Positions 1 through 30,617 of a stretch of DNA of 30,617 nt are shown here, in pieces (positions within the stretch are counted from its first letter, which is position 1; the number at the start of each line of letters is the position of its first letter). A model generated the notes under the pieces. The model had not been told where the DNA came from and did no database searches. It was given only the letters and a program-made list of their open reading frames with translations. A program made the translations under genes and the position numbers. The DNA lies in the IMG/VR virus record IMGVR_UViG_3300042331_000080, positions 1 through 30,617 of that record; one strand, written 5' to 3'. The DNA comes from a virus.

Positions 1-1
1 T

Positions 2-112
2 GCTGTTCTTGGTAATCGAATGGAGATCATTACAACCAAGGATGGGCTGAAGTATCTTTGGTTAAACCGTGCGTCGTTTGCTGAGTGTTTCCGATGTCTC
101 TTATTCTGGTAA
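2..112 (+). CDS. C-terminal end of an unidentified protein (partial)
   Basis: An open frame enters from the left edge and ends at a TAA, giving the last 36 residues of a protein. The tail contains ITTKDGLKYLWLNRASF and ends in a hydrophobic, cysteine-containing stretch. The next small gene starts 7 bases downstream, which fits a continuous late operon. Too little is present to name a family; by position it should be a tail or fibre gene. Confidence 0.4.
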   Translation, partial: AVLGNRMEIITTKDGLKYLWLNRASFAECFRCLLFW

Positions 113-118
113 CCAATC

Positions 119-280
119 ATGACGATCGAATTTTTGATACGCATACTCACGAATCGGCTTACACGATTACGAGACTCCAAGATTCAAGCGGAAGCTAACG
201 GAGACTTGGAAAGAATCGTCGAGCTGGACTTAGAGATTAACGAAACGCAAGCGACACTCACGCAGTTAAGCAGCCTGTAA
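119..280 (+). CDS. Small helical phage protein, 53 aa
   Basis: Starts at ATG 119, seven bases after the preceding stop, and ends ten bases before the next start. The protein is almost wholly charged helix: an amphipathic start (MTIEFLIRILTNRLTRLRD) followed by an Ala/Glu/Leu-rich half with heptad-like spacing, ending TQATLTQLSSL. Small coiled-coil proteins of this size are frequent in phage tail modules. No strong ribosome binding site is visible, so translation may be coupled to the upstream gene. Function unknown. Confidence 0.6.
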   Translation: MTIEFLIRILTNRLTRLRDSKIQAEANGDLERIVELDLEINETQATLTQLSSL

Positions 281-289
281 GGGTAACTG

Positions 290-1060
290 ATGCTTTTAAC
301 CCTTCTCTCACCGCAGACGGCAGCAACACCAAGCGGAACGCTTGCAAAGACGCTGGACAGTGCAACGCTATCTAGTTCTGGAACTTTAAGTGCTGGTGCA
401 ACTGGCACGCTGACAAGCACGCTGGATGCTGCAACATTAGCTTCTAGCGGCACGGTCGGAAGTGGGGTAACAGCAACAGTATCGGTTACGCTAGCCGATG
501 CAACGTTGTCGGCTTCTGGAACGCTTGCTGCTGGCTTGAGCGGAACTGTAACTAGAACACTCGATAATGCAACGCTATCCTCAACAGGTGGTGCGGCTGG
601 TTCCGTAAGCGGTTCGGTATCGTCAACACTAGCGGCTGTTACTTGCTCGGCAACCGCAACGCTTACGGCTGGGCTAAGTGGTAGCGTCACAAGAACACTC
701 GCAGCCGTTACTTCGTCGGCAACTGGCACACTAAGCAGCGGTGCATCAGGTAGCGTCACACGAACACTCGCAGATGCTACGCTAGTATCCACTGGTTCTT
801 TCAGTGCTGGCCTAACAGCACAAGTCAACCGAGCACTCGACTCGTGCGTTGTATCGTCGTCTGCTACAGTTGCAAACGGTGCTACTGGAACTCTATCGGT
901 TCAACTTGCGTCTGCAACTTTGCAGAGTGGTAATGTTGCTTTAGGTGGCTTCCGGTTGAAGGTTGCGGGTGAGTGGAAAGATGCGATGGCTTTTGTTAAA
1001 GTAACCGGCACTTGGAAGAGTGCGACACCGTTCGTTAAAGTTGGAGGTGTTTGGGAATGA
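290..1060 (+). CDS. Repetitive beta-strand tail or fibre protein, 256 aa
   Basis: Starts at ATG 290 with AAGGG a few bases upstream. Residues 16 to about 212 consist of roughly eight and a half copies of a 23-residue Ser/Thr/Ala/Gly-rich unit; the first reads GTLAKTLDSATLSSSGTLSA plus three residues. Each unit has alternating small and aliphatic residues, as expected for a stacked beta structure. The C-terminus switches to a Trp-containing motif repeated three times (VAGEWKD, VTGTWKS, VGGVWE), a pattern seen at the ends of phage tail proteins. It precedes clear fibre genes, so an extended fibre or decorating rod is the best guess. Exact role unknown. Confidence 0.75.
   Translation: MLLTLLSPQTAATPSGTLAKTLDSATLSSSGTLSAGATGTLTSTLDAATLASSGTVGSGVTATVSVTLADATLSASGTLAAGLSGTVTRTLDNATLSSTGGAAGSVSGSVSSTLAAVTCSATATLTAGLSGSVTRTLAAVTSSATGTLSSGASGSVTRTLADATLVSTGSFSAGLTAQVNRALDSCVVSSSATVANGATGTLSVQLASATLQSGNVALGGFRLKVAGEWKDAMAFVKVTGTWKSATPFVKVGGVWE
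335..930 (+). repeat. Tandem 69-bp (23-codon) coding repeats
   Basis: About eight and a half diverged in-frame copies of a 69-base unit encode the 23-residue repeats. Copies differ at many bases while keeping the residue pattern (TLD.ATLSS.GTL..G), so the array is old or under selection. Edges are approximate. Confidence 0.7.
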
Positions 1061-1085
1061 GCAGAAAAATAAGTCAGGTAAAACC

Positions 1086-1436
1086 ATGCCAGTGAAAGAC
1101 ACAATTCAATCACGACGAGGTAGCTCTGCACAGTGGAGTGCGGCAAATCCGATACTTGCGGACGGTGAGATCGGCTACGACAGTACGGCGAAGCAGATGA
1201 AAATTGGAGATGGGGTGACGGCTTGGAATTCGTTGACGTACCTTGGTACGAGCTCAACGAGTTTTTTAGCGTATCTGCAATCCCTCCCAACAACCGAACC
1301 ATTAACACCAAACATGCCTTGGTGGAACAGCAATGTTTTAAATAGAAGTGCTGTTGCAGTTGGATTCACTTTCCGTCGTCCTGGCGGAGTTGATTCGTAT
1401 ATTCGACCATCTTCTGGAACCTATTTGAGAGCTTAA
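1086..1436 (+). CDS. Tail fibre protein with Mtd-like N-terminal domain, 116 aa
   Basis: The start ATG 1086 is chosen because homologous domains begin close to an Ile-Gln-x-Arg-Arg-Gly motif, here at residues 6 to 11 (IQSRRG). The following [14 protein letters not shown]...[16 protein letters not shown] is the well-known phage fibre/tropism-determinant repeat that forms a small trimeric attachment fold. The remaining 60 residues are unlike that domain and end PSSGTYLRA. It sits between the repeat protein and the long fibre, one base before the next start, so it is probably an adaptor or short fibre of the host-binding apparatus. Confidence 0.75.
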
Positions 1437-1437
1437 A

Positions 1438-3738
1438 ATGCCAGACGTAACAGTATCAGCGGACGTAGATGCATTCATGATCGCGGCAAACCAAGCAGCC
1501 ATGCGGACTGCTATAGGTTTGGGGTCAGTGAATAATACTGCGGACACGGCGAAGCCAGTTAGTACAGCAACGCAAACAGCGTTGGATTTGAAGGCGAATC
1601 TAGCTAGTCCAGCGTTGACTGGCACACCAACAGCTCCGACAGCAAGCTATGGCACAAACACTACACAAATTGCGAGCACAGCTTATGTACGAACAGAAGT
1701 AGATACTCGACTTGCTGCGATGGTGCAGCTTTTCAAGTACCGAAATGTTCGCGTCTCGTCCACAGCCAGCATCACTATTGGCTCGTTCAGTGTTGCTACT
1801 CCCATTGATGGGGTGACGCTGGTTATCGGTGACAAGCTATTGCTTCGGCATCAATCAACGGCGTCACAAAATGGTATTTACTTCGTCACTCCTATTGGCG
1901 GGTTAAGTCGAGCTGAAGACGGTGACGCATGGAACGAGTACCCAGGCTCTTTAGTGTCAGTCAATGAAGGTACGACTAATGCGGACACTAGATGGTTCTG
2001 TACTTCGAATGACGGCGGAACGCTTGGTACGACTGACATTACCTATGTCGATGCCAGTGGTAGCGGTGGCGTTTCAGACGGCGACAAGGGCGATATTGCC
2101 GTCTCTGCTTCTGGAACTGTATGGACAGTCGAAAAAGGACTAGTGAACGTCTTCGCTTCACTGCTTGATGTGACTGGAGTCAAATCCGGTGATCTTGTGA
2201 TTATCACGGGTGACAAGGCTTACAGAGCAACAGGCCCATCGTCCTTCGTTCCTGTAATCGCAGACCCATCGACACATACGCACACGACGTCTGGCATAGT
2301 TGACGACGCAGTCACTTACGCCAAAATGCAAAACGTCTCGGCAGCAAGCAGGCTAATCGGTCGAGGTTCGGCAGGTGGTGCAGGAGATCCGCAAGAGATT
2401 TCGGTCGGATCTGGTTTAATCATGAGCGGAACAACGCTATCAGCTTCAGCAGCGGGTTTGGCAGAGCCGCTAATAATGCCGTCCACTGTCATGCCAGCGT
2501 TGGAAATAGACGTTACGAAATTTGTCAACACCAAGACAATTTCAGCAAATTCCACAATGACTTTTAGTAACGCAACACCAACGGCAGGGACGCGAACGGA
2601 AGTTAGAGTAACAACTGACGCAACGGCAAGAACGCTGACGATTCCATCGAGCTATTCTTTTGCAAGAAATTCGCTGATAACAACGATATTGATTCCAGCG
2701 AGTGCAACAGCTTCGTTGTCGTTCGAATACACCGGAAGCCGTTGGGAGGTCTACGGCGATCCTGTAGAAACTACTGGTACTGGAAGCTATGTGTTGGCAA
2801 CGAGTCCAACGCTAGTTACACCAGCATTAGGAACGCCATCAAGTGGAGTGCTTACAAACTGTACTGGATTGCCTCTAACAACAGGAGTCACTGGTAATCT
2901 TCCGGTTGCTAACCTGAACTCAGGAACATCAGCGAGTGCTTCGACTTACTGGCGAGGTGATGGTACTTGGGCAACTCCAGCGGGTGGCGGCGGGTCTGGC
3001 GACATGCTGTCTGTCCTCACAGCAGCAGAAATAGCTATTACCACAACCGCAACGCTTACAATTGACCGCATGCACGTTTGCAGCGGCACGAGTGCTGACT
3101 ACACCGTTACGCTTCCAGCCGTATCAGGCAACACTGGACGATTTATCGGCATTCGCATGGCACCTGGATTGACTAGGTTAGTAACTGTCGACGGAAACAG
3201 TACCGAGCTTATCGACGGTTCGCAGACACGAGTGATGTGGGCCAATGAAACGGCAATTCTGTTTTGCGATGGAACTTCATGGACGAAGGTGTCCGGGAAG
3301 ACGGTACCGTTAACGTGTGCAATGCGACGCAACTCTCCCCAAACTATCAACAATGCGGCTGTAACGAAAATTGATTTAAACCAAACGGTGTCCGATCCGT
3401 CTGGTTTTATGGCTTCCACGGGTTCAAGCCGAATCAATATAGTTCGTCCGGCAAATTATCAAGTCACCGCTGGAGTGAGATGGGAATCGCTAGGTAGCAA
3501 CATAAGCAGGCTAGAAGGCTTTGCTGGACTCAACGGAGCAGGGCAATTTGCCTTCGTCGAAATATCTGGTTTGGCCGGGTGTGAGCCATACGCTATCGGG
3601 ATGGAATTACTTGCGTTTTCTACTTCTGATTATGTCGAGTTGTTTTGCTTTCATAATCGTGGCTCTGCGTTAAGTGCTAACGGTCATGCGTCTAACCAAT
3701 CTCCTATCCTGCAAGTCATGGAGGTCCCACGATGGTAA
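1438..3738 (+). CDS. Tail fibre protein, 766 aa
   Basis: Long, Ser/Thr/Gly/Ala-rich protein with standard fibre building blocks. Residues 25-80 carry an [18 protein letters not shown] segment followed by [13 protein letters not shown] and [12 protein letters not shown], the fibre-shaft motifs of many siphoviruses and myoviruses. Around residues 440-520 comes a second common block ([20 protein letters not shown], then [11 protein letters not shown]) with a Gly-rich hinge (GGGGSG). The last 230 residues look like a compact beta domain and may be the tip. It starts two bases after the preceding stop, and its end overlaps the next gene by seven bases. Expected to project from the tail and contact the host surface. 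Confidence 0.88.
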
Positions 3739-5051
3739 CACGAAAACCAAGTTCGATCGTTTCGCGAAACGCAGGAGTTGCACCTAGCAGAACTTTGCTC
3801 AACGCGAATACAGATTTTACTTTTCTCGGCAGGTATACACTTGCTCAGTATGGTGGGTTTAACTCAACGGACATGTGGTCAATGGGCCTTACCCATAGAT
3901 ACGTCGATGGCGTGTTTCGCTTGGTGTGGATTGGAAACAACGGAAACGGTTCACCGGCAGCGAGCTACCAGCCAATCCGCCAAGGAACGCTCCCAGGGTC
4001 GTATGGAAGCAATATTAATATCGTAGCGACCCATAATAACACATGGCCATCGGGCGGATTCTACGGGCTAGGTTCCTGGCATTCATTATGGTGGGATGAA
4101 GCAAATCAACTCCTCTGGTCTTCTAGCGGCATCGACTATCCAACAACAACCGAAGAGAGGCAACTAACCGCTTGCTTCATGGGTCGAAAAATCGGAAACA
4201 CTAGCGGAGACTGTTTCGACTATACGGGTTGGCATGGTCTGTATGGTCGTCAACAACGAAGCGTTATGGGCAAGATGGGACGAGTGCCAACATGGGCGCA
4301 ATCTGCATACGGAATGAAGAGCCACATCACTTTAAGCGGTGGCTATGCGTCTATCATGGCTTCGGGAGTTTCCTTAGGTCCAAGTTTCTACAGTTTCGAC
4401 GATCCAGCCGGGTTTACTTCCTCCAATACGTTTTGGACCGTTGCACCCACAATACCCGAAGCGTCAGTGCAGAGACTAGCGGATTGCACGTCAGGCACAA
4501 CTTCGACAGATTGGTACGCGGGAGGATATGCAAGTCGAGTGCGGGAAAGAGGATGCAGAGTCACTAACGTGCTAAACGAGTACGATGCGGGTGGATGGCT
4601 TTCGAAGCCTGACTTGCAACCTCCAGGAGATCCAGATGGATGGAATCGATGGGTGTGGGGAGATACGTTCGGTGGTAGTGGTAACTGGATAGATAACAAC
4701 GCTGGCACTAGAAACAAGCACGGTGTGGTGATGATACAGAAACTATCTGCCGTTCGAGCTTGGTATCAAGGATCACAATTAAACACTACTGGCATAGCGT
4801 TCGAAATATGTGTCTACGATCCTGCCGATATGTACGCAGTGAAGCAAGGAACACTAGACGCTTGGAAGATTCGACCGAAGTCAATAGCTGTAATCCCAGA
4901 GTCTCACATAACTCCAGACTCGAATTTGTTCCAGTTCTACACCGAGCCTTATCTCGCTGCAACGTTCGATGATGTCACTAGTAGACTGTACATGCTGACG
5001 GGTGATCTAAACGGAAGGGCTAGCATCTCAGTCTATCAGGTGGCAACGTGA
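3732..5051 (+). CDS. Putative receptor-binding or tail-tip protein, 439 aa
   Basis: Starts at ATG 3732 within the end of the fibre gene, with GGAGG at 3720-3724. The protein is rich in aromatic residues, Gly and Ser. It contains repeated Trp/Tyr-rich strands ([46 protein letters not shown]) that give it the look of a beta-propeller-like or carbohydrate-recognition ectodomain. No catalytic motif was recognised. As the last and largest globular protein of the fibre block it is a good candidate for the host-range determinant. A short 10-codon frame after its stop (5051-5083) echoes its C-terminus (SVYQVAT versus RVYQYAVAV) and may be a duplication relic. Confidence 0.6.
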
Positions 5052-5084
5052 TGCGAGTCTATCAGTACGCGGTGGCGGTGTGAT

Positions 5085-5177
5085 ATGGCAAGACCGAAGC
5101 TAAAAATCGATAAGGAAGCCTGGTTGAAAGCGATCGACGATAACGCTGGAGAAGATTTTTTCCGAGCAACCTGTTAA
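5085..5177 (+). CDS. Very small protein, possibly a broken DNA-binding N-terminus, 30 aa
   Basis: ATG 5085 opens 30 codons ending at TAA 5177. The start MARPKLKIDKEAWLKAID resembles the N-terminal arm and first helix of small terminase or HTH proteins, which often begin MARPK. The frame then stops, so it may be a remnant of such a gene or a genuine tiny protein. It lies in the gap just before the terminase genes. Low confidence. Confidence 0.35.
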   Translation: MARPKLKIDKEAWLKAIDDNAGEDFFRATC

Positions 5178-5315
5178 TCAAGTGGACGGATCAACATAAC
5201 ATCCCCCCATGCCAAAAGGTACTTCCGTGCATCAATCAATACCAATCGCGACCGAAGGCCGCAAAAAAGATACATATAGTTCCAAAAAATGAAATTCTGC
5301 ACGGGGTAGGGGGTA
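5178..5315. other. Non-coding gap before terminase; candidate packaging (cos/pac) region
   Basis: About 140 bases without a convincing gene separate the fibre block from the terminase genes. The stretch has a C6 run (near 5203) and a G-rich run (GGGGTAGGGGG, 5303-5313). In lambda-like phages the packaging site lies immediately upstream of the small terminase gene, so this is the natural candidate. No cohesive-end sequence can be recognised by eye. Confidence 0.3.
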
Positions 5316-5663
5316 GTGCATAATCAACTTAAAAAAGACCTTGCTTTGAACAGGCGAGCAGTTCGTGAAGGATGGGATTACGACCGACAAAAGATGTCGC
5401 AGGAGCTTGCTTCAATCGTGGAGTTGCGAGATCCAGAGTTGACTATTGAAGTAGCAAAGATATTCCTGATCGCTGATTCGGTTGCAATCAAGGAAGAAGA
5501 AATTGAACTTAAACGAGAAAAAATAGAATTAGAGAAACGTCAGTATGACGACAAACTCAGATTGCGGCTCATTGAACTTGCTACTTCCGCAGGACTTATT
5601 CCAGATTCTGGAGTCGGGACTGTCAAGGCAAATATCGCAAGTGAAGGCAGAAGCGAAACCTGA
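5316..5663 (+). CDS. Putative small terminase subunit, 115 aa
   Basis: Begins at GTG 5316 just after a G-rich stretch; an ATG at 5394 is an alternative start. The protein is helical and strongly charged. A long Glu/Lys/Arg helix (VAIKEEEIELKREKIELEKR) forms a likely coiled coil in the second half, as in the oligomerising region of small terminases. Its place directly before the large terminase supports recognition of phage DNA for packaging. No clear HTH is visible, so the call rests on position and general architecture. Confidence 0.5.
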   Translation: MHNQLKKDLALNRRAVREGWDYDRQKMSQELASIVELRDPELTIEVAKIFLIADSVAIKEEEIELKREKIELEKRQYDDKLRLRLIELATSAGLIPDSGVGTVKANIASEGRSET

Positions 5664-5688
5664 CCTAGAAGGCGTCGATATTCGCAGG

Positions 5689-7701
5689 ATGCGAAAGAAG
5701 CGGTCTAGCGAAAGCGAAATAAAGATTCGCGAACCGAAGGACATGAAAAGGCGAGAAAGGTGTTTGCAAGATCCAGAGCTGTATCTCCGAACGTACTTCG
5801 ATCGCATTTTTTACAATCCTTTTGCCGATCACCATAAGCGAATGATCCAGGCTATTTACGATAGAGCGTTTAGTGGTGGAGATAAGGCGATTGCAGCCCC
5901 GAGAGGTGATGGAAAATCCCAAATAACGATTTGTATGGTGATTTACTGTTTTCACGCCACGCAACTTAATTTCCCTGTTATTATCGGACAGACTTCACCT
6001 AAAGCTAGAAAGCTGTTTTCACAAGTAAAAAGCAAATACGAGAACGCAGAAAAGTACGAAAAATTCTCAGGTGACTTTCCGGAGGTGTGTGATCCAGTTG
6101 CGGCGTTACGTGGTGCACCTCAACGTGCACCGCACTTGTGGTACTGGAAAAACGGTGTTCAGACTCTAGTCAATTTGCAATGGAAACAGGACGTTATTGT
6201 TCTTCCGACAATCGAACCTGAGTGGGGTAATTTGTCTAGCGGAAATCGTCTTGTTTACTTTGGTCTCGACGGAGCTATACGTGGTGAGGGCTTTGAAGAA
6301 ATGCGTCCTGATCTGGCGATTATCGATGATCCAGAATCGAGAGAAGTAGCGTTTTCACCAACGAACAGACACGAGGATATCGAGGATATGATAGACGGAG
6401 ACGTTGCAGGACTCTCTGGACCTAATAAGCGAATATCTAGAGTTGTTTTGACAACAATTCAAAATCGCAAATGCTATTCTTACCGAGTGACATCTAGAAA
6501 GATAAAGCCAACGTTTGACGGCGATCGATACGGCATCCTATCAACATGGCCAGAGAACGAAGAACTTTGGGACGAATACATTGCACTTCGCAAAAAAGCA
6601 CAATCCGAAGGTGACAAGGACGGCAAACTAGCTACGCAGTTCTACCGAGACAACTATGAAGCGATGAATCTCGGAGCAGTCGTCACGAATCCTCACAGGT
6701 TCGTTTCGGACTTAGATGAGAACGGCAACCAATTAGAGCTCGATGCGTTGCAGGCTTTTTATAACAGAGTATCAGACTGGGGATTAGATCGTGTCTTGGC
6801 AGAGCTCCAAAACGAACCAGCGGAAGAGGAAGAACCGGAAGGACTAGGTTTACTACCTGGAACAGTCGCAGCTCGCATGAGCGGTTTAGCACATGCCGAA
6901 GTTCCAGCAGGCTCGCGGATCTTCTTCGGCTGCGACGTTGGTAAATACAAACTCGATTGGGTAAAGATCGCTTTCCACGGCAACTGCGTAGGTCACGTAA
7001 TTGACTACGGAGAATGGAGCGTCATAGGCACCGACACACGTAGCAGCGACGAAGCGACCGAAATAGCGATCCTACGAGCACTCCACGAGCTCAGACGGTA
7101 CGCACTAGCACAGAACCGACCAGAGTTCGGCTTTGTAGACTCGGGCGATTTTACCAATGCAGTCTACGAGTTCGTCCGTCAAACAGGTGCACCATTCGTA
7201 GCTTCGAAAGGCCACGACGATGGACGCATGAACTACGCGGGCGAAAGTTCCGAGAAGCGGCGATTCTTCGACGAGTGCAGAGCGGATTTTCAGTTAGAGC
7301 AGCGTCTGTGGTTGTACCACGTAAACGCACATAAATGGAAAGCTGAAGTGCAGCAACGCTTCGCAACGAACACATTCGACGAAGCCCACACATTCAACGA
7401 CGGGAGTTTATCGGTATGGAGTACGAAAGATCCGAAAGAGCACTTGCAATACGCTCAGCAGATTTGCGCGGAGGAACGGCAGGAGGTATTTATCGAAGGG
7501 AAAGGATTACAAAAAAAATGGGTCGTGAAAAGTCGAAACAATCACAAGCTAGACGCGACAGCTCTAGCGATTTGCGCAGCAGCTTGCATGGGGATCAAGG
7601 TGATACCGCGGCAGCAACCGATACGGCAGCAGATTCGCAAGCCAGAACCGAAACCGTTCACGGACCAATATGGTCGTCCGTTTCTAGCGAGCCAGCGGTG
7701 A
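5689..7701 (+). CDS. Large terminase subunit (packaging ATPase/nuclease), 670 aa
   Basis: Motor that pumps DNA into the prohead. The N-terminal ATPase shows a Walker A motif APRGDGKS (residues 70-77) and a Walker B LAIIDD followed by PE (about 209-216). The C-terminal half has an RNase H-like nuclease: FFGCDVGKYKLDW (first acidic residue about D416), a second acidic stretch FVDSGDF, and a late NHKLDATALA motif. Its size suits the family. The start is uncertain: ATG 5689 follows the upstream stop without overlap, GTG 5641 would overlap it by 23 bases, and ATG 5545 would overlap by 119. The 3' end meets the next gene in a GTGA overlap. Confidence 0.9.
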   Translation: MRKKRSSESEIKIREPKDMKRRERCLQDPELYLRTYFDRIFYNPFADHHKRMIQAIYDRAFSGGDKAIAAPRGDGKSQITICMVIYCFHATQLNFPVIIGQTSPKARKLFSQVKSKYENAEKYEKFSGDFPEVCDPVAALRGAPQRAPHLWYWKNGVQTLVNLQWKQDVIVLPTIEPEWGNLSSGNRLVYFGLDGAIRGEGFEEMRPDLAIIDDPESREVAFSPTNRHEDIEDMIDGDVAGLSGPNKRISRVVLTTIQNRKCYSYRVTSRKIKPTFDGDRYGILSTWPENEELWDEYIALRKKAQSEGDKDGKLATQFYRDNYEAMNLGAVVTNPHRFVSDLDENGNQLELDALQAFYNRVSDWGLDRVLAELQNEPAEEEEPEGLGLLPGTVAARMSGLAHAEVPAGSRIFFGCDVGKYKLDWVKIAFHGNCVGHVIDYGEWSVIGTDTRSSDEATEIAILRALHELRRYALAQNRPEFGFVDSGDFTNAVYEFVRQTGAPFVASKGHDDGRMNYAGESSEKRRFFDECRADFQLEQRLWLYHVNAHKWKAEVQQRFATNTFDEAHTFNDGSLSVWSTKDPKEHLQYAQQICAEERQEVFIEGKGLQKKWVVKSRNNHKLDATALAICAAACMGIKVIPRQQPIRQQIRKPEPKPFTDQYGRPFLASQR

Positions 7702-7964
7702 CAGTACCGATCGAATCGTACACGCAGACACCGGAACCAAAAGACGATCCCTTTGTTGTCGTGTCGTATCTGGAAGTTCCTTTGCTGCAAAACATCTTCG
7801 ACGGATACTATAGTGAGCGAGTTGATTGCCGTCTGGATTCTAACCAAAAAAAGACATTACGTTATCTGCAGTTTGGATTGCAGGCACGCTACGCAAAGCT
7901 GAAGAACGGCAAGGAAGTAGCGAATGGTCAGGATGCGATCAAGTGGCTACTGGAGAACCTGTAG
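7698..7964 (+). CDS. Small conserved-position phage protein, 88 aa
   Basis: The chosen start is GTG 7698, overlapping the terminase TGA in the classic four-base GTGA arrangement. The product begins VTVPIESYTQTPEPKDDP and ends in a helical section with KKTLRYLQFGLQARYAKLKN and QDAIKWLLENL. The same frame is open further upstream to ATG 7518, which has AAAGGA ahead of it, but that extra region has the Ser/Arg/Asp-rich composition of a frame shadowing the terminase. Function unknown; the location between terminase and the gpW-position gene suggests a head or packaging accessory. Confidence 0.6.
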   Translation: MTVPIESYTQTPEPKDDPFVVVSYLEVPLLQNIFDGYYSERVDCRLDSNQKKTLRYLQFGLQARYAKLKNGKEVANGQDAIKWLLENL

Positions 7965-7974
7965 AATCGGCAAA

Positions 7975-7994
7975 ACCGTTTTTCCGCAAACGGT
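7975..7994 (+). other. Intergenic hairpin
   Basis: ACCGTTT and AAACGGT form a perfect 7-bp stem around a 6-base loop (TTCCGC) in the 45-base gap before the next head gene. No T-tract follows, so it is more likely an mRNA processing or stability element than an intrinsic terminator. Confidence 0.45.
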
Positions 7995-8009
7995 AACAAA
8001 ATAGGTGCT

Positions 8010-8306
8010 ATGGCATATCGTTTTTGCATGCCAGCACCAACAATCGATGAAGTCATCGACGCTCTTCTAGACAACGCAGACTTTGAAGCGGCTCAATCCG
8101 TTTCGAAAGCAGCTTCGTTTGTTACTGCGGCAACTCAATACTTTATCCTGACACCACAGAGCCAGTCTGACCAAGGCTCGTCGATGGCGATCAGTGCAAC
8201 GCAAATCGAGAACTTGCTTAATAGGGCTCGTGCGTTTGTATCTGCGAATAGGACTAACTCAGGCAGTGCCGTTCGATTTCTTTCTGTCTCTGGAGGATTC
8301 CGGTGA
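8010..8306 (+). CDS. Head-tail joining protein at the gpW position, 98 aa
   Basis: Lies between the terminase region and the portal, exactly where lambda carries W. The short protein has a helical first half (TIDEVIDALLDNADFEAAQ) and a C-terminal part (IENLLNRARAFVSANRTNSG, then RFLSVSGGFR) that ends in an Arg/Gly strand like gpW-type proteins. ATG 8010 has AGGTG close upstream; ATG 8028 (MPAPTIDEV) is an alternative start. Its stop overlaps the portal start by four bases. If the assignment is right, it would sit at the portal vertex after packaging. Similarity is weak, so synteny carries the call. Confidence 0.55.
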   Translation: MAYRFCMPAPTIDEVIDALLDNADFEAAQSVSKAASFVTAATQYFILTPQSQSDQGSSMAISATQIENLLNRARAFVSANRTNSGSAVRFLSVSGGFR

Positions 8307-10081
8307 TTAAGAAAGGACCGACTAGCCTGCAATCTGCATTCGATAACATCCGAGCTGACTATGAAATGAGTCGGACGAGTCGATTCGTTCGGCGCAGGAC
8401 CGGAGTAGCCCCACAAGGAAGTGGTCCTGACTACCATTTTCGCAGCGAGTCGAAATACTACGATGCAATTGAGCAAGCACGCGACATGGACCGCAACGAT
8501 GCTGTAATCGGTATTCTTGCCGATCGCCGAGTTGATAACATCGTTCAAAGTGGTTTTAAGCTAGACCCCAAAACCGGCGACAAAGGTTTAGACCTAGAAT
8601 TATGGAACCGATGGACTGAATACGCAAACGATCCTGAGAAATGCGACATCGCAGGCGAATCGACTTGGGCTGAAATCGAACGCTACTGTGCTAGAGCGGA
8701 ATCGATCGATGGTGATATTGTCATCACAGGAACTAGAGAGGGTTCGTTTCAGGTTATCGAGTCTCATTCCATCCAGACTAAAACAAAAACGCCGAACACT
8801 TTTCTAGGAGTTACGACCGACCAGTTTGGAAGACGACTGCAATACCACGTCCTCGAAGAGCTCAACGAGTTCGCAACCAAAGGCGAATCGAAGCCTATTG
8901 ACGTTCGCGACGAAAACGGACGGCGGCAAGTCTTCCATGTCTACAACCCAAAGCGAGTATTGCAAACCAGAGGCGTGACACAACTGGCACCAGTCTTTGC
9001 ATACGCTGGCATGTTAGAAGACATCAACTTCGCCAAGCTAGTGCAACAGCAGGTTGTGTCCTGCTTTGCGATCTTCCGAAAGCAAGGTTTAACTCCTGCG
9101 ATGCAGATGGCTGGATACGGCGAGTCGTCAATCGAAACGACTCCAGCCGGTACGCGGCAGATTGAAGGCATCAGCCCAGGTATGGAGATCATTGGAAACC
9201 CTGGTGAAGAGTTGCAAGGCTTTTCGCCAGACGTTCCAAACAGCGGCTACTTCGAGCAAGTCAAATTGATTCTGCAAGTCCTCGGAGTCAACTTCGGTTT
9301 GCCATTGTGCTTGGTCTTGATGGACGGCAGCGAGACGAACTTTTCTGGATGGCGTGGAGCTGTCGACGAAGCGCGTAAAGGATTCGTGGCCGATCAATTG
9401 AACCTCGTTCGACGGCTGCACAAACCCGCCTACGAATGGTGGTTGTCTCAGCTAATCGAGGAAGATAAAGAGCTTCGAAACTGGTCTGAAAAGTCCAAGG
9501 TAAAGATGTACGGTCACAATTGGAACTTGCCTACGTGGAGCTATATCGAGCCAGTAGCAGACGCAGAAGGCGATGCAACGCAACTACGCAACGCACTCAC
9601 AAGCCCACGACGATTGCACAATGCTCGCGGTGGTGACTGGGAAGAGACAGCGGACGAGATTGTTGAAGATAACTTCTATGCAATCGACAAGGCTGCAAAG
9701 AAGGCAGACGAATTCAATAAGGCTAACCCGACAAGCCCACCGATCAATTGGCGTGATCTGATGCCGTTGGTAATGCCCGCAGGTCAAACAATCTCGCTTC
9801 AGGATCCAGCGTTAATGGAGTCGCAGGCAGCTAGTGCAGCATCGGAATCTGGCGAACCGGTACCGACAGGTGAGTTCGCTGGAATAAGTACATTGCAATG
9901 GAATCGCAATCGCAAGGCTATTCAGAAAATTTTACAAGAGCTTGCAAGTGGTCAAACAAGCGAGGCGGCAGCACGAGTCTTCCTTGGCGGTATTGGATTA
10001 GCTGAAGCAAGCGTGAACGCACTTATTGCAGACGCAACTGACGGTCAAGTACAAACACCGGAGGTGCTCGCAGATGTCTAA
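8303..10081 (+). CDS. Portal protein (lambda gpB type), 592 aa
   Basis: Forms the dodecameric ring at one capsid vertex through which DNA enters and leaves. It starts at GTG 8303, overlapping the previous TGA, with a strong GGAGG at 8292-8296. The N-terminal region (YYDAIEQARDMDRNDAVIGI, with RRVDNIVQSGF), the clip/wing part (RVLQTRGVTQLAPVFAYAGM) and the later helical YWWLSQL-type region are typical of lambda-family portals. Its length is slightly above lambda's. The C-terminal 70 residues are Ala/Ser-rich with a repeated helical pattern. It is followed by the protease gene in an eight-base overlap. Confidence 0.9.
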   Translation: MIKKGPTSLQSAFDNIRADYEMSRTSRFVRRRTGVAPQGSGPDYHFRSESKYYDAIEQARDMDRNDAVIGILADRRVDNIVQSGFKLDPKTGDKGLDLELWNRWTEYANDPEKCDIAGESTWAEIERYCARAESIDGDIVITGTREGSFQVIESHSIQTKTKTPNTFLGVTTDQFGRRLQYHVLEELNEFATKGESKPIDVRDENGRRQVFHVYNPKRVLQTRGVTQLAPVFAYAGMLEDINFAKLVQQQVVSCFAIFRKQGLTPAMQMAGYGESSIETTPAGTRQIEGISPGMEIIGNPGEELQGFSPDVPNSGYFEQVKLILQVLGVNFGLPLCLVLMDGSETNFSGWRGAVDEARKGFVADQLNLVRRLHKPAYEWWLSQLIEEDKELRNWSEKSKVKMYGHNWNLPTWSYIEPVADAEGDATQLRNALTSPRRLHNARGGDWEETADEIVEDNFYAIDKAAKKADEFNKANPTSPPINWRDLMPLVMPAGQTISLQDPALMESQAASAASESGEPVPTGEFAGISTLQWNRNRKAIQKILQELASGQTSEAAARVFLGGIGLAEASVNALIADATDGQVQTPEVLADV

Positions 10082-11132
10082 CGAGATCACAATCGGAGAG
10101 ATCGGAAGCGAAGGAACAACCGCAATGGATGTTCGTAGCTTCCTAGCTAATTGCGATCCGATGAAGCCGATTACGGTACGAATCCACAGTGAAGGCGGCG
10201 AAGTATTCGAAGGCTTCGCAATGTACGACGCTTTCAAAAACTACACAGGGCAGAAACGATGCGTGATTGAGTCCGCAGCGTTCTCGATTGCTTCTTATGT
10301 CGCTATGGCGTTCGACCAAGTTGAGATTGCCAGCAACGGATATTTGATGATTCATAACCCTTGGTCGGTAACAGAGGGTGACGACGCAGAACACGCAAAG
10401 AATGCAATGCTTCTAGCGAAGTTGAAAGAGTCAATGGTTGGTGCATACACCGAGAAAACTGGCAAGAGTGCAGACGACATTTTGAGCGTTATGAAGAACG
10501 AAACATTCTTCAACGCTCAAGAAGCTTTAGCGTTTGGTCTAGTCAACTCAATCGCTAATAAACCAGTGCGAGCTACAGCGTTTGCACGTAAACGAAACAT
10601 GCCGCAACGTGTGTTTGCTTCGTTGTTCGAAGCAGACGTTGATGGCAACAAGGAACCGCTACAAAGGAGAAATACCATGAGCGATTCGCAACCCGTTGCC
10701 GCGACGATTCAAGAAATCAAGCGAGCATTCCCAAAGGCGAAAGCCGAGTTCATTGTGAAGTGCATGGAGCAGCAAATGCCTATGCCGCAAGTTGCTGCTA
10801 CAGCAGTCGAAGAAACGATGGCCGAAAACGATTCCCTTATGGCTCGAATCTCTGCACTAGAAACCGAAATGGCAGCGATGAAAGCTAAGGCTGCCGTTGA
10901 GGTAGAAGTCGAGCCAGAGATGCCTGTTGAAGAGCCTGTAGCTAAAGCCAAGTCTGGCGTGGCTCCAGTCGCGAAGGCAAAGTCTGTAGGCGGTATTTCA
11001 GCAAAGGCTCGTTGGTCTGATCTGATTCAAGCCAAAATCGCTTCTGGCTACGCCAAGAGCAAAGCAGTCGTTGCAGTCAACAAAGAAAACCCAGGACTAC
11101 GCGAGCAAATGCTTGCTGAAGTCAACTGCTAA
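10074..11132 (+). CDS. Prohead protease (ClpP/S14-like) with C-terminal scaffold domain, 352 aa
   Basis: Starts at ATG 10074 with GGAGG at 10060-10064 inside the portal gene. Residues 1-190 form a ClpP-like serine protease: an IHSEGGEVFEGFAMYDAF segment (37-54), the nucleophile region SAAFSIAS with the likely catalytic Ser71, and LMIHNP with the likely catalytic His94. The usual Ala before the serine is replaced by Phe, an oddity in an otherwise ordinary motif; the third catalytic residue was not assigned. Residues 202-352 are a charged Ala/Glu/Lys-rich helical tail, as in scaffolds. It should process prohead proteins during capsid maturation. Confidence 0.85.
   Translation: MSNEITIGEIGSEGTTAMDVRSFLANCDPMKPITVRIHSEGGEVFEGFAMYDAFKNYTGQKRCVIESAAFSIASYVAMAFDQVEIASNGYLMIHNPWSVTEGDDAEHAKNAMLLAKLKESMVGAYTEKTGKSADDILSVMKNETFFNAQEALAFGLVNSIANKPVRATAFARKRNMPQRVFASLFEADVDGNKEPLQRRNTMSDSQPVAATIQEIKRAFPKAKAEFIVKCMEQQMPMPQVAATAVEETMAENDSLMARISALETEMAAMKAKAAVEVEVEPEMPVEEPVAKAKSGVAPVAKAKSVGGISAKARWSDLIQAKIASGYAKSKAVVAVNKENPGLREQMLAEVNC
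10677..11132 (+). CDS. Nested in-frame scaffold protein (Nu3-like), 151 aa
   Basis: An internal ATG at 10677, in frame with the protease, is preceded by a strong AAAGGAG (10663-10669) at ideal spacing. This would yield the C-terminal 151 residues alone (MSDSQPVAATIQEIKRAFPK onward). The composition is helical, acidic and Ala/Lys/Val-rich with repeated AKAKS segments, as expected of a capsid scaffold. Lambda uses the same layout, with Nu3 made from an internal start in gene C. That strengthens the inference although expression is unproven. Confidence 0.65.
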   Translation: MSDSQPVAATIQEIKRAFPKAKAEFIVKCMEQQMPMPQVAATAVEETMAENDSLMARISALETEMAAMKAKAAVEVEVEPEMPVEEPVAKAKSGVAPVAKAKSVGGISAKARWSDLIQAKIASGYAKSKAVVAVNKENPGLREQMLAEVNC

Positions 11133-11167
11133 ACCAAACAACAACTTCAAAGTTAAAGGAATAGAAA

Positions 11168-11545
11168 ATGAGTCAATACGTTGACAGCAGCACAAAAGCG
11201 TTCACCGCAGCGGGAACGATCAAGCAATACGCACGCGTAACACTCGGCAGCGGTGGCACGATCACGGAAGCAGGATTGGCCGTTAAGGATATCGGAACAG
11301 CGATGGAGCCAGCAGTTTCTGGCGATGTCATTAGCGTCCGTCTACGAACTGCAAACGGCACTCATAAGATGATCGCTATTGAAGCTCTTGCAGCAGGCGC
11401 AACTCTGTACACAGAAACTGACGGTAAAGTTCAAGACACAGCCGCCACAACTGCTTTTCAAATCGGCACAGCACTCGAAGCGGCAACCGCAGACGGTGAC
11501 ATTATTGAAGTACTTTACAACGCTCACGGCGACACCGCAGCGTAA
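11168..11545 (+). CDS. Head decoration/cement protein, 125 aa
   Basis: Small Thr/Ala/Gly-rich protein placed between the protease/scaffold and the major capsid gene, the position of lambda gpD. AAAGGA precedes ATG 11168. The pattern of short beta strands (IKQYARVTLGSGGTITEAGL; AVKDIGTAMEPAVSGDVISV; MIAIEALAAGATLYTETDGK) matches the DUF2190/capsid-cement style of fold. It probably binds the outside of the expanded capsid and stabilises it. The second small protein at 18126-18539 has a related layout. Confidence 0.75.
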   Translation: MSQYVDSSTKAFTAAGTIKQYARVTLGSGGTITEAGLAVKDIGTAMEPAVSGDVISVRLRTANGTHKMIAIEALAAGATLYTETDGKVQDTAATTAFQIGTALEAATADGDIIEVLYNAHGDTAA

Positions 11546-11550
11546 CCAAA

Positions 11551-11632
11551 CCCCAGGCGTGACTTGGGCGGCGTTGGAGTAGCTACCAGCAAAGCCCGGT
11601 CACTTTTAATCAGTAGTTTGTTTTGCCTGGGG
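11551..11632 (+). ncRNA. Structured RNA element in the leader of the capsid gene
   Basis: Three nested stems fill the gap between decoration and capsid genes. P1 pairs CCCCAGGC (11551-11558) with GCCTGGGG (11625-11632). P2 pairs GTGAC+GGGC (11559-11563, 11666 being outside; second part 11566-11569) with GCCC+GTCAC (11594-11597 and 11599-11603). P3 pairs GTTGG (11573-11577) with CCAGC (11586-11590), including one G-U pair, around an 8-base loop. P2 is followed by TTTT (11604-11607), and P1 ends just before the capsid ribosome binding site AAAGG. It could be an attenuator, a translational control element or an mRNA stabiliser; no known RNA family was recognised. Confidence 0.6.
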
Positions 11633-11645
11633 AAAGGTAAAGCAA

Positions 11646-12623
11646 ATGCCAACATCAGTTACAAGTTTAGCAACACTAAGACCAGACTTAGCGGCAAGTT
11701 TCGAAGCGTTCGATCTTGAAGCAGAAAAGGCTGGCTACATCGCACGGAAGGTTTTACCGACCGTTGACGTAGCTTCGCAAGCAGGAAACTTTGGAAAGAT
11801 TCCTCTTGAACAATTATTGCAGCAGCGCGATACAAAGCGTGCTCCAGGTAGCGGGTACGCTCGCGGCAATTTCACTTTCGACGACTCGACTTACTCCTGC
11901 GAAGAGCACGGAGCAGAAGAGCCAATCGACGATCGCGAGGCAAAGATGTATGCAGAATACTTCGATGCGGAAACGGTCGCTTCTCAAAGGGCATACAACT
12001 CCGTTTTGGCTAACGCTGAAAAACGAGTTGCTGATGCTATTTTCAACACCTCCACTTGGACAGGTTCCGCTCTAACGACGGACGTGTCCAGCGTCCCTTG
12101 GGCAACTATTGCAACTGCCAAGCCTTTGACAAACGTCGAAGCAGCAGTGCAAAAGGTTTACGACGGTTCTGGATTGTGGCCTAACGCTCTTGTTATCAAC
12201 AAGAAGGTTTTCCGCAATCTTCGCAACACTCCTGAAGTTATCGACCGGATTGCTTCAAGCGGTGCTGGCGATCGTAACCTGGCAAGCGATGTTACTTTGC
12301 AGATGCTGGCTCAAGCATTTGACCTTGACTACATCATCGTAGCAGGTGGAAGCATCAACAGTGCCAAGGAAGGTCAATCGGCTTCGGTTGGGCAAATCTG
12401 GTCAAGCACCTACGCAATGGTTTGCCGAGTCGCAACATCCAGCGATTTCCGTGAGCCATGCATTGGAAGAACATTCCATTGGGGTGCTGACGGTTCGAGC
12501 ATTGACGGTGCGATTGAAAGCTACCGTGATGAAGTAGTGCGAGCAAATATCATCCGAGTTCGCCACGACGTGGACGAGGTGATTTTGTACGCACAGGCTG
12601 GTCACTTGCTGAAGATCGCCTAG
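11646..12623 (+). CDS. Major capsid protein, 325 aa
   Basis: Expected to be the HK97-fold shell protein. It follows the protease, scaffold and decoration genes and precedes the connector genes. Features consistent with the fold are an N-terminal arm with ARKVLPTVDVASQAGNFGKI, a flexible Arg/Gly-rich E-loop-like section (RDTKRAPGSGYARGNFTF), a long spine helix (YAEYFDAETVASQRAYNSVL) and a WPNALVINKKVFRNLRNTPE segment shared by many phage capsid proteins. ATG 11646 is preceded by AAAGG. The length is normal for the family. Which of several HK97-fold families it belongs to was not settled. Confidence 0.85.
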   Translation: MPTSVTSLATLRPDLAASFEAFDLEAEKAGYIARKVLPTVDVASQAGNFGKIPLEQLLQQRDTKRAPGSGYARGNFTFDDSTYSCEEHGAEEPIDDREAKMYAEYFDAETVASQRAYNSVLANAEKRVADAIFNTSTWTGSALTTDVSSVPWATIATAKPLTNVEAAVQKVYDGSGLWPNALVINKKVFRNLRNTPEVIDRIASSGAGDRNLASDVTLQMLAQAFDLDYIIVAGGSINSAKEGQSASVGQIWSSTYAMVCRVATSSDFREPCIGRTFHWGADGSSIDGAIESYRDEVVRANIIRVRHDVDEVILYAQAGHLLKIA

Positions 12624-12625
12624 TA

Positions 12626-12970
12626 ATGCCAACCCGCTTCGAGCAGCACTTGCGCAGGACTGTTGTACCAAATCTGGTGCGGCAGTTTGGCGAGTCAGCG
12701 GAATACTTTCCTTGCAATGGAGAGTCTCGAACCATCGAAGTTTTGGTGATTCGAGATCCGTTGTCAATTGCTTCCGAAGTGGGTGAAGTGCTGGTAAATG
12801 CTCTTGTCGTTCGTGTCAAAAACGCAAGCGATGGGATTACGGCAGATGAGTTAGACACCGGCGGCGACAAGCTGCTAATTGCGTTACGAAGTGGTGGTGA
12901 TACTTCACTTCGTTCCATTGTTCAACTGTTATCGGACGCTAATGGTTTTCTACGTTTGCTGGTGCAATAA
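12626..12970 (+). CDS. Head-tail connector protein, gpFII-like, 114 aa
   Basis: Starts two bases after the capsid stop. The sequence begins MPTRFEQHLRRTVVPNLVRQ and continues with beta strands around ESRTIEVLVIRDP, consistent with the small beta-barrel joining proteins (gpFII type) that link the filled head to the tail. The C-terminus (TSLRSIVQLLSDANGFLRLL) is helical. Position between capsid and tail terminator supports this; sequence similarity alone would be weak. Confidence 0.6.
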   Translation: MPTRFEQHLRRTVVPNLVRQFGESAEYFPCNGESRTIEVLVIRDPLSIASEVGEVLVNALVVRVKNASDGITADELDTGGDKLLIALRSGGDTSLRSIVQLLSDANGFLRLLVQ

Positions 12971-13468
12971 ATGGCTTACACGGTCATCGAATCCATAGCT
13001 AGAGAGATCGTCAGCAGGCTTGAGCAAATCAAGATTGCAAACGGCTATGCATTCAATGTGACAAGTGTTATACGGCCAAATCGCAACGCAACTTGGACAC
13101 CGGAAGATAGGTTAATACTTGTCAAGCAAGGCGATTCGACAAAGAACGAAGCGTTAAGCTGTCCAGGTAATCCACCAGCAATGGCATTCGACACCACTTT
13201 CGAATTGTGCGGTTTCGTTCGCACTAGCGACTTTTGCAGCAAAGAGTACGAGTCCATCGAAAACGATCGCGGTGCTCAGATTATCAAAGCGATCACGACT
13301 GAAGCCACCGACCCCAGCATGTGGTACACGTTCGCAAGTAACGCAATCATCTCTGACATTATAGAGGTCCGTTCGTTTGAAGAATCGGAAAGCCATAACG
13401 GCGTGATTGTGTCTCTGTCTGTCACACACAGGCAGGACGAAAACAACCCTTACAACGTGAGGGCGTGA
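12971..13468 (+). CDS. Tail terminator protein, gpU-like, 165 aa
   Basis: Begins MAYTVIESIAREIVSRLEQI, a helix-plus-strand start common in phage tail terminators and minor tail proteins, followed by alternating strands including DRLILVKQGD and FDTTFELCGFVR. The end is VIVSLSVTHRQDENNPY, and a closing strand motif with an Arg-x-Asp/Glu-x-Pro ending is usual in this group. It abuts the preceding gene and is one base from the gpZ-like gene, matching the lambda order FII-Z-U-V apart from the swap of U and Z. It would cap the finished tail tube. Confidence 0.65.
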   Translation: MAYTVIESIAREIVSRLEQIKIANGYAFNVTSVIRPNRNATWTPEDRLILVKQGDSTKNEALSCPGNPPAMAFDTTFELCGFVRTSDFCSKEYESIENDRGAQIIKAITTEATDPSMWYTFASNAIISDIIEVRSFEESESHNGVIVSLSVTHRQDENNPYNVRA

Positions 13469-13469
13469 T

Positions 13470-14042
13470 ATGAAGATAGACATAAATTCGCAATCGCTAG
13501 CCGCAGTCAGAAAAACGATCGAAAGCCTCGGTGCGAACATCAAGAGAGAGCTAAACGTTGCTGTAAATAAAACAGCTAAGCAGGTAAAGATCAAAGCAGC
13601 ACGTAAGCTAAAGAGCGTTATCCCAGTTCCTGTGAAGGTGCTGAAAAAAGCAATCGCAGTAAGCAAAAAATCTGACGTTGCGAATCTGACTTCCGAGATC
13701 CTGATGATCGAAGGATATCCGATTCCTTTGCGATACTTCGGAGCCAAGCAAACCCAGAAAGGCGTGACGTATAAAAAGTCAGGGCCAGATAAAGGACGCG
13801 GGAACTTACCTGGAGCGTTCATGCTTCATGGTTACTTCCCAATGGTTTACAAGCGCACGACGAAAAAGCGTTTTCCTCTTGCTAAACAAAACGGTCCAGC
13901 ACCAAGCAATTACTACCAATCTGCCGGTGTCACAGACCTAGCTCTAGATACAGCTCGCGACCAACTGCCCAAGCAGATTAACGAGCGAATCAGATTCTTA
14001 ACCTTAAAAGCTAAAGGCCAATTGAAAGGCAAACAGAAATGA
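13470..14042 (+). CDS. Minor tail protein, gpZ-like, 190 aa
   Basis: Very basic protein with the recognisable layout of the prophage minor tail protein Z family. An N-terminal helix runs INSQSLAAVRKTIESLGANI, followed by AVNKTAKQVKIKAARKL, then the block PLRYFGAKQTQKGVTYKK, then FMLHGYFPMVYKRTTKKRFP and a Gly/Pro/Ser turn before the C-terminal helix. In lambda gpZ helps connect tail and head. The gene ends in an ATGA overlap with the tail tube gene, showing translational coupling. Confidence 0.75.
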   Translation: MKIDINSQSLAAVRKTIESLGANIKRELNVAVNKTAKQVKIKAARKLKSVIPVPVKVLKKAIAVSKKSDVANLTSEILMIEGYPIPLRYFGAKQTQKGVTYKKSGPDKGRGNLPGAFMLHGYFPMVYKRTTKKRFPLAKQNGPAPSNYYQSAGVTDLALDTARDQLPKQINERIRFLTLKAKGQLKGKQK

Positions 14043-14974
14043 CACTACTGAAACGCAAGCGAGTATTGGCCGCAAAGATCGAAGCAACACCGGGCACTGC
14101 AGAAACGCTTTCCGGTACTGACGCTTCCTTCAACGTCTACAACCTCATGGCACAACAAGAAATCGAACTTGAGACTCGGGAAGCTCAGGGCGGTTTTGGC
14201 ATGCTCAACTCTGTCGTCGGTGGCTATAAAGGACGAATCACGTTCTCCTGCGATTTCTCGTGGGACGGTACAGCAACCGAGCCATCGTGGGCCGATACGT
14301 TCCTTCCTGCATGCGGTTGGGTGAAATCTGGTCAAGTATTCACTCCACGCACGGAGGACGTAGGGGCAAACGTCAAGACACTGACGATCGCGATCTACCA
14401 AGACGGGATGCGGAAGATTCTAGCCGGTGCTGTTGGAAACTTCCAGATGCTTTCACCGACTGGACGGACAGCCGTTTGCAATTTCGACTTCCAAGGGATT
14501 TGGCAATCACCAACAGACGTGACGATTCTTGCTCCAACCTATCCAACTGCCAAGGGATTGCGATACGCATCGTCAACAACTACTTGGGCAAGTAGTGCGT
14601 TGTGTTTAGAGAATCTGACTCTAGATTCCGGTAACACAATCGTGATGAAGGAATGCGCGTCAACCGTGTCTGGTTACGATCACGGACTTATCACGAATCG
14701 AGTCGTTACAGTCGCAGGAAATCCAGAAGCTCGATTGGTTGCAGGTCAAGATCGCTTTGGTCAATACCTCGCCATGAGCGAAGACGTTCTCACGTGGAGT
14801 CTCGACGGTCCAACCAACGCGGTCGCAGTCTTCAACGCACCGAAAGCCCAGATCATCGACATCCAGGAAGGTGATCGAAACATGTTTGTTACTGACGAAA
14901 TCACATGGCAATGCAACCGAAACGGAAGCAATATTGACCAAGAAATCTCTCTTACGTTTACCGCAGCTACCTAA
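14039..14974 (+). CDS. Major tail tube protein, 311 aa
   Basis: Starts MTLLKRKRVLAAKIEATPGT, the standard opening of siphoviral tail tube proteins in which a basic strand is followed by KIE.T.GT. The body is beta-rich (GGYKGRITFSCDFSWDG; FLPACGW; GRTAVCNFDFQGIW; DEITWQCNRNG), consistent with a tube subunit carrying an extra C-terminal domain. The start overlaps the gpZ-like stop by four bases. The following tail chaperone genes are the usual neighbours. It polymerises into the hollow tail around the tape measure. Confidence 0.85.
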   Translation: MTLLKRKRVLAAKIEATPGTAETLSGTDASFNVYNLMAQQEIELETREAQGGFGMLNSVVGGYKGRITFSCDFSWDGTATEPSWADTFLPACGWVKSGQVFTPRTEDVGANVKTLTIAIYQDGMRKILAGAVGNFQMLSPTGRTAVCNFDFQGIWQSPTDVTILAPTYPTAKGLRYASSTTTWASSALCLENLTLDSGNTIVMKECASTVSGYDHGLITNRVVTVAGNPEARLVAGQDRFGQYLAMSEDVLTWSLDGPTNAVAVFNAPKAQIIDIQEGDRNMFVTDEITWQCNRNGSNIDQEISLTFTAAT

Positions 14975-15333
14975 TGCCAGTTTTTTTAGAACCGGACCAG
15001 TCTTTTCCGATTGTACTAGATTGCGACAAAGACAAACCCAAAGAGTCGCAACCGACATTCCTCGTCAAATCGCAATCCATGCGAGGGCAGCGAGAAGTGT
15101 TACGCGTGCTAGATGCAGCAACAGACGCAGCCAACGAATCGCTGACTGTAAACGAAATGTTCGAAATGACGATCACCATGCTTTGTAAAGTCATGGTCGG
15201 TTGGAGAAACATGGGAAACCATCAGTTCAGCCGCGAAGCAATCGAAGACATCCTGAGCTTTAACGAAGCTCGCGAACTACTTCGCAAGGTTGCATACAAC
15301 CAAGCAATTCAGCACGAAGAAAAAAAAAGCTAA
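14974..15333 (+). CDS. Tail assembly chaperone, gpG-like, 119 aa
   Basis: The ATG at 14974 overlaps the tail tube TAA by one base. The protein is acidic in its first half (FLEPDQSFPIVLDCDKDKPK) and helical later (VNEMFEMTITMLCKVMVGWR; REAIEDILSFNEARELLRKV), like gpG-type chaperones that hold the tape measure during tail assembly. The last codons run through nine consecutive A bases before the stop, forming a frameshift site that joins it to the T-like reading frame. Confidence 0.75.
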   Translation: MPVFLEPDQSFPIVLDCDKDKPKESQPTFLVKSQSMRGQREVLRVLDAATDAANESLTVNEMFEMTITMLCKVMVGWRNMGNHQFSREAIEDILSFNEARELLRKVAYNQAIQHEEKKS

Positions 15334-15671
15334 GACTAGCGGCAATGATTCGGCAGGGCTTGCTCTGTCGCAACTGCACTATCAAGACATGCAAGGATAA
15401 AGGTACTGAGAGTGAACCAATTACAGTCGAGTGCCCAACTTGCAACGGCAACGGATGCGACCAGTGTAGCGATGGCTCTCTCGATGTCGTTGGCTGTCCT
15501 AATGTGCAATGCGGAGATGTGGCCTACGTTGCTCGGCTTGCTGACCTATTCGAAAAAGGCATGCCACCTATTGCTGGTGGTGCTCTTGACCAGTCGGCTT
15601 GGTTTCTTGATGCGGTCTCTTTCCTCCGATCCGACGAAGCACAATTAAAGGCGAAATCAGATGGCGAGTGA
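14974..15671 (+). CDS. Frameshifted tail chaperone fusion, gpGT-like, about 232 aa
   Basis: Product of the G-like frame to base 15327 and then the -1 frame to the TGA at 15671. The -1 frame has no stop between the slippery site and the T region (junction reads EEKKKLRLAAMIRQ). Total size is close to that of other GT proteins. The lambda precedent, the A_AAA_AAA heptamer and the lack of a ribosome binding site for a separate T start together support it. The T part carries a cysteine-rich zinc-finger-like domain. Confidence 0.7.
15321..15327 (+). other. -1 programmed ribosomal frameshift site A_AAA_AAA
   Basis: Slippery heptamer in the zero frame of the G-like gene, within a run of nine A bases (15320-15328) and followed by AGC and the zero-frame TAA (15331-15333). 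Slipping back one base opens the T-like frame. A GC-rich hairpin (CGGCAGGG with CTCTGTCG, loop CTTG, 15351-15370) lies 23 bases further on. That is more distant than usual for a stimulator. Confidence 0.7.
15345..15671 (+). CDS. T-like part of tail chaperone with cysteine-rich zinc-finger-like domain, 108 aa
   Basis: Open from ATG 15345 in the -1 frame relative to G, but with no ribosome binding site, so it is probably made only as the C-terminal part of the frameshift fusion. Residues 8-56 hold nine cysteines: CRNCTIKTC, then CPTCNGNGCDQC, then CPNVQC. The middle block has the CxxCxGxGC spacing of DnaJ-type zinc fingers. The C-terminal half is helical (DVAYVARLADLFEKG; SAWFLDAVSFLRSDEAQ) and may contact the tape measure. 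The end overlaps the tape measure start by 11 bases. Confidence 0.65.
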   Translation: MIRQGLLCRNCTIKTCKDKGTESEPITVECPTCNGNGCDQCSDGSLDVVGCPNVQCGDVAYVARLADLFEKGMPPIAGGALDQSAWFLDAVSFLRSDEAQLKAKSDGE

Positions 15672-17223
15672 AAGCGTTAAGATTCTAATTGAAGCCGAGG
15701 ACTTAGCGTCTGCCAAGATCGCTCAGGCGTCGCAGAAGATCGAACAAAACGTCAAGGATATCAAGAGCGTTGGGCAGAAAGCAAAAGCGTCAACGGAGTT
15801 TATAGGTCAGTTAGCCAATCAACTTGGTGGGTCTGAGATCGCTGGTTTTGCTGGTCAATTAGCAGGACTCACGGAAAAGGTGAGCCAGTTTTCCGAAGTA
15901 TCTAAAGCTGGCGGTGCTGGAGCATTTGCGTTCAAGGCTGGTATCGTTGGTCTTGTCGGTGCAATGTCTTTCGGTTTTGGGCAAGCGATCGGAAACGCAA
16001 TCTTCGAAACAGATCGTTGGAAGAAAGAACTACAGGATGCTACCGAAGCATCAAAGAAACTAAACGCTGAACTGATTCGTTTTTCTGATCTTCGTATAGG
16101 TGATCAGATTCAGTCTATCTCGCTTCTTGGCAGTCCGGAGGAACAAGAAAAAGCAACGGCGGCTTTAGTTGAGAGTCTACGTGATCAAGCACGAAAAGCG
16201 GCGAAGATATCAGCCGATAGCCGAGCAGAATTGAAGGCAATGTCTACTTTTGATGACGACGCAAACATTTTTGGGTCGCTCGGTGTTGAGACGAATGCAA
16301 AGCAACGACGCGACGAACTAGAGCTACAAATTAAACTCCAAGACGACTTGTCAAACTCAATCTCAAAGCAAGCTGTTGAATTAGAACGCAAGCTAAATTT
16401 TGAGATACAGAATGCTAAAGTCGCAAAGCAAACGGCAGAAACTCAGGCATCCTCAAACTACATCGCATCGCTACGCGAACAGCTCGCAATCGAAAAAGCC
16501 ATTGGAGACGAGAAGTTCAAACTCGAAGCACAGAAGACCGCAGTTGGTGCAGACGTTGGCGTGGCTGCCGATTTACTAAAGCAGATCGAGGCACAAAAGC
16601 AACTCGTCGAAGCCGACAAGAAAGCCGCACAAGAAAAAGAACAGAAGATCAAAGAGGAAGAAGCAAGTCGAAAACGCATTCTTGATTTAATTGCAAACGA
16701 AAACCAAAAAAACCAAGAGCGACTAGTTTTACTTGGACGCGGAACAGATGTTATTGCAGAAATGCAGAAGAAGCTGGCTGATCCAGCCACAACGCAATCG
16801 GAAGCCGAACGTCTAAAGATACAGACGAAGATACTGCAAGATCTAGATCGTCAACGCGGAACAGAATCGCAAATGCAATCAGAAAGATTGCAAGCCGCTA
16901 AAGCGATCGCATTTATTCAGCAAGGCGTTTCGCAAACAGAAGCAAAGCGACTAGCAGCAGAATCCGAGCGCATCAGCAAGCTAGAAAAGAACAAGCAGAA
17001 CGAAGCCGAGATCAATAAGACTTTAATGCAGCCGCAAGAGGCTTTCCAATCTCGTTTCTTAACTCGTGGTCCAATGGCAAATCCAAACGAGCGACTCGAA
17101 AAGGAAGCGGAGAAGCAAACGCGACTTCAAGAAGAACAAAGGAAACTATTAGAGGCTTTGCGTGAAAACACCAAACCACGACCAGTCAACGTCAAAGATG
17201 TGCGATTGGAGGTGGTCGGTTAA
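15661..17223 (+). CDS. Tail tape measure protein, 520 aa
   Basis: Long, mostly helical protein directly after the G/T chaperones, where tape measures lie. The start is MASESVKILIEAEDLASAKI. A Gly/Ala/Phe-rich hydrophobic segment (about residues 85-120, AFAFKAGIVGLVGAMSFGFG) could be the membrane-active part. From residue 120 to 490 it is charged coiled coil (EKEQKIKEEEASRKRILDLI; RLAAESERISKLEKNKQNEA). At 520 residues it is short for a tape measure; the usual rule of about 0.15 nm per residue would give a tail near 80 nm. It sets tail length and is ejected with the DNA. Confidence 0.8.
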   Translation: MASESVKILIEAEDLASAKIAQASQKIEQNVKDIKSVGQKAKASTEFIGQLANQLGGSEIAGFAGQLAGLTEKVSQFSEVSKAGGAGAFAFKAGIVGLVGAMSFGFGQAIGNAIFETDRWKKELQDATEASKKLNAELIRFSDLRIGDQIQSISLLGSPEEQEKATAALVESLRDQARKAAKISADSRAELKAMSTFDDDANIFGSLGVETNAKQRRDELELQIKLQDDLSNSISKQAVELERKLNFEIQNAKVAKQTAETQASSNYIASLREQLAIEKAIGDEKFKLEAQKTAVGADVGVAADLLKQIEAQKQLVEADKKAAQEKEQKIKEEEASRKRILDLIANENQKNQERLVLLGRGTDVIAEMQKKLADPATTQSEAERLKIQTKILQDLDRQRGTESQMQSERLQAAKAIAFIQQGVSQTEAKRLAAESERISKLEKNKQNEAEINKTLMQPQEAFQSRFLTRGPMANPNERLEKEAEKQTRLQEEQRKLLEALRENTKPRPVNVKDVRLEVVG

Positions 17224-18126
17224 ATGCCAACAGTCAACCAAGCTATCAAGATGTGGAGCAACCAGTCCTCAAACGCAACGACATCCGAGAACTTCCGCAA
17301 GCTTGAAGTCACTTTCTCCGAGACGTACCAGATCACGACTTCCGCAGACGCGGGCGAGCTTGACGTTTACACGCAGGCCGGATTGCCTGGAGTGGCTCAA
17401 CCCTATCCAGGCTTCCCGTTTGTTGTCGCGGAGGGTGCACAACTGCAGCGAGTGTCTCCGATATTCTGGCTAGCCACAATTGAATACCGTGGAGAGATTG
17501 GAGGCATCGCACAAACGAGCGGAGGCAGCGAGCCATCGAATCCTACTTCTCCACTCTATGCACCGCCACGCATCACCTGGGACGATGTGGAAACCTCTGA
17601 GGATATCGACGTAGACTTTGACGGAGATCCGATCACCAACACCGCAGGGCAACCCGTAAAAGGTGTCAAAGCTTTGTTCTCCGATCAGTTGCTGACGGTT
17701 ACGCGTAACTTCTTGGTGTTCAACACCTACACGCAAGCCGTTTACAGGAGATCGGTAAACTCCGACACGTTCCTAGGTTGGCCACCAGGCACCTGTAAAT
17801 TGATGAAGTTGTCCGCGCAAAACGTGATCACGCAATCCGCAGGTGGAAACGAGCCATCCTTTGGCTACTGGACCGTTACGGGTGTGTTTCAATTTAGATT
17901 TCCGTACAACACGACACCGGATAAAGCTTGGTATGCGAGATATGTCAGTACTGGATTGAAGCAAAAAGACTCTCTAGGGCGTCTGGTTGATGTCGTCGAC
18001 GACAACAAACTTATTGTAACGACACCGTTTTACCTAGATGCAAACGGCAGAAAAACCACAACACCGTATTGGATTGAAACGAAACTATACGGTTCATTAC
18101 CTTACAACGCACTGGGACTAATCTAA
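17224..18126 (+). CDS. Unrecognised tail protein, 300 aa
   Basis: Starts directly after the tape measure stop. The protein is beta-rich with many aromatic and Thr residues (KLEVTFSETYQITTSADAGE; PYPGFPFVVAEGAQLQRVSP). Its middle has DDVETSEDIDVDFDGDPITN followed by AGQPVKGVKALFSDQLLTVT, which suggests a compact structural domain. In lambda-like phages this slot holds distal tail or baseplate hub components. No named family was recognised, so the function rests on position. The end overlaps the next start by one base. Confidence 0.55.
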   Translation: MPTVNQAIKMWSNQSSNATTSENFRKLEVTFSETYQITTSADAGELDVYTQAGLPGVAQPYPGFPFVVAEGAQLQRVSPIFWLATIEYRGEIGGIAQTSGGSEPSNPTSPLYAPPRITWDDVETSEDIDVDFDGDPITNTAGQPVKGVKALFSDQLLTVTRNFLVFNTYTQAVYRRSVNSDTFLGWPPGTCKLMKLSAQNVITQSAGGNEPSFGYWTVTGVFQFRFPYNTTPDKAWYARYVSTGLKQKDSLGRLVDVVDDNKLIVTTPFYLDANGRKTTTPYWIETKLYGSLPYNALGLI

Positions 18127-18539
18127 TGGCAAATTTAAGTCAAACCCCCGCGAACGTCGCAATGGCAGGACCCGGACGAGTCAGAGTGGTACAGGTCGGT
18201 GAAGCAGTCACGCAAGGGCAACCCGGCTACTTGCTGACCTCGGATGGAAAATACTATCAAGCGGACGCAAACGTATCTGCTGTCGTAGCTAGAGCTGTTG
18301 GTATCTTCCTGACTGCAGCAGCGACAAACGGGTACGCAGTATTTGCGGAAGGTGCAGGGCTTACGATTAATCTTGGTGCAACTTTGGTTGTCGGAGAAAC
18401 CTATTGCGTCAGCGCTACGAAGGGAGCCATTGCACCTATTGCCGATTTAACAACAGGTGATTTTCCATGTATTATCGGGACGGCAGCGACAGTATCTTCG
18501 CTGGTGACGGTATTCAGCTTCGCGGGTGTAGCTAAATAA
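18126..18539 (+). CDS. Small beta-barrel-like structural protein, 137 aa
   Basis: Ala/Gly/Thr/Val-rich protein with a repeated strand-turn pattern (AVTQGQPGYLLTSDGKYYQA; AVVARAVGIFLTAAATNGYA; ATLVVGETYCVSATKGAIAP). This layout resembles capsid cement proteins of the DUF2190 style and the decoration protein at 11168-11545, but it lies in the tail module. It may decorate the tail or tail tip. The TAATG overlap at its start and the one-base overlap at its end indicate a tightly coupled operon. Confidence 0.55.
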   Translation: MANLSQTPANVAMAGPGRVRVVQVGEAVTQGQPGYLLTSDGKYYQADANVSAVVARAVGIFLTAAATNGYAVFAEGAGLTINLGATLVVGETYCVSATKGAIAPIADLTTGDFPCIIGTAATVSSLVTVFSFAGVAK

Positions 18540-19219
18540 TGTCTGAGACTTACAGCGTTCTAAAGCCAGCGTTTGCAGACAAGCTAATTGAGCTCGTCCG
18601 TTGGTGGGAACGCTTGCCCGATTCGCAATCGACTGACACGGTAACGATCCAAAAGCCGATCTTTTTCCGTAACGATTCAGGAGTCACGATACCACCGTAT
18701 GGAGCCGTGCAGCTTAGCGGAACAATCGAATCCGGAGTACTTAACTACTCGACGGTAGAGCAAGCCTACGACTACGCGGCAACACAGTCAATTGTCGTTT
18801 TCAATAATGCTTTCGAAGTACTCAACGGAGAATACGGTTCAGGACAAGTTGGGCCAGTCTTTACAGCAATTCATGATGCAGCGATTACCTACAACGTCGG
18901 AGATCGGATGGGTTGGAAGTCTTCAGCGTTCACACTTGGGCTGGGTGCTCCGTTAGTATTTCTTGGTCTCGATGATGTTGCTTCCAATGCATGCAAGGTA
19001 GCTTGGGATCATTCCTGCATGATGGGGCAATCGATTCTATCGATATCGTCTAACGCAAGCGGAAACGTGTACCGACGAAAAGCGGCATCTGGCACGTTCA
19101 CGACGGATACGACACGGACGTACCTAGCATACAACGACTCGACTACTGCGATCACAGCAGACTCACGCATAATCCTTTTTCCGGTAGACGGTCGTTGGAT
19201 TGCGGTCGAGGTGTGCTAG
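18539..19219 (+). CDS. Unrecognised structural protein, 226 aa
   Basis: Follows the small beta protein with a one-base overlap. The N-terminus is helical (YSVLKPAFADKLIELVRWWE), then the chain becomes beta-rich with FFRNDSGVTIPPYGAVQLSG, reminiscent of trimeric phage surface proteins. The end (TADSRIILFPVDGRWIAVEV followed by Cys) closes with a strand and a Trp. By position it is a tail protein; no family can be named. Confidence 0.5.
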   Translation: MSETYSVLKPAFADKLIELVRWWERLPDSQSTDTVTIQKPIFFRNDSGVTIPPYGAVQLSGTIESGVLNYSTVEQAYDYAATQSIVVFNNAFEVLNGEYGSGQVGPVFTAIHDAAITYNVGDRMGWKSSAFTLGLGAPLVFLGLDDVASNACKVAWDHSCMMGQSILSISSNASGNVYRRKAASGTFTTDTTRTYLAYNDSTTAITADSRIILFPVDGRWIAVEVC

Positions 19220-20278
19220 ATGGGAAAAATCGGCAAGTGCTGTTGCATAACGCAATGCCTCTGCGACGACGCGTGGGGTTTGTCGGATTGGGATTTTGCC
19301 GTTTTTGGAAAATCGTTTTCCGGTGGATTTAATCCAGCGACTGTCGATTCAGAAACATGTGAGCGGGCTGGTGATGACTGTATTTACGATAGTCCGGTTT
19401 TGGTTGTCGATACTTTAGAAAACGGAGGATGGGTTGATTTTGCAGCACCTAACCTATCTGGACGCTGTTTGTGCAGTAGCTGCGGAGGTCATGGTGGATT
19501 AAAGGCAGTTGGTTGGCAAAGAAGCTCAGCCTACTCTTCGAGAGTAGCAGTTTGGCACCACGTTCAAACCTACGCTTCTGCTGCTATTGCGTCCTGCGGC
19601 ACGAACCAAGTTAAGTTTGTGGTTGTAGTTATATACTCGGTAACAAGAATCGTTTCCGCGATCGAACGAGCTTCTAACCGATACAAGCGAGTTGAAAGAG
19701 ACTGCGATGCTGGAACGCAAGAAATTGTAGGTGATTGGGTTTATTCTTGCGGAGACATTGACGACTATATCATTTCAGTGACTCCACAATTACCATGCGA
19801 TTGGCCTCAGCTAGAAACCGCATCGCTTTGCCCTCAGATAGACAATCCGACAGATCCACTTTGCGAAAGCAATGATCCAGCGTGGTTTGCTTTTGAGAGA
19901 GTCAGATACCAATGCGTTTCTGGAGTTTGCACTACGTTATCAGACACAGAGGACCTCGCTTGCTTACTTGGAAGCTTGGATGGAGGATGCGATTGCACTC
20001 AACCATTTCAGACGTGCACATTTGGCGTTACGATCGATCCATTGACAGGTTTTCGAGCAAATAGAAGACAGTATCAAGTGACTTGGGAATCCGAGTGCTA
20101 CGACTGCGATTCTATTCCGTCAGCAGTGACACTTGAACGGATTGCCAGTGTTCCGATTATTGCGTTGACTGGCGACGTTACTTTGAATGTTTTCAATTCA
20201 GCTACCGGATCAGGTTGCGGCACAGCTCCAGCGGTTACGATTACTATTCCTTTTACACTTACTCTGAATGTGTCGTAA
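19220..20278 (+). CDS. Very cysteine-rich tail protein, 352 aa
   Basis: I count 25 cysteines (about 7 percent). Clusters include KCCCITQCLC near the start, RCLCSSCGGHGG in the first third, and CVSGVC, GGCDC and CYDCD in the last third. Between them are beta-type strands (QVKFVVVVIYSVTRIVSA; VTITIPFTLTLNV). There is no signal peptide or membrane anchor at the N-terminus, so it is made in the cytoplasm as part of the tail operon. The cysteines could bind metal or form disulfides in the particle. The next gene, overlapping by one base, looks like a thiol oxidase, which favours disulfides. Exact tail role unknown. Confidence 0.6.
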   Translation: MGKIGKCCCITQCLCDDAWGLSDWDFAVFGKSFSGGFNPATVDSETCERAGDDCIYDSPVLVVDTLENGGWVDFAAPNLSGRCLCSSCGGHGGLKAVGWQRSSAYSSRVAVWHHVQTYASAAIASCGTNQVKFVVVVIYSVTRIVSAIERASNRYKRVERDCDAGTQEIVGDWVYSCGDIDDYIISVTPQLPCDWPQLETASLCPQIDNPTDPLCESNDPAWFAFERVRYQCVSGVCTTLSDTEDLACLLGSLDGGCDCTQPFQTCTFGVTIDPLTGFRANRRQYQVTWESECYDCDSIPSAVTLERIASVPIIALTGDVTLNVFNSATGSGCGTAPAVTITIPFTLTLNVS

Positions 20279-20682
20279 TGCCAGTAGAGACTTTGGTCGT
20301 AAATCTAACCAGAGAGGAAACGATTGCTAGGCTAGAGCGTATGGGCACATTTATAAACAGGGAAGCAGGCGAGCAAGACGCACAAAGCTACGTGCCGATT
20401 TTGCAAGAGACAATCTTAGATCGTCAGCGCGAACACTGGTCAAGACTTCACACGACGACTTTTACCCCAGAAGAGTTTGAAGCCTGGATCTTAGCTATCC
20501 CAGGCTGTTCGACATGCCTACGAGATTTCAGAAAGCTACTTGAAATCAATCCTCCACGCTTCGACGATTGGCAATGCTGGACTTGGGAAGCCCATAACGC
20601 AGTCAACGCAAAACTCGGTAAGCCAGAGATCGAATGGAATGAAGCTTGCGAGCTATGGAATTGGAACCCGCAAAAGGAATGA
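20278..20682 (+). CDS. Erv/ALR-like sulfhydryl oxidase, 134 aa
   Basis: Three motifs of FAD-linked Erv/ALR thiol oxidases appear in order. WSRLHT is at residues 54-59 (family W-x-x-L-H-T). An active-site CSTC lies at 77-80, followed by LRDFRKLLEINPP. Then comes WTWEAHNAVNAKLGKPEIEW (101-120), matching the family W-x-C-x-x-H-N-x-V-N-x-x-L-x-K-P. Both cysteines that form the structural disulfide around the last motif are replaced by tryptophan (W103, W120), a matched loss. It lacks a signal peptide. The start at ATG 20278 overlaps the cysteine-rich tail gene stop by one base, so the two are translated together. It probably oxidises thiols of tail proteins. Activity and FAD binding are inference. 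Confidence 0.65.
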   Translation: MPVETLVVNLTREETIARLERMGTFINREAGEQDAQSYVPILQETILDRQREHWSRLHTTTFTPEEFEAWILAIPGCSTCLRDFRKLLEINPPRFDDWQCWTWEAHNAVNAKLGKPEIEWNEACELWNWNPQKE

Positions 20683-20688
20683 ACAACA

Positions 20689-21696
20689 ATGACCCCACCG
20701 AAAACAGCAGCTAGAATCCTGGCCGAAGAGTTATGCGCAAAGTATCCAGACCACTCCAATTTAGGACTGGCAAAGAAACTCCGCACCGATCACCCTGAAT
20801 GTTTTTCTAGTGCAGAGCAGGCGAGAGGTTTCATTCGAATGATACGCGGCGCTCACGGAAAGAGAAGCAAGCGGCAAGCGACACAACCTAGGCCGAAAGG
20901 TCATGCTGGGACTAAGCCTAAGCTTCCGCCGTCGCTTGCCGAATCGTGGTTGCCGTTCGATCTAGGAAGTGATTGCACGGTAGGTGTTATCAGCGACACG
21001 CATATACCGTATCACTCCGAGTCAGCACTTTACTCCGCAGTAAACACGCTGAAAAAGCGCAAGCCAACATTCCTACTGATCAACGGAGATTTCGCAGATT
21101 TCTACCAAATTTCAAGATGGCAAAAACATCCCGAACGACGCCGATTTTCCGAAGAGAGAAAGTCCATTATTGAAGCGCTCAATTTTCTTCGAGATGCATT
21201 CGGACGCGATTGCCGCATTGTGTACAAACTAGGAAACCATGAGGAACGATGGAACCATTTCATATGGAATCGTGCTCCTGAGATTTACGACATACCAGCC
21301 GCACAGATCGACACTCTTCTAGAGTTCGAAAAGAACGGTATCGAACTGGTAACGGATCAACGTGTTGTACTTGCTGGCAAGCTTGCAATCGCACACGGAC
21401 ACGAATTAGGCCGAGGAATCTTTTCGCCAGTCAATCCCGCTCGTGGAGCTTTTCTTCGCACGCATCACACAATTTTGGTTGGCCATTCGCATCAGACTTC
21501 AGGGCACGCCGACACCAACCTTTGGCACGATGAAACGTTCGTTTGGTCAACTGGTTGTTTGTGTGATCTAAATCCAGAATACGCTAGAGTCAATCGTTGG
21601 AACCACGGGTTCGCATTTGTCGAGGTTTACAAAGATTCGACGTTCGATGTGCACAACATGCGTGTTAGTCGAAACGGAGCAGTGAGATCAGCATGA
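20689..21696 (+). CDS. Calcineurin-like metallophosphoesterase, 335 aa
   Basis: The five metal-binding blocks of the superfamily are present: SDTH (D103, H105), GDFAD (D134, D137), GNHE (182-185), AHGH (235-238) and GHSH (265-268). Residues 1-90 form an extra basic N-terminal region with a possible HTH (NLGLAKKLRTDHPECFSSAE) and a Lys/Arg/Pro-rich linker, suggesting nucleic acid binding. Phages often carry such enzymes near the end of the tail genes; substrates range from phosphoproteins to DNA or RNA ends and cannot be told from sequence. AAAGGA precedes ATG 20689. It overlaps the next gene by four bases. Confidence 0.85.
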   Translation: MTPPKTAARILAEELCAKYPDHSNLGLAKKLRTDHPECFSSAEQARGFIRMIRGAHGKRSKRQATQPRPKGHAGTKPKLPPSLAESWLPFDLGSDCTVGVISDTHIPYHSESALYSAVNTLKKRKPTFLLINGDFADFYQISRWQKHPERRRFSEERKSIIEALNFLRDAFGRDCRIVYKLGNHEERWNHFIWNRAPEIYDIPAAQIDTLLEFEKNGIELVTDQRVVLAGKLAIAHGHELGRGIFSPVNPARGAFLRTHHTILVGHSHQTSGHADTNLWHDETFVWSTGCLCDLNPEYARVNRWNHGFAFVEVYKDSTFDVHNMRVSRNGAVRSA

Positions 21697-21935
21697 AAGC
21701 CACACCATCAATCGGAGATATTGTCGAGGTAGTTTTCCTCGACCACGCTGAAGGCCCACAAACACTCTCCTTTCGCGTCTTCGGCAGACTAGCTGCAAAG
21801 ACTCGACTTACCTACGTGATCGACTGCTGGGAGCCTGAGGACGCTTCTACAGACGATGCGAACGGTTTCAACCGACACCAGTATTCGATCCTGAGAAAAA
21901 CGATCAAAGAGCTCCACATCTTGAAACGAAAATAG
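21693..21935 (+). CDS. Small hypothetical protein, 80 aa
   Basis: The ATGA overlap with the phosphoesterase makes translation very likely. It has beta strands at the start (IGDIVEVVFLDHAEGPQTLS and VFGRLAAKTRLTYVIDCWEP) and a helical, basic end (HQYSILRKTIKELHILKRK). The pattern suggests a small SH3- or OB-like fold. It is the last gene before the early promoter. Function unknown. Confidence 0.6.
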   Translation: MKATPSIGDIVEVVFLDHAEGPQTLSFRVFGRLAAKTRLTYVIDCWEPEDASTDDANGFNRHQYSILRKTIKELHILKRK

Positions 21936-21983
21936 GCTAGTTTTTGTTACAAAAATAATTCCGAAAATCTTTTCCTCATGCTG

Positions 21984-22012
21984 TTGACTACCGGACGCCG
22001 ATACGGTATAAT
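21984..22012 (+). promoter_or_regulatory. Strong sigma70-type promoter of the early region
   Basis: TTGACT (21984-21989), a 17-base spacer and a perfect TATAAT (22007-22012). AT-rich sequence lies upstream (21947-21975). Transcription should start near 22019, about 35 bases before the first early gene. This is the best promoter seen in the window and separates late genes from the regulatory/replication genes. Confidence 0.85.
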
Positions 22013-22053
22013 AACTACATCAGACGGCAGCAACGCAAACAAGGAAACGAAAA

Positions 22054-22269
22054 ATGACTAAGGCAGCAAAAATAATCGCAGCTCTTCAAGTTGAACTAGT
22101 AGCAGCAATCGCAACAAAAGACGCAGCTAATGAAGCAATGGATGCAGATCGATTCTATGCAGCTTGCGAACGAGTTCGAGACATCGAAGCAGAAATCGAA
22201 CTAGCAGGTCGAGGCAAGTCAAGCGTGTGCAGCGTTACAAAGGAATTAGTAAGCAGCAACGCTGACTGA
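22054..22269 (+). CDS. First early protein, small and helical, 71 aa
   Basis: First gene after the strong promoter, with AAGGAAA before ATG 22054. The product is predicted almost all helix (AAKIIAALQVELVAAIATKD; FYAACERVRDIEAEIELAGR) with a short polar end, like small coiled-coil early phage proteins. Its stop codon lies inside the 5' strand of the hammerhead ribozyme, so its transcript would end about 50 bases after the stop once the ribozyme cuts. Function unknown. Confidence 0.65.
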   Translation: MTKAAKIIAALQVELVAAIATKDAANEAMDADRFYAACERVRDIEAEIELAGRGKSSVCSVTKELVSSNAD

Positions 22270-22333
22270 CTAAACTCACTGACGAGCTGGCGAGACTCCA
22301 GCGAAACGGCTTAGGCCGTCTGAGTAAATTCAG
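22266..22333 (+). ncRNA. Hammerhead self-cleaving ribozyme (type I)
   Basis: All conserved core bases are present in order. C3-A9 is CTGACGA (22279-22285; position 7 is variable). Stem II GCTGG/CCAGC (22286-22290, 22298-22302) has a 7-base loop. GAA at 22303-22305 is followed by A15.1. Stem III ACGGC/GCCGT (22306-22310, 22315-22319) has loop TTAG. The cleavage triplet is GTC, cut after C 22320. Stem I is ACTCA/TGAGT (22274-22278, 22321-22325), extended across an internal loop by CTGA/TCAG (22266-22269, 22330-22333), giving room for the loop contact that speeds natural hammerheads. It lies between two early genes. The downstream RNA would keep a 56-base leader. Confidence 0.88.
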
Positions 22334-22361
22334 CCGCAAGGCCCGCCTCGACGGTTTCGAG
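22333..22361 (+). other. Two small hairpins in the leader after the ribozyme
   Basis: GCC-GCAA-GGC (22333-22342) forms a GNRA tetraloop hairpin, and CTCGA/TCGAG (22347-22351, 22357-22361) forms a second with a 5-base loop. They would lie at the 5' end of the cleaved downstream mRNA, just ahead of GGAG (22366-22369), and could protect it or shape translation. Confidence 0.45.
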
Positions 22362-22376
22362 CTTTGGAGATGAAAA

Positions 22377-22682
22377 ATGATGGCAACAATGACCGCTCAA
22401 GAATTCGTAAACTCAATTGAATTTCCTTGTTTCTTTTTTGCTGGCAACGGCGCACCAGCGGGACAAACATACGCAATCTTGGAAAACACAGAATTACCTG
22501 TGAACCTTGAAGACGTAAAAGGTGAGATCGAAGCAGACGGAGGTTTTATCTGCACGAATCACGACGACGGCAAAGGCGGCTGGAATCACAGCGACCAAAG
22601 AGGAAACACAATCACCAAGATTCAAATCTACAGCGATAAGAAGCTTTGGGAACGTGAATACGCAGAATGGATGGGCGAATAA
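22377..22682 (+). CDS. Hypothetical early protein, 101 aa
   Basis: ATG 22377 has GGAG at 22366-22369. The protein is acidic, with several aromatic residues and a Gly/Asp/His-rich middle (CTNHDDGKGGWNHSDQRGNT), and ends in a helical WEREYAEWMGE. No family was recognised. Its mRNA would begin at the ribozyme cut site. The TAATG overlap with the HTH gene links the two in translation. Confidence 0.6.
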   Translation: MMATMTAQEFVNSIEFPCFFFAGNGAPAGQTYAILENTELPVNLEDVKGEIEADGGFICTNHDDGKGGWNHSDQRGNTITKIQIYSDKKLWEREYAEWMGE

Positions 22683-22897
22683 TGCCAGACGCAAACGATT
22701 GGATACGAGACTCGGTAGCCAACGCTGCCGAGTCACAAGGCCTAACGGCTTACGCAATCGCCAAGCTACTCAACGGATCGCCAACCGAAGAAACGGTAAA
22801 ACGGTATATTGCCAAACGTTGCCATCTTGGCACGCAGCATGTGTCGAAAATCTGCGATGTGCTGGGTTTGGATTTGAAAGCGAGGAAGAGGAAGTAG
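22682..22897 (+). CDS. Small HTH (Cro/XRE-like) regulator, 71 aa
   Basis: The chosen start at ATG 22682 overlaps the upstream TAA. The helical layout SVANAAESQGLTAYAIAKLL - TEETVKRYIAKRCHLG - THVSKICDVLGLDLKARKRK-type ending matches single-domain XRE/Cro-like repressors whose last helix reads ADVLGL or similar. There is no oligomerisation domain. A promoter/operator palindrome starts 13 bases beyond its stop, making it the natural candidate to bind these sites. It likely takes part in the lysis-lysogeny or early gene switch; that is inference from position. Confidence 0.7.
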   Translation: MPDANDWIRDSVANAAESQGLTAYAIAKLLNGSPTEETVKRYIAKRCHLGTQHVSKICDVLGLDLKARKRK

Positions 22898-22900
22898 TTC

Positions 22901-22929
22901 TTGATTTAGTTTACGCAGTCAAGCATAAT
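22901..22929 (+). promoter_or_regulatory. Promoter with embedded operator, likely leaderless
   Basis: TTGATT (22901-22906), a 17-base spacer and CATAAT (22924-22929). The predicted start site falls at about 22936, the A of the next gene's ATG. The spacer and -10 coincide with an imperfect 20-base palindrome (22910-22929) that shares its first ten bases, TTTACGCAGT, with the perfect palindrome at 23166. A bound repressor would occlude polymerase. Confidence 0.6.
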
Positions 22930-22935
22930 TGGAGC

Positions 22936-23148
22936 ATGATTGCAAAAATAGACAAAAACTGGATTACGGTAAAAGAGGCTGCGGAAATAATCGGATGCTC
23001 CAACGGTCACGTTCGGCATTTGATTGACGGCCAAAAATTGGTCGCCAAAAAGTTTGGAAACTGCTGGGCTATCGAATTCAAAGCAGCGGAGAAAGTCGCA
23101 AGAACTCCAGCGAAAACAGGCCGTCCAAGAAAAGTGCAAAAAAACTAG
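22936..23148 (+). CDS. Excisionase/HTH_17-like DNA-binding protein, 70 aa
   Basis: Begins MIAKIDKNWITVKEAAEIIG and continues with a helix-turn-helix (CSNGHVRHLIDGQKLVAKKF) and GNCWAIEF, the shape of small MerR/excisionase-type DNA-binding domains. The tail is basic (TGRPRKVQKN), an AT-hook-like GRP motif. ATG 22936 is the only sensible start. GGAG ends just one base before it, too close to serve as a ribosome binding site, and the promoter predicts a leaderless mRNA, as for lambda cI from PRM. The role may be excision or repression. Confidence 0.7.
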   Translation: MIAKIDKNWITVKEAAEIIGCSNGHVRHLIDGQKLVAKKFGNCWAIEFKAAEKVARTPAKTGRPRKVQKN

Positions 23149-23158
23149 GTAACCCCTA

Positions 23159-23187
23159 TTGCATGTTTACGCAGTAATGCGTAAAGT
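23159..23187 (+). promoter_or_regulatory. Operator palindrome with possible promoter before the helicase gene
   Basis: TTTACGCA-GTAA-TGCGTAAA (23166-23185) is a perfect 8+8 inverted repeat. It would lie between a weak -35 (TTGCAT, 23159-23164) and -10 (TAAAGT, 23182-23187) with 17-base spacing. The match to the site at 22910-22929 suggests one regulator controls both genes. The promoter elements themselves are poor. Confidence 0.6.
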
Positions 23188-23226
23188 ATTCGGCAGTGAT
23201 ACAGAAAGCGAGTTCTTCAACGACTT

Positions 23227-25251
23227 TTGAGTGCATGGCGAGTATCGCTAACGGATGCACGGAAACGGAATCTATTCGTGAAAGATCCTAAACGGATTTT
23301 GACAGACGCCGAAAAGCTGCAGGTGTTGATTTCTTATTCGTATCGATGCCAAGGCGATGGGTGCGAGTTCCCTGTATTGACCGAGAGCAGTAAGTACGAA
23401 TTTCATCATGTGAAGCCGCACAGTGAAGGCGGATCAACGGTTCCGATGAATCACGTTCCTTTGTGCGTATCGTGCCACAAAAAAGCACACATGAAAGATG
23501 TGGCATTGCAGTTCGGAACGCCTTGGACTGAGTTGAGGGAGTGGCAACGCGAAGCTTTAGAAAGATACATTGCAGACTATGACGATTTACACACGTGGGT
23601 TTTGGAAGCCGCTCCTGGTGCTGGCAAGAGCTTGTTTGCTGCATCAACAGCAAACTACGTTCTGAATAATTCTTCCATCGATCACGTTGTTTGCATCGCT
23701 CCTTGGGTTCCGATTATCAGATCGTTAAAAGCAAACTTTGGCTGCTACGACTTGAGTGTTAGTGAGAAGTTTCATTATGACAAGTCAAGAGGTGTGTTGC
23801 AGCAAACTCCGGCTGCGGATGTGACGATTGAAACCTACCAAGGCTTTTGCGGTCAGTTGACTGTAGACCTAATTAAGAAGTGGAAGGATTCTAAGGATTG
23901 GTCTTTTTTCTTAATTCTAGATGAGGTGCATCACACTAACACGGAGTCTGGTAAGTGGGGGACTTTCCTGGACCCGATAGCGAAGCTCGCGGATAAAGTT
24001 TTAGTGATGTCTGGAACCTACTTCAGAAGCGACAGTAAACCAATTGCGTTTTTGGAGTACGTTGGCGACAGGCCAAAGAGAAACTACGAAATAGACTACA
24101 AGGAGTGTGTAGCAAAGCGGTATACAAGACAGGTTTCTTTTCGCTACCACAATCCGTCTTTGGAAGTGCATAGCCACAAGAACCAAAAGTCCAGGCGATA
24201 TAAACTGTCCAGCATTCCGAAGGCGTCTCCGAAGATGATGGCTGTAGTCAGGAACGAAGTTTTAGACCCAAAGGGAGTCCATGTCGAGTCAATGATACTG
24301 GACGCATGGAGAGAGCTGCAGACGATGCGTAAAAAATGGCATGACGCAGCGTGTCTTGTTGTGTGCCGTGGTGGTGCAAGTGAAGGGGACGAAGAGCGTA
24401 ACGTTCACTTGGTCGCGCAAAAGATATCGAAGCTTACCTCTGCTGATGTGGTTACTGTCACGAGTGATGATAGAGCTAGTCGTGGAGCGATCGACGCTTT
24501 TGTAGGCGGCTCTGAAGCTTTCCTGTGTGCGATCAGGATGGTTTCGGAAGGTGTTGATATACCCAGAGTGAGAATGGTGTTGTTCCTGTCATACACCGAA
24601 TCGGAAATGCTTTTTCGGCAAATCGTAGGAAGGTCAGTTCGGTGGATAAAACACAAGGAAGACGACACGGCAGCATTGGTGATAATGCCAAAATTTTCAG
24701 TTATGGCTGAATTTGCAGAACGCTTTGAGGATGAAGCAAAGCAGGGTATTAGAGAGATGCCTGTCAGAATACCAGAGCCAAGCGACAGAGGTTTTGGCGG
24801 AACGTGTCAAAAGTGCTTTTCTGATCCATGCAAATGCTTTGTGGTGATTGATTCTGAAGTTTCAGCTGATGGCGGACAGATTGCCACGAATTATGTAAAC
24901 GAAGAGTTTATTCAGTTAGCTATGTGCGTAAGGGACATGAGCCGCGCACATCAGCACGCCAATCCAGTTCAGCTCGGGGAAGCTTTGCGATGTGCTGCAG
25001 AGGCTAAAGGGGCACTTCCTACAGTGTCGCTGGCGGATAAACGCGATCAAGCATGGCAAGGTGTTGCACGGCAAATGAACGCCATTGCTAGGCATGCCTA
25101 TGGGGGAGATTACGCAGCCGCTTGGTTTAAGGAGGTTCACCAAAAGCATCACACGGACGCTGCTGAAATAAAAGCAACGTGGCGAGTCGATCAAATTCAC
25201 GAGTTGCGAGACAGACTTAGACTTAGACTTGAAGAGGTGTTAAATGCTTAA
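23227..25251 (+). CDS. HNH endonuclease-SF2 helicase fusion, 674 aa
   Basis: Residues 36-90 form an HNH module: Cys pairs C41/C46 and C80/C83-H84 around a FHHVKPHSEGGS segment (H60, H61). An SF2 helicase follows: motif I APGAGKS (129-135), motif II DEVH (232-235), motif III SGT (262-264), motif V AIRMVSEGVDIP (435-446) and motif VI QIVGRSVR (465-472). A CQKCFSDPCKC cluster (527-537) may bind zinc, and a helical tail follows. The enzyme could unwind and cut DNA, in replication, packaging or defence against other DNA. TTG 23227 is the most upstream start; GTG 23278 is an alternative that keeps the HNH. The gene lies just after the operator palindrome. Confidence 0.85.
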   Translation: MSAWRVSLTDARKRNLFVKDPKRILTDAEKLQVLISYSYRCQGDGCEFPVLTESSKYEFHHVKPHSEGGSTVPMNHVPLCVSCHKKAHMKDVALQFGTPWTELREWQREALERYIADYDDLHTWVLEAAPGAGKSLFAASTANYVLNNSSIDHVVCIAPWVPIIRSLKANFGCYDLSVSEKFHYDKSRGVLQQTPAADVTIETYQGFCGQLTVDLIKKWKDSKDWSFFLILDEVHHTNTESGKWGTFLDPIAKLADKVLVMSGTYFRSDSKPIAFLEYVGDRPKRNYEIDYKECVAKRYTRQVSFRYHNPSLEVHSHKNQKSRRYKLSSIPKASPKMMAVVRNEVLDPKGVHVESMILDAWRELQTMRKKWHDAACLVVCRGGASEGDEERNVHLVAQKISKLTSADVVTVTSDDRASRGAIDAFVGGSEAFLCAIRMVSEGVDIPRVRMVLFLSYTESEMLFRQIVGRSVRWIKHKEDDTAALVIMPKFSVMAEFAERFEDEAKQGIREMPVRIPEPSDRGFGGTCQKCFSDPCKCFVVIDSEVSADGGQIATNYVNEEFIQLAMCVRDMSRAHQHANPVQLGEALRCAAEAKGALPTVSLADKRDQAWQGVARQMNAIARHAYGGDYAAAWFKEVHQKHHTDAAEIKATWRVDQIHELRDRLRLRLEEVLNA

Positions 25252-25840
25252 TTTAGACAATACACGAAACAGGATTTTCCATCGCGTTCATCGGACAGGT
25301 GAGGAGATTAAGAATGATCTACCGAATCTCATTGAGAGAGTAGTTGATAGCGGGGCGTGGAATGAAGTAATCAACCCGTCAACCATGAAGCCATTTCAAA
25401 GCGTCGGTGAGTGGTTGGTTGCGAACTACCCTCTTGGCCCAGGTGTTGGTCAGGGTCAATACGCGATCAAGTACGAAGAGTTGATACTTCTCTGCGAAAC
25501 ACGAACCGAGCTTTGCAAGCTGTTGAAGGACAATCGGCCAGCGAGGAAACGTGGTGGCGATCGTAAGTCTGAGGAAATCAAAATTAGGGAACCTAAGTTT
25601 GAAAAGATACCGACACCAGGAACACGTCTCTACATCGAGGAACGCCTTAAACGCGACCATCCGAAAGTCTGGCGGGAGTACTTGGATGGTGTTTATGGAT
25701 CAGCGAGACAGGCTGGTATTGCTGCTGGTTTTATTAAAGACACGCACGATGCATTGATGCGGCTCAAATCCAACTGGAATAAGGCTACTAGGTCACAGCG
25801 TAAAGCTTTCATGAAGTGGATTCAGGAGGAATCGCAGTGA
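25244..25840 (+). CDS. Putative DNA-binding early protein, 198 aa
   Basis: Overlaps the helicase gene by eight bases. The N-terminal half is helical (DLPNLIERVVDSGAWNEVIN) and includes FQSVGEWLVANYPLGPGVGQ. A basic linker (RPARKRGGDRKSEEIKI) follows. The C-terminal part has GSARQAGIAAGFIKDTHDAL, typical of a helix-turn-helix in which a Gly-Phe turn ends the second helix, then RLKSNWNKATRSQRKAFMKW. The layout suggests binding to DNA as a replication or partition accessory. The family was not identified. Confidence 0.55.
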   Translation: MLNLDNTRNRIFHRVHRTGEEIKNDLPNLIERVVDSGAWNEVINPSTMKPFQSVGEWLVANYPLGPGVGQGQYAIKYEELILLCETRTELCKLLKDNRPARKRGGDRKSEEIKIREPKFEKIPTPGTRLYIEERLKRDHPKVWREYLDGVYGSARQAGIAAGFIKDTHDALMRLKSNWNKATRSQRKAFMKWIQEESQ

Positions 25841-26151
25841 CAACCACAGACTCGGATATTGGACCCCTCTTCGCCTACGCACGCTCCTGCGATCCCGCAA
25901 CGAGCCGCGAATCAGCGATTGATACAAAGCTAGTCGCTACAGGCTTGCGATTAGTCTTCGTGCATCAAGTCAGAGAGCACGGACCATGCACGGCGAATGA
26001 AGCTGTCGAGTCTTTCGAAAACAATCATTACGCACAGTCGGTACGCAAGCGTGCTAGCGAGTGCGAGGCTTTAGGTTTAGTGCGAGTCATCGGGACTCGT
26101 GCATGCAAAGTAACAGGCAGGACGGCACAGATTTACGAGGTAATTGAATGA
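25837..26151 (+). CDS. Winged-helix protein, 104 aa
   Basis: GTG 25837 overlaps the previous TGA (GTGA) and has AGGAGG at 25824-25829. The product starts VTTTDSDIGPLFAYARSCDP with ATSRESA, the opening of many phage winged-helix proteins. It then shows helices of a winged HTH (TGLRLVFVHQVREHGPCTAN; YAQSVRKRASECEALGLVRV) and a wing ending GRTAQIYEVIE. Likely a small DNA-binding factor. The end overlaps the next small gene by four bases. Confidence 0.65.
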   Translation: MTTTDSDIGPLFAYARSCDPATSRESAIDTKLVATGLRLVFVHQVREHGPCTANEAVESFENNHYAQSVRKRASECEALGLVRVIGTRACKVTGRTAQIYEVIE

Positions 26152-26306
26152 GCACAACAACGGAACAAAACACCACCACAAATCAAAACATGGAGGCAAT
26201 TCGTCTTGCGGTCGAGGTCGTCTGCCTGATGCGACGATCCGGCTACATAGTGAAGGATGACACAGTGCTGGAAGTGATAAAGCTTTGCGGCAAGGTGGCG
26301 AAGTAG
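26148..26306 (+). CDS. Small early protein, 52 aa
   Basis: The ATGA overlap with the winged-helix gene supports translation. It begins with a Thr/Asn/Gln-rich arm (STTTEQNTTTNQN), then a helical section (MEAIRLAVEVVCLMRRSGYI) and VLEVIKLCGKVAK. No family was recognised. It ends directly at the G-rich repeat stretch. Confidence 0.5.
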   Translation: MSTTTEQNTTTNQNMEAIRLAVEVVCLMRRSGYIVKDDTVLEVIKLCGKVAK

Positions 26307-26385
26307 TTGCGGCAAGGTTTGGCTTGGCGCGGCGTGGCATGGCAGGCCGCAAGCGGGTTTCTTAAAAGTTTTACGAGGCGAAGTA
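26307..26385 (+). repeat. GGC-rich pentanucleotide repeat within an inverted repeat
   Basis: TTGGC, TTGGC, GCGGC, GTGGC and ATGGC follow one another (26319-26343), a five-fold NNGGC run. TTGCGGC (26307-26313) pairs with GCCGCAA (26346-26352). No open frame with convincing coding character crosses it. It may be an RNA hairpin or a slipped-strand product. Confidence 0.4.
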
Positions 26386-26469
26386 ATGCTGATGTGGTCG
26401 CTTGGTTTTTTGTTTGGCATCTTCTGGGGCGTAATGGTTTCAAGACTGTTGAGACGTTATGGAATTTGA
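26386..26469 (+). CDS. Tiny membrane protein, 27 aa
   Basis: ATG 26386 has GAGG at 26375-26378. The sequence is one hydrophobic span (MLMWSLGFLFGIFWGVMV) followed by a basic end (SRLLRRYGI), as expected of a single-pass inner membrane peptide with positive residues inside. The stop overlaps the start of the tRNA-like element. Phages carry such small membrane peptides for several ends; this one cannot be assigned. Confidence 0.5.
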   Translation: MLMWSLGFLFGIFWGVMVSRLLRRYGI

Positions 26470-26559
26470 ATCGGCTTGAAGGTAAGGCTTAGCGGGAACA
26501 AGGTGTTATGCCCCCCTTAAAATAGCTAAGTTAAGTTGGTTCGATCCCAACCCGATTCA
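26468..26559 (+). ncRNA. tRNA-like element with oversized anticodon region
   Basis: GAATCGG (26468-26474) pairs with CCGATTC (26552-26558), a 7-bp acceptor stem followed by an A. A perfect T-arm sits directly before the 3' strand: GTTGG-TTCGATC-CCAAC (26535-26551). A D-arm-like GCTTGAAGGTAAGGC (26474-26488) carries the GG and A of a D-loop but shares one base with the acceptor stem. The anticodon position is replaced by CTTAGC/GCTAAG (26488-26493, 26525-26530) around 31 bases with no normal 7-base anticodon loop. No CCA is encoded. It could be a degenerate or intron-bearing tRNA, a tmRNA-like domain or a processing signal. Confidence 0.5.
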
Positions 26560-26600
26560 TTGGTTAATGTTTTATGGAATCTTTAGGCATGGAGTGTTTT

Positions 26601-26786
26601 ATGTTGGTACTTAGCAGGAAGAAAACGGAATCAGTTCGCATTGGAAGCGACATCGTTATCACGATTATTGAAATACGCGGGGACAAGGTACGTCTTGGGT
26701 TTAACGCACCAAAGGACGTTTCGATTCATCGTCAAGAAGTGTACGACATCATCATGCAACAAAGCGAGGAGAAAATCGCATCATGA
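26601..26786 (+). CDS. csrA: CsrA/RsmA family RNA-binding regulator, 61 aa
   Basis: Clear full-length CsrA: MLVLSRKKTESVRIGSDIVI start, VRLGFNAPKDVSIHRQEVYD core with the conserved R6 and R44 used to contact GGA motifs in RNA. ATG 26601 has GGAG at 26591-26594; that site reads ATGGAG, itself a CsrA-type target, so autoregulation is possible. CsrA dimers bind mRNA leaders and block or change translation. On a phage it could redirect host or phage mRNAs, including the several structured leaders in this genome. The end overlaps the acetyltransferase start by four bases (ATGA). Confidence 0.93.
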   Translation: MLVLSRKKTESVRIGSDIVITIIEIRGDKVRLGFNAPKDVSIHRQEVYDIIMQQSEEKIAS

Positions 26787-27265
26787 CTGCAATTCAAATG
26801 GCTACTCAGACTTACATCCGATGGATGGTGCGAAGCGACTTATCCTCAGTAGTCGCAATCGAAAAAGACGTATTTGATTATCCGTGGAGTCAGCAAGAAT
26901 TCCTAATTGCACTGCGTCAACGAAACTGTATCGGCATGGTCGCAGAACGAAACGAAGAAGTCGTTGGGTACATGGTCTACGAACTTCATAAAACAAGAAT
27001 TGAGTTACTGAACTTTGCAGTACGGCCACGATCACAACGGCTTGGTGTTGGTTCTGCAATGATCGAAAAGTTGAAGTCGAAACTAGCTTACGAACGACGT
27101 AGCAAGATATCGCTGGAGCTGCGTGAAAGGAACCTAGAGGGACAGTTGTTTTTTCGCCAGGCTGGTTTTTTATGTACGTCAATTTTGCATGGGTGGTATG
27201 CGGTCGAGGAAGAGTCCGTTGCGTATCGAATGCAGTTCAATACAGGAGAACTTCGAAATGGCTAA
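26783..27265 (+). CDS. GNAT N-acetyltransferase, RimI-like, 160 aa
   Basis: Shows the GNAT fold in order: an N-terminal RWMVRSDLSSVVAIEKDVFD with PWSQQEF as in RimI-type enzymes, a central strand MVAERNEEVVGYMVYEL, then the acetyl-CoA loop RPRSQRLGVGSAMIEKLKSK (Q/RxxGxG/A) and the late LRERNLEGQLFFRQAGF. RimI acetylates the N-terminus of a ribosomal protein; related phage enzymes may modify other proteins. Coupled to csrA by a four-base overlap, so both are probably made together. The substrate is unknown. Confidence 0.85.
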   Translation: MTAIQMATQTYIRWMVRSDLSSVVAIEKDVFDYPWSQQEFLIALRQRNCIGMVAERNEEVVGYMVYELHKTRIELLNFAVRPRSQRLGVGSAMIEKLKSKLAYERRSKISLELRERNLEGQLFFRQAGFLCTSILHGWYAVEEESVAYRMQFNTGELRNG

Positions 27266-27557
27266 CCTATACGTTCAGGTAAAGATCACTTGGTTTTTCC
27301 AAACTTCGCCAGCGTCTTTTTCGTTTTACGCAGATCCAAACAGTGACGCTTTCACCAGCGGTAGGTTTGACGATTCGCGAACGCATTATGCGGTTGTGGA
27401 GATCGTCGGCAATGAAGCGTTGACGTTGGCACAACTGAAGGCTGATCTGTCGGAAAAGTTTCGACATCAACCAGCGGTGTGGGAGGTGAAGCCGATTCGC
27501 AAGTATGAATACATTGCTGGGATTGAACGATTGAAGGAGGAGTGCGTTCATGAGTAG
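27258..27557 (+). CDS. Hypothetical protein, 99 aa
   Basis: The chosen start at ATG 27258 has AGGAGA upstream and overlaps the acetyltransferase by eight bases. The sequence has strands (NLYVQVKITWFFQTSPASFS; YAVVEIVGNEALTLAQLKAD) and a helical end, with FRHQPAVWEVKPIRKYEYIA in between. No family was recognised. It overlaps the zinc-ribbon gene by eight bases, so it belongs to the same coupled group. Confidence 0.55.
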   Translation: MANLYVQVKITWFFQTSPASFSFYADPNSDAFTSGRFDDSRTHYAVVEIVGNEALTLAQLKADLSEKFRHQPAVWEVKPIRKYEYIAGIERLKEECVHE

Positions 27558-27828
27558 AAAGAAGCAGCAAGAAAAGATATCTCCGATGCGGGAGTGCAGA
27601 TTGTTAAAACAGCAAGGCTACAGCGATGACGAACTATTCAAAATGGGATTCGACAGAAACATGATTCAGAAGTCAGTCGTTTCTGTTGGGGGTAATCGTG
27701 GTGGGTGTCAGTCCTATAACAGATGTGACGTTTGCGGACGCAACGTCTACTACTTGAAAAAGCACGATACGTGTCGCGCTTGTAAACTAAAGAAACAGCT
27801 AAAAGAAGAGATCGGAGTAACGTTTTGA
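27550..27828 (+). CDS. Zinc-ribbon protein, 92 aa
   Basis: A basic N-terminal helix region (KISPMRECRLLKQQGYSDDE) is followed by a Gly-rich turn and two CxxC knuckles, CDVCGRNVYYLKKHDTCRAC, in a treble-clef-like spacing. It ends basic (KLKKQLKEEIG). Likely a small zinc-binding nucleic-acid or protein adaptor. The next gene's ATG (27828) overlaps its TGA by one base. Confidence 0.6.
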   Translation: MSRKKQQEKISPMRECRLLKQQGYSDDELFKMGFDRNMIQKSVVSVGGNRGGCQSYNRCDVCGRNVYYLKKHDTCRACKLKKQLKEEIGVTF

Positions 27829-28082
27829 TGAACAGACAAGCACGATTAGAGGGATCTAAAGAATGGACGGACTACGGCAACGTCACTTTTTTCGAAGCAA
27901 TTAAAACGCACGCTATTTTGACATCGCAACGCAATAGCTTATGCCCAGCAAAATGGGTTGTTGACGTACGTTGCGAATCCGAACCAGAAACAATCGATAC
28001 GTTTGAAGTTCAAACGACTATTACGTTTGAACTTCAAACGACTATTCACGCTGAAATTTTGAATCCACGAAAGGGTATGTAA
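27828..28082 (+). CDS. Hypothetical protein with tandem peptide repeat, 84 aa
   Basis: ATG 27828 has GGAG at 27814-27817. The body is mixed (EWTDYGNVTFFEAIKTHAIL; CPAKWVVDVRCESEPETID). Near the end an eight-residue unit is duplicated (TFEVQTTI-TFELQTTI), encoded by the tandem palindromes at 27999-28046. No family was recognised. It ends in a TAATG overlap with the next gene. Confidence 0.5.
   Translation: MNRQARLEGSKEWTDYGNVTFFEAIKTHAILTSQRNSLCPAKWVVDVRCESEPETIDTFEVQTTITFELQTTIHAEILNPRKGM
27999..28046 (+). repeat. Tandem 24-bp repeat, each copy a perfect palindrome
   Basis: Two 24-base copies differ at one base. Each contains CGTTTGAA-N-TTCAAACG (28000-28016 and 28024-28040), with N being G in the first and C in the second, so the cores are exact reverse complements. 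Centres are 24 bases apart, a little over two helical turns. They lie in the 3' end of a coding region, about 40 bases before the next start. Confidence 0.8.
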
Positions 28083-28468
28083 TGAGTTTAATTGTCCCAG
28101 AGAATTTGGATTTATCCAAGCTGGAAGTTGCCAGCGTTGATTTAAGTCAACAGTATTGGACACCGGAAAAGGTAGGTGAGAAACGACGTATGTTTTTCTC
28201 CTGCGTTCAGGAAAGAATCGTACTGGATCAGAAGACGGGGGAAGATATCTTGCTTCCTTGTGCGGTGTTTGTTGAGCCTGTTGATGGAGAGATTCGAACG
28301 GTAGTGAACGGTTCGAAGCGGTTGGTGGCTGTGTTCGAGAACAATGAGATAGCAGTCAATACTCCGGTGCAAATCACCTACAAGGGGAAGAAGAAGAATC
28401 GGACGAATGGGAATATGAGCGATGACTGGTCTATCGTAATGCTCAAAATGCCAGGGGGTGAAAAGTGA
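28082..28468 (+). CDS. OB-fold-like protein, putative ssDNA-binding, 128 aa
   Basis: ATG 28082 overlaps the previous stop and has AAGGG at 28071-28075. It has a short N-terminal arm, then beta strands (KRRMFFSCVQERIVLDQKTG; LPCAVFVEPVDGEIRTVVNG; RLVAVFENNEIAVNTPVQIT) ending in a basic loop YKGKKKNRTNG and a closing strand with DDWSIVMLKMP. This suggests an OB-type fold. In many phages a single-strand binding protein stands next to a YqaJ nuclease, as here, supporting a recombination role. The family is not certain. Confidence 0.5.
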   Translation: MSLIVPENLDLSKLEVASVDLSQQYWTPEKVGEKRRMFFSCVQERIVLDQKTGEDILLPCAVFVEPVDGEIRTVVNGSKRLVAVFENNEIAVNTPVQITYKGKKKNRTNGNMSDDWSIVMLKMPGGEK

Positions 28469-28491
28469 TTGATTTAGATTCACTAGTGTAG
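28465..28491 (+). pseudogene. Relic of the start of the YqaJ nuclease gene
   Basis: GTG 28465 overlaps the stop of the OB-fold gene and encodes MIDLDSLV before a TAG. The true nuclease starts MIDLDSLI at 28751. The 24 bases around 28464-28487 and 28750-28773 match except for three transitions. The likely history is insertion of the 84-residue gene between the two genes, leaving this duplicated start behind. Confidence 0.6.
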
Positions 28492-28503
28492 TAAGGATGC
28501 AAA

Positions 28504-28758
28504 ATGACTAAGGATTACAAAATACGATTATTTGGAGCTAAAGCACAGTTTACGCAAGATGGCAATACTTTAGGATCAACTGACGACACGGAGATACTGG
28601 ACATATCTTTTGAGAATCAGCTTCCAGGTGATGAGACGTTTATGGTTTTGCGATCAACAACTGGATGGTCTATCAACGATGCTTCCGACTTAACAAACAT
28701 TTTAGAACGGGTTCATAAAGCGATTGAAGCTATAAGGGAGTTTGATGGCAATGATTGA
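28504..28758 (+). CDS. Hypothetical protein inserted in the recombination module, 84 aa
   Basis: AAGGA precedes ATG 28504. The protein starts YKIRLFGAKAQFTQDGNTLG, includes TEILDISFENQLPGDETFMV, and ends in a helix (NILERVHKAIEAIREFDG). It is acidic with mixed strands. Direct copies of the nuclease start flank it, so it seems to be a late arrival. No family was recognised. Its stop overlaps the nuclease start region. Confidence 0.55.
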   Translation: MTKDYKIRLFGAKAQFTQDGNTLGSTDDTEILDISFENQLPGDETFMVLRSTTGWSINDASDLTNILERVHKAIEAIREFDGND

Positions 28759-29404
28759 TTTAGACTCACTAATTGAGGACGTTGCGATCGTCGATCGTGA
28801 CGAAGCAGCACGAGAAGAATGGTTACAGAAACGTGCTGGACGGATTACCTGCAGTCGCTTCGGTGACTTGATCGGAGAAGGGAAAGCAAAAGACGCTTTG
28901 TTTACTCAGACTGGATACGCTTACCTTCAGTTGCTTGTCGCAGAACGGTTAGGCTCGTGGTACTCATTTTCGAACAGCGCGACTCAGTGGGGAACGAATA
29001 ACGAACCGATTGCAATTGACGAGTACCGAAAACTTACTGGTAACGAAGTCAATTCAACACCGTTCAATTTCTTCGAGTACAACGATTTTATCGGTGGTAC
29101 TCCAGATGGATTGGTAGGTACTGATGGCACCGTTGAAGTCAAGTGTCCATTTAATCCTTCGGTGCATGTCGGAACTTTGCTGACGAAGACAGTACCGAAG
29201 GAGTACGAGTGGCAAGTCTACGGTCACATGCTGGTGACGGATCGCAAGTGGTGTGACTTTATCAGCTTCGATCCACGGATTGAAGGAAAGCAAAAAATAG
29301 CAATCGTTAGGATAGAACGAGATGATGCGAAGATTGCGTTTTTGAAGTCGAGACTGGAGTTAGCTGTGAAGGTTATGGGTGAGATGATGGATAGGTTGAT
29401 TTAA
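28751..29404 (+). CDS. YqaJ/lambda-exonuclease-family recombination nuclease, 217 aa
   Basis: Has the conserved sequence WLQKRAGRITCSRFGDLI, then WGTNNEPIAIDEYRKL and the catalytic PD-(D/E)xK block GGTPDGLV...TVEVKCP, with the pattern YEWQVYGHMLVTDRKWCDFI downstream. Such enzymes degrade one strand from double-strand ends to feed a strand-annealing or ssDNA-binding partner; the OB-fold protein upstream could play that part. ATG 28751 is chosen because the relic copy at 28465 starts at the same codon; ATG 28745 is also possible, with AAGGGAG at 28734-28740. Confidence 0.85.
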   Translation: MIDLDSLIEDVAIVDRDEAAREEWLQKRAGRITCSRFGDLIGEGKAKDALFTQTGYAYLQLLVAERLGSWYSFSNSATQWGTNNEPIAIDEYRKLTGNEVNSTPFNFFEYNDFIGGTPDGLVGTDGTVEVKCPFNPSVHVGTLLTKTVPKEYEWQVYGHMLVTDRKWCDFISFDPRIEGKQKIAIVRIERDDAKIAFLKSRLELAVKVMGEMMDRLI

Positions 29405-29419
29405 GTGCGAGGAGAAGAC

Positions 29420-29500
29420 ATGGAACAAATCGAAAACGGTGGATCGAGAACTTCGGTCCAATCAATTGTTAGGAGGCGATATGTCAGAGCGATTGTTTAA
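29420..29500 (+). CDS. Possible tiny protein, 26 aa
   Basis: ATG 29420 has an excellent AGGAGA at 29410-29415 with proper spacing. The frame ends at TAA 29500, so its last 20 bases overlap the next gene (start 29481). The product is basic and short (MEQIENGGSRTSVQSIVRRR and six more). It may be a leader peptide that sets up translation of the next gene, or a real peptide. Confidence 0.4.
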   Translation: MEQIENGGSRTSVQSIVRRRYVRAIV

Positions 29501-29798
29501 GGCAAGCGAATACCGAGAAGCGGAGTCCGAGCATAAACGAAACAATCCGACAAAGGGCGACTACTGGTGGGAGGATCATTTTTGCCCTGTACTGGTCGTA
29601 TTGGCAGTAGCAAAGGATTTTGTCACGGTATGTCGCAAAACAAAAGACGTGGGCGGCAACAAGTGGACGTGGGAGTTAACGCAGCCAGAGATTATGAGTC
29701 GAGCGGATTTTGTGAAAAAACTGGAGCATGGGCGTGTCGGTGGCGATCACTCATGGGCCGCAAGAGAGTTTGAGCGTGGATGTGTTTCGTCCACCTAA
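29481..29798 (+). CDS. Hypothetical protein, 105 aa
   Basis: ATG 29481 has AGGAGG at 29471-29476. The sequence starts MSERLFKASEYREAESEHKR and has a Trp-rich section (KGDYWWEDHFCPVLVVLAVA) followed by strands (FVTVCRKTKDVGGNKWTWEL) and a helical end with DHSWAAREFERG. The residue pattern suggests a compact globular early protein. No family was recognised. A strong hairpin starts eight bases after its stop. Confidence 0.55.
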   Translation: MSERLFKASEYREAESEHKRNNPTKGDYWWEDHFCPVLVVLAVAKDFVTVCRKTKDVGGNKWTWELTQPEIMSRADFVKKLEHGRVGGDHSWAAREFERGCVSST

Positions 29799-29805
29799 CG
29801 CCTAC

Positions 29806-29830
29806 CCATCACCCAGCGGCGGGGTGATGG
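29806..29830 (+). promoter_or_regulatory. 9-bp hairpin over a start codon
   Basis: CCATCACCC (29806-29814) and GGGTGATGG (29822-29830) pair perfectly around AGCGGCG. The 3' arm holds ATG 29827 and its G-rich Shine-Dalgarno-like GGGG. No T-tract follows, so a translation-control role is more likely than termination. Confidence 0.5.
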
Positions 29831-30147
29831 TTTCAACGATAGAGCACCCGATCGCCGCTTGGGTGCATGGGTTTGTTATCGGGCTTGATATTATGAATTT
29901 CCAATTGAAGCATGTAAAAGGCGAGTCATCGGAAGGTATCCCGCAAGAGTGGATTGAGGTACGACGCCAAGTATCTCATACCGACTCGGTTACCCATTGC
30001 ATCCCATGCACCGAAGACATTGCAGGGCTAGTTATCGAGCGGTTGAGTCCGTTGTTGTTAAGCATCTTCCAGGATGGCGAGCGTTCTGGAAAGGATTCGA
30101 TTCGAGCGTCGCTACGCGATTTGATTGGGTGTTCGAAGTCACGATAA
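29827..30147 (+). CDS. Hypothetical protein, 106 aa
   Basis: The frame ending at 30147 is open from 29728. The most reasonable start is ATG 29827 (MVSTIEHPIAAWVHGFVIGL), after the upstream stop; GTG 29776 is another choice and would overlap the upstream gene. The product has a helix-strand mix, a QEWIEVRRQVSHTDSVTHCI segment, then IAGLVIERLSPLLLSIFQDG and a helical tail. No family was recognised. The start lies in the hairpin at 29806-29830, so translation may be regulated. Confidence 0.5.
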   Translation: MVSTIEHPIAAWVHGFVIGLDIMNFQLKHVKGESSEGIPQEWIEVRRQVSHTDSVTHCIPCTEDIAGLVIERLSPLLLSIFQDGERSGKDSIRASLRDLIGCSKSR

Positions 30148-30271
30148 CAAGTTATTAACCTGCGCGGCGCAGGTTATGCAAAACATCCGAGGGCGTCGGT
30201 GCGTCTTGAAACGGGACGCAAAACGCTGGTGAGCACTAGAGCCGCGAGTCTTCATAATCGCAATCGGTGCA

Positions 30272-30316
30272 GCAGGGAGGCTGGTCTCAGAGGAAGGGCC
30301 GTCCCTGCAATTTTTT
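30272..30316 (+). terminator. Likely intrinsic terminator or 3' end of a small RNA
   Basis: GCAGGGA (30272-30278) pairs with TCCCTGC (30302-30308), extended inward by GGC/GCC (30279-30281, 30298-30300) around a 16-base loop, and is followed by AATTTTTT (30309-30316). The stem and T-tract fit a rho-independent terminator, though the loop is large. Confidence 0.55.
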
Positions 30317-30335
30317 GTTAGGTGTTTGTTTCGAT

Positions 30336-30394
30336 GGCGGCGATTGGCGTAGGTTCGTCATTAGCATGCAAGCGGTTCGAGTCCGCACGCCGCC
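30336..30394 (+). ncRNA. tRNA-like element lacking an anticodon arm
   Basis: GGCGGCG (30336-30342) pairs with CGCCGCC (30388-30394). A D-arm-like TGGCG-TAGGTT-CGTCA (30345-30360) and a T-arm GCGG-TTCGAGT-CCGC (30372-30386) are in tRNA order and spacing. Only about ten bases lie where the anticodon and variable arms should be, giving 59 bases in all. TTTTT follows, so it could also act as a terminator. No CCA is encoded. Not a functional decoding tRNA; a processing signal or a mimic is possible. Confidence 0.5.
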
Positions 30395-30434
30395 TTTTTG
30401 AATGCGTTGTAAGGAAGTTTTTTAGGATAGCACG

Positions 30435-30617
30435 ATGCCGCGAATTAGGACGATCAAACCAGAGTTCTTCAGCCACGAGGATCTAGCTGCGAAGTCAGCT
30501 CATGCTCGTTTGCTTGCGATCGGACTACTGACTCTTGCCGATTGCGAAGGTCGGCTTCGATGGGTTCCTATGCAAGTTCATTCACAAGTCTTTCCCTGGG
30601 AAGCAGAGGTGAAAATC
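30435..30617 (+). CDS. Phage replication initiation/organiser protein (partial)
   Basis: ATG 30435 has AGGA at 30424-30427; the frame runs off the right edge after 61 codons. The start MPRIRTIKPEFFSHEDLAAK followed by SAHARLLAIGLLTLADCEGR is the well-known opening of phage replication proteins, which usually carry a winged-helix domain and may recruit the host helicase (the RTIKPEF and ARLLFIGL-type motifs). Its place after the recombination genes agrees. The C-terminal part is outside the window. Confidence 0.75.
   Translation, partial: MPRIRTIKPEFFSHEDLAAKSAHARLLAIGLLTLADCEGRLRWVPMQVHSQVFPWEAEVKI

Follow-up and report, generated by a model that had tools for sequence, protein, structure and literature searches.

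This locus raises the question of what a self-cleaving RNA would do between two genes of a phage operon. The role of hammerhead ribozymes in prokaryotes was still listed as an open question in a 2017 review (PMC6155905). The DNA analysed here, called the window, is a stretch of 30,617 nucleotides from a virus (IMG/VR record IMGVR_UViG_3300042331_000080). An earlier note, made from the letters of the window, described a complete hammerhead ribozyme at 22266-22333 and proposed that it works as a direct RNA switch between the first gene and a regulator operon.

Structure and support of the hammerhead motif

A type I hammerhead ribozyme was identified at 22266-22333 on the plus strand by an independent covariance model, folding, and a strict pattern finder. 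Its minimal part, assigned by sequence and fold, spans 22274-22325. The core C3-A9 is CTGACGA at 22279-22285, followed by stem II (22286-22302), i.e., 5 bp of GCTGG/CCAGC at 22286-22290/22298-22302 with a 7-nt loop, and by G12-A14, i.e., GAA at 22303-22305. Stem III is composed of ACGGC/GCCGT at 22306-22310/22315-22319, and its 5 bp, closed by a TTAG loop, include the A15.1-U16.1 pair. The GTC (GUC) cleavage triplet ends at C17 (22320). The inner part of stem I has 5 bp, ACTCA/TGAGT at 22274-22278/22321-22325, and is separated by an internal loop, CTAA/AAAT, from an outer extension of 4 bp, CTGA/TCAG at 22266-22269/22330-22333. The motif agrees with the hammerhead core rule (C3 U4 G5 A6 N7 G8 A9, G12 A13 A14, A15.1-U16.1, and H17) and with the type I topology, in which stems II and III are closed and stem I is open. 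Stem I has its internal loop, loop II is of a conserved G-Y-G-A-R-A type, and the minimum free energy (MFE) fold of 22262-22335 is exactly the hammerhead.

The core bases, three stems, cleavage triplet, and coordinates described in the earlier note were all exact by sequence and MFE fold. The natural-looking type I fold that it saw, with stem I continued across an internal loop, is present in the window, but relatives do not keep the outer CTGA/TCAG extension as such. From hammerhead chemistry and the GUC triplet, cleavage on the plus strand is predicted at 22320/22321, leaving a 2',3'-cyclic phosphate on C22320 and a 5'-OH on U22321. No second hammerhead of type I, II, or III was found in the window, i.e., the ribozyme is a single copy. 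Another covariance-model match, at 2666, was rejected as noise (11.6 bits).

The covariance model was built from 15 phage hammerheads, none of which belongs to the lineage of the window. With this model the site scored 72.5 bits (E 4.1e-23), and the rest of the window gave noise. The strict finder required the core and the correct register, with a minimum of 4 bp in stems I and III and of 3 bp in stem II. It produced 2 matches in 300 shuffles of the window; the real loci gave 165 matches, among those listed, and shuffled loci totalling 4 Mb gave 0. In the covariance alignment, 99.6% of the cells were paired compared with 74.8% after shuffling, and compensatory, two-sided changes were found in 11 of 15 pairs, with all three helices affected. 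Stems I and III had, however, been required by the finder when the aligned sequences were selected. A cleaner test therefore used scan patterns that fixed the core and stem II only and left stems I and III free. Both free stems were in register in 17/21 and 101/140 unique matches of two scans (among the matches listed), against 62/3020 in the control with shuffled flanks.

The earlier note had proposed the Rfam hammerhead models as a check, and formally this check failed. Neither at the gathering score nor at a relaxed E-value was an acceptable match obtained in the window, and the best scores at the site, 20.3 bits (RAGATH-1) and 17.2 bits (Hammerhead_3), were below the gathering threshold. 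However, Rfam release 15 at the gathering score also recovered no hammerhead in seven other loci, i.e., L013, L025, L143, L061, L019, L098, and L047. The failure thus reflects the models rather than a defining feature of the ribozyme, and their silence on the window says little. Standard annotation with Rfam overlooks this group of phage type I hammerheads.

Operon organization and the shared leader

A sigma-70-like promoter, TTGACT-17-TATAAT, was predicted before gene 1 at 21984-22012, with 11 of the 12 consensus bases and with a predicted counterpart at the same place in relatives. All features of the operon are on the plus strand. Gene 1 (22054-22269) is an ORF of 71 aa, for which the Pfam and PHROG searches gave no match and the search for relatives found none. 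Its stop codon, TGA at 22267-22269, is part of the outer 5' strand of stem I, and the predicted cut is 56 nt before the downstream ATG at 22377, both as first described. The leader of the downstream mRNA would thus cover 22321-22376; it was aligned with the promoter-made leaders of relatives. It contains a leader core, CCGCCTCGACGGTTTCGAGCT, at 22343-22363, which in an occurrence search was found only behind a hammerhead or a promoter, and a Shine-Dalgarno (SD) sequence, GGAG, at 22366-22369.

Gene 2 (22377-22682) encodes 101 aa of no known family by the family searches and is also found directly behind a hammerhead in relatives. Gene 3 follows directly, with no hammerhead between; it encodes approximately 71 aa from an ATG overlapping the gene 2 stop (22682-22897), is listed as a 76-aa ORF from 22667, and had no family match. 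Gene 4 (22936-23148) was assigned to HTH_17/excisionase-like DNA-binding proteins by family searches. The term regulator operon, used in the earlier note, thus fits gene 4 but finds no counterpart in the family searches for genes 2 and 3. No intrinsic terminator or second promoter was found between gene 1 and gene 3, and the region had no match at the DNA level in cultured phages.

Other ORFs of the window were also assigned. In the ORF at 23227-25251, an HNH nuclease domain and a ResIII/DEAD-type helicase are fused, and the ORF at 290-1060, made of repeated SGTLTxTLDxATLSSSGT units, probably encodes a structural or tail-associated protein. The phage also encodes, at 26574-26786, an RNA-binding regulator of the CsrA family (Pfam PF02599, E 5.7e-24). 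GGA is the kind of site that CsrA binds, and the SD of the conserved leader carries GGA; a link between this leader and the phage CsrA is speculative.

Near relatives have one or two hammerheads. Four contigs with 95%-identical gene 2 homologues have two, 411 bp apart around one ORF, which is a protein-coding gene with an SD. Copies that are otherwise nearly identical have ACGGC/GCCGT or ACACC/GGTGT in stem III, i.e., the changes are compensatory, and the core is intact in every copy of the lineage. The slot of gene 1 is occupied by other genes in L178, L179, L006, and L180. The window has the hammerhead and leader type of copy 2, but the gene behind them is the one that follows copy 1 in relatives. 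As the upstream genes vary and the window mixes a copy 2 hammerhead with a copy 1 gene, the operon is a mosaic, and this mosaic gene content extends from the promoter to gene 3. The close relatives L175/L184, L176, L177, and L187 have neither the hammerhead nor the leader, so the element is dispensable.

A common leader, approximately 45-50 nt up to the SD, follows the cut in all copies of the lineage and stays constant in front of different genes. Its 21-nt core, CCGCCTMGACGGTTTCGAGCY, was found at 15 places in nine viral contigs and the window. Eleven of these places are directly after a hammerhead, four are directly after a predicted promoter, TTGNCT-17-TATAGT, and none is elsewhere. When near-duplicates were removed, approximately five distinct ribozyme-borne and three promoter-borne leaders remained, and the lineage evidence stands on these few. 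Judged by sequence comparison, a 136-aa gene is the clearest natural experiment on the leader. It is the first gene in L180 and L181, with the order promoter, leader, gene and no hammerhead, and the third gene in L178, L183, and L185, where it is placed behind hammerhead 2 and the same leader. Promoter-borne and hammerhead-borne forms of the leader even occur in one operon, in L006. Because the same leader is found behind a promoter or a hammerhead, the cut stands where a transcription start would. This comparison suggests that the cut would give the downstream gene the same mRNA start as it would have directly behind the promoter. A leader hairpin, CTCGA/TCGAG, was also considered; it is a plausible pairing but was rejected, as one pair was broken and no covariation was found in the secondary structure of the leader.

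Hammerheads in other phages

Two pattern-limited scans gave at least 148 unique hammerheads, nearly all in viral contigs. Counted with mechanical ORFs, on pattern-biased samples and on contigs that are fragments, an upstream stop codon was placed 0-9 nt before C3 in 75 of 129 hammerheads, and the UGA of the core was itself the upstream stop in 24 more of the 129 (among the matches listed). Control positions shifted by 150-300 nt gave 3-9. A start codon was found 15-60 nt past the cut in 102 of 148, and 80 of these had an SD-like match (among the matches listed). The layout is mostly stop codon, ribozyme, short leader, and ATG.

Some phages have hammerheads in arrays. In L025 (IMGVR_UViG_3300015371_000033), a contig of 62 kb, approximately a dozen type I hammerheads were found at successive gene borders on one strand (24818-29535), and arrays of 5-7 were found in other phages. 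The sequence following the hammerhead is nearly uniform within each array phage, i.e., CTACCAGAAAGGA in most copies of L025 and CTGCAATGGAG in L143. The arrays of L047 (2409-3858) and L107 (5350-6440) carry a uniform TATTATTATG-like leader with no SD, which points to hosts for which SD sequences are not essential. The use of a hammerhead as an intercistronic cutter, which the earlier note thought worth studying, is not unusual; it recurs widely in phages, and it was proposed in 2011 (PMC3088659).

Among cultured phages, Pseudomonas aeruginosa phages phita81A, 5371, and 5399 match the hammerhead core (L173, approximately 2494-2548; L174, same place). In phita81A the match reads as a hammerhead in which stem III has 3 bp and the triplet is GTT; it is placed upstream of a tRNA-Thr gene and could be a laboratory model. 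The pattern of core and stem II was also found in L147 (5625), L146, and L148, contigs binned as Thaumarchaeota, cyanobacterium, and Thermoplasmata, and L147 has stems I and III as well.

Proposed function of the predicted cleavage and relation to known systems

The best explanation, with a probability of about 0.76, is a constitutive type I hammerhead that cleaves itself during transcription, splits the operon RNA at the border of gene 1 and gene 2, and gives the internal gene a promoter-like leader. It is carried by the motif and its conservation, the covariation, the layout of stop codon, ribozyme, leader, and ATG, and the equivalence in sequence of promoter-borne and ribozyme-borne leaders. 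From these we infer cleavage, its rate, its effects on RNA stability, and an insulating function. RNA polymerase would start at the promoter at 21984-22012 and read through gene 1; the ribozyme would fold once the 3' strand of stem I emerges and would cut after C22320. The upstream product would be a gene 1 mRNA ending in the folded stems II and III with a 2',3'-cyclic phosphate. The downstream product would be a mRNA of gene 2 to gene 4 with a 5'-OH and the standard short leader bearing the SD. It is plausible that the 5'-OH, the cyclic phosphate, and the terminal stems affect RNA stability. By such a cut the internal gene would receive the promoter leader of a first gene, whatever is transcribed upstream, which would allow the stacking or exchange of cassettes within the operon.

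Folding was computed with an energy model that omits tertiary contacts and irreversible cutting. With 5-13 nt of transcript beyond the cut, the hammerhead of the window is the dominant fold, at 0.85-0.97 per stem in prefix folding. In the full uncleaved RNA of the window, the stems reach only 0.34-0.61, being lost to long-range alternatives, and the values are lower in some relatives; stems I and II of L006 are near zero at every length computed. Within the model, the prefix folding agrees with cutting during transcription.

A rival explanation is a regulated switch, in which the hammerhead and a fold pairing its stem II/III strands with the leader and SD exclude each other. Whether gene 2 is translated would then be set by a signal, or by the departure of ribosomes from the stop codon, that allows the ribozyme to fold and cut. 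The uncleaved RNA of the window does have an alternative MFE fold, CUCCAG with the SD region, of -32.4 kcal/mol compared with -31.3 kcal/mol for the hammerhead fold, and the predicted accessibility of the SD rises modestly on cleavage in 5 of 6 sequences. However, the window itself is nearly flat (0.55 to 0.61), and the pairing is not kept in L013a, L021a, and L006, in which stem III carries compensatory changes, so that the SD-sequestering fold was rejected as a conserved element. No ligand-binding domain is apparent. The stop codons are so near stem I that a terminating ribosome would cover it, and some coupling to translation is possible, but genome compactness also explains the close spacing. 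A regulated switch is thus unlikely, and this part of the earlier note is not supported, whereas covariation, context, and the comparison with relatives support a hammerhead acting as an intercistronic cutter.

The mosaic gene content between the promoter and gene 3 could also mean that the hammerhead and leader are mainly a repeated boundary for cassette exchange, with RNA cleavage being secondary. The window, with a stem III and leader of the hammerhead 2 type before the gene that follows hammerhead 1 in relatives, would agree with this. Selection for DNA homology alone, however, is not expected to give compensatory changes in stem III and an invariant core, and the fold is the only thing common to unrelated phages. 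A role mainly in recombination is accordingly rather improbable.

The paired copies, 411 nt apart around one ORF in the four related contigs, and the phage in which a dozen hammerheads mark one gene border after another would fit the excision of single-gene RNAs, i.e., units released with 5'-OH and cyclic phosphate ends and ligated to circles. The window, however, has a single copy, the leader logic needs no ligation, and circular or spliced products were sought but not detected by Perreault et al. (PMC3088659). This reading has very little probability left. A chance or decayed, inactive motif, to which the Rfam scores below gathering would point, is hardly credible against the E-value of 4.1e-23 with the independent model, the covariation, the conserved placement, and the intact core in all copies of the lineage.

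Constitutive processing at the gene border has a precedent. Perreault et al. (2011) reported hammerheads flanking single genes in prophages and proposed processing into single-gene mRNAs (PMC3088659). Three tandem sets from prophages cleave in vitro, and the Agrobacterium tumefaciens set cleaves in E. coli (PMC3088659). As the flanking hammerheads and the processing idea were published then, the ribozyme of the window, which likewise flanks a single gene in a phage operon, belongs to a known kind. The text consulted from that paper does not describe the spacing of stop codon, ribozyme, SD, and ATG, arrays with approximately a dozen members, or equivalent promoter and ribozyme leaders, all of which were found here. 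In the open-access literature searched, the equivalence, the tight layout, and the array size were not found, nor were papers after 2011 on phage hammerhead arrays; the leader evidence appears to be new.

The HHphage variant of haloviruses HF1/HF2 is also a phage hammerhead upstream of a start codon, by 13 nt, but it has a variant structure, for which a possible response to salt has been discussed, whereas the core of the window is canonical (PMC3088659). Retrozymes and the hammerheads of satellites and viroids share the ribozyme fold (PMC4918200, PMC6155905). In contrast to them, the window has no LTRs and no non-coding circular replicon, and the copies found here are placed at gene borders and share a translational leader. 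A retrozyme or circular RNA replicon, which would need tandem ribozymes around a non-coding unit with LTR-type ends, was rejected, as the window has a single copy and relatives have a protein gene with an SD between two copies.

The element resembles the synthetic insulator RiboJ (Lou et al. 2012), of which it may be a natural counterpart. As described in PMC6206723, RiboJ combines a self-cleaving hammerhead with a leader next to the ribosome binding site, so that the 5' end of the mRNA no longer depends on what lies upstream. It is composed of the sTRSV hammerhead and a 23-nt hairpin, and is placed between a promoter and a gene (PMC6206723). The ribozyme of the window, by comparison, is natural, of type I, and between genes, and promoter-proximal genes in relatives have no ribozyme.

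On balance, it is somewhat favoured that hammerheads serve phages generally as RNA-level substitutes for promoters. The leader of a cassette would need an RNA 5' end, which would come from the transcription start if the gene is first and from self-cleavage if it lies further inside the operon. Nearly every gene of an operon would, in some phages, have its own ribozyme, and one-gene mRNAs would be made from one transcript. Synthetic biology might also draw insulator parts from phage hammerheads as a natural source. Their role has been open since the first reports, and the leader comparison gives it a specific answer, i.e., the cut would make the 5' ends of internal mRNAs.
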